Both the position numbers and the translations under genes were made by a program. A DNA stretch of 64,000 nucleotides from Bradyrhizobium barranii subsp. barranii (GTDB lineage Bacteria > Pseudomonadota > Alphaproteobacteria > Rhizobiales > Xanthobacteraceae), in NCBI RefSeq assembly GCF_017565645.3, contig NZ_CP086136.1:5625501-5689500 (forward strand), written 5' to 3'. Shown here piece by piece: positions 1-64,000 of this stretch. The notes beneath the pieces are model-generated. The model searched no databases. It had not been told where the DNA came from and was given only the letters and a program-made list of their open reading frames with translations. Numbering within the stretch: position 1 is the first letter of the stretch; the number at the start of each line of letters is the position of its first letter.

Positions 1-873
1 AAGACTATGCACGGCTTCGAGCGGCTGTTCTGCGACGAGACGCCGATGCCAGTGCTCGATCCGGGACGCGGCCGCACGAGGATCTGCCAGTTCTGGGCGC
101 ACGCGACGGACGATCGGGCGTGGAAGGGGCCGGCGCCGCCGGCGGTCGCCTACGTGTTCGCAGGTGGTCGCGGCAAAAAGGAGATCGTGGCGCAGTTAGC
201 CGGCTTCGAAGGCGTGCTGCAAGTCGACGGCTATGCCGCCTACGCCTCGCTGGCGGGCGATGCGATGATGTCGGGCCAGATCCAGCTGGCGTATTGTCTC
301 GTTCACGCGCGCCGCAACTTCGTGAGGGTGCACAAGACGACGAACTCACCCTTCGCCGCGGAGGTCATCGAGCGCATTGCGGCCGTCTACGCGATCGAGG
401 AGAGGATCCGCGGTCTCGATGCTGGGGAACGCCGCGCGACGCGACAGGCCGAGACGAAGCCGCTGATGGAGGCGTTGAGGGCCCGTCTGATCGCGGTGAA
501 GGACGGGATCTCCCGCCGCTCGACGCTCATCAAGGCGATCGACTACATGCTCGAACGCTGGCAGGGCCTGACGACGTTCCTGGATGACGGGCGGCTCGAG
601 CCGGACACCAACACGGTCGAACGATCGATCAGGCCAATTGCGATCGGAAAAAAGAACTCGTTGTTCAGTGGTGACGAAGGCGGGGGCGAGACCTGGGCGA
701 TACTCGCTTCGCTTCTTAACACAGCGAAATTGAATGGCCTCGACCCCGAGGCGTATCTCGTCGACGTTCTCGATCGCATGGTGAGCGGCGCCACGAAGAC
801 CAACCAGCTTCACGAACTTCTGGCCTGGAACTGGAAGGCCGCACGCGAAGCCGAAAAGCGGGCCGTGGCATGA
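1..873 (+). CDS. tnpC: IS66 family transposase (TnpC), 5' part outside window
   Basis: This is the DDE transposase of IS66 elements, which cuts and joins the element ends. The frame is open to the left edge, so the N-terminal helix-turn-helix and zinc-binding parts are missing from view. The catalytic acidic residues are visible in order: Asp in FCDETPMP, Asp in QVDGYAAY, and Glu in DTNTVERSIRPI. The C-terminal IS66 segment (SLLNTAKLNGLDP) is intact, so there is no sign of inactivation in the part seen. The stop overlaps the start of the next gene by four bases (ATGA at 870-873), indicating translational coupling inside the element. Confidence 0.92.
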   Translation, partial: KTMHGFERLFCDETPMPVLDPGRGRTRICQFWAHATDDRAWKGPAPPAVAYVFAGGRGKKEIVAQLAGFEGVLQVDGYAAYASLAGDAMMSGQIQLAYCLVHARRNFVRVHKTTNSPFAAEVIERIAAVYAIEERIRGLDAGERRATRQAETKPLMEALRARLIAVKDGISRRSTLIKAIDYMLERWQGLTTFLDDGRLEPDTNTVERSIRPIAIGKKNSLFSGDEGGGETWAILASLLNTAKLNGLDPEAYLVDVLDRMVSGATKTNQLHELLAWNWKAAREAEKRAVA

Positions 874-1520
874 CGAAGCCGAAGCAAGGGCGGGGAACGC
901 GAAAAGCACGCAAGACGACGATGGCGGACTATGCCATGTCGTTCGAACGGCTCGGGCAATGGATCAGCAAGCGCGCCAGGTCGCCGACGCTTCGGCATCC
1001 GCGGGCGACGTCGCTCTCCATGCTCGATGGCGCGGTGGCCGCGGTCGTCGCCGGGCCGGTCTCGATGGCGTCCGAGGAATGGGTGTGCCCGCTCCTCGGC
1101 GTAGATCCCGACGCCTTCAATCACGACACCGAGGAGTTCTCGGCAATCGCCGCCACGCTGATGCGCCACAACGCTATCAGCGAGACGCTGTCGACGAGAC
1201 CGGAGAGCTTCGAGCCGCTGTTCGTGCGATCACCGGACGGCGAAGTCGACCCGCAGCCCTGGTGCATGGGCTTCTACGCCGTCATGAAGCTTCGGCTTCT
1301 CGTCTGGTCGCGGCTTCTCCCCCCGAATGGAACCGAACACCTTATGCTGCGGCCGATCTTGGTCCATTGCATCGACGACGCCGGTCGACCCTTGCTACCC
1401 CCGGCCCGGCGCACGCTGGGAACGCAGCCCATCATCCAAAACGCCTGGCGCAACATTCCAGCAACCGTCGAGGCCCTCCGGCAGTTCTGGATGCCTATAC
1501 GCTTCAAGCGCGGTGCGTAG
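870..1520 (+). CDS. UPF0149 family protein, IS66 passenger
   Basis: A 216-residue protein with the UPF0149 (YgfB/YecA-like) core. The recognisable stretch is around residues 68-105, with WVCPLLGVDPDAF, DTEEFSAIAATL and a later PWCMGFYAVM. The molecular role of the family is not well defined. Genes of this family sit directly behind IS66 transposases in rhizobia, and the ATGA overlap with tnpC supports the view that this is a passenger rather than a chromosomal gene. An internal ATG at codon 18 could be an alternative start. The 3' end lies 48 bases before the inferred right end of the element. Confidence 0.8.
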   Translation: MTKPKQGRGTRKARKTTMADYAMSFERLGQWISKRARSPTLRHPRATSLSMLDGAVAAVVAGPVSMASEEWVCPLLGVDPDAFNHDTEEFSAIAATLMRHNAISETLSTRPESFEPLFVRSPDGEVDPQPWCMGFYAVMKLRLLVWSRLLPPNGTEHLMLRPILVHCIDDAGRPLLPPARRTLGTQPIIQNAWRNIPATVEALRQFWMPIRFKRGA

Positions 1521-1568
1521 GCCGTCCGCACCAAGTCCGTGGCTCCGTGGGCCTCTCGTACCGTTTAC

Positions 1569-4500
1569 GGTTGATCTGCTGACCGAAGAGTGTGGCCTGG
1601 GTTGCACCCTGACCGATGTTGCCGGACGAGCCCCATTGATCGATGCCGCTGCCGCGCACGTCGATCCAGAACAGCCAGTCCTTCTGCTCCCTGAAGCGCG
1701 CAGCCGGTGCCTTGGTCGGAGCCGCCCGATCGATCGCGGCGAAGGCGTCATCGATCCGCGAGGAGCCGCGCCCGCGGCCGCCGGTCCGGCCGGGGCCGCC
1801 GTCGCCCGAATAGGCGTTCAAACTTTGAGAACCGGGCTGCTGACCGGATTTGGGCTTGTCGTCCTCATCGCCGTCGGGCGCGGCGGCGGAATTGACGCGC
1901 AGTCCGCCCGCGCCTGGCGTGATGTATTGCCCGCCGTCGCTGAACCCTTCGGAAATCGCGGTGTCAATCGAACCGGAGATCGCCTGTCCCGAACTCTGCG
2001 CCACGATCTTGGTGACGTTGAGCTGGAGGGCGCGCAGCTTGGCGCTGTCGGCGGGAATGTCGACCGACTGGTTCAGGGCCGGCGAGGTCGAGGCGTTGAA
2101 GGCCACACTGCCGTTGTAGGTCACCGTGATGCTGTGATTGCCGACGGCGAGCGTGGTCGTGGCAAAGGTGGCGACGCCGGCCGACAGGCTAGACGTGCCG
2201 ATCGGCGTGCCGCCGTCGTTGAAAGTGACCGTTCCCGTCGGCGTTCCGCCCAAGCTGCTCACCTTGGCCGTGAACGTTACAGACTCGCCGTAGCTGCTCG
2301 GATTCTTCGACGAGGTGAGCTCCGTGGTGGTCGTCGCGGACAGATAGGTGAACCTGTCTGCCGCCGAGGTCGGCGACGTCCCTCCGGCCGTCGTCACGGT
2401 GACATCGACGGTGCCGGCGCCGGGCGGCGAGGTTGCCGTGATCGACGTTGCCGAATTGACCGTGAAGCTGGTCGCGTTGTTGGCGCCGAACTTCACTGCG
2501 GTGGCGCCGGTGAATCCGGTCCCCGTGACCGCCACGGAGGTGCTGCCGATCGCGGATCCGGAGCTCGGTGAGATCGAGCCGACCGTTGGTGCCGGCGTGT
2601 AGCTGAATTGGTCCGATGCCGATGTGGCGGACGTTCCGCCTGGCGTCGTCACGGTGACATCGACCGTACCGGCGCCGGCCGGCGAGACCGCGGTGATCGA
2701 GGTTGCCGAATTGACAGTGAAGCTGGTCGCATTGGTTGCGCCGAACTTCACCGCGGTGGCTCCGGACAACGCGGTGCCCGTGATGGTGACCGTCGTTCCG
2801 CCGGCGAGCAGGCCCGCATTCGGCGCAACCGACGTCACCGCCGGCGTCGCGGCGTAGCTGAACTGATCCGCCGCGGACATTGCCGACGTTCCGCCTACCG
2901 TCGTTACCCTGATGTCCACGGTGCCGGCCCCGGCAGGCGATGTCGCGGTGATCTGGGTTGCCGAATTGACGGTGAAGCCGGCCGCCGCCGTGGCGCCGAA
3001 CGTCACCGCCGTTGCACCTGACAGATTGGCGCCGGTGATCGTGACAATGGTGCCGCCGCCCAGGGGGCCGCCTGTCGGCGAAATCGACGTGATCGAGGGA
3101 GGGCCGGCATAGGTGAACTGATCAGCCGCCGAGATCGCGGACGTCCCGCCCGGCGTCGTGACCCTGACGTCAACAGCACCGGCGGCCCCCGCCGGAGAGG
3201 TCGCGGTGATCGAGGTCGCTGAATTGAACGTGAAGCCGGCCGCGGCCGTCCCGCCGAATGACACGGCCGTGACGCCGGTGAAATTGGTGCCCGTGATCGT
3301 CACCACCGTGCCGCCGGCCGCCGGCCCCGACGTCGGCGAAAGCGACGTGACGGCTGGCGTGGCGACATAGGTGAACTGGTCGGCGGCGGAGGTGGCCGAG
3401 GTGCCGCCGGCTGTCGTCACCCTGATGTCGATCGTGCTGGTTCCTGCCGGCGACGTCGCGGTGATCTGGGTCGCCGAATTAACCGTGACGCCAGTCGCAG
3501 CCGCTGCTCCGAACACTACGGTCGTCGCGCCTGTGAAGTTGGTGCCGGTGATGGTTACGGTGGTGCCGCCAGCGCCCGGACCCGAGGTCGGCGAAATCGA
3601 AGTGACCGTCGGTGCCGGAACATAAGTGAATTGATCGGCTGCTGACGTTGCCGATGTTCCGCCCACGGTCGTCACCGTGATGTCGACCGTACCAGTGTCT
3701 GCGGGCGATGTCGCGGTGATCTGGGTCGCCGAATTGACCGCGAAACCGGTTGCCGCCGTTGCGCCGAACGTGACCGCAGTTGCTCCGGAGAAGTTCGTAC
3801 CGGTGATGACCACGGTCGTGCCGCCGGTCTGCGGACCCGATGTCGGCGAGATCGACGTCACGGTCGGCGGCGCGGCATAGGTGAACTGATCCGCAGCCGA
3901 GGTCGCTGATGTCCCGCCCGGTGTGGTGACGCTGATGTCGACCGTGCCGGCGGAGCCCGCCGGCGAGGTCGCCGTGATCGACGTCGCCGAATTGAACGTG
4001 AAGCCGGTCGCCGCGGTCCCGCCGAACGTCACGGCCGTGACTCCGGTGAAGTTGGTGCCGGTGATCGTCACCGATGTTCCGCCGGCGGTGGGGCCTGCGG
4101 TCGGTGAGATCGAGGTGACAGTCGGGGCGGCAATATAGGTGAACTGGTCTGCCGCCGACGTCGCCGACGTCCCGCCGGCCGTCGTCACTCGGACATCCAC
4201 GGTGCCAGTCCCGGCCGGAGATGTCGCAGTGATCTGGGTCGCCGAATTGACCGTGACGCCAGTCGCGGCCGTTGCCCCGAACGTCACGGCCGTCGCACCT
4301 GTGAAATTGGTGCCAGTGATGATCACGTTGGTGCCGCCTCCACCTGGACCTGAAGTCGGCGTAATCGAAGTGATGGTCGGCGCGGGGACGGGCAGATTGA
4401 TCGTGAACGTGTAAGCGGTGTTTGCTATCGAACTGCCGGAGCAGCGCACGTCGAAATCGCTGCAGCCCGGCGCGTAATACAGGATGATCGAGTCCTGTCC

Positions 4501-4963
4501 GTTACCTGTCTTGCTGTTCAGCGTGATATCGATCTCGGCCTGGCCGGCCTTCGCGGATTGACCGTTTTGGTTCGGGTTCGTTGGGTGAAATGTGTAAGTT
4601 GCCTTTGACGTGGTCGGATTATAATCGGCCGCTGTGAGCAGTGGGCTGCCCGAATGGCCGCTCGAATTTGCGATCGGTGCATTGTAAAAGGCGTCTGTAC
4701 CCGCGACGGAATAGACGCCGTATACAACCGAGTCGTCGGCCGCGGCTGCGCCAACGGTCAAACACAGGCGATAGATCTGACCGACCGACGTGAAGTTGAT
4801 GGTCACGCCCGACGTCGGAATCCGTCGTTTGATCGCAAGCCGCGTTCGCCGCTGCCATCGCGCCGAGCATCACGACGGCCGCGATGCAGATGCGTTGAGC
4901 CGCCCGCCAGAGAGAGCGCAATATCCGCGAAGGCTTAGCTTCACCATCGCGTGTCGGGGCCAC
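1569..4963 (-). pseudogene. IPT/TIG-repeat autotransporter, truncated by IS66 and frameshifted
   Basis: This is a large surface protein gene that is no longer intact. A secretion signal (WRAAQRICIAAVVMLGAMAAANA) is read from a probable GTG start at 4963 with GGGGA upstream. At about 4820-4830 the frame shifts by one base, and the passenger then runs from 4806 to 1569. The passenger has eight IPT/TIG Ig-like repeats of about 85 residues (PTVTSISPTSGP, ITGTNFTGATAV, SAADQFTY), then one Big_3_5-like domain (TPTGTVTFNDGG) and a low-complexity linker. The linker ends DWLFWIDVRGSG and ATLFGQQIN, which in related bradyrhizobial proteins precedes the outer-membrane beta-barrel. Here the barrel is absent because the IS66 end begins there and adds about 22 foreign residues up to a stop at 1504. 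Passenger identity is firm; the autotransporter class is recalled from relatives. Confidence 0.8.
2341..4380 (-). repeat. Eight tandem IPT/TIG-coding DNA repeats
   Basis: About 255-bp units repeat eight times in the same orientation, each coding for one Ig-like repeat. They can be followed at the DNA level by the recurring plus-strand words gtgaactg, gccgaattga and ccggtgatc. Similarity is high enough to align by eye, so unequal recombination could change the repeat number. The repeats also create many open frames on the plus strand that are not genes. Confidence 0.85.
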
Positions 4964-5387
4964 CAATTCCCCGATTATCTCTGGAATGGCCACCGCAATC
5001 GCGTGACTCACCGGCCCCCCTTGGCGGCAGCTCTCGATAGAGCATCCGCCTAAAATCCCTGATTGTGAAATTATTCGCCTATATCGTTGCGTGCATTTGA
5101 CGGGACGCGGTGCGCAACGCAAGCGAGCGAGCCAGCCAAACTGCCGATACCAAGTCGCGGGCACTACTTTGCGGCGAACCGTTGCATAGCGGCAACAAAA
5201 GCGTGCTTTGATAGCAATCGACGGAAACGCTTGGCGTGTCAATGGTTGCGCTTGCGCTTGACTGTCGACGCTGGCTGTTCAACAATCTTGGCGAGTGGGC
5301 CGCAATAAATTCATTCTTTAATTTAAGTGCCGCCGTCGTGGTCTGCATCATCACGCGACGGGTCGTTAGATTTTTGGGGGAGGGGTC
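4964..5387. other. Intergenic region between autotransporter pseudogene and tail-collar genes
   Basis: No supported gene. It should hold the divergent promoters of the autotransporter remnant (left) and the collar-protein cluster (right). A run ATTTTTGGGGGAGGGGTC stands directly before the ATG at 5388 and supplies a strong ribosome binding site. An AT-rich stretch lies at about 5300-5330. I cannot assign promoter boxes with confidence. Confidence 0.5.
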
Positions 5388-5933
5388 ATGCCGTTACAGC
5401 CGGTTCTCGGACAAATCATGCCTTTTGCGGGCGCAGTGATTCCCAGAGGTTGGGCGCTGTGTAACGGTGCGCTGCTGGCTATCCAGCAAAATGCCGGGCT
5501 GTTCTCGTTGCTCGGCACCTATTATGGCGGCAACGGAGTGACGACGTTTGCACTCCCGGATCTGCGCGGTCGCGCGATCCTCGGCTCGAGTGGCGCCGGG
5601 CAAATTCCCGTGGGCATGACCGGCGGGTCGTATATGGCCAGCCTCAATGCGCAGCAGCTCCCGGCCCACAATCATCTCATTCAAGTGTCCGCAGCGGTCG
5701 GAGGAGGCGGTCGCGGGGCCGTCCCTCCCACAGGCAACGTCTTCGCGACAAACTCACTGCCGGCGACCAACCCGACGAAGATTTTTGCCGCAGCCGGGAG
5801 CGGCGACACGCCATTGGCCACCGGCACCAATCTGGTGAACGAAGGCGGCAACCAGCAGCATAACAACATGCAGCCCTATCTCACGATCAGCTATCTGATC
5901 GCGACGCAGGGGATTTTTCCGTCGCGAAGCTGA
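5388..5933 (+). CDS. Phage tail collar domain protein (MdpB-like), paralogue 1
   Basis: A 181-residue protein with an N-terminal phage tail Collar domain (about residues 7-60). Markers are GQIMPFAG, GWALCNGALL, LFSLLGTYYGGNG and FALPDLRGRA, followed by a Gly/Ala-rich middle and the conserved HNNMQPYL-SYLIA-GIFPS end. In phages this fold occurs in short tail-fibre or collar trimers. Bacterial chromosomal copies are called microcystin-dependent-protein-like, and their function is not settled. The start is fixed by a GGGGGAGG ribosome site. It is the first of three collar paralogues in a row, with no other phage genes nearby, so this is not a prophage. Confidence 0.85.
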   Translation: MPLQPVLGQIMPFAGAVIPRGWALCNGALLAIQQNAGLFSLLGTYYGGNGVTTFALPDLRGRAILGSSGAGQIPVGMTGGSYMASLNAQQLPAHNHLIQVSAAVGGGGRGAVPPTGNVFATNSLPATNPTKIFAAAGSGDTPLATGTNLVNEGGNQQHNNMQPYLTISYLIATQGIFPSRS

Positions 5934-6043
5934 GCGGCTGCACGGCCGCATTTTCGCAAACGTAATCCGTCCACTTCAATTTTCCCATATTCGCGCATTC
6001 GCCGATCGGATCGGAACGGGCGCACACCAAAGGATCATATGCG

Positions 6044-6571
6044 ATGGCAGATCCGTTTATCGGCGAGATCAGGTTGTTTGGCTTTCCGCGGGTGCCGGAC
6101 GGCTGGTTCGCCTGCAATGGACAGTCGGTCTCGATTGCCCAGTTTGAGACGCTTTACGCCGTGATCGGCACCACCTATGGCGGCGATGGCGTCAACACGT
6201 TCAACCTTCCCGATCTACGCGGCCGTGTGCCGATCGGACAGGGACAGGGGACAGGCCTTCCGAACTATACGCTGGGCCAGCCCGGGGGTGAGGAGAACCA
6301 CACCCTGATCGAAGCCGAAATGCCGACCCACAGTCATGCGCTGATGTCCTCGACCGTGACGGCAACGGATGTAACGCCCGGGCCGACCCTTCATCTTGCC
6401 ACGGCGTCAGCAGGTGAACTCTACGCACCGATTGCGAACGCCGGGACGTACTCCACGATGGCCCCCTGCGTCGCCACTTCGGGCAACAGCATCGGGCACA
6501 ACAACATGATGCCGAGCGTGGTTGCCAATTACTGCATTTGCTACGCGGGCGTCTTCCCTTCGTCCGGTTAG
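6044..6571 (+). CDS. Phage tail collar domain protein, paralogue 2
   Basis: A 175-residue protein with the same architecture as its two neighbours. Collar-domain markers are GEIRLFGFPRVPDGWFACNG, TTYGGDGVNTFNLP and DLRGRVPIGQGQG, and the C-terminal signature is HNNMMPSVVANYCICYAGVFP. The middle (about residues 95-150) differs from the paralogues, as expected for a variable exposed region. AAAGGATC precedes the ATG. It lies 110 bases after paralogue 1 and 40 bases before paralogue 3, so the three are probably co-transcribed. Confidence 0.85.
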   Translation: MADPFIGEIRLFGFPRVPDGWFACNGQSVSIAQFETLYAVIGTTYGGDGVNTFNLPDLRGRVPIGQGQGTGLPNYTLGQPGGEENHTLIEAEMPTHSHALMSSTVTATDVTPGPTLHLATASAGELYAPIANAGTYSTMAPCVATSGNSIGHNNMMPSVVANYCICYAGVFPSSG

Positions 6572-6611
6572 GCCGCGCACGCATCCGTATTCAGTCTCAA
6601 GGAAAGACAAC

Positions 6612-7160
6612 ATGTCAGATCCGTTCGTCGGAGAAATCCAGGCTTTTACGTTTCCTTTTGCAGTCGGCGGCTTCAACAGCGCCTGGCTGCCGTGCGGCGG
6701 CCAGCTCCTGCCAATTCAGGGTCACAGTGCGTTATTTGCACTCATCGGTACCTATTACGGCGGCAATGGCACGACCAATTTCGCCTTGCCGAACCTGAAC
6801 GGTTCGGTCGCGATCGGTCAGGGGCAAGGCCCGGGATTGCAAAATTATGTCGTCGGCGAGACCGTCGGCAGTTCGACGGTGACGCTGATCGGCGACAACA
6901 TGGCGAGGCACACGCACGCCCTGCAACTCGGCGACAAAAGCGCGACAGGCGCTACGGCAGGTCCCGGCGCGGCGGGGACCACGGTTGCGATCGACCCGAA
7001 CTTCACCGGCTTCACGGCGCCACCCGGCAGTCTCACCTTGGTGCCAAGCGCCGTCACACTCACCGGGCAGAACCTGCCGCACGACAACATGCAGCCGACC
7101 CAGGCGATCGTCTGGTGTATCGCCTATGCGGGAATCTTTCCGGCTTTCGGCAGCTCCTGA
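6612..7160 (+). CDS. Phage tail collar domain protein, paralogue 3
   Basis: A 182-residue collar protein: GEIQAFTFPFAVGG, LPCGGQLLPI, GTYYGGNGTTNFALP and QGQGPGLQNY at the N-terminus, then LPHDNMQPTQAIVWCIAYAGIFP at the end. The ATG at 6612 is chosen because AAGGAAAG precedes it and because the protein then starts MSDPFVGEI, parallel to MADPFIGEI of paralogue 2. An upstream in-frame start at 6522 would overlap paralogue 2. The gene is followed within about 20 bases by an acetyltransferase, which suggests one operon of three structural paralogues and one modifying enzyme. Confidence 0.85.
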   Translation: MSDPFVGEIQAFTFPFAVGGFNSAWLPCGGQLLPIQGHSALFALIGTYYGGNGTTNFALPNLNGSVAIGQGQGPGLQNYVVGETVGSSTVTLIGDNMARHTHALQLGDKSATGATAGPGAAGTTVAIDPNFTGFTAPPGSLTLVPSAVTLTGQNLPHDNMQPTQAIVWCIAYAGIFPAFGSS

Positions 7161-7182
7161 ACGATCTTGAGTGCGCGACGGC

Positions 7183-7698
7183 ATGATTGACGGCGCGCCG
7201 CTCGACATCGTCCCGGACGATCCGGCTCTTCGGCTTCGGCCCGCAGGCCCGAATGACGAGCCGTTCATCCGGCGTCTCTTCGAGGAGGTGCGGACGGGGC
7301 AATTCACCGCGACCGGATTGTCCGGGCCGATCGTCGGCCAGATCATCGCGCAACAGTTCCGCAGCCAAGCGGCCGGCTATGCCGCGCAGTTTCCGGGGGC
7401 GATCTCGCTGATCGTCACACAGGAAGGGACCGCGATCGGCCGGCTGCTGCTTCATTGCGAAAGCGAGCACTGGCACATCATCAACATCGCGCTGCTGCCG
7501 GCCGATTGCGGTCGCGGCGCCGGCACGAAGATCCTCGACGCTCTCGAAGCGAGCGCACGGCAGCAGGGTGTCGGTGCGCTGACGCTCTCGGTGCTTGCGG
7601 ACAATCCGGCCGCGCACAGGCTTTACCTGCGGCGAGGATTTGCCGAGATCGGGCAGGCGGACGCCGCCCACATCGCGATGAAAAAAGATCTCGCCTAA
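7183..7698 (+). CDS. GNAT family N-acetyltransferase
   Basis: A Gcn5-type acetyltransferase of 171 residues. The acetyl-CoA binding region is visible as INIALLPADCGRGAGTKIL (motif A, the R/Q-x-x-G-x-G/A type loop), and motif B-like LSVLADNPAAHRLYLRRGF follows. The substrate is unknown. The ATG at 7183 is preferred over a GTG at 7171 because a GAG-type ribosome site stands at a better distance. It follows the collar genes closely and is likely in their operon, so it may act on them or on an associated cell-surface product (inference). Its 3' end overlaps the convergent gene by four bases. Confidence 0.8.
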   Translation: MIDGAPLDIVPDDPALRLRPAGPNDEPFIRRLFEEVRTGQFTATGLSGPIVGQIIAQQFRSQAAGYAAQFPGAISLIVTQEGTAIGRLLLHCESEHWHIINIALLPADCGRGAGTKILDALEASARQQGVGALTLSVLADNPAAHRLYLRRGFAEIGQADAAHIAMKKDLA

Positions 7699-8652
7699 CG
7701 CACAGCCACTTCGCGCAGGAACTTCAGCAGCGCAGCGTTGACCTCGTCAGGCCGCTCCTGCTGGACCCAATGGCCGGCGCCCTCGATGATCAGCTTCCGC
7801 GTCAGATTGGGCAGCACGCGCTCGAGCTCGTTGACGCGCTTGGCTTTCGATCAGGCCGGTGATGACGGCGTCTTTGGAGCCGGCAATGAAGAGCGACGGC
7901 TGATGGATCTGCGCGTCCTGCCAGGGCGCGGTCAGCTCCCAATTGCGGTCGAGGTTGCGATACCAGTTCAGCCCGCCGCGGAAGCCGGACTTGCGGAAGC
8001 TTTCGGTGAAATAGGCGAGGTCAGCCTCGCTGAGCCAGTTGGGCAGCGGCTCCTCGGCGAGCGCGTGACCGAGAAAGCCCTTGCCCTCCTGGACGAACAT
8101 CGCGGCACTGGGATCGGCAAGGCCGCGCCCGCCGAGCACGATGCGCATGGTGCGGGCGATGTCACGCTCGAACTCGCCCTCGGCGACGCCGGGCGTCTGG
8201 AAATACTGCCAGTAGAAATTGGTGACGCCGCCCTGGCGCAGCAGATCGAGCGGCTTGCCGCGGCCGCGGAATGGCGGCGGCACGCTCAGGCCCGCCACCG
8301 CCGTGAAGATGTCGGGCCGGAACAGCGCCGCGTGCCAGGCGACCGGCGCGCCCCAGTCGTGGCCGACCACCATCGCCTTGCCCTCGCCGAGCGCGTGCAC
8401 GAGGCCAACGACGTCGCCGACCGTGTCGAAGATCGAGTAGGCGGCGACGTCCGCCGGCGCCGCGCTCTGGCCGTAGCCGCGCATGTCGGGGGCGACGACG
8501 CGAAACCCGGCGTCCGCCAGCGCCGGGATCTGGTGGCGCCAGGAGTAGGATAGCTCGGGCCAGCCGTGGCACAGCACCACCAGCGGACCCTGGCCGGCCT
8601 CGCGGATGAACAGGTCGATCCCGTTGGCCTTGATCACGCGGGTGGACAACAT
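7695..8652 (-). pseudogene. Alpha/beta hydrolase (epoxide-hydrolase-like) with a frameshift
   Basis: The N-terminal 275 or so residues are a normal epoxide-hydrolase-type alpha/beta hydrolase: oxyanion-loop motif CHGWPE, nucleophile Asp in VGHDWGAP, and acidic residue in AGSKDAVI. At about 7843-7850 (a TTT run on the plus strand) the frame shifts by one base. The annotated frame runs into Arg/Ala-rich nonsense ending at 7747. The neighbouring frame continues with RVNELERVLPNLTRKL, then EGAGHWVQQERP carrying the catalytic His, and stops at 7695. All three catalytic residues are therefore in the DNA but not in one frame. Either the gene is broken or this is a sequencing or assembly error. Confidence 0.8.
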
Positions 8653-8804
8653 CGCTTTTCCGCCTTGTTTCAGGGGTTTGGTCGGGAAATATCAGGTGCC
8701 ACGATAGGGGCGCGCCGAGAATCGTGCAATCTCGGGTTCGGTGGCCAGCCCCGTGTTGTTCGCACCGGTTCCTGCTGTTAGAACGCCGCTCTCAGGGCTT
8801 CGCC

Positions 8805-10067
8805 ATGGCATTTCGTCTTTTTCCGCTCCGTCGCACCCGGTTTTCTGCCGGTGCGCTGGCGCGCGGGCTGATCGCGGCGGTTCTGGTGGCGGGCATCGGC
8901 TGGGGCGGGGCCCTGTACGCCGCCAACCAGAGCATCCAGGGCGCCAAGAAAGCCGAGGATTCCGGCTTCGATGGCGACGCCCCCACCGCGATCCTGATCG
9001 AGGCTTCCAGCGGCAGCGTCCTGTTCGAGAAGAACGCCGACGAACTGCGTGCGCCCTCCAGCATGATGAAGCTGATGACGGCCGAAGTCGTCTTCAATGC
9101 CATCAAGAAGGGCGACATCAAGCCGACCGACGAGTACCGGATCAGCGAGAACGCCTGGCGCAAGGGCGGGGCGCCCTCGGGCGGCTCGACCATGTTCGCC
9201 GCCATCAACAGCAAGGTTTCGGTCGATGACCTCCTGCATGGTGCGATCATCCAGAGCGGCAATGACGCCTGCATCGCGCTGGCCGAGGGCATTGCCGGCA
9301 ATGAGAAGATCTTTGCCGCCGACTTCATGACCAAGCGTGCCCGCGAGCTCGGCATGACGAAGTCGACCTTCGGCAATTCCAACGGCCTGCCCGATCCCGG
9401 CAACAAGATGACGGTGCGCGAGCTCGGCATCCTCGCGCGCCACATCATTCTCGACTTCCCCGAATTTTACAAACTGTTCGGCGAGAAGGAGTACACCTGG
9501 AACAAGATCCGCCAGCCCAACCGCAATCCTCTGCTCAATTCAATGGAAGGCGCCGACGGTCTGAAGACCGGCTACACCAAGGAAGGCGGCTACGGCATGG
9601 TCGGCTCGGCCGTGCAGAACGGCACGCGGCTGATCGTGGTCGTCAACGGCCTGGAAGATCCTGAGGATCGCGCCACCGAAGCCAAGAAGATGCTGGAATG
9701 GGGCTTTCGCAATTTCGAGACCCGCACTTTGATCGCGGCCGACCAGCAGGTTGGCTACGCAAAAGTGTTTGGCGGCGAGAGCCGCTCGGTCAAGCTGGTC
9801 GCCAAGACGCCCGTCAAGGTGATGGTGCACAAGAACGGTAGTGACAAGCTGATTGCGCGCGTCGTCTATAGCGGTCCGGTGCGCGCGCCGATCGAAGCCG
9901 GCCAGAAGGTCGGCGTGGTCAAGGTCTGGCGCAGCGGCAATATCGCGGTGGAGACGCCCGTCTATGCCGCCGAAGCGATCGGCACCGGCTCGACCATGCG
10001 CCGCGCCATCGACGGTGCCAGCGAGCTCGTGATCGGCATGTTCCGCGCGGGCGCCGAGAAGCTCTGA
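8805..10067 (+). CDS. D-alanyl-D-alanine carboxypeptidase (penicillin-binding protein 5/6 type, family S11)
   Basis: Removes the terminal D-Ala of peptidoglycan pentapeptides in the periplasm. The protein has 420 residues from the ATG at 8805. It has a signal/anchor segment at about residues 18-38, active-site Ser in SMMK (residues 86-89), SGN at 151-153 and KTG at 254-256, the three penicillin-binding motifs in correct order. A C-terminal PBP5-like beta domain and a short terminal helix follow (MFRAGAEKL), fitting peripheral membrane attachment. The longer frame from 8724 adds residues in front of the signal segment and is rejected. The gene ends two bases before tmk, forming an operon with tmk and holB. 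Confidence 0.92.
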   Translation: MAFRLFPLRRTRFSAGALARGLIAAVLVAGIGWGGALYAANQSIQGAKKAEDSGFDGDAPTAILIEASSGSVLFEKNADELRAPSSMMKLMTAEVVFNAIKKGDIKPTDEYRISENAWRKGGAPSGGSTMFAAINSKVSVDDLLHGAIIQSGNDACIALAEGIAGNEKIFAADFMTKRARELGMTKSTFGNSNGLPDPGNKMTVRELGILARHIILDFPEFYKLFGEKEYTWNKIRQPNRNPLLNSMEGADGLKTGYTKEGGYGMVGSAVQNGTRLIVVVNGLEDPEDRATEAKKMLEWGFRNFETRTLIAADQQVGYAKVFGGESRSVKLVAKTPVKVMVHKNGSDKLIARVVYSGPVRAPIEAGQKVGVVKVWRSGNIAVETPVYAAEAIGTGSTMRRAIDGASELVIGMFRAGAEKL

Positions 10068-10069
10068 CC

Positions 10070-10756
10070 ATGAGTGAGAGCGCAGCACAGCGGCCCTCCG
10101 GGCGCGGACGCTTCATCACCTTTGAAGGCGGCGAGGGCACCGGCAAGTCGACCCAGATCAAGAAGCTCGCCGACCGCCTCACTGCGGCCAGGCTGCGGAC
10201 CCTCGTCACGCGCGAGCCCGGCGGCTCGCCGGGTGCCGAGATCATGCGTCACCTGGTGCTGTCGGGCATGGGCAAGCTGCTCGGGCCCGAAGCCGAGACG
10301 CTGCTGTTCGCGGCTGCTCGCGACGACCATGTCCGCACCGTGATCCAGCCTGCGCTCAATCGGGGCGCCTGGGTGCTGTGCGACCGCTTCGCCGACTCGA
10401 CGCGGGCCTATCAGGGCAGCCTCGGCCGCGTGCCGATGGGCCTGATCAACGCGATGCAGCGGGTCACGATCGGCGATCTCAAGCCGGACCTCACCCTCAT
10501 CCTCGATTTGCCGGTCGAGATTGGATTGCAGCGCGCCGCCGTGCGTCGTGGTAGCGGCACACCTGACAGGTTCGAGGGCGAGCAGCTCAGCTTCCATCAG
10601 GGCCTGCGCGAGGCCTATCGCAAGATCGCCGAGGACGATCCCGGCCGTTGCGTCCTGATCGATGCCAATTCCGATCCCGACACGGTTGCTGGACGAGTCT
10701 GGACGGCGCTGCGCGACCGTCTTCTCCCAACCCCTGCATCGGTGGTTTCCCTATGA
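10070..10756 (+). CDS. tmk: Thymidylate kinase
   Basis: Phosphorylates dTMP to dTDP for DNA synthesis in the cytosol. The 228-residue length is normal. Visible motifs are the P-loop FEGGEGTGKST at about residues 17-27, the TREPGG motif, the DRFADST motif near the middle and the lid-side RRGSGTPDRFE. It lies 2 bases after the D,D-carboxypeptidase gene and overlaps holB by four bases (ATGA at 10753-10756), so all three are probably one transcript. The tmk-holB pairing is widespread in bacteria. Confidence 0.96.
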   Translation: MSESAAQRPSGRGRFITFEGGEGTGKSTQIKKLADRLTAARLRTLVTREPGGSPGAEIMRHLVLSGMGKLLGPEAETLLFAAARDDHVRTVIQPALNRGAWVLCDRFADSTRAYQGSLGRVPMGLINAMQRVTIGDLKPDLTLILDLPVEIGLQRAAVRRGSGTPDRFEGEQLSFHQGLREAYRKIAEDDPGRCVLIDANSDPDTVAGRVWTALRDRLLPTPASVVSL

Positions 10757-11799
10757 GCCCGCGCCAGGCCGAACGCGAAACCGCCATTCCGCATCCGCGC
10801 GAGACGAGCCTTCTGTTCGGCCATCGCGAGGCCGAGACGGCGCTGCTCGCGGCCTATCGCAGCGGGCGCATCCCGCATGCCTGGCTGATCGGCGGGCCGC
10901 AGGGGATCGGCAAGGCGACGCTGGCCTATCGCATGGCGCGCTTCGTGCTTTCCAACGGCCAGCCGCTGGCGCCGTCCGTGCAGCAAGCCCAGACCCTCGC
11001 GATCGATCCTGATAACGCCGTGGCGCGGCATGTTGCGGCCAGCTCGCACGGCGGGCTGTTGAAGCTGGAACGCACCGCCAACGACCGCGGCGTGATGCGC
11101 ACGGTGATCACCGTGGACGAGACGCGGGAGACGATCGGCTTCTTCGGCTCGACTGCCGCGGCAGAAGGCTGGCGCGTCTGCATCGTCGACACCGTCGACG
11201 AGCTCAATCCGAATGCCGCCAACGCGCTGCTGAAAATCCTCGAGGAGCCGCCGCAGCAATCGCTGTTCCTCCTGGTCAGCCACGCGCCGGCGCGCGTGCT
11301 CGCCACGATCCAGTCGCGCTGCCGCAAGCTGCGCCTGCGCCCGCTCGGCACGGATGATGTGATCGGCGCCGCAGCTTCGACGGCTGACCTCGATCCGAAC
11401 GATCCGGCGCTGCGCGAGGCCGCGGAGGCCTCCGAGGGTAGCGTCGCGCGGGCGCTGACGCTGCTCGGCGGCGATGCCCTGAAGCTGCAGCAGCGCACGG
11501 CGGCGCTGCTTGCGCGCCTGCCACAGGTCGATCCGCGCGAATTGCACACGCTCGGCGATTCGCTCGGCACCAGTGACCGCGTCGCGCTGGCGGCCTTCAT
11601 CGACGGCATCGATCGCTGGATTGCGGAACGCCTGCATTCCGACGAGGCCAATGCCAACCAGAATCTGCCGCGCCTTGCGCGCCTAGCTGAGGTATGGGAA
11701 AAGATCGTCCGCGCCGCGCGCGACACCGAAACCTACAATCTGGAGCGAAAGCCCTTGGTTTTCTCGGTGTTCGGCTGGCTGGCGGACGCAACGCGCTAG
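10753..11799 (+). CDS. holB: DNA polymerase III subunit delta prime
   Basis: Clamp-loader subunit of the replicative polymerase. It has 348 residues from an ATG that overlaps the tmk stop. The AAA+ fold shows a P-loop-like GGPQGIGKAT at about residue 48, the VDELNPNAANALLKILEEPP helix typical of gamma/delta prime subunits, and the SRCRKLRL sensor region. The longer frame starting at 10648 lies inside tmk and is rejected. The gene ends directly in a palindromic repeat (11799-11847). Confidence 0.94.
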   Translation: MSPRQAERETAIPHPRETSLLFGHREAETALLAAYRSGRIPHAWLIGGPQGIGKATLAYRMARFVLSNGQPLAPSVQQAQTLAIDPDNAVARHVAASSHGGLLKLERTANDRGVMRTVITVDETRETIGFFGSTAAAEGWRVCIVDTVDELNPNAANALLKILEEPPQQSLFLLVSHAPARVLATIQSRCRKLRLRPLGTDDVIGAAASTADLDPNDPALREAAEASEGSVARALTLLGGDALKLQQRTAALLARLPQVDPRELHTLGDSLGTSDRVALAAFIDGIDRWIAERLHSDEANANQNLPRLARLAEVWEKIVRAARDTETYNLERKPLVFSVFGWLADATR

Positions 11800-11847
11800 A
11801 GCATGATCCGGAAAAGTGTGCAGCGGTTTTCCGAGAGGATCATGCTC
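11799..11847. repeat. Intergenic palindrome GAGCATGATCC...GGATCATGCTC
   Basis: Inverted arms GAGCATGATCC (11799-11809) and GGATCATGCTC (11837-11847) enclose a loop with GGAAAA and TTTTCC that can also pair, giving one long imperfect stem. Palindromes of this AGCATGATCCGGAAAA type are frequent between genes in Bradyrhizobium and Rhodopseudomonas (recalled, not searched). It starts in the last base of the holB stop codon and could act as a transcript end or an RNA stabiliser. Confidence 0.75.
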
Positions 11848-11908
11848 AAGACAATAACCGAACGCAGGTTCGTTTCCAAATTTCGAGAAGCCGGTAAAGG
11901 AATTCGTC

Positions 11909-13918
11909 GTGGCCACGCGAGCTAAGAAAACCGCCAGGGGCAAGAGCAGCAAGAAGAAGGCTGCCAACAAGGCCGTGAAGAAGGCCGTGAAGGCGCTCGC
12001 GCGCAAAGCTGCCAAGAAGGTCAAGAAGACCAAGAAGGCTGCTGTCAAGAAGGGCGTGAAGAAAAGCGCTGCGAAGACGACAAAGAAGGCCGGCAAGAAG
12101 GCTGCGAAGAAGCAGGTCGTCGCCAAGAAGGCGGTGAAGAAAGCGGCCAAAAAGGCAGCCAAGTCTCCGGCGAAGAGCAAGGCTCCCGCGAAGAAGGCCG
12201 CCAAGAAAACGAAAGTGGCTGCGCCTGCCGTGACCGTCGCACCGGCTCCCGTCGCCACGCCGCCGAAGGTTGTGAAGCCCAAGGTGTCGAAGCCGAAGGT
12301 GTCGAAGCCTGAGGCGCCGCCCGCGCCAAAGCCCGTCGCCGCTCCGCAAGCCGCAACTCCCGTTGCTGCGCCCGCGCGCGACAACGTCTTCTACATCTCG
12401 ACCGCCATCGCCTATCCCAACGGCAGCCCGCATATCGGCCACGCCTATGAGGCGATCTCGGCCGACGTGCTGGCGCGCTTTGCGCGGCTCGACGGCAAGG
12501 ACGTGTTCTTCCTGACCGGCACCGACGAGCACGGTCAGAAGATGGTCCAGACCGCGCAGAACGAGGGCCTGACCCCGTCCGCGCTCGCGACCCGCAATGC
12601 TGGCCGCTTTAAGGAGATGGACGAGCGTCTGAACGTGTCGTTCGACCGCTTCATCCGCACCACCGAAGAACAGCACCATCGCTCCAGCCAGGAGATCTGG
12701 CGGCGCATGGAAGCGAACGGCGACATCTACGCCGACAGCTATGCCGGCTGGTACTCGGTGCGCGACGAGGCGTATTACGCCGAGGACGAGACGCGCCTGA
12801 ACGACGACGGCGTGCGCCTCGGACCGCAAGGCACGCCAGTCGAATGGGTCGAGGAGAAGAGCTATTTCTTCCGCCTGTCGGCCTATCAGGACAAGCTTCT
12901 GAAGCTCTACGAAGATCATCCTGAATTCATTGGCCCGGACTCGCGCAAGAACGAGGTGGTGAGCTTCGTACGCGGCGGCTTGCGCGATCTCTCGATCTCG
13001 CGCACGACCTTCGATTGGGGCGTGAAAGTGCCCAGCGACGAAGAGCACGTGATGTATGTCTGGGTCGACGCGCTGACCAATTACATCACCGGCGTCGGAT
13101 TCCCCGACGAGAGCGACAAGAACTGGCGCTACTGGCCGGCCGACGTGCACATCATCGGCAAGGACATCATCCGCTTCCACGCGGTATACTGGCCCGCATT
13201 CCTGATGTCGGCCGGCATTTCGCTGCCGAAGAGGGTCTATGCCCATGGCTTCCTGTTCAACAGGGGCGAGAAGATGTCGAAGTCGGTCGGCAATGTCGTC
13301 GACCCCTTCAATCTTGCCGACCAGTATGGCGTCGACCAGATGCGCTATTTCTTCCTGCGCGAGGTCTCGTATGGCCAGGACGGAAACTACAACCACGAAG
13401 CCATCGTCGCGCGTATCAATGCCGATCTCGCCAACGACCTCGGCAACCTCGCGCAGCGCTCGCTGTCGATGATCGCCAAGCAGCTCGGCGGCGTGCTGCC
13501 GGAGCCGGGCGAGTTCAGCGACAACGACAGAGCGATTTTGGCGATGGCGGACGGCATGATCGCCGCATCGCGCGAAGCGATGGCGACGCAGCAGATCCAT
13601 CACTGGCTCAACGCCGTGTGGGCCGTGGTCGCGGAGGCCAACCGCTATTTCGCGGGCGAGGCGCCATGGGCGCTCGCCAAGACCGATCCTGTCAGGCAGA
13701 AGACGGTGCTCTATGTCACCGCCGAGGTCGTGCGCCAGATCGCGATCCTGGCCCAGCCGGCGATGCCGACTGCCTCGGGCCTGCTGCTCGACAGCCTCGG
13801 CATTCCCGCGGGCGAGCGGTACTTCGCGATGCTCGGGGGCGCCAAACGGATCGCGCCAGGCTCGACGCTGCCGGCGCCGACACCGGCGTTCCCGCGCTAC
13901 ATCGAGCCGGCGGCCTAG
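11909..13918 (+). CDS. metG: Methionyl-tRNA synthetase with a Lys/Ala-rich N-terminal tail
   Basis: Charges tRNA-Met with methionine. The catalytic part begins near residue 156 ([13 protein letters not shown]) and shows the HIGH-type [28 protein letters not shown] and the KMSKS loop [10 protein letters not shown], then the anticodon-binding helical domain. The C-terminal tRNA-binding domain of the longest family members is absent, as in many class members. In front of this sits an extra region of about 155 residues, very rich in Lys and Ala ([13 protein letters not shown] repeats) and then Pro/Val/Lys-rich, resembling histone H1-like tails. The start is a GTG at 11909 with AAAGGA eight bases upstream, so the tail is translated with the enzyme. 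The next in-frame start fitting a tail-less enzyme is not obvious. Confidence 0.93.
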
Positions 13919-13930
13919 GGCGTTCGGGCG

Positions 13931-14707
13931 ATGCTGGTCGACAGCCACTGCCATCTGGATTTTCCGGACTTTGCGGAAGACCTCGACGGGATCGTCTCGC
14001 GTGCACGTGCGGCCGGCATCGGCCGTATGGTCACGATCTCCACGCGGGTGCGAAAGCTCAATCAGCTTCTGGCCATCGCTGAGCGCTACGACGACGTCTA
14101 CTGCTCGGTCGGCACCCATCCGCACAACGCGGACGAGGAAGACGGCATCTCGCCGGACGAACTGATCGGGTTGACCGGGCATCCCAAGGTGGTCGCGCTC
14201 GGCGAGGCCGGGCTCGACTATTTCTACGACAACGGCGCGCCGGAGGCGCAGGCGAGGGGCTTTCGCGCCCACATCGCCGCGGCCCGTGCGACCGGCCTGC
14301 CGCTGGTGATCCACACCCGCGAGGCGGACGAGGATTGCGGCCGCATCCTGGAGGAGGAAGCGGCCAAGGGTTCGTTTCGCGCCGTGCTGCATTGCTACAC
14401 GGGCGGGCGCGAGCTGGCGCTGAAGGCGGTGTCGCTCGGGCTCTATATCGGCTTCACGGGCATCCTGACCTTCAAGAAATCGGAGACCCTGCGCGCGCTT
14501 GCGGCCGAACTGCCGTCGGACCGTATTCTGGTTGAAACAGACTCGCCCTATCTTGCGCCCGGCAAGTTCCGGGGCAAACGCAACGAGCCGGCCTATGTGG
14601 TCGAGGTCGCCAAGGTGCTCGCCGAAACGCGCGGCGTGTCGCTCGACGAGATCTCACGCCAGACCACCGAAAACTTCTTCCGCCTGTTCTCCAAGGTGAA
14701 ATCTTAG
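13931..14707 (+). CDS. tatD: TatD family metal-dependent DNase
   Basis: A TIM-barrel metallohydrolase of 258 residues, in the family of TatD deoxyribonucleases. Metal ligands are seen in DSHCHLDF (HxH), the Glu in LGEAGLDYFYD, His in VIHTREAD, His in LHCYTG and Asp in ETDSPYLAP. The position 12 bases behind metG and in front of an MBL-fold hydrolase is a common gene order in alphaproteobacteria and suggests one operon. Confidence 0.93.
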   Translation: MLVDSHCHLDFPDFAEDLDGIVSRARAAGIGRMVTISTRVRKLNQLLAIAERYDDVYCSVGTHPHNADEEDGISPDELIGLTGHPKVVALGEAGLDYFYDNGAPEAQARGFRAHIAAARATGLPLVIHTREADEDCGRILEEEAAKGSFRAVLHCYTGGRELALKAVSLGLYIGFTGILTFKKSETLRALAAELPSDRILVETDSPYLAPGKFRGKRNEPAYVVEVAKVLAETRGVSLDEISRQTTENFFRLFSKVKS

Positions 14708-14720
14708 GACTGGGAGCCGC

Positions 14721-15518
14721 ATGACGCTGACGCTGACGATCCTGGGCTGCGGCTCCTCCGCCGGCGTGCCGCGCCCGGCACTCGGCTGGGGCGCCTGCGA
14801 CCCCAACAATCCAAAGAACCGCCGCCGCCGCTGCTCGCTGCTGGTTGAGCAGACATCACACCACGGCACCACGCGCATCGTGATCGACACCTCGCCCGAC
14901 CTGCGCGAGCAGCTCATCGATACCAATGTCGACCACATCGACGCGGTGTTCCTGACCCATGAACATGCCGACCAGACCCACGGCATGGACGATCTGCGCT
15001 CCGTCGTGCTCCACATGCGCAAGCGCATTCCGGTCTATTTCAACCAGTCGACCGCGAAAGACATCATGGCGCGGTTCTCCTATTGCTTCATTTCGCCCGA
15101 GGGCAGCGACTATCCGCCGATTTTGCACCGGCATTCGATCGAGGCCGGCGAAAGCCGGACCATCAGCGGCAAGGGCGGGGACGTGACCATGACCGCCTTC
15201 CTGGTCCAGCACGGCCAGATCCCCGCGCTCGGCTATCGCATCGGCAATGCCGCCTACACGCCCGACCTCAACGACATCCCGCGCGAGAGCTGGGGCGCGC
15301 TGGAGAATCTCGATCTCTGGATCGTCGACGGCTTACGCTACACCAGCCATTCCAGCCATTTCAGCATCAACGATGCGCTGTCCTGGATCGAGCGCTTCAA
15401 GCCCAAGCGCGCCGTCATCACCAACATGACGGCCGACGTCGATTACGAGGTGATCCGGCAATCGCTGCCCGCGGGCGTGGTGCCGGCCTACGACGGCATG
15501 CGGCTCGAGACGCACTGA
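14721..15518 (+). CDS. MBL-fold metallohydrolase (PhnP-like)
   Basis: A 265-residue metallo-beta-lactamase-fold phosphodiesterase-like protein. The start TILGCGSSAGVPRP and the metal motif THEHADQTHGMDDLR (HxHxDH type) are characteristic of the PhnP/RNase Z-like branch. Later ligands include His in VQHGQIPALGYRIG, Asp in WIVDGL and His in TSHSSHFS. The likely activity is hydrolysis of a cyclic phosphodiester; the substrate cannot be read from the sequence. It sits 13 bases after tatD in the metG-tatD operon and converges on the acyl-CoA synthetase. Confidence 0.88.
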   Translation: MTLTLTILGCGSSAGVPRPALGWGACDPNNPKNRRRRCSLLVEQTSHHGTTRIVIDTSPDLREQLIDTNVDHIDAVFLTHEHADQTHGMDDLRSVVLHMRKRIPVYFNQSTAKDIMARFSYCFISPEGSDYPPILHRHSIEAGESRTISGKGGDVTMTAFLVQHGQIPALGYRIGNAAYTPDLNDIPRESWGALENLDLWIVDGLRYTSHSSHFSINDALSWIERFKPKRAVITNMTADVDYEVIRQSLPAGVVPAYDGMRLETH

Positions 15519-15533
15519 TCGCGCCGGCTCGGT

Positions 15534-17183
<1,650 letters not shown>

Positions 17184-17206
17184 CGAACCCTCCTTGACGC
17201 CGCGCT

Positions 17207-19096
17207 CTACAGGAATCCGATCGAGATCCAGGGGAAGATCGCGACGATGATCAATCCCACCAGCAGCGCCAGCAGATAGCCCCAGATCGGCCTGATGCCT
17301 TCGGCCGGATCGACGCGTCCGATGGCGCAGGCGGCATAATAGCCGACGCCGAAGGGCGGGGCGAATAGTCCGATACCCATGGCGAGAATGATCACCATGG
17401 CATAGTGCACCTCGTGCACGCCGACGGCACGGGCGATCGGAAACAGCAGCGGCCCGAACAGCACGATTGCCGGAATGCCCTCGAGCACGCTGCCGAGGAT
17501 GGTGAAGGCCAGGATGGACACGGCGATGAAGGTCGCAGGCCCCCCGGGCAATCCGGTCATGGCTGAAGCCAGCGAGCGCGAGAAGCCGGATTGGGTGAGC
17601 CCCCAGGCCATGCCGGTCGCCGTGCCGATGATCAGGAGGATCGCGCCCGACAGCGCCGCGGTCTCGACCAGCATCGGAAACAGCCGCCGCCAGTCGAAGC
17701 GGCGGTAGACGAGGAGGCCGACCAGGGCGCCGTAGACGATGCCGATGGTGGAGACTTCGGTCGCGGTCGCGATGCCCTCGACCACGGCGTAGCGGATCAC
17801 GAAGGGCAGCGCGAGCGCGGGCAGGGCAATGATGAAGGTCTTGCCGATCTCGCCACCCGTGGCGCGGCGGACATGGCTCATGTCCTCGTGGCGGTAGCGC
17901 CACCACACCAGCATGCAGAGCGTGATGGCGAGCACGACGCCAGGCAGCAGGCCGCCGGTGAAGAGGGCGGCGATCGAGACGCCCGTGACCGAGCCGATCG
18001 TGATCAGCACAAGGCTCGGCGGAATGGTCTCGGTTTGGGCACCGGTAGCCGCAAGAAGCGCCACGAGGTCGCCGGGCTTGGCGCCGCGCTGCTTCATTTC
18101 CGGGAACAGCACGGGCGCAACCGCCGCCATGTCGGCCGCCTTGGCACCGGAGATGCCGGAGACGAGGTACATCGCGCCGACCAGCACGTAATGCAGGCCG
18201 CCGCGGACATGGCCGAGCAGGCTCGCCAGGAGCGCGACCATGGCCCGCGCCATGCCGGTCATCTCGATCAGGAGGCCCAGGAACACGAACAGCGGCACCG
18301 AGAGCAGGATGAGGTGGCTCATGCCCTCGTCCATCCGCCCGACCAGCACCATCACCGGCGTCCGCGTGGTCAGCGCCAGATAGCCGTAGATCGCGAGGCC
18401 AAACCCGAACGCAATGGGAACGCCGGCAAAGACGCAGAAGCCGGCGACGCCGACGAAGAAGATGACGAGGTTGAGGTTGCCGAGCGGCCGCAGATAAGGC
18501 TGCGCCAGCCAGAACAGACCGATGATGACGGCAACCGATATCACCGCCGTCAGCACCATGCGGTAATCGGCGGCGCGCAGCAGCCGCAGCAGCGCGAACA
18601 CCGCCATCAGGCAGATGCCGGCCGGCAACGCCGCGGCGCGCCACATGTTCGAGATCTGGAGCGCCGGCGTGGTGATGAAGCTTTCCTCGAAGGCGTATTC
18701 GGCGGACGGCCAGACGATCAGCGCCAGGAAGGCCAGCGCCGCACAGGTCGCGACCACGTCCAGATAGGCGCGCAACGCCGGCCGCGCGCTCGCGACGAGC
18801 GCCGTCATGCGCATGTGCTCGGAGCGGCGAAATGCGACCGCAGCGCCCAGCATGGCCAGCCACAGGAACAGGATCGAGGCGAGCTCATCCGACCAGATCA
18901 GCGGCCGGTGCACGCCGTAGCGTGCGACCACGCCAGCAAACAGGATCACGATCTCGGCGACGACCAGGATTGCCGCGGGGATCCCGACGGCGAGGCCGAG
19001 GAGGCGCTCCAGCGAGGCCAGCACGAGGGATCGGCGAGGGGGCTGAACAGCCACCTCGCCCACCACTCCGGTCGCCTCAACCTCGACATGAGCCAT
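17207..19096 (-). CDS. TRAP transporter, fused small (DctQ) and large (DctM) membrane subunits
   Basis: A 629-residue inner-membrane protein from the ATG at 19096 (MAHVEVEATG). The first 190 or so residues are the four-helix DctQ part (VVARYGVHRPLIWSDELAS, FRRSEHMRM). The rest is the 12-helix DctM part, with SGISGAKAADMAAVAPVLFPEMKQRG, ATGAQTETIPPSLVLI and LFAPPFGVGYYAACAI. Such fusions are known in the TRAP family. Together with the periplasmic DctP it forms a sodium-driven importer of organic acids. The longer start at 19195 would reach into the space after dctP and is less likely. The neighbouring acyl-CoA synthetase hints at a fatty, aromatic or other acid that is CoA-activated on entry. 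Confidence 0.92.
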   Translation of the reverse strand: MAHVEVEATGVVGEVAVQPPRRSLVLASLERLLGLAVGIPAAILVVAEIVILFAGVVARYGVHRPLIWSDELASILFLWLAMLGAAVAFRRSEHMRMTALVASARPALRAYLDVVATCAALAFLALIVWPSAEYAFEESFITTPALQISNMWRAAALPAGICLMAVFALLRLLRAADYRMVLTAVISVAVIIGLFWLAQPYLRPLGNLNLVIFFVGVAGFCVFAGVPIAFGFGLAIYGYLALTTRTPVMVLVGRMDEGMSHLILLSVPLFVFLGLLIEMTGMARAMVALLASLLGHVRGGLHYVLVGAMYLVSGISGAKAADMAAVAPVLFPEMKQRGAKPGDLVALLAATGAQTETIPPSLVLITIGSVTGVSIAALFTGGLLPGVVLAITLCMLVWWRYRHEDMSHVRRATGGEIGKTFIIALPALALPFVIRYAVVEGIATATEVSTIGIVYGALVGLLVYRRFDWRRLFPMLVETAALSGAILLIIGTATGMAWGLTQSGFSRSLASAMTGLPGGPATFIAVSILAFTILGSVLEGIPAIVLFGPLLFPIARAVGVHEVHYAMVIILAMGIGLFAPPFGVGYYAACAIGRVDPAEGIRPIWGYLLALLVGLIIVAIFPWISIGFL

Positions 19097-19128
19097 CTCG
19101 ATAAGAACCTCGGCGGCCCCAACGCGCG

Positions 19129-20148
19129 TTACGACAACTTGCCGACGGCCTTTTCCAGGAGATCCCAGGCCTGGTCGCCATACTTGCCCTTCCACTCGGC
19201 ATAGAAGCCGGCGGAGCGCAGCTTGTCGCGGAACGGCGCCACCGCAGGCTGGTTGAAGGTCAGGCCCTTGCCCGCGAGCTCCTGCTGGAGGTTCGCATTG
19301 AGCTTGGCGGTATCCTCACGTTCCTTGACGGCGGCGGCGTTGATGTTCTTGGCGACGATGGTGCGCACATCCTCCGGCAGCGCGCTCCAGGCGCGGCGGT
19401 TGGCCAGGAACCAGAAGCCGTCCCACATGTGGTTGGTCAGCGAGCAGTACTTCTGCACCTCGTACAGCTTGGCGGTCGAGATGATCGCCAGCGGGTTCTC
19501 CTGGCCCTCGACGATCTTGGTCTGGAGCGCGGAATAGACCTCGGCGAAATTGATCGAGGCGGGCGCGGCGTCGAACGCCTTGAACATCGAGGTCCACAGC
19601 GGTGACACCGGCACGCGGATCTTGAAGCCCTTGAGGTCGTCGGGACCGGTGATCGGCTTGCTCGACGACGTGGTCTGGCGGAAGCCGTTGTCCCAGATCT
19701 TGTCCATGACCTCGAGGCCGGCCTTCTTGATCTCGCCGCGGACATGGGCGCCGAGGTCGCCGTCCATGGCCTTCCAGACCGTGCCGTAGTCCGGGAACGC
19801 GAAGCCGATGCCGTTGATGGATGCGGCCGGCACCAGGGTCGACAGGATCAGGCCTGACAGCGTGAAGAATTCGACGCCGCCGGACCGGATCTGGCTCAGC
19901 ATGTCGGTGTCGGAGCCGAGCTGGTTGTTCGGAAAGATCTGGAGGTCGAACTTGCCGTTGGTCTCGGCCTTGATCGCCGCCGCCATCTCCTTGGCGCGCA
20001 CGTTCAGCGGATGGGTGTCAGGCAGGTTGTTGGCGTATTTGTAGGTGAACTCGGCGCTCTGGGCGCGGGCCACATGGGGCGCACCGAGGCCGCCCAGGAC
20101 CGCGGTCGCGGCGGAGGCCTTGAGAAGCGTGCGTCGGGAAAAGCTCAT
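19129..20148 (-). CDS. TRAP transporter substrate-binding protein (DctP family)
   Basis: Periplasmic solute receptor of the TRAP system, 339 residues. It starts MSFSRRTLLKASAATAV with twin-arginine-like residues and an ARA-QS cleavage region near residue 29, so export may be by Tat or Sec. Family features include PLNVRAKEMAAAIKAET, FPNNQLGSDTDMLSQIRSG, ADLKGFKIRV-like DDLKGFKIRV (the carboxylate-binding Arg lies in this segment), and SALQTKIVEGQENPL. GAGGAAG before the ATG at 20148 sets the start. It is the first gene of a three-gene operon with dctQM and the acyl-CoA synthetase. Confidence 0.92.
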   Translation of the reverse strand: MSFSRRTLLKASAATAVLGGLGAPHVARAQSAEFTYKYANNLPDTHPLNVRAKEMAAAIKAETNGKFDLQIFPNNQLGSDTDMLSQIRSGGVEFFTLSGLILSTLVPAASINGIGFAFPDYGTVWKAMDGDLGAHVRGEIKKAGLEVMDKIWDNGFRQTTSSSKPITGPDDLKGFKIRVPVSPLWTSMFKAFDAAPASINFAEVYSALQTKIVEGQENPLAIISTAKLYEVQKYCSLTNHMWDGFWFLANRRAWSALPEDVRTIVAKNINAAAVKEREDTAKLNANLQQELAGKGLTFNQPAVAPFRDKLRSAGFYAEWKGKYGDQAWDLLEKAVGKLS

Positions 20149-20891
20149 GGGTCTGCTTCCTCGGAAGTTTGTTGTTGTTCTGAGATGCAAACCTATACGG
20201 ACGGAAGGCCTGAAGGTCATCTGCGATCTCGCGAGGTCTCGCTTATTGCAGCCGGACACCGTCGCGGCAATATCGGCTTTCGGCAGATGGGCCGGGATTC
20301 AAAATCTGAAAAACAACCCCATGCACAGTAGCCGTCAAGAGCCGAGAGGCCGGTCGCGGCGTAGACCGAAAATGGACGGCAAGCAAAGGCGCAGGATCAG
20401 GAATTCGATCTAAATATCTGATCTAATTGCATATAAAGATATTCCATAATATACCTTATGCGAATTACGGATATGGCGGTCCGGGCTGGGACCCGCTTGG
20501 TGTAGCGCTCATCACAATCCTGCATTCCATTCACACCATTCCTGCACGCGATTCCTCCGGTCCTCTTGCCGGCCCCTTAGCAGGCCAAATCAGACCTCCA
20601 CGTCCCCAATGTCTTATGCGAAGCTCCCGGTTTGCGAGCTCATCGAGCGTTTGGCAAACATAGACGGACAGACGGTCTCCAGCATGAAAATGGAGAATGG
20701 CGCCACTTTCGGCGAATTCGCCGCGTTGAGGGCGCTGAAGGCTAAAGGTGGAGAAGCCCCCTTCTCCGAACTGGCAAAGATCGAATTGCGGGGCATCGCG
20801 CTAATCCTTGGCCGAATGCTTTCGCCGCGGTCGCGTCAGAAAGGCGTGTCCGGCCGACAGACCATGAACGGCGACGGAGAAAGGCCGGCCC
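20149..20891. other. Non-coding or degraded stretch upstream of dctP
   Basis: No convincing gene. The first part should carry the dctP promoter. Around 20400-20470 the sequence is clearly more AT-rich than its surroundings (words such as AATATCTGATCTAATTGC and ATAATATACC). An open frame from 20609 to 20929 has no ribosome site and runs into the left border of an IS256 remnant, so it is not called. The region looks like the edge of inserted and decayed DNA. Confidence 0.5.
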
Positions 20892-21290
20892 TTGTTCGTC
20901 GCCACTTCGTCGGATCGGGCCGAAGCTGAAACCGCGATCGACGTCTTCGTCGAGAAATACCACGTCAAATACGGACGTGCGGTGGAGTGCCTGATCAAGG
21001 ATCGCCATGCGCTGCTCGCCTTCTTCGACTTCCCTGCTGAGCACTGGATCCACCTACGCAGCTCGAACCCGATCGAGAGCGTCTTCGCCACGGTGCGCCA
21101 CCGAACGGTGCGGACCAAGGGATCGCTGTCGCAACAAACTGCGAAGCTGATGGTGTTCAAGCTCATCGACGCCGCATCGAAGACCTGGCGGCGATTGAAG
21201 AGCACGAACCAGTTGCCGAAAGTCATCGCCGGTGTAAAGTTCATCGACGGAATCGAAGTCATTCCGAACACTGAAAGCCACGCCGCCTGA
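20892..21290 (+). pseudogene. IS256-family transposase, C-terminal remnant
   Basis: Only the last third of an IS256/Mutator-type transposase remains. Recognisable pieces are LIKDRHALLAFFDFPAEHW, the catalytic Glu in SNPIESVFATVRHRT, AKLMVFKL and the end KVIAGVKFIDGIEV. The two catalytic Asp residues and the whole N-terminal half are missing, so it cannot be active. It is evidence of past insertion at this locus between dctP and the cyclase gene. Confidence 0.85.
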
Positions 21291-21300
21291 TCAGGCCGCG

Positions 21301-21405
21301 TCACCCAAAATCAGCCATAGCTCGGGCGGTTGCGAGCGTCGTTGTTGTCGCCGCAGTATAAAGGGCTAGCGCGAGCGCGCTCTTTAGGATTTCTGTAGCC
21401 GACAT
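21301..21405 (-). CDS. Possible small hydrophobic protein, 34 residues
   Basis: A short frame reading MSATEILKSALALAL then TAATTTTLATARAMADFG. It is called only because GGCAGGAG stands just before the ATG at 21405 and because the composition (one hydrophobic helix) looks protein-like. There is no family I recognise, and the spacing to the ribosome site is short. It lies beside an IS256 remnant and may not be expressed. Confidence 0.25.
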   Translation of the reverse strand: MSATEILKSALALALYTAATTTTLATARAMADFG

Positions 21406-21790
21406 TATCTCCTGCCTCTGTTTGAGACCTCGGAAAGCAGCGTACGCCGGATACACCACCAAGGCGCAAGGCGGCCAGGAAATATCGGATCGCGAAGTAG
21501 GCCGCCCGCGTGAGCCGGCGGGCCTGGCTTCACGGACGTATCGTCCGCTCAATTTCACGGGCCGCCCAGGTCGCAACCATCATCGCGAACCGGAAGCGCT
21601 CGCGCGTTTCCGCAGGTATTTGGATGCTGCGAATTGCGAGGCTGTTCACATGTCCGGACCCGACAGCATGCTATTGTCGGTGCGGTCATGCCGAACTGTT
21701 CGTTTGAATGGCTTCCAATAGAATTAAGTAGGACGAGCAAATATTCGGCTCTGATGCGCTGAAGCTGTTCGTACACACAGGGGTCCTGCC

Positions 21791-24700
21791 ATGGAAATCG
21801 GGACTTGGCTGAAAAGTTTGGGCCTAGGACGACATGAGTCCCTGTTCATCGCGAACGCCATAGATTGCGATGTGTTGCCGCAATTGACAGAAGTTGACTT
21901 CGAAAAGGTTGGCATCCCACTCGGCGACCGGAAACGCCTCGTGAATGCGATCAGTGCGCTTCCCTCCAGCCTTCCCTCCACTGTCGTGAATGCTGCAATT
22001 GCGCAATACGCGGAACGGCGCCACCTCACGGTAATGATCTGTGACTTGGTCGATTCGACCGCCCTGACGGCACGCCTTGACCCGGAAGATATGGGCGCCG
22101 TCATCGATGCCTATCACGCTGCTTGTGCTCGTATCACGCGCTCCTATGACGGCTTTCTCGCCGACTTTCGCGGAGACGGCATTCTTGCGTATTTCGGCTA
22201 TCCCATTGCGCACGAGGACGATCCCGAACGAACTGTAAGAGCTGCGCTCGATATCATTGCTGCTGTCGCACGGCTTGAAACCCGCGCTGGAGAACCGCTC
22301 GCGGTGCGTATCGGTATCGCTACCGGCATGGTGGTAGTCGGTGACCTGGGCGGCGAAGGCAAACTTCGGGAGCACTCCGTGGTTGGGGGCGCTCCCAATA
22401 TCGCGGCTCGCGTGCAAGCCTTGGTCGAGCCGAACACCGTGGTCGTCGCAGACTCCACCCGTCGTCTCCTTGGCGATATCTTCAGTCTTCGCGACCTTGG
22501 CGCCCACCACCTCAAAGGCATTAGCGAGCCGGTGAGCGCGTGGGCCGTCCAGGGCGTCTCGGCTTCCGAGAGCCGCTTTGAGGCGGTGCGTCCGACAGAA
22601 CTCGCCCCTGTCATCGGCCGCGATTCCGAGTTGGAGTTCTTGTTGGAACGTCAACGTTTGGCTCGCACGGGCGAAGGCCAGATCGTTCTCATCTCAGGCG
22701 AGCCGGGTATCGGGAAATCGCGCTTAGCAGCGGCTCTGGCTGAACGTGCAGCTAAGCATCAACCACACGTGCATTTCCGTTATCAGTGCTCGCCTTACCA
22801 CGCCAACAGCGCACTTCATCCCGTGGTCGAGCAGTTGGAAAGGAGTGCCGGATTTAAGGCGGACGATCCCGTCGAGACGCGGCTTGACAAGCTGGAGGCA
22901 CTCCTCTCGTTGAGAGCACCGCAAGTTCAGACGGTAGTACCACTTTTTGCTGAGCTGCTATCGATCCCATTCGCGAGCCGTTATCCAAAACCGCAGCTAA
23001 GCCCCGCCCAGCAGCGTCGCCGCACACTTGCCGCGCTGCTCGATCAATTCGAGAGCCGTTCTCGCAAACAGCCCATCCTGTTGCTTATCGAAGATGTTCA
23101 GTGGGCCGACGACACCACCCTCGAATTGCTCGACCTCATCGTAGAGCGAGCCCGACAGTTGTCTATCCTTGCGCTGGTTACCTTTCGACCAGAGTTCGAG
23201 CCTCCCTGGACCGGTCTTGCAAATGTCGGAAGCCTGGTCCTCGGACGGCTCAACCCAGATGATGTCAAAGGTGTTGCCACGCAGGTGGCCAATGGCCGAG
23301 CGCTTCCGATCGACGTGATGAAGCAGATCGTAACAAAGACTGACGGAAATCCGCTCTTCGTGGAGGAACTCACCAAGGCTGTCCTCGAAGCTGGCATTCT
23401 GATCGAATGCCAGGATCGCTATCAGCTCGGGGGACCGTTACCGCCCTTTGCCATCCCGGAAACCCTTCACGACTCCCTGATGGCGCGGCTCGACCGCCTG
23501 CATTCGGTGAAGGAGATCGCCCAGATTGGCGCCACCATCGGTCGCGAATTTTCCTATTCCTTGATGCGGGCTGTGGTCGCTCGAGAGGAAACACGGTTGC
23601 AGCATTCCCTCTCCGAACTCGAGGAGGCCGGGCTTATTTTCCGCGAAGGTGACCTGCCGGATGCCATTTATAGCTTCAAACACGCATTGGTGAGGGATGC
23701 GGCTTATCAGAGCCTGCTGAAGACACGGCGGCGGCAACTCCATGCGCAAATAGCGCGCGTGCTAGAGGAAAGATTCCAGGATGCCGTCGTGAACGCCCCT
23801 GAAATCCTTGCGCACCATTTCACCGAAGCCGGCATGCTTGAGAAGGCAACGGACTATTGGCTCAAGGCCGGAAAGCGCGCGCTCGGGCGCTCCTCCAATG
23901 CCGAGGCTGTAAAACATCTCACGAGAGGAATGGAGCTGACCCAGCAACTGCTCAGCTCGCCGCAACGCGATCGCAAAGAACTGGATTTCTATCTGGCCCT
24001 TGGTCCTGCAGTCGCCGCAACTGAGGGCGATGCGGCGGCTGAAACGTCGCGGGTCTTCTCACGGGCTCGCGCGCTGCTAGGCGAAAGTGTCAGCCTAGAA
24101 GAACGGATGACGATCCTGTGGGGCAGCTACCTAGCCCACAGTGTGCGCGCGGAGTATAGCTCAGCGCTGGAGGATGCCCGGTACGGCCTCGCGTTGGCCG
24201 CAGAGCATGATCATCCCGGCGTGGCCGTCCTAGCCACGCGCTTTATTGGACAATCATTGCATCTCACGGGTGCCTTCGCCGACGCACGCGAACACCTCGA
24301 TCGCGCCCTCGCACTGTGCTCAACCAATCCAGCCACGATATCGACCTATCGCCGCTTCGGAGTCGATGACGCGGTGAACAGCCTGGCGTGGCTCTCGACG
24401 ACGCTATTGGTCCTTGGCTATCCTAAACAGTCTACAACAATCGTCGAGCGTACTGAAACTCTTGCTCGAACGAGGGAACAAAGCTTTACGACGGCCCTGG
24501 CCCTGGGGAACATAGTCGTTTTGGGCACAATCGGCGGCGACGCAAAGCGCGCTTTGGCTCACGCCGACGAAGCGATATCACTCAGCATCGAGCATGAATT
24601 TGCGGCAATTGAACGAAGAGCACGTTTTTTCCGCGGAGCGCTATTAGCCCAAGGAGGGGATCTTCAAGTCGGGATCGAACTGATGCGCGGCGCTTTGACG

Positions 24701-25171
24701 GCAACTTACCAAAACTCTGAACGGTGCCGCCGCACTCTCTATTTGGGCCATCTCGCCTTCGCCCATGCCCAGCTCGGAGAGCTTGAAGTTGGACTGCGCC
24801 TGCTGGACGAAGGCGTTCAGCTGGCCGAAACGACTGGGGAGAGATTCTTTGAGGCCGAGTTGTATCGTCTTCGGGGCAACATCAACCTAAAACTCGGCAG
24901 GCGTGACCAGGCAGAGGCCGCACTGCAGCGAGCCGTGGCGATTGCGCGGCAACAACAAGCTCGCTGGTGGGAGTTGCGTGCCTCGATCTGTCTCGCGCGG
25001 CATTGGAGTAACGAAGGCAGATATTTCGAGGCTTGGTCCCTCTTAGAGCCTATATACACTTGGTTCACCGAAGGTCGGGATACACCCGATCTGACAGACG
25101 CGAGAAATCTCGTGGACGAACTACGCTCAGTTTCAGGAATGAAAGATGAGCCAAAGCGTGGCAGCTGTTGA
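21791..25171 (+). CDS. SAM domain - class III adenylate/guanylate cyclase - ATPase - TPR protein
   Basis: A 1126-residue multidomain regulator. Residues 1-60 form a SAM domain (WLKSLGLGRHESLFIANAID). A class III cyclase domain follows at about 75-235, with metal-binding Asp in ICDLVDST and in FRGDGILAYFG and the RIGIATGMVVVGDLGG strand. Next is a STAND/AAA-type ATPase with Walker A SGEPGIGKSRLA, Walker B LLLIEDVQWADD and TDGNPLFVEEL. The last third is TPR-like helices (SLEERMTI, LGELEVGLRLLDEGV). Such proteins are thought to sense a signal through the TPR/ATPase part and make cyclic nucleotide; the signal is unknown. GC content and codon use look less extreme than in the housekeeping block. 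No partner gene is evident. Confidence 0.88.
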   Translation: MEIGTWLKSLGLGRHESLFIANAIDCDVLPQLTEVDFEKVGIPLGDRKRLVNAISALPSSLPSTVVNAAIAQYAERRHLTVMICDLVDSTALTARLDPEDMGAVIDAYHAACARITRSYDGFLADFRGDGILAYFGYPIAHEDDPERTVRAALDIIAAVARLETRAGEPLAVRIGIATGMVVVGDLGGEGKLREHSVVGGAPNIAARVQALVEPNTVVVADSTRRLLGDIFSLRDLGAHHLKGISEPVSAWAVQGVSASESRFEAVRPTELAPVIGRDSELEFLLERQRLARTGEGQIVLISGEPGIGKSRLAAALAERAAKHQPHVHFRYQCSPYHANSALHPVVEQLERSAGFKADDPVETRLDKLEALLSLRAPQVQTVVPLFAELLSIPFASRYPKPQLSPAQQRRRTLAALLDQFESRSRKQPILLLIEDVQWADDTTLELLDLIVERARQLSILALVTFRPEFEPPWTGLANVGSLVLGRLNPDDVKGVATQVANGRALPIDVMKQIVTKTDGNPLFVEELTKAVLEAGILIECQDRYQLGGPLPPFAIPETLHDSLMARLDRLHSVKEIAQIGATIGREFSYSLMRAVVAREETRLQHSLSELEEAGLIFREGDLPDAIYSFKHALVRDAAYQSLLKTRRRQLHAQIARVLEERFQDAVVNAPEILAHHFTEAGMLEKATDYWLKAGKRALGRSSNAEAVKHLTRGMELTQQLLSSPQRDRKELDFYLALGPAVAATEGDAAAETSRVFSRARALLGESVSLEERMTILWGSYLAHSVRAEYSSALEDARYGLALAAEHDHPGVAVLATRFIGQSLHLTGAFADAREHLDRALALCSTNPATISTYRRFGVDDAVNSLAWLSTTLLVLGYPKQSTTIVERTETLARTREQSFTTALALGNIVVLGTIGGDAKRALAHADEAISLSIEHEFAAIERRARFFRGALLAQGGDLQVGIELMRGALTATYQNSERCRRTLYLGHLAFAHAQLGELEVGLRLLDEGVQLAETTGERFFEAELYRLRGNINLKLGRRDQAEAALQRAVAIARQQQARWWELRASICLARHWSNEGRYFEAWSLLEPIYTWFTEGRDTPDLTDARNLVDELRSVSGMKDEPKRGSC

Positions 25172-25218
25172 CCAGCACCGCTCAACATCATGCCTGACGT
25201 AAATTGATCAGCGTCCGA

Positions 25219-25410
25219 TCAACGCCTTCCCTTCGCCCGCTTTCCGGACTTGCCACCTGTTCGTTCAAGTTTGCTAAGGGCGCTCTCGACATCCTTGATT
25301 GCCTTCTTGAGCTGCTTCTCGCGCTTTCCAAGAATGCTCTTGAGCTGTCTTCGCTGCTCGGCGGTCAATGTCGTAAAATCGATCACCTTCGTAAACGCGA
25401 TGAAGGCCAT
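25219..25410 (-). CDS. Small lysine-rich coiled-coil protein, unknown function
   Basis: A 63-residue basic protein (MAFIAFTKVIDFTTLTAEQ, then a Lys/Arg-rich helix with EKQLKKAIKDVESAL and a GKSGKRAKGRR end). GGGAGGTAAG precedes the ATG, a strong ribosome site, which is the main reason to believe the gene. The predicted charged helix could bind nucleic acid or another protein, but no family is recognised. It lies between the cyclase gene and the flavoprotein gene and has its own short upstream region. Confidence 0.65.
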   Translation of the reverse strand: MAFIAFTKVIDFTTLTAEQRRQLKSILGKREKQLKKAIKDVESALSKLERTGGKSGKRAKGRR

Positions 25411-25613
25411 TGCTTACCTCCCGATGGTGGTGGTCGTTAGGCGTGATCAATATGTGCAAGGCAGTGAAAAAAATATTCTCCAATATCATCGACCTATAGT
25501 CAAACGGCATTTCTTCCAGAAATACTCGATCGGCCTTCCGACCCACGGGCCCTCGTGGTGAGCGCGAGAGAAAGCGGTAGCAACTGACATCGCGCTACCA
25601 CGCCGTCGTTATT

Positions 25614-27227
25614 TCACTTCCGCTTTTTGTTCTTGAGCCGCGCCGGTCGCGAGGTGCGCTTCGTGCGACCGAGTCGGGAAGACCTTACAGTCGGAGATTT
25701 CTCGTGGGGCCTTGATCGCTGCAACAAGGCGCGGAGCGTGGCAAACTGGCGTTGATCCAGCTGATTGGCGAAGCTCTCGAAATCAGTGGCGTCACTGCCA
25801 AGCTGGCTCAACCAGACAAATGCACTGTCCAAGGTGCGCAACTCAGGCGTCTGGTATGACAGCAGATCTCGGTAATAAGTTGCCGACTCCTCGCAAAACA
25901 GATCACGCGCGATGCCATTTACGAGCCGCCGCACTCCATATTTTATCCCCGTGATGGCCGCTCCTGATATTCCATGGCTCAGCATCGCTCCGAACGTAAA
26001 GTTGTGTAGCCCTCGCAGAAACGGAGCAGTGCCGCGGTGCCGCTCGGTGAATTCAAAGGCTTGGCCCAAATAGGGATAGCGCGCGAGGGCCTCGCTTTCC
26101 TCGCCTGATGGAGGCGTGAAGCGGTCGCGCCAAAGGGCTATTTGTTCAAAGAATAGGGCGAGCTCGGGACGCGCCGAGAGATCCGCCTCAACGCCGCTCG
26201 CAAAAATCATGAAGTCGAATTCGAATCTACGATTGCTGCTTCGAACCCTTGCAATACCGCAAGCTTCGTCGATGAAACTCCATCCGCAGTCGGGGTGCCA
26301 GGCGAAATTCTCAAACTCGCGGCATCGCCAAAAAGCGTCCTGTGTAGGCGGGACCGGAAGCTCCTCAAGAATGTGACGCATGAATCGCCAGCGGTCCAGG
26401 TCCGTCAGATCGCCGAAGTGGCCCAACATACCGGCAAAATTCATCCAAGTGAGTGGGTTGACCCGCGGCATCTCCGAACGGCGGAAGCAAAGGTCTACTC
26501 GCGCGGCGCCCGCCTCAAGTGCGAGAGCTGCGTTGTCAAAGGCGGATGCCCCGGCACCAAGGATACCAATGCGTTTTCCTGCAAGCTTGCGAAAATCGAT
26601 ATCATCGGCCGAATGTGCGTAAAGATCTGCCGACAAATGGGCGACCAGAGACTTAGGAGCGCCCCACCTGCCACTTCCCTCAAAGCCTGTCGCAAGAATG
26701 ATCTTTCTTGCATACACCCGCTCAATTCCTTCGGAACGACGGAGATGGGCAAGGAAGATGCCATCCGCCGGCTCAATCAACATTAGTTCGACCTCGTTCT
26801 CAACCGGGAGGTCCAGGACGTCTCGGTACCAATCCAGATACGAGCGCCACACCTCCCGAGGGACGGTATCTATGCGACCCCATGCTCGCCGCCCAAATTT
26901 TTCCTCGTACCACGCCCGCACCGTTAGACTCGGGACGCCGAAATCAATCCCAGTCACCTCCTTCGGAGTCCGCAACCGTTCCATCCGAGCGAAGCTGCGC
27001 CAAGGTCCTTCGAAACCGCGCTGGCAACGATCGATGATCCTGAAGTTTGCTATGCGCTCAAGCCTCAAGCCGAACGCGATACCCAGCCCGCTCTGTCCAG
27101 CGCCGACAACCAGCACGTCCAAAACCGGCACTCCGTCCATAAATCGCGGGACGGTCCACTCCCGAGCCGGATAGTCCAAATAAGTAAGCTCGCGTCGAAC
27201 GCGCTTCGTGAGTTGGGAGACGCTCAT
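25614..27227 (-). CDS. FAD/NAD(P)-binding flavoprotein monooxygenase-like
   Basis: A 537-residue flavoprotein. It has an FAD Rossmann motif near residue 40 (VLVVGAGQSGLGIA), an ATGFEGSGRWG hinge and a second NAD(P)H Rossmann motif (RIGILGAGASAFDNAALAL). That order is typical of flavin-containing and Baeyer-Villiger-type monooxygenases, but the exact BVMO fingerprint is not clear. The C-terminal 25 residues are a basic low-complexity tail (KRTSRPARLKNKKRK). The substrate cannot be inferred. It is monocistronic on the minus strand, with CAGGAAT before the ATG at 27227. The surrounding DNA looks like accessory sequence. Confidence 0.8.
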   Translation of the reverse strand: MSVSQLTKRVRRELTYLDYPAREWTVPRFMDGVPVLDVLVVGAGQSGLGIAFGLRLERIANFRIIDRCQRGFEGPWRSFARMERLRTPKEVTGIDFGVPSLTVRAWYEEKFGRRAWGRIDTVPREVWRSYLDWYRDVLDLPVENEVELMLIEPADGIFLAHLRRSEGIERVYARKIILATGFEGSGRWGAPKSLVAHLSADLYAHSADDIDFRKLAGKRIGILGAGASAFDNAALALEAGAARVDLCFRRSEMPRVNPLTWMNFAGMLGHFGDLTDLDRWRFMRHILEELPVPPTQDAFWRCREFENFAWHPDCGWSFIDEACGIARVRSSNRRFEFDFMIFASGVEADLSARPELALFFEQIALWRDRFTPPSGEESEALARYPYLGQAFEFTERHRGTAPFLRGLHNFTFGAMLSHGISGAAITGIKYGVRRLVNGIARDLFCEESATYYRDLLSYQTPELRTLDSAFVWLSQLGSDATDFESFANQLDQRQFATLRALLQRSRPHEKSPTVRSSRLGRTKRTSRPARLKNKKRK

Positions 27228-27848
27228 GGGACATTCCTGCCGCTGCGCTCTTGTTAGAAATGACTTTTGCCATTCGGCTTACTGTCCCATTACCACAGGT
27301 CTGATTGCAGAAAAATCGACCGCCCGACCGCCATTGGGTTTCGCACAGAGCGATTTTGGCCCGCAAGACAGCGGGCTATTATTCTAGCGCTCACTCAAAT
27401 TCCGATCCGCTCGACGATCGAGCCATCAGTTGCCTCCGATCGCGAGATACGCAACATCGACAATCAACACGCCTATCGGTGACGGTCTGAGCGTCAATCG
27501 ACTGAAAGACTCAGGCTAGCTCGCCCATCAGGCAGCCTCATAGCGGCACGCTTAGCCGCGTTCCTGACGAAGTCCCCTGCCCGCCCAATCGGCGTAGTGC
27601 CGAATTTGCGCGGGTCCATTCGTAGCTCGTCACCGTAGCATTGTACGCGAGCTCCGCGCGGATCGTCAGAATTTGCAATGGGTTCAACTTCTTGGCTGGC
27701 GTTGTTTGGAGGAGCGGTGACAGATTACTGACCGCGGCTTTTGACCGTAGGTTCGGAGGACAGTTTTTTTTCCTGAGGAATGGCTGGAAGGCTCAAACCG
27801 CTCGACGTAGAGCGCCAAACGCCGATGGAGACGGACTCTACCTGATCA
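27228..27848. other. 620-base stretch without a supported gene
   Basis: Only short open frames without ribosome sites or family features are present on either strand. It separates the flavoprotein gene from marC and probably marks the end of the accessory stretch that begins near 20149. No palindromes or tRNA-like folds were recognised. Confidence 0.45.
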
Positions 27849-28598
27849 TCACCGGACCAACATCGGAGTCGCATTGGCCGATTGGTGTTGCGGTCCGCGT
27901 GTTTCCACCGATTGGATAGCGCGCGGAGCACTGTCCAATATGGACCGAGCGACCTCGGATACGCCGGTGAGGATGATCTGCACGCCGATGCAGACCAGTA
28001 GGAAAGCTGACAGTTTCGTCACCACGCTGGTGCCCTCCTCCCCGAACAGGCGCGCCATTGCGCTCGATTTCCGGTAGGCGTGATAGATCGCGGCAGTCAC
28101 GGCGAACGCCACCAGAAGCGAAACGATCGATGACTGGAACATCGCGTCGAGGCTGCTGGTCCGGCTAATCCCGATCGCGATGGCTGTCGCGATCGTTCCC
28201 GGCCCGGTCGTCAGCGGAATTGTGAGGGGAAAGAAGGCCATGCGCTTCATGGTCGCATGATCAGGGGACGAGACCTCGTGAGGTCCGGCTGGGCCCGAGG
28301 GCGCGTGGAGCATGGACCAGCCTGTCGCTGCGACTACGAGGCCGCCGGCAATCCGAAGCGCCGGGATCGTCACGCCGAAGAAGTTGAGGATCTGGCTGCC
28401 CAGAAACAGCGACACCAGCAGGACCACGAAGGCATATCCAGCAACCCGCAGCGCAAGGCTCGCGCGCTCGTCTTCAGAAAGACCTCTCGTCTTGTCGAGG
28501 AAGATGAAGGCCAGTCCGTAGGGATTGATGATCGCGAACAGCGCGCCGAAGCCGAACAGGAAATCGGCAACGAGCCCCGATGTGGCGATATCACGCAT
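27849..28598 (-). CDS. MarC family integral membrane protein
   Basis: A 249-residue inner-membrane protein of the MarC/UPF0056 family. Markers are the N-terminal LFAIINPYGLAFIFL helix, the FPLTIPLTTGPGTIATAIA segment and about six hydrophobic helices. The family function is not established; an early link to multiple antibiotic resistance was not upheld for E. coli MarC. The last 25 or so residues (RAIQSVETRGPQHQ) fall outside the family core. The ribosome site at 28598 is weak. It follows the phasin gene group on the same strand but 178 bases downstream of it. Confidence 0.85.
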   Translation of the reverse strand: MRDIATSGLVADFLFGFGALFAIINPYGLAFIFLDKTRGLSEDERASLALRVAGYAFVVLLVSLFLGSQILNFFGVTIPALRIAGGLVVAATGWSMLHAPSGPAGPHEVSSPDHATMKRMAFFPLTIPLTTGPGTIATAIAIGISRTSSLDAMFQSSIVSLLVAFAVTAAIYHAYRKSSAMARLFGEEGTSVVTKLSAFLLVCIGVQIILTGVSEVARSILDSAPRAIQSVETRGPQHQSANATPMLVR

Positions 28599-28775
28599 GC
28601 TGCGCCCGCTCCGCTCTTCGGCTTACGGGCATGTGAAGCCGGGCGCTTTGAAATCGGCCAGATTGTCGAGCGTCTTGCGCGCAGAACCTCGAACAGCACG
28701 GCCGCCGACCAGCTGTTGACGACACTGGCCAGCAGCCGACGAAAAAACCGGGGCATCATCCGACGATACCGGATC

Positions 28776-28952
28776 TCACTTGTCCTTGCCGGGTGATCGC
28801 TCAAGACGCGATCTCTGCGCGCGCATGCGCTTGATCTCCTCCCTGAGCGCCTCAGCTTTTTCGTCTCGTTGCTCGCTCGCCGTTTCCAAGGGTTCGTCGC
28901 GAAGCAACTTCTGGAGTGCCTTTTCGACAGAAAGCTTGTTGGTCTCGGCCAT
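28776..28952 (-). CDS. Small charged helical protein downstream of phasin
   Basis: A 58-residue protein starting MAETNKLSVEKALQKLL and continuing with Glu/Lys/Arg-rich helix (KAEALREEIKRMRAQ). It looks like an amphipathic or coiled-coil helix. AGAAAGG lies a few bases upstream of the ATG at 28952. It follows the phasin gene by 49 bases on the same strand and belongs with the FixK-box operon that begins at 32760. A granule-associated or regulatory helper role is possible but is only inferred from position. Confidence 0.6.
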   Translation of the reverse strand: MAETNKLSVEKALQKLLRDEPLETASEQRDEKAEALREEIKRMRAQRSRLERSPGKDK

Positions 28953-29001
28953 ACCAGACCTTTCTGACGCTACCGCGTCTGTCAGTACCGTGGTTGCAGT
29001 C

Positions 29002-29352
29002 TCAGCTCTTCGGACTGAACATGCCGCCGGCCGCCTTCATCGCCGCCTCACCCATGGTCTTGGTCTGGTCGGTCAGGGCCCGCATCTGCTCCTGGAAGAA
29101 ATCGGCTTGAAGCTTGAGCGCGTCCTGGACGTCCTTGGCATGGATCAGCTTGTCGCTGAGGTCCAGGGTCGCTGTGACATTGCGCTGCATGAAACTGCAA
29201 AACTCCTTCGCCTGGTTCGCGATCGGCAGTGGCGACGAACTGATCCCTTTCTCCAGCATCTCGAAATAGTCGGCGTTGGCCTTACGCAGGCGGCCAAGTG
29301 CCTCGGTCAGCGCCGCACGGACGTTATCTGCGGATAGATTGATCTCTGCCAT
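29002..29352 (-). CDS. Phasin family protein
   Basis: A 116-residue helical protein of the Phasin_2 type (FEMLEKGISSSPLPIANQAKE, LQADFFQEQMRALTDQTKTMGE). Phasins coat polyhydroxybutyrate granules and influence their number and size. It lies 27 bases after an alpha/beta hydrolase gene in the same direction and is part of the operon headed by the 835-residue double hydrolase. Neighbouring CoA-transferase, MaoC-type hydratase and PhaC-like genes fit a link to PHB or short acyl-CoA metabolism. Confidence 0.85.
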   Translation of the reverse strand: MAEINLSADNVRAALTEALGRLRKANADYFEMLEKGISSSPLPIANQAKEFCSFMQRNVTATLDLSDKLIHAKDVQDALKLQADFFQEQMRALTDQTKTMGEAAMKAAGGMFSPKS

Positions 29353-29379
29353 GACGTCTCTCCCTTCAGGTGTTAGCAG

Positions 29380-30243
29380 TTACGCGGTAAGTCCTCCGAA
29401 CCAAGCGCCGAAATAGCCGGCGTAGAGCGCGGGTACTTCGAGATTCATCGAGTGCCCGACGCGAGGCACGATCACGAGACGGCAATCCGGCATCGCACCG
29501 GCCATGACGTGAAGATCGGCTGGCAGAATCCAGCCGTCCCATTCGCCCCATAGCACCAGATGCGGATGCTTCAGCTCCGGCATGCGGCGCTCGAGCTCTC
29601 TGCTCTCTCTTTCCTTCGTGAGGTTGACCGGCGTTCCGATCCAGATGCCCTCGGAGACGCCAAAGGTCTGCTCGATGATGCGGTCGAACAACGCCTGGAT
29701 ATCCTTCAATCCCTCCCGAAATCGAGGCACGGCATTCGGCGCCATGCTCTCGGGCACGAACAGCGAGGACGCCGCGGTCGCCATGATCGTCCGTGTCAGA
29801 TCCTTGCTCGCCATCATCGCCCGAAACAGACCGATCTGGTCGGCATTGAAAGTCATGCCGAGCGGCGTCACCGGATCGAGTGCGAACACGCGCCCGAAAC
29901 GCTGCGGCTGCATCAAGAGCATGCGGGCAGCGATGATGCCGCCGGTCGAATGCGTCGCGAGATGGCAATAACCGATGTCGAGCATATCGAGTGCCGCCAG
30001 CATGTCCTCGGCATGCTGCTGCATGGAGTAGTTCGAATAATCGGCGGCAGGCTTCGGCCGGTCGCTGTCCCCGCAGCCGCGCCAGTCGATGGCGATGACG
30101 CGCAGGCCCGTTGGAAACAAGGGCGCAGCCAGCTCGATCCAGTCCTTGCTGGCGAGATTGCCATGGATGAAGACGACGGTCACTTCGCCTCGGCCCCACT
30201 CCCGCCAGCCAAGCTCGATTTCACCCGCCTGCACCCGTGGCAT
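29380..30243 (-). CDS. Alpha/beta hydrolase
   Basis: A 287-residue alpha/beta-hydrolase fold enzyme. The oxyanion-loop HGN (VVFIHGNLAS), nucleophile Ser in LATHSTGGIIAA (GxSxG with the first Gly replaced by Thr), acid Asp in WGEWDGWILP and catalytic His in RVGHSMNLEVP are all in place. The substrate is not evident; an ester or thioester in PHB-like metabolism is possible from context. The start is 9 bases after the stop of the 835-residue hydrolase, so the two are co-transcribed, and phasin follows. Confidence 0.85.
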   Translation of the reverse strand: MPRVQAGEIELGWREWGRGEVTVVFIHGNLASKDWIELAAPLFPTGLRVIAIDWRGCGDSDRPKPAADYSNYSMQQHAEDMLAALDMLDIGYCHLATHSTGGIIAARMLLMQPQRFGRVFALDPVTPLGMTFNADQIGLFRAMMASKDLTRTIMATAASSLFVPESMAPNAVPRFREGLKDIQALFDRIIEQTFGVSEGIWIGTPVNLTKERESRELERRMPELKHPHLVLWGEWDGWILPADLHVMAGAMPDCRLVIVPRVGHSMNLEVPALYAGYFGAWFGGLTA

Positions 30244-30252
30244 AGACCGATC

Positions 30253-32760
30253 CTATTTGTTGAGACCGGCGGTTGGTGCCGCACCGGGAGGTGTTGGCGC
30301 CACTGGCAGGGCGGATACCACGGAACCCTTGATCATGCGATCTGTGCCGAGGGGCGATGAGGTGTCGACGGTTCCCTTCGTGACGAAGTCCACGACGTCG
30401 GCGGAATATTCCACCGGATTGTCGGTATGGATGAAGTGCCCGGTCTCCGGATAGATTTTCAGAATCGGCCGGTTGCCCGCATTGGTCATGCGCGTCATGA
30501 ACGGCGTGATGACGTCGCGTCCGAGATCGGTCAGCCCGTTGAAAGCCGGCGTCGGGATGAACGGCTCCTTGTCACCGAAAGCGAGGAAGATCGGCGCCTT
30601 GATCTGGGTAACCCGCTCGTAAAGGTTCTTCGGATCATCCTGCTGGAGCTCGGCTCCGATCGTGTAGATGTCGAAGATGAAGACGTTGCACCACTGTTCG
30701 AGCTCCTTGGGGTTGCCCTTGGTAAGCCCGACGCGCTGCTCGGTATGGAAGCGCGCATATTCGCTGTCGCTGAAGAAGTAGCCGCTCTTCGCCGCCGACA
30801 CCACGCCGGTGTCGGGGTTGCGCTTCTTGAAGTAGAAGAAGTCACGAATGCTCTGCTCGTCGCGGGCCTTCTCCGCCGCCAGGATGCCGGTCTGGTCCCA
30901 GATCTGCTTCCACTTGTCGAAGTCGCGACCGAGTCCCGGTTGGAACAGAGGTGCCTTCTTGTCTTTCGCGATCGTAATGTCGCGCGGGTATTCCTCGAGT
31001 CCGGACGGTGCTTCGAGCGCGAGGCCCTGCACCGCATCTGGCCAGGTCAGGGCGTACCCCGTGACGAACTGGCCGCCCAGCGAGTGGCCGAGATAATAGG
31101 CTTTCTTGACGCCAAGCTGGTTTACGACGAGGTCGTAGATGACCTCGCGCATATCCTGCATGGTGCGCGCCGGGCTCTTGTCGAGATTACCGGGCCCGGA
31201 CATGCCGTAGTTCGGCAAGTCCGGCACGATCACACGCAAGCCACTCCGCAGCGCATATTGCATGATGTTGCCATAGTGCCCGCCGAATGCGCCCTTGCCG
31301 TGGATGATGACGAGGACCTTGGGATCTTTGTCGGTGCCGGCATACTCATCCATGTAGCCGATCTGCCAGGTGTTGCCGATCTTGTCCTTGGCGTTGGCGT
31401 ATTTGACCGGATAGGGATAGGTCACGAAGTCCTTCCAGAAGGACTTGCTCGGATCGATGTTTTCGGCGACGCCCGGTACGCGATAATTCTTGTCGACGAA
31501 CATCCCCGCGCGATCGAGGGCCGCGACGTCGTCCATGAAGGCGACGAACTTCGGATCGTTCTTGCGCTGGTTGATGATCGGGAACACGCCGTAATGGGCG
31601 ACCGGGCTCTCCTGCGCGATCAGGTCCGCGCCCGGCACGCGATCCACGGCTTTTTGCGCCAGCTTGAAGTTCAGCCAGAGATCGTTGGTGATGTGCATCA
31701 CCAGCGTGCGCGACTGGATGCGGCCGAGATAGGGATTGACGTTATGGGTCTCACCGACCCGGTTGCGCCAGACGAGATCGACGGCGTCATAGAGCTTGGC
31801 ACGGTTGGTGACGCTCAGACCGGCCTTCTCGTTCGGCGGATTCCAGTAGAATATCTCGGGCTGGACCGCGGCCCAGTTCTGGGTCGTGCGGAAGCCGAAG
31901 TCGTAGCCCGTCATGCCCAGGATCGACCAGCCGAACGCCACACCCGGCATAGGGTGCTTCTCCTTGGGCAGATTGTAGTAGTCACCCTTGGTCGCCTGCC
32001 AGACCGGATCGCCCTCGATCGCGGCCATCATCATCTGGAAGGTCCAGTTGCCGACGGGGTCTTCACCGTCCGACTGCGTGGTGCCGCCGATCGGCATCAG
32101 GGCGCCGATATATTCGGGATGCATGACCCCCCACACATAGGTCTGGGTGCCGCCCATGGAGACGCCCGTGACAAGCGCGACACGCGCGACCTTCAACTCG
32201 TCGCGCAGCAGGCGGTAGTTCGCCTGCACCATGTCGTAGTAGCTGTACTGCGGAAACTTGATGCCGAGGCCGTCGGACGGTTTGCTTGCGCCCCACGTGC
32301 CCAGCGGGTCGACCATGATGACGTAGTAGCGGTCGGTGTCGATCGGCCGTCCGGGGCCGATGATCGGGACGCCGCCCGACAGGGCCGCGCCCTTGACCCA
32401 CTGTTCGTACATATCGGTGGAATCGCCGGAATAATAGGAATTGATCACGACCGCGTTGGTGATCTCACCGGCGGCATTGCGCCGCGCGTTGCCGACCGCG
32501 ATGTATCCGGTACGCAGCTTGCCTGCCCCGAGCGATTCCAGCGTCACGCCGCCCTCGCCGCCATTCTCCCATTTGGAGGGATTGGCCAGGTCGTACTTGC
32601 CGCCAAGCCGGAAGTTCGCGATCTCATAGGTCTTTTTGAGCCCGTCATGCTGCATCTGCGACGAGCGCCGCGTGAATGGCTGGGCGACCGCGAGCGCGGT
32701 GCCGACCAGCAACAGGATCAGGCTAACGAAGCAACGCTTGAGTGCGCTTCTCCCGTTCAT
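30253..32760 (-). CDS. Secreted protein with two tandem alpha/beta-hydrolase domains
   Basis: An 835-residue protein. Residues 1-26 are a Sec signal peptide (LKRCFVSLILLLVGTALAVAQP). The first hydrolase half (about 40-410) resembles homoserine-acetyltransferase-like hydrolases, with nucleophile motif TGVSMGGTQTY and a possible acid/His pair late in the half (SPVAHYGVFP). The second half (about 470-805) has IIHGKGAFGGHYG, nucleophile elbow YLGHSLGGQFVTG, Asp in AFGDKEPFIP and His in YPETGHFIH. The C-terminus is Pro/Ala-rich. Both nucleophile Ser residues are present, so both halves may be active in the periplasm. A strong AGGAGGGAG site precedes the ATG, and a TTGA-N6-TCAA box lies 60 bases upstream. 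Confidence 0.85.
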   Translation of the reverse strand: MNGRSALKRCFVSLILLLVGTALAVAQPFTRRSSQMQHDGLKKTYEIANFRLGGKYDLANPSKWENGGEGGVTLESLGAGKLRTGYIAVGNARRNAAGEITNAVVINSYYSGDSTDMYEQWVKGAALSGGVPIIGPGRPIDTDRYYVIMVDPLGTWGASKPSDGLGIKFPQYSYYDMVQANYRLLRDELKVARVALVTGVSMGGTQTYVWGVMHPEYIGALMPIGGTTQSDGEDPVGNWTFQMMMAAIEGDPVWQATKGDYYNLPKEKHPMPGVAFGWSILGMTGYDFGFRTTQNWAAVQPEIFYWNPPNEKAGLSVTNRAKLYDAVDLVWRNRVGETHNVNPYLGRIQSRTLVMHITNDLWLNFKLAQKAVDRVPGADLIAQESPVAHYGVFPIINQRKNDPKFVAFMDDVAALDRAGMFVDKNYRVPGVAENIDPSKSFWKDFVTYPYPVKYANAKDKIGNTWQIGYMDEYAGTDKDPKVLVIIHGKGAFGGHYGNIMQYALRSGLRVIVPDLPNYGMSGPGNLDKSPARTMQDMREVIYDLVVNQLGVKKAYYLGHSLGGQFVTGYALTWPDAVQGLALEAPSGLEEYPRDITIAKDKKAPLFQPGLGRDFDKWKQIWDQTGILAAEKARDEQSIRDFFYFKKRNPDTGVVSAAKSGYFFSDSEYARFHTEQRVGLTKGNPKELEQWCNVFIFDIYTIGAELQQDDPKNLYERVTQIKAPIFLAFGDKEPFIPTPAFNGLTDLGRDVITPFMTRMTNAGNRPILKIYPETGHFIHTDNPVEYSADVVDFVTKGTVDTSSPLGTDRMIKGSVVSALPVAPTPPGAAPTAGLNK

Positions 32761-32819
32761 GACGAACTCCCTCCTGGCGGTATTTTGCGCGAACGCTAGG
32801 CTGCACCTCCTCCTGAGGT

Positions 32820-32833
32820 TTGATTTAGCTCAA
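32820..32833. promoter_or_regulatory. FixK/FNR-type box, TTGATTTAGCTCAA
   Basis: A perfect TTGA-N6-TCAA palindrome standing midway between two divergent genes, about 60 bases from each start codon (32760 minus, 32893 plus). The half-sites and the TTGAT..TCAA pattern match the binding sites of FixK2/FnrN/FNR-type regulators, which switch on genes at low oxygen in rhizobia. It could serve both directions. The regulator gene is not in the window, so assignment is by sequence alone. Confidence 0.75.
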
Positions 32834-32892
32834 TGGAATCCTTGAGCCTGCGTTGAGGATCGTGGTCATCGTCACGCTGGCCGGTCCCCGCA

Positions 32893-33819
32893 ATGCCCTT
32901 CCTCAGTCATGGCTCATATCGTATCCGCTATGAGCTCGACGGACCGGCGAATGCGCCTGCCTATGTGCTGGTCAACGGTCTGACGCAGTATTCCGAGCTT
33001 TGGGGCGCGTATCGCGACACGCTGATCGCACGGCGGTTCCGGGTCGCTACCTTCGACCTGCTCGGCCAGGGCGCCTCCGACAAGCCCGCGCTGTTCATCG
33101 ATCAGGACGACCACATCGCCGTGCTGCATCGCCTGATCGGCGAACTTGGCGACAGTCCGGTCTTCCTCAGTGGCATCAGTTTCGGTGGCTTGATCGCGCT
33201 GCGCTATGCCATCGAGCATGGCGCGCGGCTGTCGGGCCTTGTGCCGATGAGTTGCTTTGCCGAGCTTTCGCCACAACTGCTTCTGATCGGCAACGCCTTG
33301 CGCACCGGCCTCATCCTGGGCGGCACCGGCTACCTCCAGGATCTGCTGCTGCCGATGAACCTGTCCGACCAGTGGCTGAAGCCGCTGCTGGACAAGCTCG
33401 ACAGCGTGAAGCGGCAGGGCTGGCTGGTCAACGACGTGTACGCCCTTCAGAACCTGATGGAGTCTTTCCTCGACTTCAAGCCGCTGACGCCGCAGCTCTC
33501 CTCAATATCCGTCCCGACCATGATCCTGAACGGTGAGTTCGACTTCCTCACGCCGCGGGCGTTGCACGAGACGTTGCGTGTGGAAATTCCCGACAGTGCG
33601 CTCGTCATCATCCCGAGGGCCTATCACGCCTTCACACTCGAAAAGGCCGCACTAACAGCCGACCTGTTGGCGCGCTTCGCCGAGGACGTGATGGCCGGCC
33701 GCTGGCAGGGCAACAAGCAGGTCTTGATCGCGCCGGAAGATGCCGGCGGAGACTTTTCCCCGTTTCCCGCCGGCTATGACCATCTGCGCGCGATCCCGGT
33801 CCTGAGGCCAGCGACATGA
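32893..33819 (+). CDS. Alpha/beta hydrolase
   Basis: A 308-residue cytosolic alpha/beta hydrolase. Markers are NGLTQYSELWG, FDLLGQGASDKP, nucleophile SGISFGGLIALR, acid Asp in NGEFDFLTP and His in RAYHAFTLEK. The C-terminal 40 residues extend past the fold and carry no recognised motif. The gene shares a divergent regulatory region and FixK-type box with the double-domain hydrolase operon, and its stop overlaps the next gene by four bases. Together with the other hydrolases here it points to turnover of an ester or thioester under low oxygen (inference). Confidence 0.83.
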   Translation: MPFLSHGSYRIRYELDGPANAPAYVLVNGLTQYSELWGAYRDTLIARRFRVATFDLLGQGASDKPALFIDQDDHIAVLHRLIGELGDSPVFLSGISFGGLIALRYAIEHGARLSGLVPMSCFAELSPQLLLIGNALRTGLILGGTGYLQDLLLPMNLSDQWLKPLLDKLDSVKRQGWLVNDVYALQNLMESFLDFKPLTPQLSSISVPTMILNGEFDFLTPRALHETLRVEIPDSALVIIPRAYHAFTLEKAALTADLLARFAEDVMAGRWQGNKQVLIAPEDAGGDFSPFPAGYDHLRAIPVLRPAT

Positions 33820-34412
33820 GCGCGTTCTTCGGACCGTTGCAAGCCGACGGGCGCGTGCCGCCGCGCCAGCAGACGCGGGTCGCCGCATTCCTGGTTTCTG
33901 CGCATGGTGCGCTGGCACGGCAATTCGCGGTCGCCCTGCCCGCGAGATTCGATGCCGCCTGGCAGACCGAATTGAACGCGCAGTTCTATCGCGAGAGCGA
34001 GATCGTCTCGCTTCTCATGCGCGCGACCGCCTGGGTCCCGGACCTCGCGCTGGGCCCGATGGCGGCATCCTGGGAGATGGCCTGGCTCCCCGCCCTGATC
34101 GACGGCATCGCCGATCACACCCGCGCGCAGACCATTCACCTCGCGACGCTCGCACATGCGGTCCATGCCGGGATCCGGCCGGCGGCCCTGCTGCCGACGG
34201 AAGCGAACGCGAACGATCCCTTTGTGATGGCGCTGCGCCGCATCGAGTTCGAGAGCGGCCGGCTGTTGCAGGCGCAGATTCTGTTCCTGAAGGGCCCGGA
34301 CCTCCTACCTTTCCGGGACGCCGTCAGCGCGACGCTCGAACGGCGGCACGCCGAGGTGCGCAGGCTCTGGCACGAGACCCTAGCAGGCGTCGGCGTTGAC
34401 CTGCGCGAATGA
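33816..34412 (+). CDS. Hypothetical protein coupled to alpha/beta hydrolase
   Basis: A 198-residue protein without a family I recognise. It is mostly helical in appearance (VAAFLVSAHGALARQFAVAL, TLAHAVHAGIRPAALLP, LERRHAEVRRLWHETL) with no signal peptide or membrane segment. Its ATG overlaps the hydrolase stop (ATGA at 33816-33819), so the two are translationally coupled and probably act together. It stops about 10 bases before the next FixK-type box, which therefore likely starts a new transcript. Confidence 0.7.
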   Translation: MSAFFGPLQADGRVPPRQQTRVAAFLVSAHGALARQFAVALPARFDAAWQTELNAQFYRESEIVSLLMRATAWVPDLALGPMAASWEMAWLPALIDGIADHTRAQTIHLATLAHAVHAGIRPAALLPTEANANDPFVMALRRIEFESGRLLQAQILFLKGPDLLPFRDAVSATLERRHAEVRRLWHETLAGVGVDLRE

Positions 34413-34422
34413 CCCGGCAACC

Positions 34423-34436
34423 TTGACGCAGATCAA
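34423..34436 (+). promoter_or_regulatory. FixK/FNR-type box, TTGACGCAGATCAA
   Basis: A perfect TTGA-N6-TCAA palindrome centred about 75 bases upstream of the ATG of the CoA-transferase alpha subunit at 34505. Its sequence TTGACGCAGATCAA is very close to experimentally known FixK2/FNR-type sites of rhizobia. It lies in the 92-base gap after the preceding operon, so it is best read as the operator or promoter of the CoA-transferase/MaoC operon. Confidence 0.8.
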
Positions 34437-34504
34437 GGCCGAGAGTCTGCCCGCCCCCAACATCGATCCAGTATTCACCTGCACCTCCGACCGGAGTTCC
34501 GCCC

Positions 34505-35152
34505 ATGAAGGCCGTTTCCGTCGAAGAAGCCGTTGCGATGATCCCGGCCGGTGCGAGCGTTATGGTCGGCGGCTTTATGGGCGTCGGAACCCCGGAGCGC
34601 CTGCTTGACGAACTCGTGCGCCAGAACAAGACCGGCCTGTCGCTGATCTGCAATGACGCTGCCACCCCCGGCAAAGGCGTCGGCAAGCTGTTCGACGCTG
34701 CGCTGGTCTCAAGGCTGACGGCAACGCATATCGGCCTCAATCCGAAGGCGCAGCAGCAGATGCTCGCGAACCAGATCGCCGTCGATCTCGTGCCGCAAGG
34801 CACCTTCGTCGAACGCATTCGCGCAGGCGGATGTGGCCTCGGCGGGGTGCTGACGCCGACTGGCGTCGGAACGCTGGTTGCCGAAGGCAAGCGTCAGATC
34901 GAGGTGGATGGCAAGCCGTTCCTGCTGGAGACGGCATTGCGGGCGCAGTACGCGCTGGTTCACGCGTTTCTCGCCGACTATCTCGGCAATCTCGCTTACG
35001 CACTGACCTCCCGCAATTTCAACCCGGTCATGGCGATGGCTGCCGACACGGTCATCGTCACCGCAGAGAACATCGTGCCCGTCGGTGTCATCGCGCCCGA
35101 TCACGTCGTGACCCCGGCGCCGCTCGTCGATTACCTCATTACCAACGGGTGA
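34505..35152 (+). CDS. CoA-transferase subunit A (acetate/acetoacetate type, AtoD-like)
   Basis: Alpha subunit of a two-chain family I CoA-transferase (215 residues). Family signatures are VMVGGFMGVGTPERLLDELV near the N-terminus, GLNPKAQQQM, VDLVPQGTFVERIRAGG and GGVLTPTGVGT. It moves CoA between a short carboxylic acid and acetyl- or succinyl-CoA; the exact pair cannot be read. The 216-residue beta subunit follows 4 bases later, and a MaoC hydratase comes third. A FixK-type box upstream suggests expression at low oxygen. Confidence 0.92.
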   Translation: MKAVSVEEAVAMIPAGASVMVGGFMGVGTPERLLDELVRQNKTGLSLICNDAATPGKGVGKLFDAALVSRLTATHIGLNPKAQQQMLANQIAVDLVPQGTFVERIRAGGCGLGGVLTPTGVGTLVAEGKRQIEVDGKPFLLETALRAQYALVHAFLADYLGNLAYALTSRNFNPVMAMAADTVIVTAENIVPVGVIAPDHVVTPAPLVDYLITNG

Positions 35153-35156
35153 GATC

Positions 35157-35807
35157 ATGGACCCGCAGATCATCATCGCCCGACGCGTCGCCAGGGAGTT
35201 GAAGAGCGGAAACCTTGTCAATCTCGGCATCGGCATTCCGACCCTGGTTGCGAATTACGTTCCGGCCGATTTGAAAGTCTTCTTTCAGTCGGAGAACGGA
35301 CTGATCGGCACCGGGCCGATTCCCGAACAAGGCATGGCGCATCCGACACTGACAGACGCCGGCGGCCGCCCTATCAGCGCGCTCCCGGGTGCGGCGACCT
35401 TCGACAGTGCGATGTCGTTCGGACTGATCCGCGGCGGCCATGTCGACGTCACCGTGCTCGGCGGCCTCCAGGTCGATGCGCATGGGCTTCTCGCCAACTG
35501 GATGATCCCGGGCAAGATGGTGCCGGGCATGGGCGGGGCGATGGACCTCGTCAGCGGTGCCAAGCGGGTCATCGTCGCCATGCAACACGCCGCGAAGGGC
35601 AAGTCGAAGATCGTCAAGACATGCAACTTGCCTCTGACTTCGGCGCGCCCGGTCCATCTGGTCGTGACCGACATGGCGGTTATCGGTTTTGCGGACGGCA
35701 AGGCGACGCTGCTCGAGACCGCTCCAGGGGTCAGCGTTGGCGAGGTTATGGCGGTGACAGAGGCCGAATTGGTCATTCCTGACAACATCCCGGAAATGAC
35801 GATCTGA
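35157..35807 (+). CDS. CoA-transferase subunit B (AtoA-like)
   Basis: Beta subunit of the CoA-transferase, 216 residues. The catalytic Glu is in the FQSENGLIG motif, and GIPTLVANYVP, GGHVDVTVLGGLQVD, GKMVPGMGGAMDLV and IVTKCNLPLT-like VKTCNLPLTS are typical of SCOT/Ato beta chains. Together with the A chain it forms the active heteromer. The ATG stands 4 bases after the A-chain stop. The MaoC hydratase gene lies 13 bases downstream, which points to channelling of a 3-hydroxyacyl or acetoacetyl compound through CoA activation. Confidence 0.93.
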   Translation: MDPQIIIARRVARELKSGNLVNLGIGIPTLVANYVPADLKVFFQSENGLIGTGPIPEQGMAHPTLTDAGGRPISALPGAATFDSAMSFGLIRGGHVDVTVLGGLQVDAHGLLANWMIPGKMVPGMGGAMDLVSGAKRVIVAMQHAAKGKSKIVKTCNLPLTSARPVHLVVTDMAVIGFADGKATLLETAPGVSVGEVMAVTEAELVIPDNIPEMTI

Positions 35808-35820
35808 CGAGGTCACGACC

Positions 35821-36279
35821 ATGCGGATATTCAGCGACTTCAACGAGATCAAATCCGCGGTCGGCACCGAGATCGGCGCGAGCGACTGGATCGAAGTGAC
35901 CCAGGATCGGATCAATAAATTCGCCGAGGCAACCTGTGACGAGCAATGGATCCATGTCGATCAGGATCGCGCCAGGAAGGAAGCGCCCGGCGGCACCACC
36001 ATCGCTCACGGCCTGCTGTCGCTCTCGCTTGCTCCACTGTTCATTCGATCCGTGATGGGTTTGAAAGGGCTGCGCAATACGCTGAACTATGGCGCGGACC
36101 GCATCCGGTATCTGGCGCCGGTGCCGGCAGGCTCAAAGCTCCGCGGCCGCGTCACCATCGCCGAAACCGAGGACGTGCCGCCGGACGGCTTGCGCGTCAA
36201 CTATCATCTCGTGATCGAGATCGAGGGCGGCAAGAAGCCCGCTTGTGTCGCCGAGCTGATCGCCCTGCACTATCGCTGA
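35821..36279 (+). CDS. MaoC-like (R)-enoyl-CoA hydratase / dehydratase
   Basis: A 152-residue hot-dog-fold hydratase. The catalytic region is DRINKFAEATCDEQWIHVDQ, followed by the GTTIAHGLLSLSL loop with the His of the Asp/His dyad. PhaJ-type enzymes of this size supply (R)-3-hydroxyacyl-CoA for PHA or detoxify enoyl-CoA. The gene is third in the FixK-box operon after the CoA-transferase subunits and converges with fabI. Confidence 0.88.
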   Translation: MRIFSDFNEIKSAVGTEIGASDWIEVTQDRINKFAEATCDEQWIHVDQDRARKEAPGGTTIAHGLLSLSLAPLFIRSVMGLKGLRNTLNYGADRIRYLAPVPAGSKLRGRVTIAETEDVPPDGLRVNYHLVIEIEGGKKPACVAELIALHYR

Positions 36280-36285
36280 GGGCGG

Positions 36286-37074
36286 TCAGTCGATGATGTG
36301 ATACCCGCCATCGATATAGAGAACGCCCCCGGTGATCAGCTTGGCGCCATCAAGCGCCAGGAACGCGGTGGCATTGCCGACGTCGTCGATGCTGACCAGG
36401 CTGCGCGCCGGCGCTTTGGACTGCGCCTTGTCCATGAGCTCGTCGAACTCCGGGATACCTGACGCCGCGCGGGTGGCGAGCGGGCCGGGCGAGATCGCGT
36501 GCACGCGGATCCCCTTTGGACCAAGTTCAGCGGCCGCGTAGCGGACGGCCGCTTCAAGCGCCGCTTTCGCCACGCCCATGATGTTGTAGTTCTCCACCAC
36601 CATCTGGCTGCCATAGTAGGTCATGGTGAACATCGTGCCGCCGTTCTTCATCAGCGGCTCGGCGAGATGCGCCATGCGCAGGAATGACCAGCAAGAGACG
36701 TCCATCGTCTTAAGGAAGCCATCGCGGCCGACGTCCACCACGCGGCCATGGAGCGCCTCCTTCGGCGAGAAGGCGATCGAATGCAGCAGGAAATCGAGCT
36801 GTCCCCATTCCTTCGTAATCCGCTCGAACACCGCCTCGGTCTGCCCTTCCGTCATCACGTCCAGCGGCATGAAGATCGGCGCCTCCAGCGCCAGCGCGAG
36901 CGGCTCGACGTGCTTCTTGGCACGATCGTTGAGGTAGGTGACGGCCAGATCGGCCCCAAGCGCACGAAATGCCCTCGCACACCCCCAGGCAATGGACTGG
37001 TCGTTCGCGATGCCGACGACGAGGCCCTTCTTGCCCTTCAGGGCAACCTTTGTATCCGGGAACACGGGGATCAT
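36286..37074 (-). CDS. fabI: Enoyl-[acyl-carrier-protein] reductase, NADH type
   Basis: An SDR-fold enoyl-ACP reductase of 262 residues. It has the glycine-rich [19 protein letters not shown] start typical of Fab[12 protein letters not shown], the catalytic Tyr-x6-Lys pattern in [17 protein letters not shown] and the [13 protein letters not shown] loop. It catalyses the last step of fatty-acid elongation. It is likely a second copy serving this locus rather than the housekeeping fabI, since it is co-transcribed with ackA, pta and a DUF3141 gene (its ATG overlaps the ackA stop region at 37071-37074). Confidence 0.9.
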
Positions 37075-38285
37075 GACACCCTCTCTGGCCTTGGATTGGT
37101 CGATTGTCCGTTCATCAACAGCGACAGCGTATGCTGTGCGATCATCAGTTCCTCGTCGGTCGGCACGACGTAGACGGGGATGCGGCTGTCGGAACGCGAG
37201 ATCAGTCTGGAATTACGCGCGTTCTCGACGGGATCTAGCGTGACGCCGAGCCATCCGAGCTGCTCGACCACGCGCGCGCGAATGTTCGCCGAATTCTCGC
37301 CGATCCCGGCCGTGAAGACGAAAGCGTCGAGGCCCTGCAAGGCCGCCGCGAGCATGCCGGCACTGAGACCGATCCGGTAGACGAAATAGTCGACGGCGAG
37401 CTTCGCCTTGGGGTCGGCGCTCGCCTCCAACTCGCGCATGTCATTGCTGACACCGGAGAGCCCCTTCAATCCGCAGTCGCGATAAAGGAAGTTCTGCACG
37501 TTTGAGGCGGACATCCCTTTCTCGGAGATGAGATAGATCACCACGCCGGGATCAATCTGCCCTGGACGCGTTCCCATCGGGAGGCCATCGAGCGCTGTGA
37601 AACCCATGGTGCTCTCGACGCTGCGTCCGTCCTTGAGCGCGCACATCGACGCGCCGCTGCCGAGATGGGCAACGATCACGCGCCGCTTCGCGATATCGGG
37701 CGCCACGCCCGGCAGCGTCCGGGCGATATATTCGTAGGACAGCCCATGAAAACCATAACGCCTGACACCCTCGGCATGAAGTTGATGGGGAATGGCATAA
37801 TGGTCGGCGACGGCATCATGCGTGCGGTGAAATGCGGTGTCGAAGCAGGCAACCTGTGGCAGCGTCGGGAAATTCGCCAGCAGCGAACGGATCGGCGCCA
37901 GATTGTGGGGCTGGTGCAGCGGCGCCAAGGTCACAAATCGTTCGAGACGGGCCACGACGCCGTGGTCGATCAGTACCGGCCGCGAATAGTCCGGCCCACC
38001 ATGCACGACCCGGTGACCGACCGCGATCGGCGTGACGCGAAGTTCGTCGCGCAGCCAGTCGCCGGCAACGGCCATCGCCGCCGGAACATCAGGCACAGCC
38101 TCGATCGGATAGGCCCGATCGGCCATCGGATCGCCGCTCGGGCCACTTGCCCGCAGCCGCGGTCGGCTGCCGATACCGTCCATCTGTCCCTTGATCTGAC
38201 GACGAAGCGCACCGTCGCCTTCGATCGCATAGACCTGAAACTTCACACTGGACGAGCCGGCATTGACGACGAGGATCGTATCCAT
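37071..38285 (-). CDS. ackA: Acetate kinase
   Basis: Interconverts acetyl phosphate and acetate with ATP formation. Motifs are the N-terminal [53 protein letters not shown] and [14 protein letters not shown]. The ATG at 38285 ([11 protein letters not shown]) is preferred because it gives the usual family start. A GTG at 38294 overlapping the pta stop is possible. With pta directly upstream this is a substrate-level ATP-forming module that fits oxygen-limited growth. It overlaps fabI by four bases. Confidence 0.94.
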
Positions 38286-38290
38286 GGCGA

Positions 38291-39253
38291 TCACGCGGCA
38301 ACCGTCGGCGCCTTCTGGCGCCGGGCACGAGCATAGAGCGCGGCGACGGCACAGGACGCCATCCGCGCACGTGGCGAATCCGCGCGCGAGGTCAGCACGA
38401 CGGGCACGCGCGCACCGAGCACGATGCCGGCGCCATCGGCCTTGGCGAAATAGGCGAGATTTTTGGCGAGCATGTTGCCGGACTCAAGGTCCGGAACCAT
38501 CAGGATCTGGGCGCGGCCGGCGACCTCGGATGTGATGCCCTTGATCCGCGCGGCTTCGAGATCGATGGCATTGTCGAAAGCCAGCGGGCCGTCGAGGATG
38601 CCGCCGGTGATCTGGCCGCGATCGGCCATCTTGCACAGGGCCGCGGCTTCGATGGTCGAAGGGATTTTCGAGGTCACCGTCTCGACGGCAGACAGAATCG
38701 CCACCCGCGGCGTCTTGCCGAACCCTGCCTGGTTGTAGAGGTCGATCGCGTTCTGAATGATGTCGCGTTTGGCGTCGAGATCGGGGAAAATGTTGATCGC
38801 CGCATCCGTCACGAAGATGGTCTCTGCATAGGCAGGCACATCCATCACGAAGACATGGCTGATACGTCGGTCGGTGCGCAAGCCTCCGGTCTTGGCGGTG
38901 ACGGCGCGCATCAATTCGTCGGTGTGCAGGCTGCCCTTCATCAACAGCTCGCCTTTGGCGGCATGGATGAGCTCGACGCCCTTGGCCGCGGATTCGTCGC
39001 TGTGCGCGGCATCAACGATCTCGAAGCCGGACACATCGATATCGCACCGGGCGGCAGTATCCTTGATCTTCCGCTCGGGCCCGACGAGCACAGGCCGGAT
39101 AATGCCGGCGCTTGCGCTATCGATGGCGCCGCGCAGCGAGGTCTCGTCGCAAGGATGCACCACGATGGTCGACGTTGGCGGCGCGCTCTTCGCCGCCGCA
39201 ATTAACCTATCGTACTTGCTGCCGGGCTGGGTTTGCGTCGTGTCGGCCGACAT
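38291..39253 (-). CDS. pta: Phosphate acetyl/butyryltransferase
   Basis: A 320-residue phosphotransacylase, the short form without N-terminal regulatory domains. Conserved pieces are [71 protein letters not shown] and the end [18 protein letters not shown]. It converts acetyl-CoA (or a short acyl-CoA) to acyl phosphate for AckA. It lies 29 bases behind the DUF3141 gene in the FixK-box operon. Phosphate butyryltransferase activity cannot be excluded from sequence. Confidence 0.9.
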
Positions 39254-39282
39254 GATGTCACTCCCGATCCTGCCAATCCGCG

Positions 39283-41505
39283 TTACGACGCCCGTGCCTT
39301 GGGATCGAAAGGGGCGACGTTCGATGTCAACTCGCCCTCTCCGTCCAGACCGAAGAGCGCGGCGACGCGCTTCAGGCGATTGGCCCGCTCGCCGGTGATG
39401 TCCTCACTCGCCGATAGCACCTCGCGCATCGCCACGAAGGCCGCACGCCGCTGGTTGGTGTCGTCGGGCAACAATTTCGGGATCGCAGCGAGAGCACCTT
39501 CGCGATCGAGAAGCAGCATGAAGAACTGCTCACGCACCAGCTTCTTGAATTCCGACAGCGTCATGCGGGCGCCGGCATGGTCACGCCGAACCTGCCGCAA
39601 CGCCTCGATGCTCCGCTCATCCACCATGCCGCGTGCGGAGCCAACATAAAGCAGCGCGCGGAGCGCCGCTTCGCGGAGCCCGCCCTCAGCGATGTGCGAT
39701 TTCAGCTCGGCGATCCGTGCCGCGAGCATGGCGCGATGCTCCTGCGACATCTCCCGGTGGCGCGAGGGCACGGAATTAGGGTCGACGCCGACCGCGGCCT
39801 GGAGCAGCGGCGAGCCGTAGAGGTTGAGGAAGACGGCCTCGCTCAGCGCCTCCTGCGCATCGCGCCAGCTATCCAGCGTGTGCACGATCTGCTTCGACAT
39901 TTGTTCCTGGAATGCCAGGAATGGATTGTCCTTTGAAGCCGGCTTGCGGTCTGTCTCGACACGATCGGCAGCCGATTTGACCGTGGACATCCAGGGGTTC
40001 TGGCTGCTGAACGCCTCGTATTGCAGCCGCAGCGGATGCATGTTGCGGGCCCATTCCGCGAGTTGGGGCGTCACCATGCCCTTCACCCACGGCCGCATGA
40101 ATTTCTGATAAGCAGCGAGATTGAGCTCCGAGACACGCTTGGCCGCAGCAAAGCGCCGCTCGTCCTCGGGCGAATTTCCGCCCATCGCGCGGATATCATC
40201 CAGCGTGCGGGCCTCGCAGCGCATCACCCACTGGCCTACCGCAAGATCCGCATTGAGCGTCTCGTTGCCACGGGCCTCGAACGTGGCCTCGTAGAGTCCT
40301 GGCGGCAGCACGTCGATCAGGTCGATGTTGCTGGAGAACTCAGCGTGCTCCTTCTTGGCCACACCGCCGGATACGAAGATGCCGAGATGGCCGATGCTCT
40401 CGTGAACGGTATAGACGATGGTCTGGCCATAAGCTCTGATCTCGTCGACGTCGGCGTAGCAGTCCAGGATCCAGTCCAACGCCTGCTGCGGCGGGGTGAC
40501 ATTGTCGCCTTTGGAGCAGAACACCACGATCGGCGAGCGAATGTTGCGCAGATCGACCTTCTGGCCATCGGACATATCGATCTTGCCGGCTGCGAGATTG
40601 TTGCCGATGAAGAGCTCGTCGACGATGAACTGGATTTCCTCGGCATTGAGATTGACGTGTCCGCCCCACCAGCGCTCGAAATCGAGATAGCGTTCCGCCT
40701 CGGTATCGACCTTGGAGTAGACGTTGTACTGCTTGGTCCAGAGCGTATTCGACGGGTTCTGGTTCTCGAAATTCTGCACCAGCCAGGCGCCGTCGAACTT
40801 GCCGGCACCGAGATCGCTCGTGAGCGCCGTGAGCCAGCTTCCGCCCAGCAGGCCGCCGGAATAGCGCATGGGGTATTTGCCGTGCACGCCTGCCCAGTAG
40901 GCCAGCGGTGCACCGGCGATGATCAGCGGCCCAAACAGTTCCGGCCGCAGTGACGCCAGGATCATGACGGCCCAGCCGGCCTGGCAATTGCCGATCACAC
41001 AGGGGTTCCCGTCAGCGTCCGGATGACGGCTGATGACGGTCTCGATGAAGATGGCTTCCGCGCGTGCAATGCGTTCGATGGTCTGCCCGGGCATCGGCTC
41101 CGGAAGGAAGCCAATGAAGTAGCAGGGATGCCCCGCCTTCATGGCGACGCCGATCTCGCTATCGGCCTTGAAGCCGCCGATGCCGGGTCCATGGCCGGCG
41201 CGCGGATCGACCACGATGAACGGACGCCGGCTCATGTCGATCTCAACATCCTTCGGCGGAATGATGCGCACCAGTGCGTAGTTGACGGGCTCGTCCAGCT
41301 TCCGGCCGTCCGTGATCAGTTCGGCGGCATATTGCAGGACGTGCGGCGCGGTCTGGGCGACGTGCTCGCGGTACTGGTCGCCGCGCTGGCGCATGATGTC
41401 CAGGAACAGGACGCTGCGCTGTCCCGCATCGACCATGTATTCCACGGCCGAGGCGACCAGCCCCGACATTGGGCCATCAGGCAGCTTTAAGTCTTTGATC
41501 GCCAT
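39283..41505 (-). CDS. DUF3141 protein, PHA-synthase-like alpha/beta hydrolase
   Basis: A 740-residue protein of the DUF3141 family. The middle has an alpha/beta-hydrolase core with a Cys nucleophile elbow, IGNCQAGWAV (Cys174), which resembles the GxCxGG box of PHA synthases. A later Asp is in CSKGDNVTPPQQ and a His in HESIGHLGIFVSG, so a Cys-Asp-His triad is plausible. The family has no settled role; homology to PhaC suggests acyl-CoA chemistry. It is first in an operon with pta, ackA and fabI, behind a FixK-type box, an arrangement that suggests handling of excess acyl-CoA or reductant at low oxygen (inference). Confidence 0.85.
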   Translation of the reverse strand: MAIKDLKLPDGPMSGLVASAVEYMVDAGQRSVLFLDIMRQRGDQYREHVAQTAPHVLQYAAELITDGRKLDEPVNYALVRIIPPKDVEIDMSRRPFIVVDPRAGHGPGIGGFKADSEIGVAMKAGHPCYFIGFLPEPMPGQTIERIARAEAIFIETVISRHPDADGNPCVIGNCQAGWAVMILASLRPELFGPLIIAGAPLAYWAGVHGKYPMRYSGGLLGGSWLTALTSDLGAGKFDGAWLVQNFENQNPSNTLWTKQYNVYSKVDTEAERYLDFERWWGGHVNLNAEEIQFIVDELFIGNNLAAGKIDMSDGQKVDLRNIRSPIVVFCSKGDNVTPPQQALDWILDCYADVDEIRAYGQTIVYTVHESIGHLGIFVSGGVAKKEHAEFSSNIDLIDVLPPGLYEATFEARGNETLNADLAVGQWVMRCEARTLDDIRAMGGNSPEDERRFAAAKRVSELNLAAYQKFMRPWVKGMVTPQLAEWARNMHPLRLQYEAFSSQNPWMSTVKSAADRVETDRKPASKDNPFLAFQEQMSKQIVHTLDSWRDAQEALSEAVFLNLYGSPLLQAAVGVDPNSVPSRHREMSQEHRAMLAARIAELKSHIAEGGLREAALRALLYVGSARGMVDERSIEALRQVRRDHAGARMTLSEFKKLVREQFFMLLLDREGALAAIPKLLPDDTNQRRAAFVAMREVLSASEDITGERANRLKRVAALFGLDGEGELTSNVAPFDPKARAS

Positions 41506-41557
41506 GTTCGACCTCGTCGTCGCGCGAGGTCATTCAATTAAGGTCGGCGGTCGCTGA

Positions 41558-41571
41558 CGTTGATTTAGGTC
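41558..41571 (-). promoter_or_regulatory. FixK/FNR-type box, TTGATTTAGGTCAA
   Basis: A perfect TTGA-N6-TCAA palindrome centred about 59 bases upstream of the DUF3141 ATG at 41505. It is almost identical to the box at 32820-32833 (one base differs in the spacer). It lies between the DUF3141 operon and a divergent GNAT gene whose start is about 87 bases away, so it could influence both, but the spacing fits the minus-strand operon better. Confidence 0.78.
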
Positions 41572-41657
41572 AACGGTTGGCGACGGTGTTCGCGTCAATC
41601 GGGATCGACCAACTGCCCCGCGGGGGCGCGCCGCAATCGGGCCGCGGGAGAGCTCAA

Positions 41658-42179
41658 GTGCCGGATGCCGCAAATTACAGCCGCCAGGAGAGACTTCGCG
41701 ACGGACGATTGGTCGATATCCGGGCGCTTCGCCCCGAGGACGAGCCCGACATGCTTGCCGCGCTCGAGGAGACCAGCGCTCAATCGCTCCAACGCCGCTT
41801 CTTTGTGACGAAGCGTCATTTTTCCGAACGGGAGCGCGCTTTCTTCATGGAACCCGATTTCAGAAACCACGTGGCGCTGGTTGCGTGCACGGAAGAGGCG
41901 AACCGCAGCATGATCATCGGCGGTGGTCGCTATGTCATATTCGAGCCTGGACGGGCCGAAGCAGCTTTCGTCGTGATCGATGCCTGGCAGGGACGTGGCG
42001 TTGGCGGGCTGCTGACGCGCCATCTGATCGCTATCGCCCGCGAGGCCGGATTGACGGAGTTGACCGCGGAAGTGTTACCGGAGAACGCGGCGATGCTCCG
42101 CGTCTTCGACAAGTTTGGCTTCAAGCCAGCAACGACCCGCGAACCCGGTGTAATTCACATGGCATTGAAGCTGTCCTAA
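41658..42179 (+). CDS. GNAT family N-acetyltransferase
   Basis: A 173-residue acetyltransferase. It starts at a GTG with GGGAG upstream, giving MPDAANYSRQERLRDGRLV; an ATG-free longer frame from 41577 would overlap the regulatory region. Motif A is VIDAWQGRGVGGLLTRHLIAIA (acetyl-CoA loop), and motif B-like VLPENAAMLRVFDKFGFKP follows. The RLVDIRALRPEDEP start resembles the acetyltransferase domains attached to protein-acetylating (Pat-like) enzymes. Given the acetyl phosphate/acetyl-CoA genes next door, a role in protein acetylation is conceivable, but this is only context. Confidence 0.8.
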   Translation: MPDAANYSRQERLRDGRLVDIRALRPEDEPDMLAALEETSAQSLQRRFFVTKRHFSERERAFFMEPDFRNHVALVACTEEANRSMIIGGGRYVIFEPGRAEAAFVVIDAWQGRGVGGLLTRHLIAIAREAGLTELTAEVLPENAAMLRVFDKFGFKPATTREPGVIHMALKLS

Positions 42180-42421
42180 TACGCGGCCGGCACGAGAGCT
42201 CCAGCATCGAGAGAAATGGCGGCGGCGCGTCGCGCCACCGTCCGTTGGTACCGGCACCTCCAAACGCGCGCCCTCACCCCAAGCCTGAATTTTCCGCCGC
42301 GCGCGATCTGTCAGGCGAGCGTCAGCCTGTTCGTCTAGCTTCGCAACATGTCGGCCGCCGACACACGCCGCCCCTCAGCAATCCCGGACACTGGCGACAC
42401 CGCCCAGGGCGTCGCTGGTTG

Positions 42422-42459
42422 CGAGGCCCGGTTGGATTCGCGTCCATTTCCGGGCCTCG
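42422..42459. repeat. Perfect 10-bp inverted repeat, CGAGGCCCGG / CCGGGCCTCG
   Basis: Arms at 42422-42431 and 42450-42459 with an 18-base loop, in the 349-base gap between the GNAT gene and the small secreted protein gene. On the plus strand it is followed by a weak T run (GTTTGCTG), so it might end transcription from the left. No gene is supported in the rest of the gap (42180-42470). Confidence 0.55.
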
Positions 42460-42470
42460 TTTGCTGCCTC

Positions 42471-42501
42471 AAAAGAAAACGGCGCCCCCAAAGGAGCGCC
42501 G
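42471..42501 (-). terminator. Rho-independent terminator of the small secreted protein gene
   Basis: Read on the minus strand, a GC-rich hairpin (CGGCGC / GCGCCG arms at 42496-42501 and 42480-42485) is followed directly by TTTTCTTTT (42471-42479). It begins 28 bases behind the stop codon of the gene at 42529-42903. Confidence 0.8.
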
Positions 42502-42528
42502 CCCGAAACTCTTCGTCGCTGCGTTGGC

Positions 42529-42903
42529 TCAGTAGCCGCAGGACGCGCAGCCCATCTGCACCGGCGCGTAATAGGAATACCCCGGCGAAACCATCTCGAC
42601 GCGCTGGCGCGTGGCGTATTGCGGCGGGATGCGTTCGTACTGGACGCTCGGCGGTGCCACCATCACGGTCTGCGGCACCATCACGGTGCGGTACTGCGCC
42701 GCCGTGCGGTGTGCGACGGTTGCGCCGGGCGACACCATCACGGTCTCGTCGACGGTGCGGTATTGCGGCTGCACGTATTGCTGCTGGTAGCAGGTCTGGC
42801 ACGGCGGCGGCGCGTAGCAATTGTAGCAGCCGGCAGAGGCCGCGCTCGTCATGGAAATCGCGGCGACGACTGTTGAGATAACGATAGCGAGAGTACGAGA
42901 CAT
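42529..42903 (-). CDS. Small secreted Tyr/Pro/Cys-rich protein, unknown function
   Basis: A 124-residue exported protein. The ATG at 42903 gives a typical signal peptide (MSRTLAIVISTVVAAISM, cleavage near ASA-GC at about residue 23). The mature part has CYNCYAPPPCQTCYQQQ at its start, then repeats of the type QYRTV and VMV (VDETVMVSPGA, QYRTVMVPQTVMVAPP), and ends MGCASCGY. Four of the seven Cys lie in the first 18 mature residues and two in CASC at the end. The longer frame from 42996 is rejected because it hides the signal peptide. It is monocistronic with its own terminator. No family function is known to me. Confidence 0.75.
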   Translation of the reverse strand: MSRTLAIVISTVVAAISMTSAASAGCYNCYAPPPCQTCYQQQYVQPQYRTVDETVMVSPGATVAHRTAAQYRTVMVPQTVMVAPPSVQYERIPPQYATRQRVEMVSPGYSYYAPVQMGCASCGY

Positions 42904-43074
42904 TGTGGTGGTGCCCCAGTTGCCCAAAATGGATTTGCGAAGGTCGCGAGCAGTATACGCTGCAACATCCCGAGTTGCCGAACTTCGTCGAGGCATCCTT
43001 AATGCGAACGGCCGGCTTTCGCCGGCCGTTCAGAACTTGTTGACCATGCGCGCGAGGCGCGGACGGTACAGCGC

Positions 43075-44925
43075 TTACTTCGTGCGCCGCTTTACCTCAC
43101 GCACCGCACCGCGTGCGGCGCTGGTGGTGAGTGCTGCGTAAGCCTGAAGCGCGGTCGAGACGTTGCGCTTACGGCCCGTCGCCTGCCAGGCGGCATCGCC
43201 CTTGGCCTCTTCCGCCGCGCGGCGCTTGGCGAGCTCCTCATCGGAGACCTCCAGGCTGATGCTGCGGTTCGGGATGTCGATGGCGATGCGGTCGCCGGTG
43301 CGCACCAGACCGATGTTGCCGCCTTCGGCCGCTTCCGGCGACAGATGGCCGATCGAGAGGCCGGACGAGCCGCCGGAGAAGCGTCCGTCGGTGACGAGCG
43401 CGCAGGCTTTGCCGAGGCCCATCGATTTCAGGTAGCTGGTCGGATACAGCATCTCCTGCATGCCGGGGCCGCCGCGCGGACCTTCGTAAATGATGACCAC
43501 GACCTCGCCGGCGACGACCTTGCCGCCCAGAATGCCTTCAACGGCCGCGTCCTGGCTCTCGAACACGCGTGCCGGGCCGGAGAACTTCAGGATCGAGGCG
43601 TCGACGCCCGCGGTCTTCACGATGCAGCCGTCCTGCGCGAGGTTACCGTAGAGCACGGCGAGACCGCCATCCTTGCTGAAGGCATGCTCGAGGTTGCGGA
43701 CCACACCCTTCTCGCGATCGCTATCGAGCTCGTCGTAACGGCGCTCCTGGCTGAAGGCGACCTGGGTCGGAATGCCGCCGGGCGACGCGCGGAAGAACGT
43801 GCGGACAGACTCGCTCTTGGAGCGCTTGATGTCCCAGCGCTCCAGCGCGTCGTTCATGGTCGGCGCGTGCACGGTCGAGACCGAGGTGTCGATCAGGCCG
43901 GCGCGGTCGAGCTCGCCCAGAATGCCCATGATGCCGCCGGCGCGATGCACGTCCTCGACATGGACGTCGGCGACCGATGGCGCGACCTTGCACAGCACGG
44001 GCACGCGGCGCGACAGCCGGTCGATGTCCTGCATGGTGAACTCCACCTGCCCTTCATGGGCCGCCGCCAGCAGATGCAGCACGGTGTTGGTCGAGCCGCC
44101 CATGGCGATATCCAGCGTCATCGCGTTCTCGAACGCCTTGAAGTTGGCGACGTTGCGCGGCAGCACGGAGGCATCGTCCTGCTCGTAATAGCGGCGCACG
44201 ATATCGACGATGGTGTGGCCGGCCTCGACGAACAGGCGCTTGCGGTCGGCGTGGGTCGCCACCACCGTGCCGTTGCCGGGCAGCGCGAGGCCGAGCGCCT
44301 CGGTGAGGCAGTTCATCGAATTGGCCGTGAACATGCCCGAGCAGGAGCCGCAGGTCGGACACGCCGAGCGCTCGATCACCTTGACGTCCTCGTCGCTGAC
44401 CTTGGAGTCGGCGGCCGCCACCATGGCGTCGATGAGGTCGACGGCCTTGGTCTTGCCCTGCAGCGTGACCTTGCCGGCCTCCATCGGGCCGCCCGAGACG
44501 AACACGGCGGGGATGTTGAGCCGCAGCGCGGCCATCAGCATGCCGGGCGTGATCTTGTCGCAGTTGGAGATGCAGACGAGGCCGTCGGCGCAATGAGCGT
44601 TGGCCATGTATTCGACGCTGTCGGCGATCAGCTCGCGCGACGGCAGGCTGTAGAGCATGCCGTCATGGCCCATGGCGATGCCGTCATCGACCGCGATGGT
44701 GTTGAATTCCTTGGCGACGCCGCCGGCCTGCTCGATCTCGCGGGCAACGAGCTGGCCGAGGTCCTTGAGGTGGACGTGGCCGGGCACGAACTGGGTGAAG
44801 GAGTTGACGACCGCGATGATCGGCTTGCCGAAATCGGCATCCTTCATGCCCGTCGCGCGCCAGAGGCCGCGGGCGCCCGCCATGTTGCGGCCGTGGGTGG
44901 TGGTGCGGGAGCGATAGGCTGGCAT
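43075..44925 (-). CDS. ilvD: Dihydroxy-acid dehydratase
   Basis: A Fe-S dehydratase of 616 residues in valine, isoleucine and pantothenate synthesis. Conserved parts are [53 protein letters not shown] and [19 protein letters not shown] (Cys ligands), and the C-terminal [25 protein letters not shown]. Length and motifs are complete. It is transcribed alone. The 200 bases upstream (44926-45126) contain no other supported gene. Confidence 0.96.
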
Positions 44926-45126
44926 GGCGGTTTCCGTCCTCGGTTGGGTCAGCCGGGCGGAAAAATGGAAGCCGCCTCAGGCCTTTCCGGCCGGATAGCG
45001 CACGGGCTGGGCGCGCGCAACGGGAACTTGCCCCGAAACGGCCCGGATCGGCCCCGCGCAGGCCTCCCCTGCTCCGGGCGCGGGTTATTGCAGGGTCGCG
45101 CCAGCGCCGGACGAACGCCGCAGCAG

Positions 45127-45996
45127 CTAGCGCTTCGGCTTGGGCAGCACAATTCTCCCCTGGGAGGCGATGCCGCCCCACTTGGCGGACCACCCGACTT
45201 CCGAGGCCGAGAATGGCTCGATGCCTGCATGACCCCCGGCACCCTGCAGTGCAAACAGGGCGCCCTGGGGATCCACACATCGTGCGATCCAGCAGCCATC
45301 AGGCAATTCGATCGGACCCTGGAGGATCCGGCCTCCACCAGCATTCACATGCTTCGTCGCAGCGCCGATGTCGTCGACATTGAAGTAATGCAGCCAACAT
45401 GGCTGCGCTACGCTCGAAAGTTTCGTCAGCATGCCGCCGACCGTTTGCCCCCCCGCCGAAAACAATTGGTACCAGTCCGCTGGATCGGTTTGAGCGTCAG
45501 CCTTCTGCCAACCAAATAGTTCTCTGTAGAAATCGAAGATCACGGTCCGGTCGGCGGCCAATAGCTCATGCCAGCCTACGCGCCCGGGCTCGTCCAGCCG
45601 GCCCGGTTTCCATCGGCCATATGTCGGTTTCTCGATCAGCCCGAACGTCGCTTTCTGCGGATCGGCAGCGACTGCTATTCGGCCAATATTGGTGTCGGTC
45701 GGCGGCACAAAGATCGTGCCTTCGAGACGCCTGATCTGCGCGGCAGCCCCGTCCAGGTCGTCGACAGCGACGTAACCCATCCATCTCGGCGTTGCCCCTG
45801 ATCTCCGCCCCTCTTCCGGGATGTCCATAAGGCCGCCCAGCGGGGTGCCGCCGCTACGAACCACCGTGTAAGGCAGTTCCGGAGTCGATTCATCCGTCAC
45901 GCCCCAGCCGACGACCTTGCGATAGAATGCGCCCGCCGCCGCGACGTCCGTGGTCAGCAGTTCGTACCAAGCGAAACGTCCGAGTTGATCCGCCAC
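45127..45996 (-). CDS. VOC family protein with two glyoxalase-like modules
   Basis: A 289-residue protein made of two vicinal-oxygen-chelate modules. The first begins FAWYELLTTDVAAAGAFYRKVVGW and the second VGWHELLAADRTVIFDFYRELFGW; each ends in a VDD-containing strand (MGYVAVDDLDGA, LHYFNVDDIGAA). The reaction is unknown. A GTG start at 45996 with GGAGAG upstream is preferred to the longer frame from 46056. The gene is divergent from the RiPP precursor, and the shared 240-base region holds a GTTGAC-N7-GTCAAC palindrome. VOC proteins can serve in resistance, but a link to the RiPP locus is speculative. Confidence 0.82.
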   Translation of the reverse strand: MADQLGRFAWYELLTTDVAAAGAFYRKVVGWGVTDESTPELPYTVVRSGGTPLGGLMDIPEEGRRSGATPRWMGYVAVDDLDGAAAQIRRLEGTIFVPPTDTNIGRIAVAADPQKATFGLIEKPTYGRWKPGRLDEPGRVGWHELLAADRTVIFDFYRELFGWQKADAQTDPADWYQLFSAGGQTVGGMLTKLSSVAQPCWLHYFNVDDIGAATKHVNAGGGRILQGPIELPDGCWIARCVDPQGALFALQGAGGHAGIEPFSASEVGWSAKWGGIASQGRIVLPKPKR

Positions 45997-46070
45997 GCCG
46001 ATCTCTCCGTTCAAACCTGGATGCGATTGCGGCACTGCACCAAGTTGCACTCGCACCGAGAGCGTGGATC

Positions 46071-46089
46071 GTTGACGCGTTGTGTCAAC
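46071..46089. promoter_or_regulatory. Operator-like palindrome GTTGAC-N7-GTCAAC
   Basis: Perfect 6-bp arms at 46071-46076 and 46084-46089, in the divergent region between the VOC gene (start 45996) and the RiPP precursor (start 46237). The spacing between TTGA and TCAA is 9, not 6, so it is not a FixK/FNR box. It has the look of a dimeric repressor or activator site, but the protein cannot be named. Confidence 0.45.
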
Positions 46090-46236
46090 CGGCCGTGCCG
46101 ATTGCCGTTCATGAAGATGAATACATCCCGAACGTGCAGCGCCGCGCTTTTGTGCGCGTAATTGTTGCCCGCGTTATTTCCTGGGCGTAGACTTACCGCG
46201 GGTGGGATACTTCTTGCAATGCTCGGAGGTTCGACC

Positions 46237-46686
46237 ATGCGGCAGGCGAAGAAGACTTCTAAAGGGAAGAAGCGAGTAAGCAAAGTCGCCGTGCCGGCGT
46301 TCGGAGCCGCAGGGTTGACGTTCTCGCTGGCGGGAGGCGCATCGGCGTCCGCCGTACCGACACCCGACGTACAACAATTGCCGCACCTTGGAACGGGCCA
46401 GGCAATCACGCTCGATGAAGAGGAAATGGCTGACGTCAGCCTGGCCACCTTCCATCTCTTCGACAAGGAAAACGCCGGTAGCCGCGTGCAGCTGGCATGG
46501 CGCGGATGCGGCGGTTGCCGCGGCTGCGGAGGCTGTCGGGCTTGCCGTGGCTGCCGATGTGGCGTCGGTTGCCGATGTGCGGGTTGTGCAGTTGGCTGTG
46601 CTGTCGGCTGTGGCGTTGGTGTGGTGGGATGCGCCGTAACATGCGCGGGTTGCTGCGCATCGTGGGGCCGCTGCCGCGTGTGCTAG
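46237..46686 (+). CDS. Azole-RiPP (TOMM) precursor peptide with 18-Cys Gly-rich core
   Basis: A 149-residue precursor. The ATG at 46237 has GGAGG eight bases upstream; the longer frame from 46162 lacks this. Residues 1-39 look like a Sec signal (MRQAKKTSKGKKRVSK, hydrophobic VPAFGAAGLTFSLAGG, then ASASA). Residues 40-88 are an acidic leader with ITLDEEEMADVSLATF and HLFDKEN. From about residue 89 the core is almost only Gly, Cys, Arg, Ala and Val: CGGCRGCGGCRACRG, CAVGCAVGCG, CAVTCAGCC. It has 18 Cys in 61 residues and very few Ser/Thr. The synthetase and dehydrogenase genes lie directly downstream, so Cys-to-thiazole(line) conversion is expected (family knowledge). Cys-rich heterocycloanthracin-type precursors are the nearest analogue I recall. 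Confidence 0.82.
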   Translation: MRQAKKTSKGKKRVSKVAVPAFGAAGLTFSLAGGASASAVPTPDVQQLPHLGTGQAITLDEEEMADVSLATFHLFDKENAGSRVQLAWRGCGGCRGCGGCRACRGCRCGVGCRCAGCAVGCAVGCGVGVVGCAVTCAGCCASWGRCRVC

Positions 46687-46729
46687 ACCCCGGCGCGTTC
46701 CGAATGTCAAATTCACGGGTCGATAGGTC

Positions 46730-46761
46730 ATTGGCCGGCCTCAAGAAAGGGTCCGGCCAAT
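46730..46761 (+). terminator. Hairpin between precursor and synthetase genes (possible attenuator)
   Basis: Perfect 9-bp arms ATTGGCCGG (46730-46738) and CCGGCCAAT (46753-46761) with a 14-base loop, followed by a weakly T-rich TGCTTGATTTCG. It lies 44 bases after the precursor stop and about 150 bases before the synthetase start. A partial terminator here would give more precursor than enzyme, as in several RiPP operons; a 3' stabilising hairpin is the alternative. Confidence 0.5.
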
Positions 46762-46913
46762 TGCTTGATTTCGCTACGACGCCTGCATCGGCGGCTTGCG
46801 GGTGACAGCTGAATTCGTTTCAATTCTCTGGGAAAATGCCGGCGCGCGGTCGCGACGATCCATCTTGCGCCGGGTATCTAGCGTGACGGCAACAGGATCA
46901 GCGTGCTGACTCA

Positions 46914-49160
46914 ATGACTGCAACTCGCAAGACCCGCGTTGCGCGGCAGATCCGCAAAGACATTCTCCGATTTGCACCGAACTTCACCGCTTACTTGCTG
47001 CCTCCCGATGCGGTTTGTCTCTATTCCGAGAACCGCAAATTCTTCCTGCACGGCGAGCTCTACTGCGCCCTCGCCACTGCGATCGGGCAACACGGCAAGA
47101 CCGGGTCGGAGATCATTCGCCAGCTTTCGAAGCACTTCCCGGCCGACAAGATCGAGGAAGCAATCAAGCGGCTGCTCGATCGCCGATATGTCGTTGCGCG
47201 GACCCCGAAAGCTTTCGACGACGCCGTCGGCGGTTTCCTGGCAAGCCTCGGAATGCCCTTGGATATCGCGGAACAAAATCTTCGCAATTGCCCCGTGCGG
47301 GTCGAGTCGATTGACGTCAAAGGCGCCAAGGAGCTGACCGCGGCGTTGGGTAAGCTCGGCGTTCAAATCGCCAAGCGCTCGCCGAAGCTCACGATCACGC
47401 TGGTGAACGATTATCTTGACGGGCGACTTGCTGAACTGAACCAGGAACGTGTGGCCGGCAAGACGTCCTGGTTGCTGGTACAGCCGTCCGGCGCGTTTCC
47501 GCTGGTCGGGCCCATGTTCAAACCGGGCGAGAGCGCCTGCTGGACCTGCCTGTTCGATCGCATGATCCGCAACCGGGAGATCAAGGGGTTTCTTGACCGG
47601 GGACCGGCGCGTGCGGTTGCCATATCGCCTCTCGTCAGGGAAAGCGTCGGCAAGACTGGAATCCATTTTGCGGCGGTCGAGATCGCCAAGGCAATTGCCT
47701 CGGATTTTCGCACCGATTTGTGCGATCACATCGCAAGCTTCGACCTGACCGGCGCCGCCATCGCCAAGCACTACGTGACGCGACGTCCACAATGTCCGAC
47801 CTGCGGCAGCAGGAAGCTGAACAACCCGCGCCGATCTCCGGTCCTGGTCGAGATTGCCGAGGGCAAGAGGCTCGTCATGACCAGCGGTGGATATCGCACC
47901 GTGACGTCGCGGTCGACGGTGTCGCGCTTCCGCAAGCATGTGAGTCCACTGACAGGGGTGGTGACCCGACTCGAGCGGATCGACGTTGATCTGCCGATGA
48001 ACACCAATTACTTCGCCCAGCACAATTTCTCCGCGCCGGCCCACAGCATCGACCAGCTCAGGTCCGGATTGAGTGGCGGCAGTTTTGGCAAGGGCTCGAC
48101 CGCCGAGCAGGGTGAAGCCAGCGCGCTGATGGAATCGATCGAACGCTATTCGGGCATTTTCCAAGGCGATGAGATCAGGACGACGCGCCGCTTCGTCGAT
48201 TTCGCGCCTGGCGACGCGCTTCTTCCCAACGACGTGCAGCTCTTCAGCGACACGCAGTTCAAGACCAGGTTTCTGCAGCAGCAGGACGATCCCCATCCGG
48301 TGCCCGAGCCGTTCGATCCCTCGACGAGGACCGAGTGGTCGCCGGTCTCGTCGTTGCGCGACAAACGCTTCAAATATCTGCCGACCGGCCTCCTGTACTT
48401 CTTCTATGGCGGCTTTCATACGGATTCCAACGGCTGCGCGGCCGGCAACACCCGCGACGAAGCCATCGTTCAGGGCTTCCTCGAACTGATCGAGCGCGAT
48501 GCCTACGCGATCTGGTGGTACAACCGGGTGCAGCGCGCCGAGGTCGATCTCGGGCAATTCGACGATTTCTATGTTCGGGATCTCCAGGCTCAATTTGCGG
48601 AAGCCGGGCGCAAGCTATGGGTGCTCGACATCACCACGGACCTCGGCATTCCGACTTACGTGGCGATCATGCACTGGATGCAGAATGGACATGAGAATAT
48701 CGAGTTCGGTTCCGGCGCGCATTTCGACCGCCATATAGCGCTGCTGCGATCCCTCACCGAACTGACCCAATTTATGTCCGTCGGCATGATGGGCGGCGCA
48801 AGCGGCGAGAAGCCGACCCTCGACGGTGTCACGCCGCTGCGCCTGGAAGACTACCCGTTCCTGACACCGAGCGACCACCCGATCGTCCCCCCAGCGCCGA
48901 GCCTCAAGCTTCACGACAATACGCGTGACCAGGTCATTGCCTGCGTCGAGATCGCCGCCCGTGCAGGCTACGATTTCCTCGTCCTCGACCAGACACGTCC
49001 CGACGTCGAGGTTCCGGTCGTCAGAGTGCTCGTTCCCGGCCTGCGTCATTTCTATCGCCGTTTCGCACCGGGGCGCCTTTACGATGTGCCGGTGAAGCTC
49101 GGATTGTTGGACCGGCCGCGACCGGAAAGCGATCTGACTTCATTCCTTCCACACACCTGA
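46914..49160 (+). CDS. TOMM cyclodehydratase: fused E1-like leader-binding protein and YcaO
   Basis: A 748-residue fusion. Residues 1-100 resemble a leader-peptide recognition (RRE) domain. An E1/ThiF-like partner follows to about residue 300, with two zinc-type pairs, ACWTC (Cys209, Cys212) and QCPTC (Cys294, Cys297). From about 360 to the end is the YcaO ATPase: GKGSTAEQGEASALMESIE near 392-410, GNTRDEAIVQGFLELIERDA, and VLVPGLRHFYR. YcaO phosphorylates backbone amides with ATP so that Cys, Ser or Thr cyclise to azolines. The ATP/Mg Glu residues are present, so it should be active. The C-terminus ends RPRPESDLTSFLPHT, without a clear PxPxP. No strong ribosome site is seen at 46914. Confidence 0.9.
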   Translation: MTATRKTRVARQIRKDILRFAPNFTAYLLPPDAVCLYSENRKFFLHGELYCALATAIGQHGKTGSEIIRQLSKHFPADKIEEAIKRLLDRRYVVARTPKAFDDAVGGFLASLGMPLDIAEQNLRNCPVRVESIDVKGAKELTAALGKLGVQIAKRSPKLTITLVNDYLDGRLAELNQERVAGKTSWLLVQPSGAFPLVGPMFKPGESACWTCLFDRMIRNREIKGFLDRGPARAVAISPLVRESVGKTGIHFAAVEIAKAIASDFRTDLCDHIASFDLTGAAIAKHYVTRRPQCPTCGSRKLNNPRRSPVLVEIAEGKRLVMTSGGYRTVTSRSTVSRFRKHVSPLTGVVTRLERIDVDLPMNTNYFAQHNFSAPAHSIDQLRSGLSGGSFGKGSTAEQGEASALMESIERYSGIFQGDEIRTTRRFVDFAPGDALLPNDVQLFSDTQFKTRFLQQQDDPHPVPEPFDPSTRTEWSPVSSLRDKRFKYLPTGLLYFFYGGFHTDSNGCAAGNTRDEAIVQGFLELIERDAYAIWWYNRVQRAEVDLGQFDDFYVRDLQAQFAEAGRKLWVLDITTDLGIPTYVAIMHWMQNGHENIEFGSGAHFDRHIALLRSLTELTQFMSVGMMGGASGEKPTLDGVTPLRLEDYPFLTPSDHPIVPPAPSLKLHDNTRDQVIACVEIAARAGYDFLVLDQTRPDVEVPVVRVLVPGLRHFYRRFAPGRLYDVPVKLGLLDRPRPESDLTSFLPHT

Positions 49161-49174
49161 AGGGCTGCTCTTTC

Positions 49175-50632
49175 GTGCGCGCTCCCCGGAAAAAGCCGAC
49201 CAGGAAGATCGCGCCAGACATTGCCGCCCGGTTGAGCCATCATTTCTCCCTCCAGATGCAGCCGGACGGAAACATCGCCGCCATTCTGGGCGATTATTCC
49301 GTCAACCTCGGACAATTCAGCGCGGCCGCGATGGACTGCGCGCGACATCTGAGCACCGGCCTTCCGCTCGCGTCCTTTGCAGGCAAGAGCGCCCTCGCGA
49401 GAGACGTCGACGCCCTGGTGCGTCGCTTGGCCCGGCAGGGGCTTCTGGAATACCGCCTCTCCTCTTCGCGTAACACGCAGGACTTCGTGGTCATCGAGCC
49501 CCAAGTCCCCGAATACTGGCCGCGGCGCGCGAAGCTGGGCAGTCGTGACACCATCGTGCTATCGCGCTTTGCCTTTCTGCGCCGGCGCGGCAACGAGCTG
49601 GTGCTGGAATCGCCACGCGCCGGCGCGTTGTTCCGGATTGGCGATCCCGCCATCGCCGCCACCCTTGCTGCGCTGTCGCAGCCTCGCAAGATCGGCGAGC
49701 TGAACCAGAAGATAGCTTCCTCCACCCTCCATCTGCTCGAACTGTTGCTGGACAGCCAGATCCTGCTCAAGCTCGATGCGAAAGACGGACAAGGCCTTCG
49801 GGTGAATGAAGGCGATGGCAATCTCGTTCTCTGGGATTTCCATGATCTGGTGTTTCACACGCGGAGCACGGAGGGTCGGCAAGCCAATCCGGTCGGCGCC
49901 GCCTTCACCTATGCCGGCATCGTTCCGCCGTCGCCGGCGGTGCGTCCGCCCTGGACCGGCAGCAAGATTGACCTGCGCAAATTCTCCTCCCCGGAGCCGA
50001 ACTCCCGCTTCCCGAAGCTGTTGCGCGAACGCCATTCGACGCGGGAATTCGACGACAAGAATCCGGTCACGCTCGGCGAACTCGCGCAGTTTCTCGACAC
50101 CAGCGCGCGCGTCTTGTCCGAATGGAAGAGCGAGCCGTATTTCGAAGGCGGTTCCGACGTCACCTACAGCACAAGGCCTTATCCGTCGGCGGGCAGCGCG
50201 TACGAGCTGGAATTGTACCTTACCGTCGCGAACTGCGACGGGCTTGCGCGCGGGCTCTACCACTACGATGCAGGGAGCCACGCTCTCGTCGCGATCAGCG
50301 CCTCCCCCCAACAACTCCAGGCGCATTTGGCGGCTGCCCAGTTCGCCATGGACGCGCCGGGTCAGCCGCAAATCCTCATCACGATCGCGGCGCGTTTTGG
50401 GCGGATCTCCTGGAAATACAGCTCAATCGCATATTCGCTGATCCTGAAGGATGTCGGCAGCCTGATTCAGACGCTTTACCTGGCGGCGACCGATATGGGC
50501 CTCGGCGGCTGCGCCATTGGCAGCACCAACATCGATCTGTTCGCGAAAATGACGGAGTTGGAATTCCATATCGAGGGCCCGGTCGGTCAATTCGCGCTCG
50601 GGCGCGGCAGGACGCCGGAGGTCCAAGGCTAG
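49175..50632 (+). CDS. SagB-type FMN-dependent azoline dehydrogenase
   Basis: A 485-residue protein. The C-terminal half (about 275-480) is a nitroreductase-fold FMN domain: RERHSTREFDDKNPVTLGELAQFL, TRPYPSAGSAYELELYL, GLYHYDAGSHAL, AYSLILKDVGSLIQTLYLAATDMGLGG and GPVGQFALGRG. In TOMM systems this enzyme oxidises azolines to azoles. The N-terminal 215 residues are a less conserved SagB-associated region that may bind the substrate. The start is a GTG at 49175 with GAAGGG upstream, 14 bases after the synthetase stop, so the two enzymes are one operon. There is no separate exporter, protease or immunity gene downstream on this strand. Confidence 0.9.
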   Translation: MRAPRKKPTRKIAPDIAARLSHHFSLQMQPDGNIAAILGDYSVNLGQFSAAAMDCARHLSTGLPLASFAGKSALARDVDALVRRLARQGLLEYRLSSSRNTQDFVVIEPQVPEYWPRRAKLGSRDTIVLSRFAFLRRRGNELVLESPRAGALFRIGDPAIAATLAALSQPRKIGELNQKIASSTLHLLELLLDSQILLKLDAKDGQGLRVNEGDGNLVLWDFHDLVFHTRSTEGRQANPVGAAFTYAGIVPPSPAVRPPWTGSKIDLRKFSSPEPNSRFPKLLRERHSTREFDDKNPVTLGELAQFLDTSARVLSEWKSEPYFEGGSDVTYSTRPYPSAGSAYELELYLTVANCDGLARGLYHYDAGSHALVAISASPQQLQAHLAAAQFAMDAPGQPQILITIAARFGRISWKYSSIAYSLILKDVGSLIQTLYLAATDMGLGGCAIGSTNIDLFAKMTELEFHIEGPVGQFALGRGRTPEVQG

Positions 50633-50665
50633 AAGCGGGTGTCCGACGGCGTCAGGCCAGTCGCC

Positions 50666-51526
50666 CTATTGCAAGGTCGGATCGAGCCGGTCGCGCAGCC
50701 AGTCGCCGATCACGGAGACGGCCAGCGTGGTGATCACGATGGTGGTCGCCGGCGCCAGCATGATCCAGGGCGCCCGGGTCAGGTACTCGCGGCCATAGCC
50801 GACCATGTTGCCGAGGCTGGTCATCGGCGGCTGCACGCCGAGGCCAAGGAAGGACAGGCCGGATTCCATCAGGATCACCTCGGGGAAGACGAGCGTGGTC
50901 GAGACGATCAGGGTCGAGGCGATGTTGGGCAGGATATGCCTAAGGTAAATCCGCGACGGCGTCGCACCGAGCTGGCGGACGGCCGCGGCATAGCCTTGCG
51001 CATTGGCGGAGATGGCGAGGCCGCGGGCGATGCGGGCATAGCGCTCCCAGCCGAACAGCCCCATCAGGCCGATCAGCAGCGGCAGCGAATTGCCGAAGAA
51101 GGCCAGCACCGCGAGCGCCATGATCAGGAACGGCATGCTGGCCTGGAAGTCGGTCAGCATCAGCACGAACTGCTCGACGGCCCCGCGGAAATGCGCGGCG
51201 AGAAAGCCGAGCGTGGTGCCGACGATCGCCGAGATTGCGGTCGCGCCGAAGGCGATCAACAGCGAGATGCGGATCGAGACGAGGAGCCGCGACAGCACGT
51301 CGCGGCCGAGCTCGTCCGTGCCGAGCCAGTGCGCGACATTGCCGGGCGCGGCCAGCCGGTTGCGCAGGTCGAGCTGGGTGAAGCTGTAAGGCGCGATTTT
51401 CTCGGCGAACGCCGCGATCACCAGCATGGCGACGATCCAGCTGATCGCGAGCGCGACCGAGACCGGGATCGCGGGAAGGCTGATGCGGCGGCGGACAGCC
51501 GTATCCTTCAGCGTCGTATCGGTCAT
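50666..51526 (-). CDS. Peptide-type ABC transporter permease (DppC/OppC-like)
   Basis: A 286-residue inner-membrane permease. An N-terminal helix (VALAISWIVAMLVIAAFA) precedes HWLGTDELGRDVLSRLLVSIRISL, the signature of the DppC/OppC/GsiD branch. The EAA loop reads AAAVRQLGATPSRIYLRHILPN. The ATG at 51526 overlaps the stop of the partner permease. The longer frame to 51814 is rejected. It is the last gene of a six-gene minus-strand operon for uptake of peptides or another opine-like substrate. Confidence 0.92.
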   Translation of the reverse strand: MTDTTLKDTAVRRRISLPAIPVSVALAISWIVAMLVIAAFAEKIAPYSFTQLDLRNRLAAPGNVAHWLGTDELGRDVLSRLLVSIRISLLIAFGATAISAIVGTTLGFLAAHFRGAVEQFVLMLTDFQASMPFLIMALAVLAFFGNSLPLLIGLMGLFGWERYARIARGLAISANAQGYAAAVRQLGATPSRIYLRHILPNIASTLIVSTTLVFPEVILMESGLSFLGLGVQPPMTSLGNMVGYGREYLTRAPWIMLAPATTIVITTLAVSVIGDWLRDRLDPTLQ

Positions 51527-52452
51527 GCATGCGCCCCTTTGGCGCGCAGGCGCGGATCGAGGAAGCCGTAGAGGAAATCGACGATCAGATTCGACGTGAC
51601 CATGGTCATCGCGACCAGCAACAGGATGCACTGCACGACGGCGAGGTCGCGGTTGGCGACGGCGACGACCAGCAGGCGCCCTACTCCGGGCCAGGCAAAT
51701 ACGCTCTCGACCACGACCGCGCCCGCGATCAGCGTGCCCACCATGAAGCCGAGAATGGTGACGGTCGGGATCGCCGCGTTCGGCAGCGCATGCGACGTCA
51801 CCACCTTGCGCCACGGCACGCCCTTGGCCGAGGCGGTGCGGATATAGGGCTGGCCCAGCACCTCCAGCATGGCGCTGCGGGTGAAGCGCGCCAGCACCGC
51901 GGCGCCGCCGAGGCTGAGTGTCACGATTGGCAGGATGGCGTGACGCCAGCTGTCCTGCCCGCCCGACGGCAACCAGCCGAGCTGAACGGCGAAGACGAGC
52001 ACGAGCAGCAGCGCAAGGACGAAACTCGGCACGGTGAAGCCGGCGACCGCCGTCATCATCACGGCGCGATCGATTCCCGAGCCGCGGTGCAGCGCCGCGT
52101 AGATGCCGGCGGGAATGCCGAGGGCCACCTTGAAGAAGAAGGCCGGCAGCGTCAGCGCGAGCGTTGCCGGAATCCGCTCCAGCACGAGCTCGATCGCCGG
52201 CCGCCCGTCGCGCATGGAGCGGCCGAGCTCGCCCTTGGCAATGGCGCCGAAGTAGTCGAGGTACTGGAACCAGATGGGATCATCGAGCCCCCAGGCCTTG
52301 CGGAAAGCAGCGAGCACTTCCGGCGGCGCCTCCGGTCCCAGGATCATCAGCGCAGGATCGCCGGAGAGCCGCAGCACCACGAAGGCGAAGGTGACGACGA
52401 GCACGATCGTCAGCGCCGCGCGTCCGATCCGAATGGCGAGATAGCGTCCCAT
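51523..52452 (-). CDS. Peptide-type ABC transporter permease (DppB/OppB-like)
   Basis: A 309-residue permease with the typical short N-terminal start MGRYLAIRIGRAALTIVLV, then LDDPIWFQYLDYFGAIAKGELGRSM and the EAA loop RTASAKGVPWRKVVTSHALPNA. It pairs with the DppC-like protein to form the transmembrane channel. Its ends overlap both neighbours by three to four bases, showing tight coupling in the operon. Confidence 0.92.
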   Translation of the reverse strand: MGRYLAIRIGRAALTIVLVVTFAFVVLRLSGDPALMILGPEAPPEVLAAFRKAWGLDDPIWFQYLDYFGAIAKGELGRSMRDGRPAIELVLERIPATLALTLPAFFFKVALGIPAGIYAALHRGSGIDRAVMMTAVAGFTVPSFVLALLLVLVFAVQLGWLPSGGQDSWRHAILPIVTLSLGGAAVLARFTRSAMLEVLGQPYIRTASAKGVPWRKVVTSHALPNAAIPTVTILGFMVGTLIAGAVVVESVFAWPGVGRLLVVAVANRDLAVVQCILLLVAMTMVTSNLIVDFLYGFLDPRLRAKGAHA

Positions 52453-53444
52453 CAGGCCGCGTCCCGCGTCTCGGCCTGCCGCCCCGTCACGAGATGGCAG
52501 GCGACTTGCCTGTTGCCGCCGACGCCCGACAGCGCCGGCACCTCGCTCGCGCAGCGCGCGATAGCGCGCGGGCAGCGCGGATGGAAGGCACAGCCTTGGG
52601 GCCGCGCCGCCGGGTTCGGCGGATCGCCCGCCAGCACGATGCGGCCCGCGCTGCGGCGGCCCGGTGCCGGCGAGGCCGAGACCAGCGCCTGCGTATAGGG
52701 ATGTTCGGGACGCGCGAAGAGATCGTCGGCGCTGCCGATCTCGACGATGCGGCCGAGATACATCACGGCGACGACATTGCTGATCTGCCGCACGACGCGC
52801 AAATCGTGGCTGATGAACAGTCGCGTCAGCCCGAGCTGCGCCTGGAGATCGCAAAGCAGGTTCACCACCTGCGCCTGGATCGAAACGTCGAGCGCGCTGA
52901 CCGGCTCGTCGCAGACGAGGAAATCGGGCTTTGTCGCCAGTGCCCGCGCCAGCACGATACGCTGACGCTGGCCGCCGGAGAGCGCGCCCGGATAGCGCGC
53001 GCCATGCGCCGGTGTCAGCTCGACGGCGCGCAGCAATTCGCGGACACGCTCCTCGCGTTCGGCCGGCGTGCCGAGACCGTGAATGTCCAGAGGCTCGCGG
53101 ATTTGGGCCGCGACCGGCAACCGCCGGTCCAGCGCCCCCAGCGGATCCTGGAAGATCATCTGCATGCGCGCCCGCTGCGCGCGCCACGCCTTCGTGCCTG
53201 GCGCGGCCATCGCCTTGCCGTCGAACCGCACCTCGCCGCGATCGGGCGGCTCGAGACCGAGCACGATACGACCCGTGGTCGACTTGCCCGAGCCGGACTC
53301 GCCGACGAGGCCGAGCGTCTCGCCCTTGCGGATCGCAAGTGACAAGCCGTCGACCGCGTGAACCGCCGTGCTGCGGCCGAACATCCCGGAGCGCATCGCG
53401 TAGCTGCGCGAGATCGAGGACACCTCGACAAGCGGCCCGCTCAT
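52452..53444 (-). CDS. Peptide-type ABC transporter ATPase (DppF/OppF-like)
   Basis: A 330-residue ATPase. Walker A is GLVGESGSGKSTTGR, the Q-loop IFQDPLGALD, the signature LSGGQRQRIVLARALA, Walker B FLVCDEPVSALD and the H-loop LFISHDLRVV. The C-terminal oligopeptide/dipeptide extension includes CAFHPRCPRAIARC, the Cys-rich Fe-S-like motif of this subfamily. The start at 53444 overlaps the second ATPase gene by four bases. All catalytic motifs are intact, in contrast to its partner. Confidence 0.92.
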   Translation of the reverse strand: MSGPLVEVSSISRSYAMRSGMFGRSTAVHAVDGLSLAIRKGETLGLVGESGSGKSTTGRIVLGLEPPDRGEVRFDGKAMAAPGTKAWRAQRARMQMIFQDPLGALDRRLPVAAQIREPLDIHGLGTPAEREERVRELLRAVELTPAHGARYPGALSGGQRQRIVLARALATKPDFLVCDEPVSALDVSIQAQVVNLLCDLQAQLGLTRLFISHDLRVVRQISNVVAVMYLGRIVEIGSADDLFARPEHPYTQALVSASPAPGRRSAGRIVLAGDPPNPAARPQGCAFHPRCPRAIARCASEVPALSGVGGNRQVACHLVTGRQAETRDAA

Positions 53445-54428
53445 TCGGCGGCGATCCCGAGCAGCGCGCGGCGCGAGGCCTCGGCACGGATGCAGGCAAC
53501 CACGCGATCGTTCGCGATCGGCGCGAGGCTCGGCACGGCAAGTCCGCACGGCTCGGCCGCCAGCGCGCAGCGCGGCGCGAAGGCACAGCCGCTTGGCATG
53601 TGCGCGGGATCGGGAACGGTCCCCGGAATGGCCGTGAGACGCCGACGCGGTCCGTCGAGCGGCGGCAGTGCGCCGATCAGGCCCTGCGCGTAGGGATGCA
53701 CCGGATCGGCAAAGAGCTGATTGGCGGGCGCCTGCTCGACGATGCGGCCGGCATACATCACGGCGACGCGGTCGCAGTTTTCCGCGACGACGCCGAGATC
53801 ATGGCTGATCAGCACCATCGCCATGCTCATCTCGCGGCGGATGGTCGAGAGCAGCTCCAAAATCTGCGCCTGGATGGTGGCGTCGAGCGCCGTGGTCGGC
53901 TCGTCCGCGACGAGGAGATCGGGATTTCCGGCCAGCGCCATCGCGATCATGATGCGCTGGACCTGGCCGCCCGAGAATTCGTGCGGATAGGCCTCGAGCC
54001 GCCGCGCCGCATCGGGAATGCCGACGAGATCGAGCAGCCGCCGCGCTTCGGCCTTCACCGCCTCGCCCGAGAGATGGCGATGCAGCGCCAAAGCCTCGCA
54101 GAGCTGCTTGCGAATGGTGAGCACCGGATTGAGCGCGCTTGCGGGATCCTGAAAAATCATGGCGACCCGCCCGCCCCGCACCCCGGTCAAGCTCACCCGC
54201 GGCTGCGCCGAGGATTTCGCGTCCGTCGAGCCGCACGGAGCCCGAGACTTTTGCATGCCGCGGCAAGAGGCCGAGTGCAGCAAGCCACGTCACTGACTTG
54301 CCGGAGCCGGACTCGCCGACGAGGCCGAGCGCCTCTCCCTTCTGCAAAGCGAGATCGACGCCGCGCAGGACCGCTACGCCGTTGAAGGCGACGCTGAGGC
54401 CCTGGATGCTGACCAACGGCGTCGCCAC
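53441..54428 (-). pseudogene. Peptide-type ABC transporter ATPase (DppD/OppD-like), frameshifted
   Basis: From the GTG at 54428 the N-terminal part reads MATPLVSIQGLSVAFNG with Walker A GLVGESGSGKSVTW, then runs out of frame at about 54181-54184. The rest is in another frame: AMIFQDPASALNPV (Q-loop), EFSGGQVQRIMIAMALA (signature), LLVADEPTTALD (Walker B), VLISHDLGVV (H-loop) and the C-terminal CAFAPRCALAAEPC motif. One extra C in the CCCC run at 54181-54184 explains the shift; removing it joins LDR directly to VRGGRVAMIFQ. Either the transporter has lost one ATPase or the base is a sequencing error. Confidence 0.85.
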
Positions 54429-56066
54429 TTACGCCTCGAAATTGCCGGCGCGGAAATCCATCGCGAATGCCGGCGACGCCTTCCACTTGATCGACTTCGG
54501 CTTCGCGGTGAAGGTCGCGTTCTGGTGCAGCACAGTGTAGGCGGGATCCTCGCGCTCGGCGATCTCGAGCATGCGGCGGAACGCCTTCTTGCGGGCGGCC
54601 CGGTCGGTCGAGGTCTCCAGGAACTCCGAAAGCTTGTTCAGTTCGGCGTTGGTCCACTCGCCGATCTGCTGCTGCTGGCCGTTCGGGCCGTGCTGGGCGA
54701 CCAGCGACGAGACGGGATCGTTGAAGGCAGCCGAGTTCGACCAGTCGCGTACCGCGCGGGTCGGCGCGCGTTCCATGATCTGCGACCAGTTCTCCTTGGT
54801 CTCGATCTGGACGTTGAGGCCGACCGACTTCCACATCTCGACCAGCACCTGCGCGGTCGCGACCTGGTTGGTGTAGTAGTTGTTGAGCAGGCGATACGGA
54901 ATCGGATCGCCCTTGTAATTGGCCTGCTTCAACAGATCCTGCGCGAGCTTCGGATCGTAGGCCGGCACGCTCCAGTCGGCGTTGAACATGTCGCCGTAGA
55001 ATTCCCACTGCAGGCCCTTCGGCACGCGGGTACGGCCCGCCCACAGGCTGTCGACGATCGCCTGGCGGTCGATCGCGTGGGTGAAGGCGCGCCGCACCAG
55101 AGGATTGGCGAGCTGGGCGTGGTTCTTGTCGAATACGGTCAGGCGGTGATTGAGGATGGTGCCGCCCTGCACTTCGAACGCCGCGTTCTTTTCGATCCCG
55201 GCAATCTGGTCCGGCGGGATGTCGCAGGCGAACTGGTATTCGCCCGACAGCAGCCCGTTGATGCGGCTCGCGACCTCGGGCACTTCGAGGAAACGGATGC
55301 GCTTGAGCGGCGGCCGGCCGCCCCAATATTCGTCATGCGCCTCGAGGGTCAGCGACACGTCGGGCTTGAGCTCGACGACCTTGTACGGGCCCGTCGTGAT
55401 CGGCTTGCGCGCCCAGTCGAGATAGCTCGCGGATTGCTCCCAGGCACGGCGGTTCATGATGTCGGAGCCGTAGCGCGACAGCCGGCCCTCAATCGTGACG
55501 TCGGGCGTCGCGTTGTAGAAGCGCACCGTGTACTTGTCGACGGCATCGACGCGCACGAGGTCCGGCCAGATGCGGCGGGCGACCGCCGGCACATCAGGCG
55601 GCAATTCCTTGCCCGGGCGCGGCGTCGGGATCTTCTCGAAGGCCTGGATGGTGGAGCGGCTCTTGGCCTCGGTCTCGCCGAACATGCGCTCGCGGCTGAA
55701 CGTGAAGACGACGTCTTCGGCCGTCAGCTCGTCGCCATTGTGGAACTTCACGCCCTGGCGCAGCTTCACCTCGACGGTCTGGTCGTCGATGCGGCGCCAC
55801 TCGGTGGCGAGGCCCGGCACGGCCTCCAGGCTGCCACGCCAGTTCTTGGAGATCAGGCCCTCCCAGATCGAGGAGAAGAACACGCGCTCGCCGACGTTCG
55901 ATTGCTCGCGCAGCACGTCGAGCACGTTCGAATTCGTCACCTTCTGCACGGCAATCGTCACCGACGGACGGTTGTCCGCCTGCCCGATCGCGAAGCGCGG
56001 CAGGAGAAGCGTGCCCGCGGCAACGCCGCCGGACTTCAGGATGGTGCGACGGGTGAGTTTGCTCAT
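54429..56066 (-). CDS. ABC transporter substrate-binding protein, oligopeptide family (SBP_bac_5)
   Basis: A 545-residue periplasmic receptor. It starts MSKLTRRTILKSGGVAAGTLL, a twin-arginine-like signal, with cleavage near FAIGQA (residue 30). Family features are LRQGVKFHNGDELTAEDVVFTF, ARKPITTGPYKVVELKPD, HDEYWGGRPPLKRI and RRAFTHAIDRQAI. The ligand may be a peptide, opine or sugar-like compound; the class is broad. It stands between the TIM-barrel gene (30 bases upstream) and the ATPase genes, forming one operon. Confidence 0.92.
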   Translation of the reverse strand: MSKLTRRTILKSGGVAAGTLLLPRFAIGQADNRPSVTIAVQKVTNSNVLDVLREQSNVGERVFFSSIWEGLISKNWRGSLEAVPGLATEWRRIDDQTVEVKLRQGVKFHNGDELTAEDVVFTFSRERMFGETEAKSRSTIQAFEKIPTPRPGKELPPDVPAVARRIWPDLVRVDAVDKYTVRFYNATPDVTIEGRLSRYGSDIMNRRAWEQSASYLDWARKPITTGPYKVVELKPDVSLTLEAHDEYWGGRPPLKRIRFLEVPEVASRINGLLSGEYQFACDIPPDQIAGIEKNAAFEVQGGTILNHRLTVFDKNHAQLANPLVRRAFTHAIDRQAIVDSLWAGRTRVPKGLQWEFYGDMFNADWSVPAYDPKLAQDLLKQANYKGDPIPYRLLNNYYTNQVATAQVLVEMWKSVGLNVQIETKENWSQIMERAPTRAVRDWSNSAAFNDPVSSLVAQHGPNGQQQQIGEWTNAELNKLSEFLETSTDRAARKKAFRRMLEIAEREDPAYTVLHQNATFTAKPKSIKWKASPAFAMDFRAGNFEA

Positions 56067-56096
56067 GACGATAAGCCCTGACCTTTGTGATGCCGG

Positions 56097-56912
56097 TTAT
56101 TCAGCGAGACCGAGCGCGGCCAGATGGGCTGCGCCGGCGCGAACGTCGTCGTGATTGCGGAGTTCGAGGATCAGCCGCGGGTTGGAGGTCAGCCGGCCCA
56201 GAGCGCGGAACACAGCCACCCACGGGATGTTGCCTTCGCCCGGCGCCCAGTGCCGGTCGGCAAAGCCATCGGTGTCCTGGAGGTGCACATGCGTCAGCAT
56301 GTCGCCGGCGGTTTCGACGTAGTAATCGACCGGCGGAGCGCCGGTGGAAATGTGGGCATAGTTGGCGTGGCCAGTGTCGAGGGAGACGCGGACCTTGTTG
56401 CTTTCGAGCGCCTTGGCGAGGCGCACGCGGTCGCGCGGATCCTTGTCCTCGATGTTCTCGATGACGACCTCGCATCCGATCGTCTCGGCGCGCGCGATCA
56501 CCTCGGCAAGCGTCGTCTTGACGCGTTCGACGAGATTGCCGCGGTTATCGGGATAGAGGTCGAGATTGTTGTGGTCCCAGGTCGTGAACGGTGAATGGAT
56601 CACCATCTGCGTCGCGCCGAGGAATTCCGCGGCATCGAGGCCCTGAAGCAGGCGCTTCGTCACCGCCTTGCGGATCAAGGGATCATGGCTGTCGATCTTG
56701 AAACCCCAGAACGGGCCGTGAATGCCGAGCCGGCCGGTATGGCCCGAGAGCATCTGCTTGATCTCGCTGGCTGCACTCCGCCAATCGCCGTCCAGCAAAT
56801 CCGCGCGGAAAAAATCCTGGATTTCGAGATCGCGCTGCCGTTCCAAAAGCCAGTCGCGGTGGGCAGGGATCGATTTGATGGACAATGCTGCGCCCAGCAC
56901 CGGCTTCGACAT
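56097..56912 (-). CDS. Sugar phosphate isomerase/epimerase-like TIM-barrel protein
   Basis: A 271-residue protein of the xylose-isomerase-like (AP endonuclease 2) TIM-barrel superfamily. Visible metal-site segments are GIHGPFWGF, MVIHSPFTTWD, VVIENIEDKDP (Glu), VSLDTGHANYAH (Asp/His), HVHLQDTDG and LILELRN (Glu). The ATG at 56912 has AAGGAG upstream; the longer frame to 57014 is rejected. As first gene of the transporter operon it probably acts on the imported compound, which would favour a sugar- or polyol-derived substrate over a plain peptide. Confidence 0.85.
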   Translation of the reverse strand: MSKPVLGAALSIKSIPAHRDWLLERQRDLEIQDFFRADLLDGDWRSAASEIKQMLSGHTGRLGIHGPFWGFKIDSHDPLIRKAVTKRLLQGLDAAEFLGATQMVIHSPFTTWDHNNLDLYPDNRGNLVERVKTTLAEVIARAETIGCEVVIENIEDKDPRDRVRLAKALESNKVRVSLDTGHANYAHISTGAPPVDYYVETAGDMLTHVHLQDTDGFADRHWAPGEGNIPWVAVFRALGRLTSNPRLILELRNHDDVRAGAAHLAALGLAE

Positions 56913-57254
56913 GGCTTGCTCCTTGACCGTCAGCGATGACGGGAGCAGCGCTAGACCAGTTAAGTGACAGGCCCGTGAAATGCAGGTGCCGCGGCGATGC
57001 GCCGATGTGGACATCCCCGCCGATCGCCTGCATCGAATTCAGGCAGCAGTGATCGCATCAGATGCGGACGAATGCACCCGTGTGCAGCATCAAGCGCGTT
57101 TGTGTCCGTAGTGATCCGGAATGGAATCCTAACCATACTTCGCGTACATCGCGCGCATCGATCGGCGGCCTTCCAGGGGCATCACCTTCTGATCGCGCTA
57201 CATGGGGTTGGGGGACCGCATGGGGCGGGGGGATCAAAGGCTGGGGCAAGGTGA
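56913..57254. other. Intergenic region left of the composite transposon
   Basis: No supported gene. The right-most open frames run across the transposon border and are therefore chance frames. It should contain the promoter of the minus-strand isomerase/transporter operon. The last part (57200-57254) is G-rich. Confidence 0.45.
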
Positions 57255-57268
57255 CGAGGTCCGGACTC
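57255..57268. repeat. Left half of the transposon target: hairpin arm CGAGGTCCG plus ACTC
   Basis: CGAGGTCCG (57255-57263), one G, then ACTC (57265-57268), directly followed by the left IS end CTAGCCCG. The partner half is at 63620-63632. ACTC is the proposed 4-bp target duplication. Joined without the transposon, the two arms form a perfect 9-bp hairpin. Confidence 0.75.
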
Positions 57269-58907
57269 CTAGCCCGTCCTATTCGTGAGAGTGCGGCTTT
57301 TGGGCCCGATTGATGCGGCCGCACATCTTGTCTGACGAGGCGCACAGGGTTGCCTTCGGCTTTTCGCCGCCTGACGACCGGTACTTTGCAACGCGCTTGA
57401 GGGATGGGTTGGGCGAACGGGGGCGGACGCCCCGCCGGTCAAGGACCGAGCGGCAGCAGCGCGCCGGGCAAGCCGCAGATCAGGTCGGCTTCGGGACATG
57501 CCGCGGCAAACGCAAGGCGAATGCGGCTCGTGGTCTCGACGACACGGGCGGCGATTTTCAAGAGACGAAGACGCAGCGTCGCGAACTCGGCAGCGGCCAA
57601 TTCCCGGGCTTTGGGAATGGCGTCGCGCACGGTCAGCATCAGCCAATAAGCGGCCGTATGGAGCACGAGACGGACCTGGTTGGCGAGCGCCGAACGGCAG
57701 CTGGTGCGATCGGAGGCGAGCTGCGTCTTATGCAGCTTGATCAGATTCTCGGCTTGGCCGCGCGCGCAATACAGGCTGTCGTAGATCCACTCGGCCGAGC
57801 CGACATCGAGGCTGGTGACGACGAAGCGGATGTCGAGGCCGAGCATCGTCGCCTCAATACGGGCGACAGTGCGCCGTTCGCGATCCCAGGACTTTGCCTT
57901 GTGGCGCGTCTCGGTATAGCCACGCAGAACCGGCAGGTTCTCGATGGCGCGTCGCGTGCGGATGTCGTCGGCGACCTCGTCGACTTTTCTGGCGAGAGGC
58001 TTGGTGCCGGACAGACCGAAGATGTAGTCGATGCCGTTGGTCTCGCACCACGCCATGGCCTCCGGCCGGGCATAGTGCCCGTCGCCACGGAACGTAATTT
58101 GCGTGTTGTGCCATCGCGTCCGGATATGCCGTACCAGGCGGCGCAGATGGGCACGCACCTCGACGCCGCCCGGCGTCTTGCCGGGCCGCAGCACGACGGC
58201 CACGGGCCGGCTCTTCTCCGTGTCGTAGACGTGGATCGGCAGAAAGCAGCGTTCATCATAATGAGCGTTGAACAGCGAGAGCTGCTGATGGCCGTGGACG
58301 ACGTCGCAGGTATCATCGATGTCGAGCGTGACGGATGCCGGCTCGTGGGGGTAGCTATCCATCCATGCGTCGACCAAAATGTAGGTCAGTCGGATCACGT
58401 CGCGCAGGCGCGGAGCATTCTCCAGCCGCGACAGCGTCGGCTGGGAACACAAATCCCGGCCCGTGTCCGGTAGGCGACCGCAGGCCAGCTTGAATGCCGG
58501 ATCGGACCGCAGATGATCGAGGTCGTCGGCGTCCTCGTAGCCGCAGCAGATCGCGAACATGCGCGCGCGGAACATATCGACCAGGCTGTGCACGACCCGC
58601 GTCGGATCGCGCCGATCCGGGAACACCCGGGCCAGATTGTCGGCCAAACCGAGACGCCGCTCGGCCATCGCCAGAAGCATCACGCCCCCGTTCGAGGTCA
58701 GGCGCCCACCATCGAAGGCAGCTGTGACTTTCTTGGCGTGAACGGCTGGAAACGAGAAGGGCGGAATCGTATCATCGGTCATGGCGGGCGTGGCGTTCGC
58801 GGTTGAAGGTGATGGGGTGGCTTCGCAACCGAATCCTACGCCGCATCAGCGCTTTACACCACGCTCGCCAGCCCTCAGGCGCACTCTTACGAATAAGACG
58901 GGCTAGG
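57269..58907 (-). mobile_element. IS1380-type insertion sequence, copy 1
   Basis: Terminal inverted repeats TAGCCCGTCCTATTCGTGAG (from 57270) and, at the right end, its near complement CTTACGAATAAGACGGGCTA (58886-58905) enclose one transposase gene. It matches copy 2 throughout, with about 15 single-base differences seen by eye. It carries a 14-base extra segment (around 58856-58872) near its right end compared with copy 2. Confidence 0.88.
57439..58782 (-). CDS. IS1380 family transposase, copy 1
   Basis: A 447-residue DDE transposase (DDE_Tnp_1-like, IS1380 group). Recognisable parts are FDGGRLTSNGGVMLLAMAERRLGL, SVTLDIDDTCDVVHGHQQL (first Asp region), FRGDGHYARPEAMAWCE (second Asp region), CARGQAENLIKLHKTQLASDRTS (Glu with YREK-like context) and the C-terminal RLRLLKIAARVV. 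The frame is complete and differs from copy 2 at very few residues (for example ICCGYED versus ICGGYED and SYPHEP versus SYPREP). It is probably functional. Confidence 0.9.
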   Translation of the reverse strand: MTDDTIPPFSFPAVHAKKVTAAFDGGRLTSNGGVMLLAMAERRLGLADNLARVFPDRRDPTRVVHSLVDMFRARMFAICCGYEDADDLDHLRSDPAFKLACGRLPDTGRDLCSQPTLSRLENAPRLRDVIRLTYILVDAWMDSYPHEPASVTLDIDDTCDVVHGHQQLSLFNAHYDERCFLPIHVYDTEKSRPVAVVLRPGKTPGGVEVRAHLRRLVRHIRTRWHNTQITFRGDGHYARPEAMAWCETNGIDYIFGLSGTKPLARKVDEVADDIRTRRAIENLPVLRGYTETRHKAKSWDRERRTVARIEATMLGLDIRFVVTSLDVGSAEWIYDSLYCARGQAENLIKLHKTQLASDRTSCRSALANQVRLVLHTAAYWLMLTVRDAIPKARELAAAEFATLRLRLLKIAARVVETTSRIRLAFAAACPEADLICGLPGALLPLGP

Positions 58908-59232
58908 ACATCCATGATTTGCCGTCTTCTGCGCTGTAGCAGGCAGCACCCTGCAGGTGATCGCAATAATTCGTCACGATTCGCGCTGAACTAACTCCGG
59001 CAGAATGGTCTCTCCAGGAACCACCCGCCGGCCCGACGCACAGCACGATTTGCTTTTATAGCCGCTGGCGGCGTTGTGAACCCTCTTCACTGCCTTTTTA
59101 ACGGCGTCGACCCTTACAGGTCCTCCTGCATTCAGCTGATTTCGTGCGCTTGCTCGCGGCGACAGCGGCCGGTCCTGAAACGCCGCCGAAAACCCTGGAG
59201 ATCGACACGCCTACCGGACGGGCGCATCGCCA
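58908..59232. other. Spacer between IS copy 1 and the nopD 3' end
   Basis: 325 bases with no supported gene. It is the downstream region of the minus-strand nopD gene. Mixed base composition; no clear rho-independent terminator was recognised. Confidence 0.45.
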
Positions 59233-61782
59233 TCAACCCCTAAGCCGGTCCCGGAGTTCCTGCCGATTGGCGACGAGGTTGTCGAGGTGCAGCGGCTCGG
59301 CTTGTGGCCGCTCTCCTTGCGCCAATCGTCGAACCAGCTCCCGTGTGCCATCCACCACGAACACGCCGCAATCATAGCTGTTCTGCTGCGGGGCCATTCC
59401 GGCTCGCTGCAGAGTCAGGCCCAGCCGTTCTGCGAGCCGTTCTGCGGGCCCGTCATTGTGTCCCTCGACGGAATCGTAATGATAGGCGACCGGCACTCCT
59501 CGCGTGCAGCGATCTACGAGTAGCAGCGACCAATGGGTGCCGTTAGGATGTGTTGGACTGGCATCGGTCACTGGCAGGAATAGGAAGTCGGCTACATCAT
59601 TGTCATGATCATAGACGATGCGCTGCAATGCGCTGAGCGCGTCGCGCTCGGCGCCCCAACTCAACCGAAAGGCAATGAGAGGATCGACGAACCGCGTTCG
59701 GGCGGCAAGATTCGGATCATTCATTTGCAACTCCTGCGTCAGGAGCTCGTAGTCCCTCTGGATATGCTCGTCGCCCAGCCACTGCATGGGGTCGAGAGCC
59801 CGCCCGCTACGGTCGTGGGATGAGGCCGCCGGACCCGACGCCCCGATCTCGGCACCGGAGTGTATGCGCGGGAACGCCGACAGATAGTTCGCGTAATCAG
59901 GCAGCTCCTCCGGTGTGGACGGCAAATCAAGGACGTTGTAGACGTCTGACGGTGCCGCTGGCGCAGCTTCATCAGCAACTCGAGGATGATGGATGAGGTG
60001 AACGTCGTTGGGTCCTTTCGGTCCCAAAACGGCCGTGTAGCGTTCGCCGCCAATCTCGTAGTTCATGATTGGATGTTCCGCGACAGGCAAGAAGTCCCAC
60101 TTGCCCAACGTGGACAGCATCATGTCGGGCGCCGGCTGGGTGCGATGAGAAAAATCCTTGGGAACGGCGAACGAAACATCGAATGTATCGCCGACAGCGG
60201 GAGACCGCAGGTGAATGAGCCGAACATCATCGGGCCCTCCCGGTCCCAACACGGCCGTATAGCGTTCACCGCGAATGTCGTAGGTCTTTACCCGCTCTGC
60301 CACATCCGGAAACTGACCCCAGCGGCCCAACCTGGACCGCATCATACCCGGCGCAGGCTGGGTGCCGTGGGAGAAGTCCTCGGGAGCGGACAAAGACGCA
60401 TCAAAAGTCTCGCCGAGCGCTGGGAACACCGCCTCAGCCCGGTCGGACGCCGGCGCGGCTTGCTCCATCCTGCGTGAAGGCAGTGCTGGCGAGGCTTGAT
60501 TCCCCGACGGCGCGCTGGGCTGCGGAGCGTTTTCCGATCGAGGATGGAGCGGGAAGCTCTGCCTGGTCATCCCCGCGGGCACCAACAACGCCGTGTAACG
60601 GTCAGTGTTGATCACGAAGCTGGTCGGTCGGTTGTCCCCGCTCGGGAGGACGCTGCTCCTGCTCGGTGCAGCAGGTTGTTCATGCCCGCTCTGCTGCATT
60701 GTGGGCTGCCTCTCCAATTCGTGGAGGGAAGCCCGCATCAGCACGCCAGCGTCTGCATTGAGGTCGTTTGGATTGACGAAGACTTGCGGCAGGGCGGAAT
60801 GATCATCCAGCAATCGGCGAACTTTCGCAGGAGGGGACTCTGGATTAAACGTGAATCCCTCTGGCTCTACGGAGAAGGGCGGCTGAGCGGGGTGGTCGCC
60901 TAGCCGTCCCTGAATTTCCCCGCGAAGCTCATGCTCCAGCCGCTCAAGTTCCGATGGATCGGCCGGCGGCTCCTCGGCCTCATCATCGAACAGGCCCCAG
61001 ACTTCCGCCGGAACCCCGCCTGACCTGGGCGACGGGACACCATCGCCCCCGGCTTCCCGAGGGCCGCCCGGACCTGAAACTTGTTTCGCGTCGAGCTGGT
61101 CACCCAACGTCCCCAACGCGGAGATGAGAGTTGCGTGCGTCGGAAGCAACCTACGAGCGAACGCGACTCGCGAATCCTGATCCAGTTCAGATATCGTCTG
61201 GCCCTTGCCCTTGAGTTTGTCAGAAAATTGGCGAAGAGCATTCTGATATAAACCAAAGGAACTCTCGTTGAGTCCGCCGGGATTAGTCAGATGCTCTATG
61301 AGAAGGGCGTCTTCCGCTGAGGGGGCAGCGCGTCGCGCGCCATAAGCTACATGGCCCGGCTCATAATACGCACGAAGGATGTTCAACCCCGTTACGATAG
61401 CATTGTCTAACGGAAAGTAAGCTTTGGCGTGCTCGGCCAGGGATTGGTGATCCCTTAGATCGGTCGATTGGCCACGACCGCGGATTTCGTTTATCAATCG
61501 ACGGAGTCCTCGAGCATACTGATAGACCGTTGTCGGTTTTCGCGGACCTGCATATTGAGCAATCGCCTTGTCGATAATGTCCCGATCTTCCGTAGAGAGA
61601 TTGGGATGGTGGCTCCGGCTCGCCCCCCTAGAGACAGGAGCCGGATCAGGCGGGCGCGCCTCGGCCAAGTGCTGCTCAAAGCCCTCTTGCCCGGCCTGGC
61701 CGGCGTGCGTCTCTTCCGAGACGTCGTGCTGCACTTGCGACCAAGCTGTTACGTTGGATGGATCAAAGTTCTGCCGGTCCAC
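59233..61782 (-). CDS. nopD: Type III effector with Ulp1-like SUMO protease domain (NopD/XopD class, C48)
   Basis: An 849-residue effector, read from a GTG at 61782, delivered into plant cells by the symbiotic type III system. The C-terminal 190 residues are a C48 Ulp1-like cysteine protease: His750 in GTHWSLLLVD, Asp770 in YHYDSVEG, Gln800 and Cys805 in PQQNSYDCGVFV. It should remove SUMO from plant proteins, as shown for NopD and XopD. Upstream are two ~70-residue repeats (456-527, 530-598; RGERYTAVLGP, GGERYTAVLGP), a DLNAD stretch near 339 that only partly fits an EAR repression motif, and two ~75-residue helical repeats (64-140, 157-232). It is shorter than published NopD (about 1,000 residues). 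Base composition is less GC-rich than neighbours. Confidence 0.9.
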   Translation of the reverse strand: MDRQNFDPSNVTAWSQVQHDVSEETHAGQAGQEGFEQHLAEARPPDPAPVSRGASRSHHPNLSTEDRDIIDKAIAQYAGPRKPTTVYQYARGLRRLINEIRGRGQSTDLRDHQSLAEHAKAYFPLDNAIVTGLNILRAYYEPGHVAYGARRAAPSAEDALLIEHLTNPGGLNESSFGLYQNALRQFSDKLKGKGQTISELDQDSRVAFARRLLPTHATLISALGTLGDQLDAKQVSGPGGPREAGGDGVPSPRSGGVPAEVWGLFDDEAEEPPADPSELERLEHELRGEIQGRLGDHPAQPPFSVEPEGFTFNPESPPAKVRRLLDDHSALPQVFVNPNDLNADAGVLMRASLHELERQPTMQQSGHEQPAAPSRSSVLPSGDNRPTSFVINTDRYTALLVPAGMTRQSFPLHPRSENAPQPSAPSGNQASPALPSRRMEQAAPASDRAEAVFPALGETFDASLSAPEDFSHGTQPAPGMMRSRLGRWGQFPDVAERVKTYDIRGERYTAVLGPGGPDDVRLIHLRSPAVGDTFDVSFAVPKDFSHRTQPAPDMMLSTLGKWDFLPVAEHPIMNYEIGGERYTAVLGPKGPNDVHLIHHPRVADEAAPAAPSDVYNVLDLPSTPEELPDYANYLSAFPRIHSGAEIGASGPAASSHDRSGRALDPMQWLGDEHIQRDYELLTQELQMNDPNLAARTRFVDPLIAFRLSWGAERDALSALQRIVYDHDNDVADFLFLPVTDASPTHPNGTHWSLLLVDRCTRGVPVAYHYDSVEGHNDGPAERLAERLGLTLQRAGMAPQQNSYDCGVFVVDGTRELVRRLAQGERPQAEPLHLDNLVANRQELRDRLRG

Positions 61783-61814
61783 GCTAGCCTCACGTCCAAG
61801 ATCACTTGAGCAGA

Positions 61815-61848
61815 CCTATAGTCGCGCGAGCTTTCGAGAAGCTGACGA
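61815..61848 (-). promoter_or_regulatory. tts box (TtsI-binding promoter element) upstream of nopD
   Basis: Read on the minus strand from 61848: TCGTCAGCTT, one base, TCGAAAGCT, then CGCGCGACTATAGG. This matches the rhizobial tts-box pattern as I recall it, almost without mismatch. It ends about 32 bases before the GTG of nopD. TtsI activates such promoters in response to plant flavonoids through NodD. The box lies inside the composite transposon, so the effector moves together with its symbiotic control. Confidence 0.88.
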
Positions 61849-61992
61849 GGCCGCGTAGAGCCGCGGCAGGATGTTGCTCGGCTTGCCCGGGGTGCGTCTG
61901 TATGGCACCTTACGGCTCGGTAGGGCGCGCCCAACATGGCCCCCACCGCAGTCTTGAGGGGCGGCCCTCTAAAAGGGGGGCGCGGGTGCGTC
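61849..61992. other. Spacer between tts box and IS copy 2
   Basis: About 145 bases without a gene. It is G/C-rich with runs such as GGGGGGCGCGGG near 61974-61986. No second promoter element was recognised. Confidence 0.4.
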
Positions 61993-63619
61993 TTAGCCCG
62001 TCCTATTCGTGAGAGTGCGGCTTTTGGGCCCGATTGATGCGGCCGCACATCTTGTCTGACGAGGCGCACAGGATTGCCTTCGGCTTTTCGCCGCCTGACG
62101 ACCGGTACTTTGCAACGCGCTTGAGGGATGGGTTGGGCGAACGGGGGCGGACGCCCCGCCGGTCAAGGACCGAGCGGCAGCAGCGCGCCGGGCAAGCCGC
62201 AGATCAGGTCGGCTTCGGGACATGCCGCGGCAAACGCAAGGCGAATGCGGCTCGTGGTCTCGACGACACGGGCGGCGATTTTCAAGAGCCGAAGACGCAG
62301 CGTCGCGAACTCGGCAGCGGCCAATTCCCGGGCTTTGGGAATGGCGTCGCGCACGGTCAGCATCAGCCAATAAGCGGCCGTATGGAGCACGAGACGGACC
62401 TGGTTGGCGAGCGCCGAACGGCAGCTGGTGCGATCGGAGGCGAGCTGCGTCTTATGCAGCTTGATCAGATTCTCGGCTTGGCCGCGCGCGCAATACAGGC
62501 TGTCGTAGATCCACTCGGCCGAGCCGACATCGAGGCTGGTGACGACGAAGCGGATGTCGAGGCCGAGCATCGTCGCCTCAATACGGGCGACAGTGCGCCG
62601 TTCGCGATCCCAGGACTTTGCCTTGTGGCGCGTCTCGGTATAGCCACGCAGAACCGGCAGGTTCTCGATGGCGCGTCGCGTGCGGATGTCGTCGGCGACC
62701 TCGTCGACTTTTCTGGCGAGAGGCTTGGTGCCGGACAGACCGAAGATGTAGTCGATGCCGTTGGTCTCGCACCACGCCATGGCCTCCGGCCGGGCATAGT
62801 GCCCGTCGCCACGGAACGTAATTTGCGTGTTGTGCCATCGCGTCCGGATATGCCGTACCAGGCGGCGCAGATGGGCACGCACCTCGACGCCGCCCGGCGT
62901 CTTGCCGGGCCGCAGCACGACGGCCACGGGCCGGCTCTTCTCCGTGTCGTAGACGTGGATCGGCAGGAAGCAGCGTTCGTCATAATGAGCGTTGAACAGC
63001 GAGAGCTGCTGATGGCCGTGGACGACGTCGCAGGTATCATCGATGTCGAGCGTGACGGATGCCGGCTCGCGCGGGTAGCTATCCATCCATGCGTCGACCA
63101 AAATGTAGGTCAGCCGGATCACGTCGCGCAGGCGCGGAGCATTCTCCAGCCGCGACAGCGTCGGCTGGGAACACAAATCCCGGCCCGTGTCCGGTAGGCG
63201 ACCGCAGGCCAGCTTGAATGCCGGATCGGACCGCAGATGATCGAGGTCGTCGGCGTCCTCGTAGCCGCCGCAGATCGCGAACATGCGCGCGCGGAACATA
63301 TCGACCAGGCTGTGCACGACCCGCGTCGGATCGCGCCGATCCGGGAACACCCGGGCCAGATTGTCGGCCAAACCGAGACGCCGCTCGGCCATCGCCAGAA
63401 GCATCACGCCCCCATTCGAGGTTAGGCGTCCACCATCGAAGGCAGCTGTGACTTTCTTGGCGTGAATGGCTGGAAACGAGAAGGGCGGAATCGTATCGTC
63501 GGTCATGGCGGGCGTGGCGTTCGCGGTTGGAGGTGATGGGGTTGGCTTCACAACCGAATCCTACGCCGCATCAGCGCTTTACCCCTCAGGCGCACTCTTA
63601 CGAATAAGACGGGCTAGGC
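61993..63619 (-). mobile_element. IS1380-type insertion sequence, copy 2
   Basis: Same orientation and sequence as copy 1, with TAGCCCGTCCTATTCGTGAG from 61994 and the inverse CTTACGAATAAGACGGGCTA ending at 63616. The offset to copy 1 is a constant 4724 bases through the transposase gene. Its right end is the right end of the composite transposon and touches the ACTC repeat at 63620. Confidence 0.88.
62163..63506 (-). CDS. IS1380 family transposase, copy 2
   Basis: A 447-residue transposase nearly identical to copy 1, with all DDE-region motifs (DIDDTCDVVHGH, FRGDGHYARPEA, ARGQAENLIKLHKTQ). The start at 63506 (MTDDTIPPFSFPAIH) is aligned with copy 1. An in-frame upstream start at 63551 would add 15 residues and exists only because of small differences near the right end. 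It is complete, so either copy could drive movement of the composite. Confidence 0.9.
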   Translation of the reverse strand: MTDDTIPPFSFPAIHAKKVTAAFDGGRLTSNGGVMLLAMAERRLGLADNLARVFPDRRDPTRVVHSLVDMFRARMFAICGGYEDADDLDHLRSDPAFKLACGRLPDTGRDLCSQPTLSRLENAPRLRDVIRLTYILVDAWMDSYPREPASVTLDIDDTCDVVHGHQQLSLFNAHYDERCFLPIHVYDTEKSRPVAVVLRPGKTPGGVEVRAHLRRLVRHIRTRWHNTQITFRGDGHYARPEAMAWCETNGIDYIFGLSGTKPLARKVDEVADDIRTRRAIENLPVLRGYTETRHKAKSWDRERRTVARIEATMLGLDIRFVVTSLDVGSAEWIYDSLYCARGQAENLIKLHKTQLASDRTSCRSALANQVRLVLHTAAYWLMLTVRDAIPKARELAAAEFATLRLRLLKIAARVVETTSRIRLAFAAACPEADLICGLPGALLPLGP

Positions 63620-63632
63620 ACTCCGGACCTCG
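63620..63632. repeat. Right half of the transposon target: ACTC plus hairpin arm CGGACCTCG
   Basis: ACTC (63620-63623) directly follows the right IS end and repeats the left flank. CGGACCTCG (63624-63632) is the exact reverse complement of CGAGGTCCG at 57255-57263. The uninterrupted site would be a hairpin with a GACTC loop. Confidence 0.75.
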
Positions 63633-63655
63633 GCACTTTCTAGATTGAACGCAAT

Positions 63656-63691
63656 TTCGCGCCGCCGGCTTTATGAGCCGCGCGGCGCGAA
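63656..63691 (-). terminator. Strong hairpin behind nadE, possible terminator
   Basis: Arms TTCGCGCCGC (63656-63665) and GCGGCGCGAA (63682-63691), continued inward by CGGCT / AGCCG with one bulged base and a TTATG loop, give about 15 paired bases. It lies 43 bases downstream of the nadE stop on the minus strand. There is no good U run on either side, so it may be a 3' stabilising hairpin rather than a classic rho-independent terminator. Confidence 0.6.
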
Positions 63692-63733
63692 GTCGTTCTG
63701 GAGCTACCCTGCCCGATCAGCAGTCTTGCTCAA

Positions 63734-64000
63734 TCACTTCGGAACGTTCCGCTCGAGATCCTCGAGCCATGCCGCCGCGCTTGAATCCGACGGCGCGCGC
63801 CAGTCGCCGCGCGGCGACAACGAGCCGCCGGCCGAAACCTTCGGCCCGTTCGGCATCGCCGAGCGCTTGAACTGGCTGAAGGCGAAGAAGCGGCGCAGGA
63901 ACACTTCCAGCCAGCGCCGGATCTCCGGCAGATCATAGGCCCTGCGCTTGTCGGTCGGGAACGCCGGCGGCCATTCGCCCTTGGCGACATCATTCCAGGC
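63734..64000 (-). CDS. nadE: NAD(+) synthase (glutamine-hydrolysing), C-terminal end only
   Basis: The last 88 codons of a gene that continues past the right window edge. The frame reads [20 protein letters not shown], then [35 protein letters not shown] and [10 protein letters not shown] before the stop at 63734. These are the conserved C-terminal residues of the long, glutamine-dependent NAD synthases of alphaproteobacteria, which make NAD from deamido-NAD. It is intact to the stop. The transposon inserted about 115 bases downstream and left it untouched. Confidence 0.85.

Follow-up and report, generated by a model that had tools for sequence, protein, structure and literature searches.

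Here, we describe a locus of Bradyrhizobium barranii subsp. barranii, a member of a common soil and legume-root genus, that is best explained overall as a four-gene RiPP module with satellite substrates encoded elsewhere in the genome, a reading to which we give a probability of about 0.72. By sequence comparison, the precursor, which is rich in Cys, Gly, and Arg, forms one conserved unit with a predicted LynD-type fused cyclodehydratase, a dehydrogenase of the ThcOx type, and a VOC protein (Table 1), and most likely the dispersed precursors would let one synthase make several cationic polythiazoles for export. The locus lies in the window, i.e., the whole stretch of 64,000 nucleotides that was analyzed, and positions are counted from its first letter.

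Table 1. Positions of the module genes and associated features in the window
Feature	Positions	Strand	Basis or remark
Two-domain VOC (glyoxalase/bleomycin-resistance fold) protein, 309 aa as listed	45127..46056	-	
Operator-like inverted repeat GTTCAT-N4-ATGAA(T/C)	46107..46122	.	Lies between the precursor gene and the divergent VOC gene
Putative promoter TTGCCC-N17-TAGACT	46165..46193	+	By eye, partly conserved blocks; weak
Ribosome-binding site GGAGG	46225..46229	+	Similar in relatives
Precursor peptide, 149 aa	46237..46686	+	ORF (ATG at 46237, stop codon 46684-46686), homologues, dN/dS
Signal-peptide-like N-terminus, residues 1-37	46237..46347	+	Start rich in K/R; hydrophobic segment; A35-S-A37
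Conserved leader box LDEEEMADVSLATFHLFDKE, residues 59-78	46411..46470	+	Proposed binding site of the enzyme's RRE domain
Gly/Cys/Arg core, residues 89-149, ending CCASWGRCRVC	46501..46683	+	Tail conserved
Fused RRE/E1-like/YcaO cyclodehydratase, LynD type, 748 aa	46914..49160	+	LynD, TruD matches
SagB/ThcOx-type FMN azoline dehydrogenase, 485 aa, GTG start	49175..50632	+	8pz5/CyaGox match

The cyclodehydratase gene follows the precursor gene after a gap of 227 bp. Its product matches TIGR03882 (E = 1.7e-41) and PF02624 (E = 1.3e-89) and also TIGR03604 (E = 4.8e-62), the last with 210 bits, which is below the cut-off of 219. The protein is colinear with LynD (4v1t; E = 5.2e-138) over residues 17 to 741, with further matches to TruD (4bs9; E = 9.6e-133) and MusD. 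We checked positions that we take to be functionally important from work on LynD/E. coli YcaO and BcerB. In the cyclodehydratase, 15/15 such positions and 4/4 zinc Cys were invariant in all 37 members; S390, K393, E407, E410, R411, N512, E516, Q520, E524, E527, and R528 were the same in every one. The loss of ATP-site residues, which the preliminary description named as a finding that would refute it, is thus not seen at the checked residues. A C-terminal PxPxP motif is typical of azoline-forming YcaOs; at this position, the 37 C-termini instead have variants such as TPFLPHT and NPxHPHT. Both this replacement and the TIGR03604 score below cut-off weigh against the overall reading. The dehydrogenase matches TIGR03605 (E = 3.7e-57) and PF22767 (E = 5.7e-33) and is closest to 8pz5 and CyaGox (5lq4; E = 1.4e-50). 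Nine of its 10 checked positions were invariant, W413-K414-Y415 being present in 37/37 members, and S338 varied (S in 28, A in 8, and G in 1). The fused E1/YcaO cyclodehydratase and SagB dehydrogenase proposed from the letters alone are therefore confirmed by TIGR03882, PF02624, TIGR03605, LynD, and CyaGox. Together with the Cys-rich precursor, these family matches bear out the earlier assignment to an azole RiPP locus, and the predicted azole chemistry is well supported by sequence.

The core occupies the last 61 of the 149 precursor residues and contains 18 Cys, exactly as first counted, as well as 17 Gly, 8 Arg, and a single Ser and Thr each, so that it is indeed nearly free of Ser/Thr; His is absent. 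No Pfam or NCBIfam family matched the precursor at an E value of ≤1, and calmodulin matches of the leader (E = 1.2 to 1.6) were dismissed as chance. The precursor is nevertheless not a chance ORF, because homologues occur in 77 of 80 named relatives, 4,076 of 4,465 candidate proteins match it at an E value of ≤0.01 (the best 120 are listed, and the low-complexity core may add false matches), and the dN/dS ratios of its three parts are 0.21 to 0.24 against 11 close relatives (gapped codons omitted). By the same measure, all parts of the module are under purifying selection (dN/dS, 0.15 to 0.24). The three loci in which the precursor was missed lie on contigs that start <500 bp upstream of ycaO. 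The precursor family that the preliminary description had suggested searching for in other genomes was thus found.

Across the 77 precursors, the core is 37 to 81 residues long with 12 to 23 Cys and consists of 34% Gly and 29% Cys, with a median of 8 Arg/Lys/His and no Asp/Glu in any of them. The commonest Cys-Cys spacing is 3 (673 of 1,174 intervals). In the leader box, LxEEExxDVSLATF, residues E62, E63, D66, L69, T71, and F72 are invariant in 77/77 precursors, and the tail CCxSWGxCxxC is present in 72. By a simple pattern, the N-terminus of 73 precursors combines a start rich in K/R and a hydrophobic stretch with A-x-A (n = 68) or S-x-A (n = 5); the starts of these carry a net charge of +4 to +9, and none has a twin-arginine pattern. 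The remaining four have related N-terminal sequences outside this pattern. From these features we infer a putative Sec signal, against which stands a modest hydrophobicity (best 12-residue mean, 1.59 to 2.38). The most diverged full relative, G1000 (L188, 5611-5973), has a GAGC lipobox-like signal end on its precursor and a core terminating in GCGG, without the SWG tail; its module adjoins carbamoyltransferase and amidase genes. In one public allele, P0007 (Bradyrhizobium sp. SEMIA), the core is in another reading frame after GCGGC.

The host genome (11.4 Mb) has a single match to the YcaO enzyme. Within the family, 63 of 391 genomes matched at an E value of ≤1e-60; after three with only 33 to 37% identical relatives were dropped, the cassette was present in 60 (about 15%), with the enzyme 61 to 100% identical. 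At the order level, 8 of 397 genomes matched, i.e., five of the genus, G1000 (57%), G976 with two frames (63% and 49%), and G904 (37%). At the class level, 13 of 385 did so, one being the host genome itself (G000) and the other 12 having ≤42% identity. A search of named genomes gave 258 stretches that code for a relative. The 80 best of these, which were analyzed, are mostly from Bradyrhizobium; the MAGs among them are assigned to Xanthobacteraceae, Beijerinckiaceae, Methylocapsa, Hyphomicrobiales, Alphaproteobacteria, or Proteobacteria. One record titled Frankia sp. RB7 (L131) carries a Bradyrhizobium-type module with 81% identity and is probably a mislabelled or mixed assembly. Distant LynD-type proteins from the family and class searches (31 to 42% identity) were rejected as members of the same system, the best leader-profile E value in their 15 loci being 1.9; 11 of these loci had only ∼1.5-kb flanks, so that precursors farther away would be missed. 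No such precursor was recognizable near the LynD-like genes (31 to 42%) of other Alphaproteobacteria (L071-L081, L049, L050, L069, and L070), which would be azole loci of other, unassigned kinds.

The dehydrogenase is encoded in all 80 named loci, and the gene order is conserved in 37/37 long loci. All four module genes also occur together in another family, on plasmid pHY1 of Methylovirgula sp. HY1, where they sit between multicopper oxidase and cbb3 oxidase genes. Leaving aside overlapping-frame ORFs, no additional neighbor cluster, whether regulator, transporter, or other, adjoined the module in more than 11 of the 37 loci, some of which are truncated where the contig ends. By Pfam, the ten window ORFs that neighbor the module have housekeeping or transport functions. 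Beyond the module, oligopeptide-type ABC transporter and binding-protein genes occupy positions 50666-56066 on the minus strand; similar neighbors were seen in only about 8 to 10 of the 37 loci, the closest relatives. No Rfam family was found at 44500-51500.

The VOC gene is present in 57 of the 60 family genomes with the cassette and adjoins it in 55, in each of these on the strand opposite to the other three genes. A VOC protein this similar was found in 0/331 cassette-less family genomes, where the best bit score was 237, compared to at least 252 in cassette genomes. Weaker relatives in 12 cassette-less genomes (41 to 48%) were set aside, as no module genes were present in the seven contexts examined. 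No VOC match at an E value of ≤1e-20 was found in G1000 or in three fragmented genomes; since G1000 keeps the precursor, YcaO, and dehydrogenase, the VOC protein is not essential to the chemistry. The true VOC start is probably further in, near 46014, because residues 1 to 22 are unmodelled and the alignments of many relatives begin only at residues 15 to 28. The protein belongs to the VOC fold, its nearest structures being Rv0577 and then AbxF, a biosynthetic enzyme. Bleomycin-resistance proteins hold a bithiazole drug, but the likeness of the VOC partner to them is only suggestive, and no bleomycin-binding protein was among the best 50 matches of either VOC fold comparison.

Precursors are not confined to the module. 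A leader-only profile (E ≤ 1e-6) detected them in 56 of the 391 family genomes, that is, in 56/60 enzyme-bearing genomes and in 0/331 without the enzymes; the four cassette genomes lacking a match are fragmented assemblies (G076, G099, G117, and G132). Between one and five precursors were found per genome, counts that are lower bounds, as at most 13 candidates were scored in each. Fourteen of the 56 genomes contain 22 extra copies, 21 of them unlinked, since one adjoins its own module's VOC gene (G115). Two are in the host genome, 3.1 and 2.6 Mb off, one ending in CCARWGRCRWC and the other having a long GGFVG/CGG core without the tail. The 22 extra cores are diverse, from CGGC/CRGC repeats to Ser-Cys repeats (L236), and six (L228, L239, and L242-L245) have short clusters of 3 to 7 Cys with Pro/Lys/His-rich or basic tails; the C-x-x-W-G-x-C tail pattern is retained in 12. 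As the host genome has only one enzyme of this type but three precursors, which share a leader and differ in their cores, the simplest reading is that the dispersed precursors would be substrates in trans of one enzyme set.

The core of L236 (G021) is extreme, with 22 Cys, SCSCSC runs, and a CCCCWC end. L243, L244, and L245 (from G310, G370, and G348) have near-identical short-Cys, Pro/Lys/His-tailed cores and perhaps represent a separate product type. A lone precursor (L180, 7950-8399) lies between insertion sequences on a conjugative plasmid of Bradyrhizobium sp. Ash2021, with no module enzyme in the 16 kb examined. The preliminary description had treated the locus as compact and its three genes as the minimal set. 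The three genes are there, but the VOC gene in 57/60 genomes and the precursors elsewhere speak against this wording, an objection that is itself qualified by the diverged lineage without the VOC gene. Nor had the description noted the two further precursors, the VOC gene on the other strand, the signal-like N-terminus, or the repeat upstream of the precursor gene.

Upstream of the precursor, the inverted repeat GTTCATGAAGATGAAT is the best conserved block in an otherwise diverged VOC-precursor region. Of the 77 relatives, 64 have a copy with ≤2 mismatches located between −118 and −176 relative to the precursor start, and the 13 without it include all 7 with the VOC gene downstream. Six of the 22 dispersed precursors have the repeat with ≤1 mismatch at −125 to −131, and a seventh has it with two mismatches at −132; it is missing from the expected place in the other 15, of which L241 has a two-mismatch copy at −73. 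In the host genome, one dispersed precursor has a two-mismatch repeat and the other has none. Base-shuffled upstream regions gave 0 repeats in 11,000 trials (plain shuffle). Part of this sharing may reflect duplication, because the repeat-bearing dispersed copies resemble each other around the repeat; the flanks of the window's repeat differ from theirs. A regulon defined by the exact motif was rejected, since six of its eight distinct genome sites are inside mechanical ORFs; the other two are the window site and one between two divergent ORFs (L174). A second repeat copy ∼5.1 to 5.7 kb upstream in some relatives was set aside, as it lies in or beside open frames. The putative promoter is a weak candidate, as a scan with the sigma-70 consensus found none.

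In the proposed mechanism, the RRE part of the enzyme would grip the leader box, and the YcaO part, with ATP, would cyclize Cys side chains onto the carbonyl that precedes each of them to give thiazolines, which the dehydrogenase would oxidize to thiazoles. The same enzymes would act in trans on the dispersed precursors. The modified chain, a long, cationic, acid-free polythiazole, would leave via Sec by its N-terminal signal-like segment and be cut by signal peptidase. Service by Sec and signal peptidase would explain why the module has no conserved transporter or protease neighbor.

Our leading guess for the function, and a tentative one, is antibacterial use, with a cytosolic VOC protein that may protect the producer by binding the azole chain. 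The long cationic thiazole chains, the signal-like start, the VOC partner, and the lack of a conserved transporter or protease would fit such an exported antibacterial, but also a periplasmic metal-binding product or a tailoring or regulatory VOC protein. The broader form of the antibacterial reading is more speculative still: genome-wide, jointly regulated, Sec-exported polythiazoles might come from one LynD-like synthase and several dispersed precursors, with the VOC protein as immunity and part of the diversified precursors co-switched by the GTTCAT-N4-ATGAAC element. The VOC protein might, on the other hand, be a tailoring enzyme or regulator rather than an immunity protein, a possible role, though short of even odds, that is compatible with either an antibacterial or a metal-related product. 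AbxF, the second-best fold, forms a spiroketal in antibiotic biosynthesis; the best NCBIfam match is the AfsK-binding KbpA, below cut-off (86.6 versus 250 bits); and the lineage without the VOC gene also lacks the CCxSWGxCxxC tail, which would fit modification of the tail. The opposite strand in the 55 adjoining cases argues against such a role, and sequence and fold alone cannot separate it from immunity.

A rather unlikely alternative to antibacterial use is an exported, bufferin-like metal-binding azole peptide, in which rings and His/Arg/Gly spacers would bind copper or a soft metal in the periplasm and the VOC protein would handle a linked stress. Bufferins are Cys-rich periplasmic copper binders (PMC12452194), and the oxidase genes around the Methylovirgula plasmid copy, together with His/Cys/Gly-rich members (the Methylovirgula core with CGHG/CGRG, L042, and L044), point the same way. 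Full azole conversion, however, would remove the thiols, the window core has no His, and no non-module gene (overlapping-frame ORFs apart) is common to more than 11 of the 37 loci. That the product is a signal or symbiosis factor for a plant host seems improbable and looks the weakest of the roles, since metagenome-assembled bacteria and the plasmid copy of Methylovirgula are among the members. Bradyrhizobium accounts for most of the named hosts, but the cassette is in only 60/391 family genomes, and its window neighbors are housekeeping or transport genes. A decaying or silent locus is very improbable indeed: the frameshifted core of P0007 is outweighed by open frames with 12 to 23 Cys in 77/77 precursors and by the low dN/dS ratios.

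Among known systems, the cyanobactin enzymes LynD/TruD/MusD and CyaGox (ThcOx) are most alike in having a colinear fused RRE/E1/YcaO protein and a ThcOx-type dehydrogenase, and the leader box may resemble the cyanobactin recognition segment. Cyanobactins differ by PatA/PatG-type proteases and macrocyclization. No protease or macrocyclase gene was found for the Bradyrhizobium module, with no PatA/PatG-type gene among the ten window neighbors (Pfam) and no further neighbor in more than 11 of 37 loci, and the module has instead a long poly-Cys core, another C-terminal motif, the VOC gene, and the signal-like N-terminus. The heterocycloanthracins, or Cys-Xaa-Xaa bacteriocins, of Bacillus are likewise putative thiazole TOMMs, with a repeated Cys-Xaa-Xaa core and a precursor far from the enzymes (PMC2674419; PMC4603692). 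They have a truncated cyclodehydratase, a separate F protein, and a TIGR03601 precursor, whereas here the enzyme is full-length and fused, the precursor has no NCBIfam match at an E value of ≤1, and there are one in-module precursor, possibly further dispersed ones, and the VOC gene. In the NHLP/Nif11 TOMM families, the D proteins group with those of cyanobactins, PatA/G are lacking, and cores are hypervariable (PMC4603692). Unlike in those families, the module precursor matches no Pfam or NCBIfam family at an E value of ≤1.

The split arrangement of precursor and enzyme is found here in the genes, with one enzyme set, unlinked precursors, a shared leader, and variable cores. Prochlorosins reportedly have many precursors for one enzyme, compared to the one to five per genome found for the module. 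They also rely on one promiscuous enzyme (PMC10783134) but have lanthipeptide chemistry. Phazolicin, a Rhizobium LAP, is a rhizobial azole peptide antibiotic too; it differs in that its product has 27 residues and carries five oxazoles besides three thiazoles, and in that its C, B, and D genes are separate and accompanied by an additional E gene (PMC6783444). Bufferins are Cys-rich RiPPs with a Sec signal peptide and differ by their MNIO/DUF2063 enzymes and thiooxazoles (PMC12452194). Neither the module nor its ten scanned neighbors in the window included an MNIO or DUF2063 gene. The bufferin paper calls Sec export rare among bacterial RiPPs and gives it as shown in the natural host for bufferins only (PMC12452194).

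No description of the locus or its product was found in the parts of the literature searched, which excluded subscription journals and preprints, and this fits the earlier statement that the product is undescribed. A word search of the main text of the 2015 TOMM survey found neither "Bradyrhizobium" nor "rhizobi," the nearest wording in that text being the Gly- and Cys-rich anabaenasin precursors. Thiazole TOMMs, Cys-Xaa-Xaa cores, unlinked Bacillus precursors, multiprecursor RiPPs, and Sec-exported bufferins are already known. As far as our searches show, the combination is new, i.e., LynD-type enzymes with a dispersed, VOC-linked polythiazole family that has signal-like starts, in Bradyrhizobium.

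The module would be a small synthase, complete in itself, for chains that are extremely rich in thiazoles. It may also represent an azole RiPP exported via Sec; if true, this would be, to our knowledge, the first azole RiPP shown to exit by the general secretory pathway. Binding of the chain by the VOC protein, if true, would be a new self-protection principle for polythiazoles, and the module offers a way to test whether thiazole compounds and VOC proteins are linked. Precursors dispersed through the genome, in turn, may be substrates that locus-based cluster mining overlooks.
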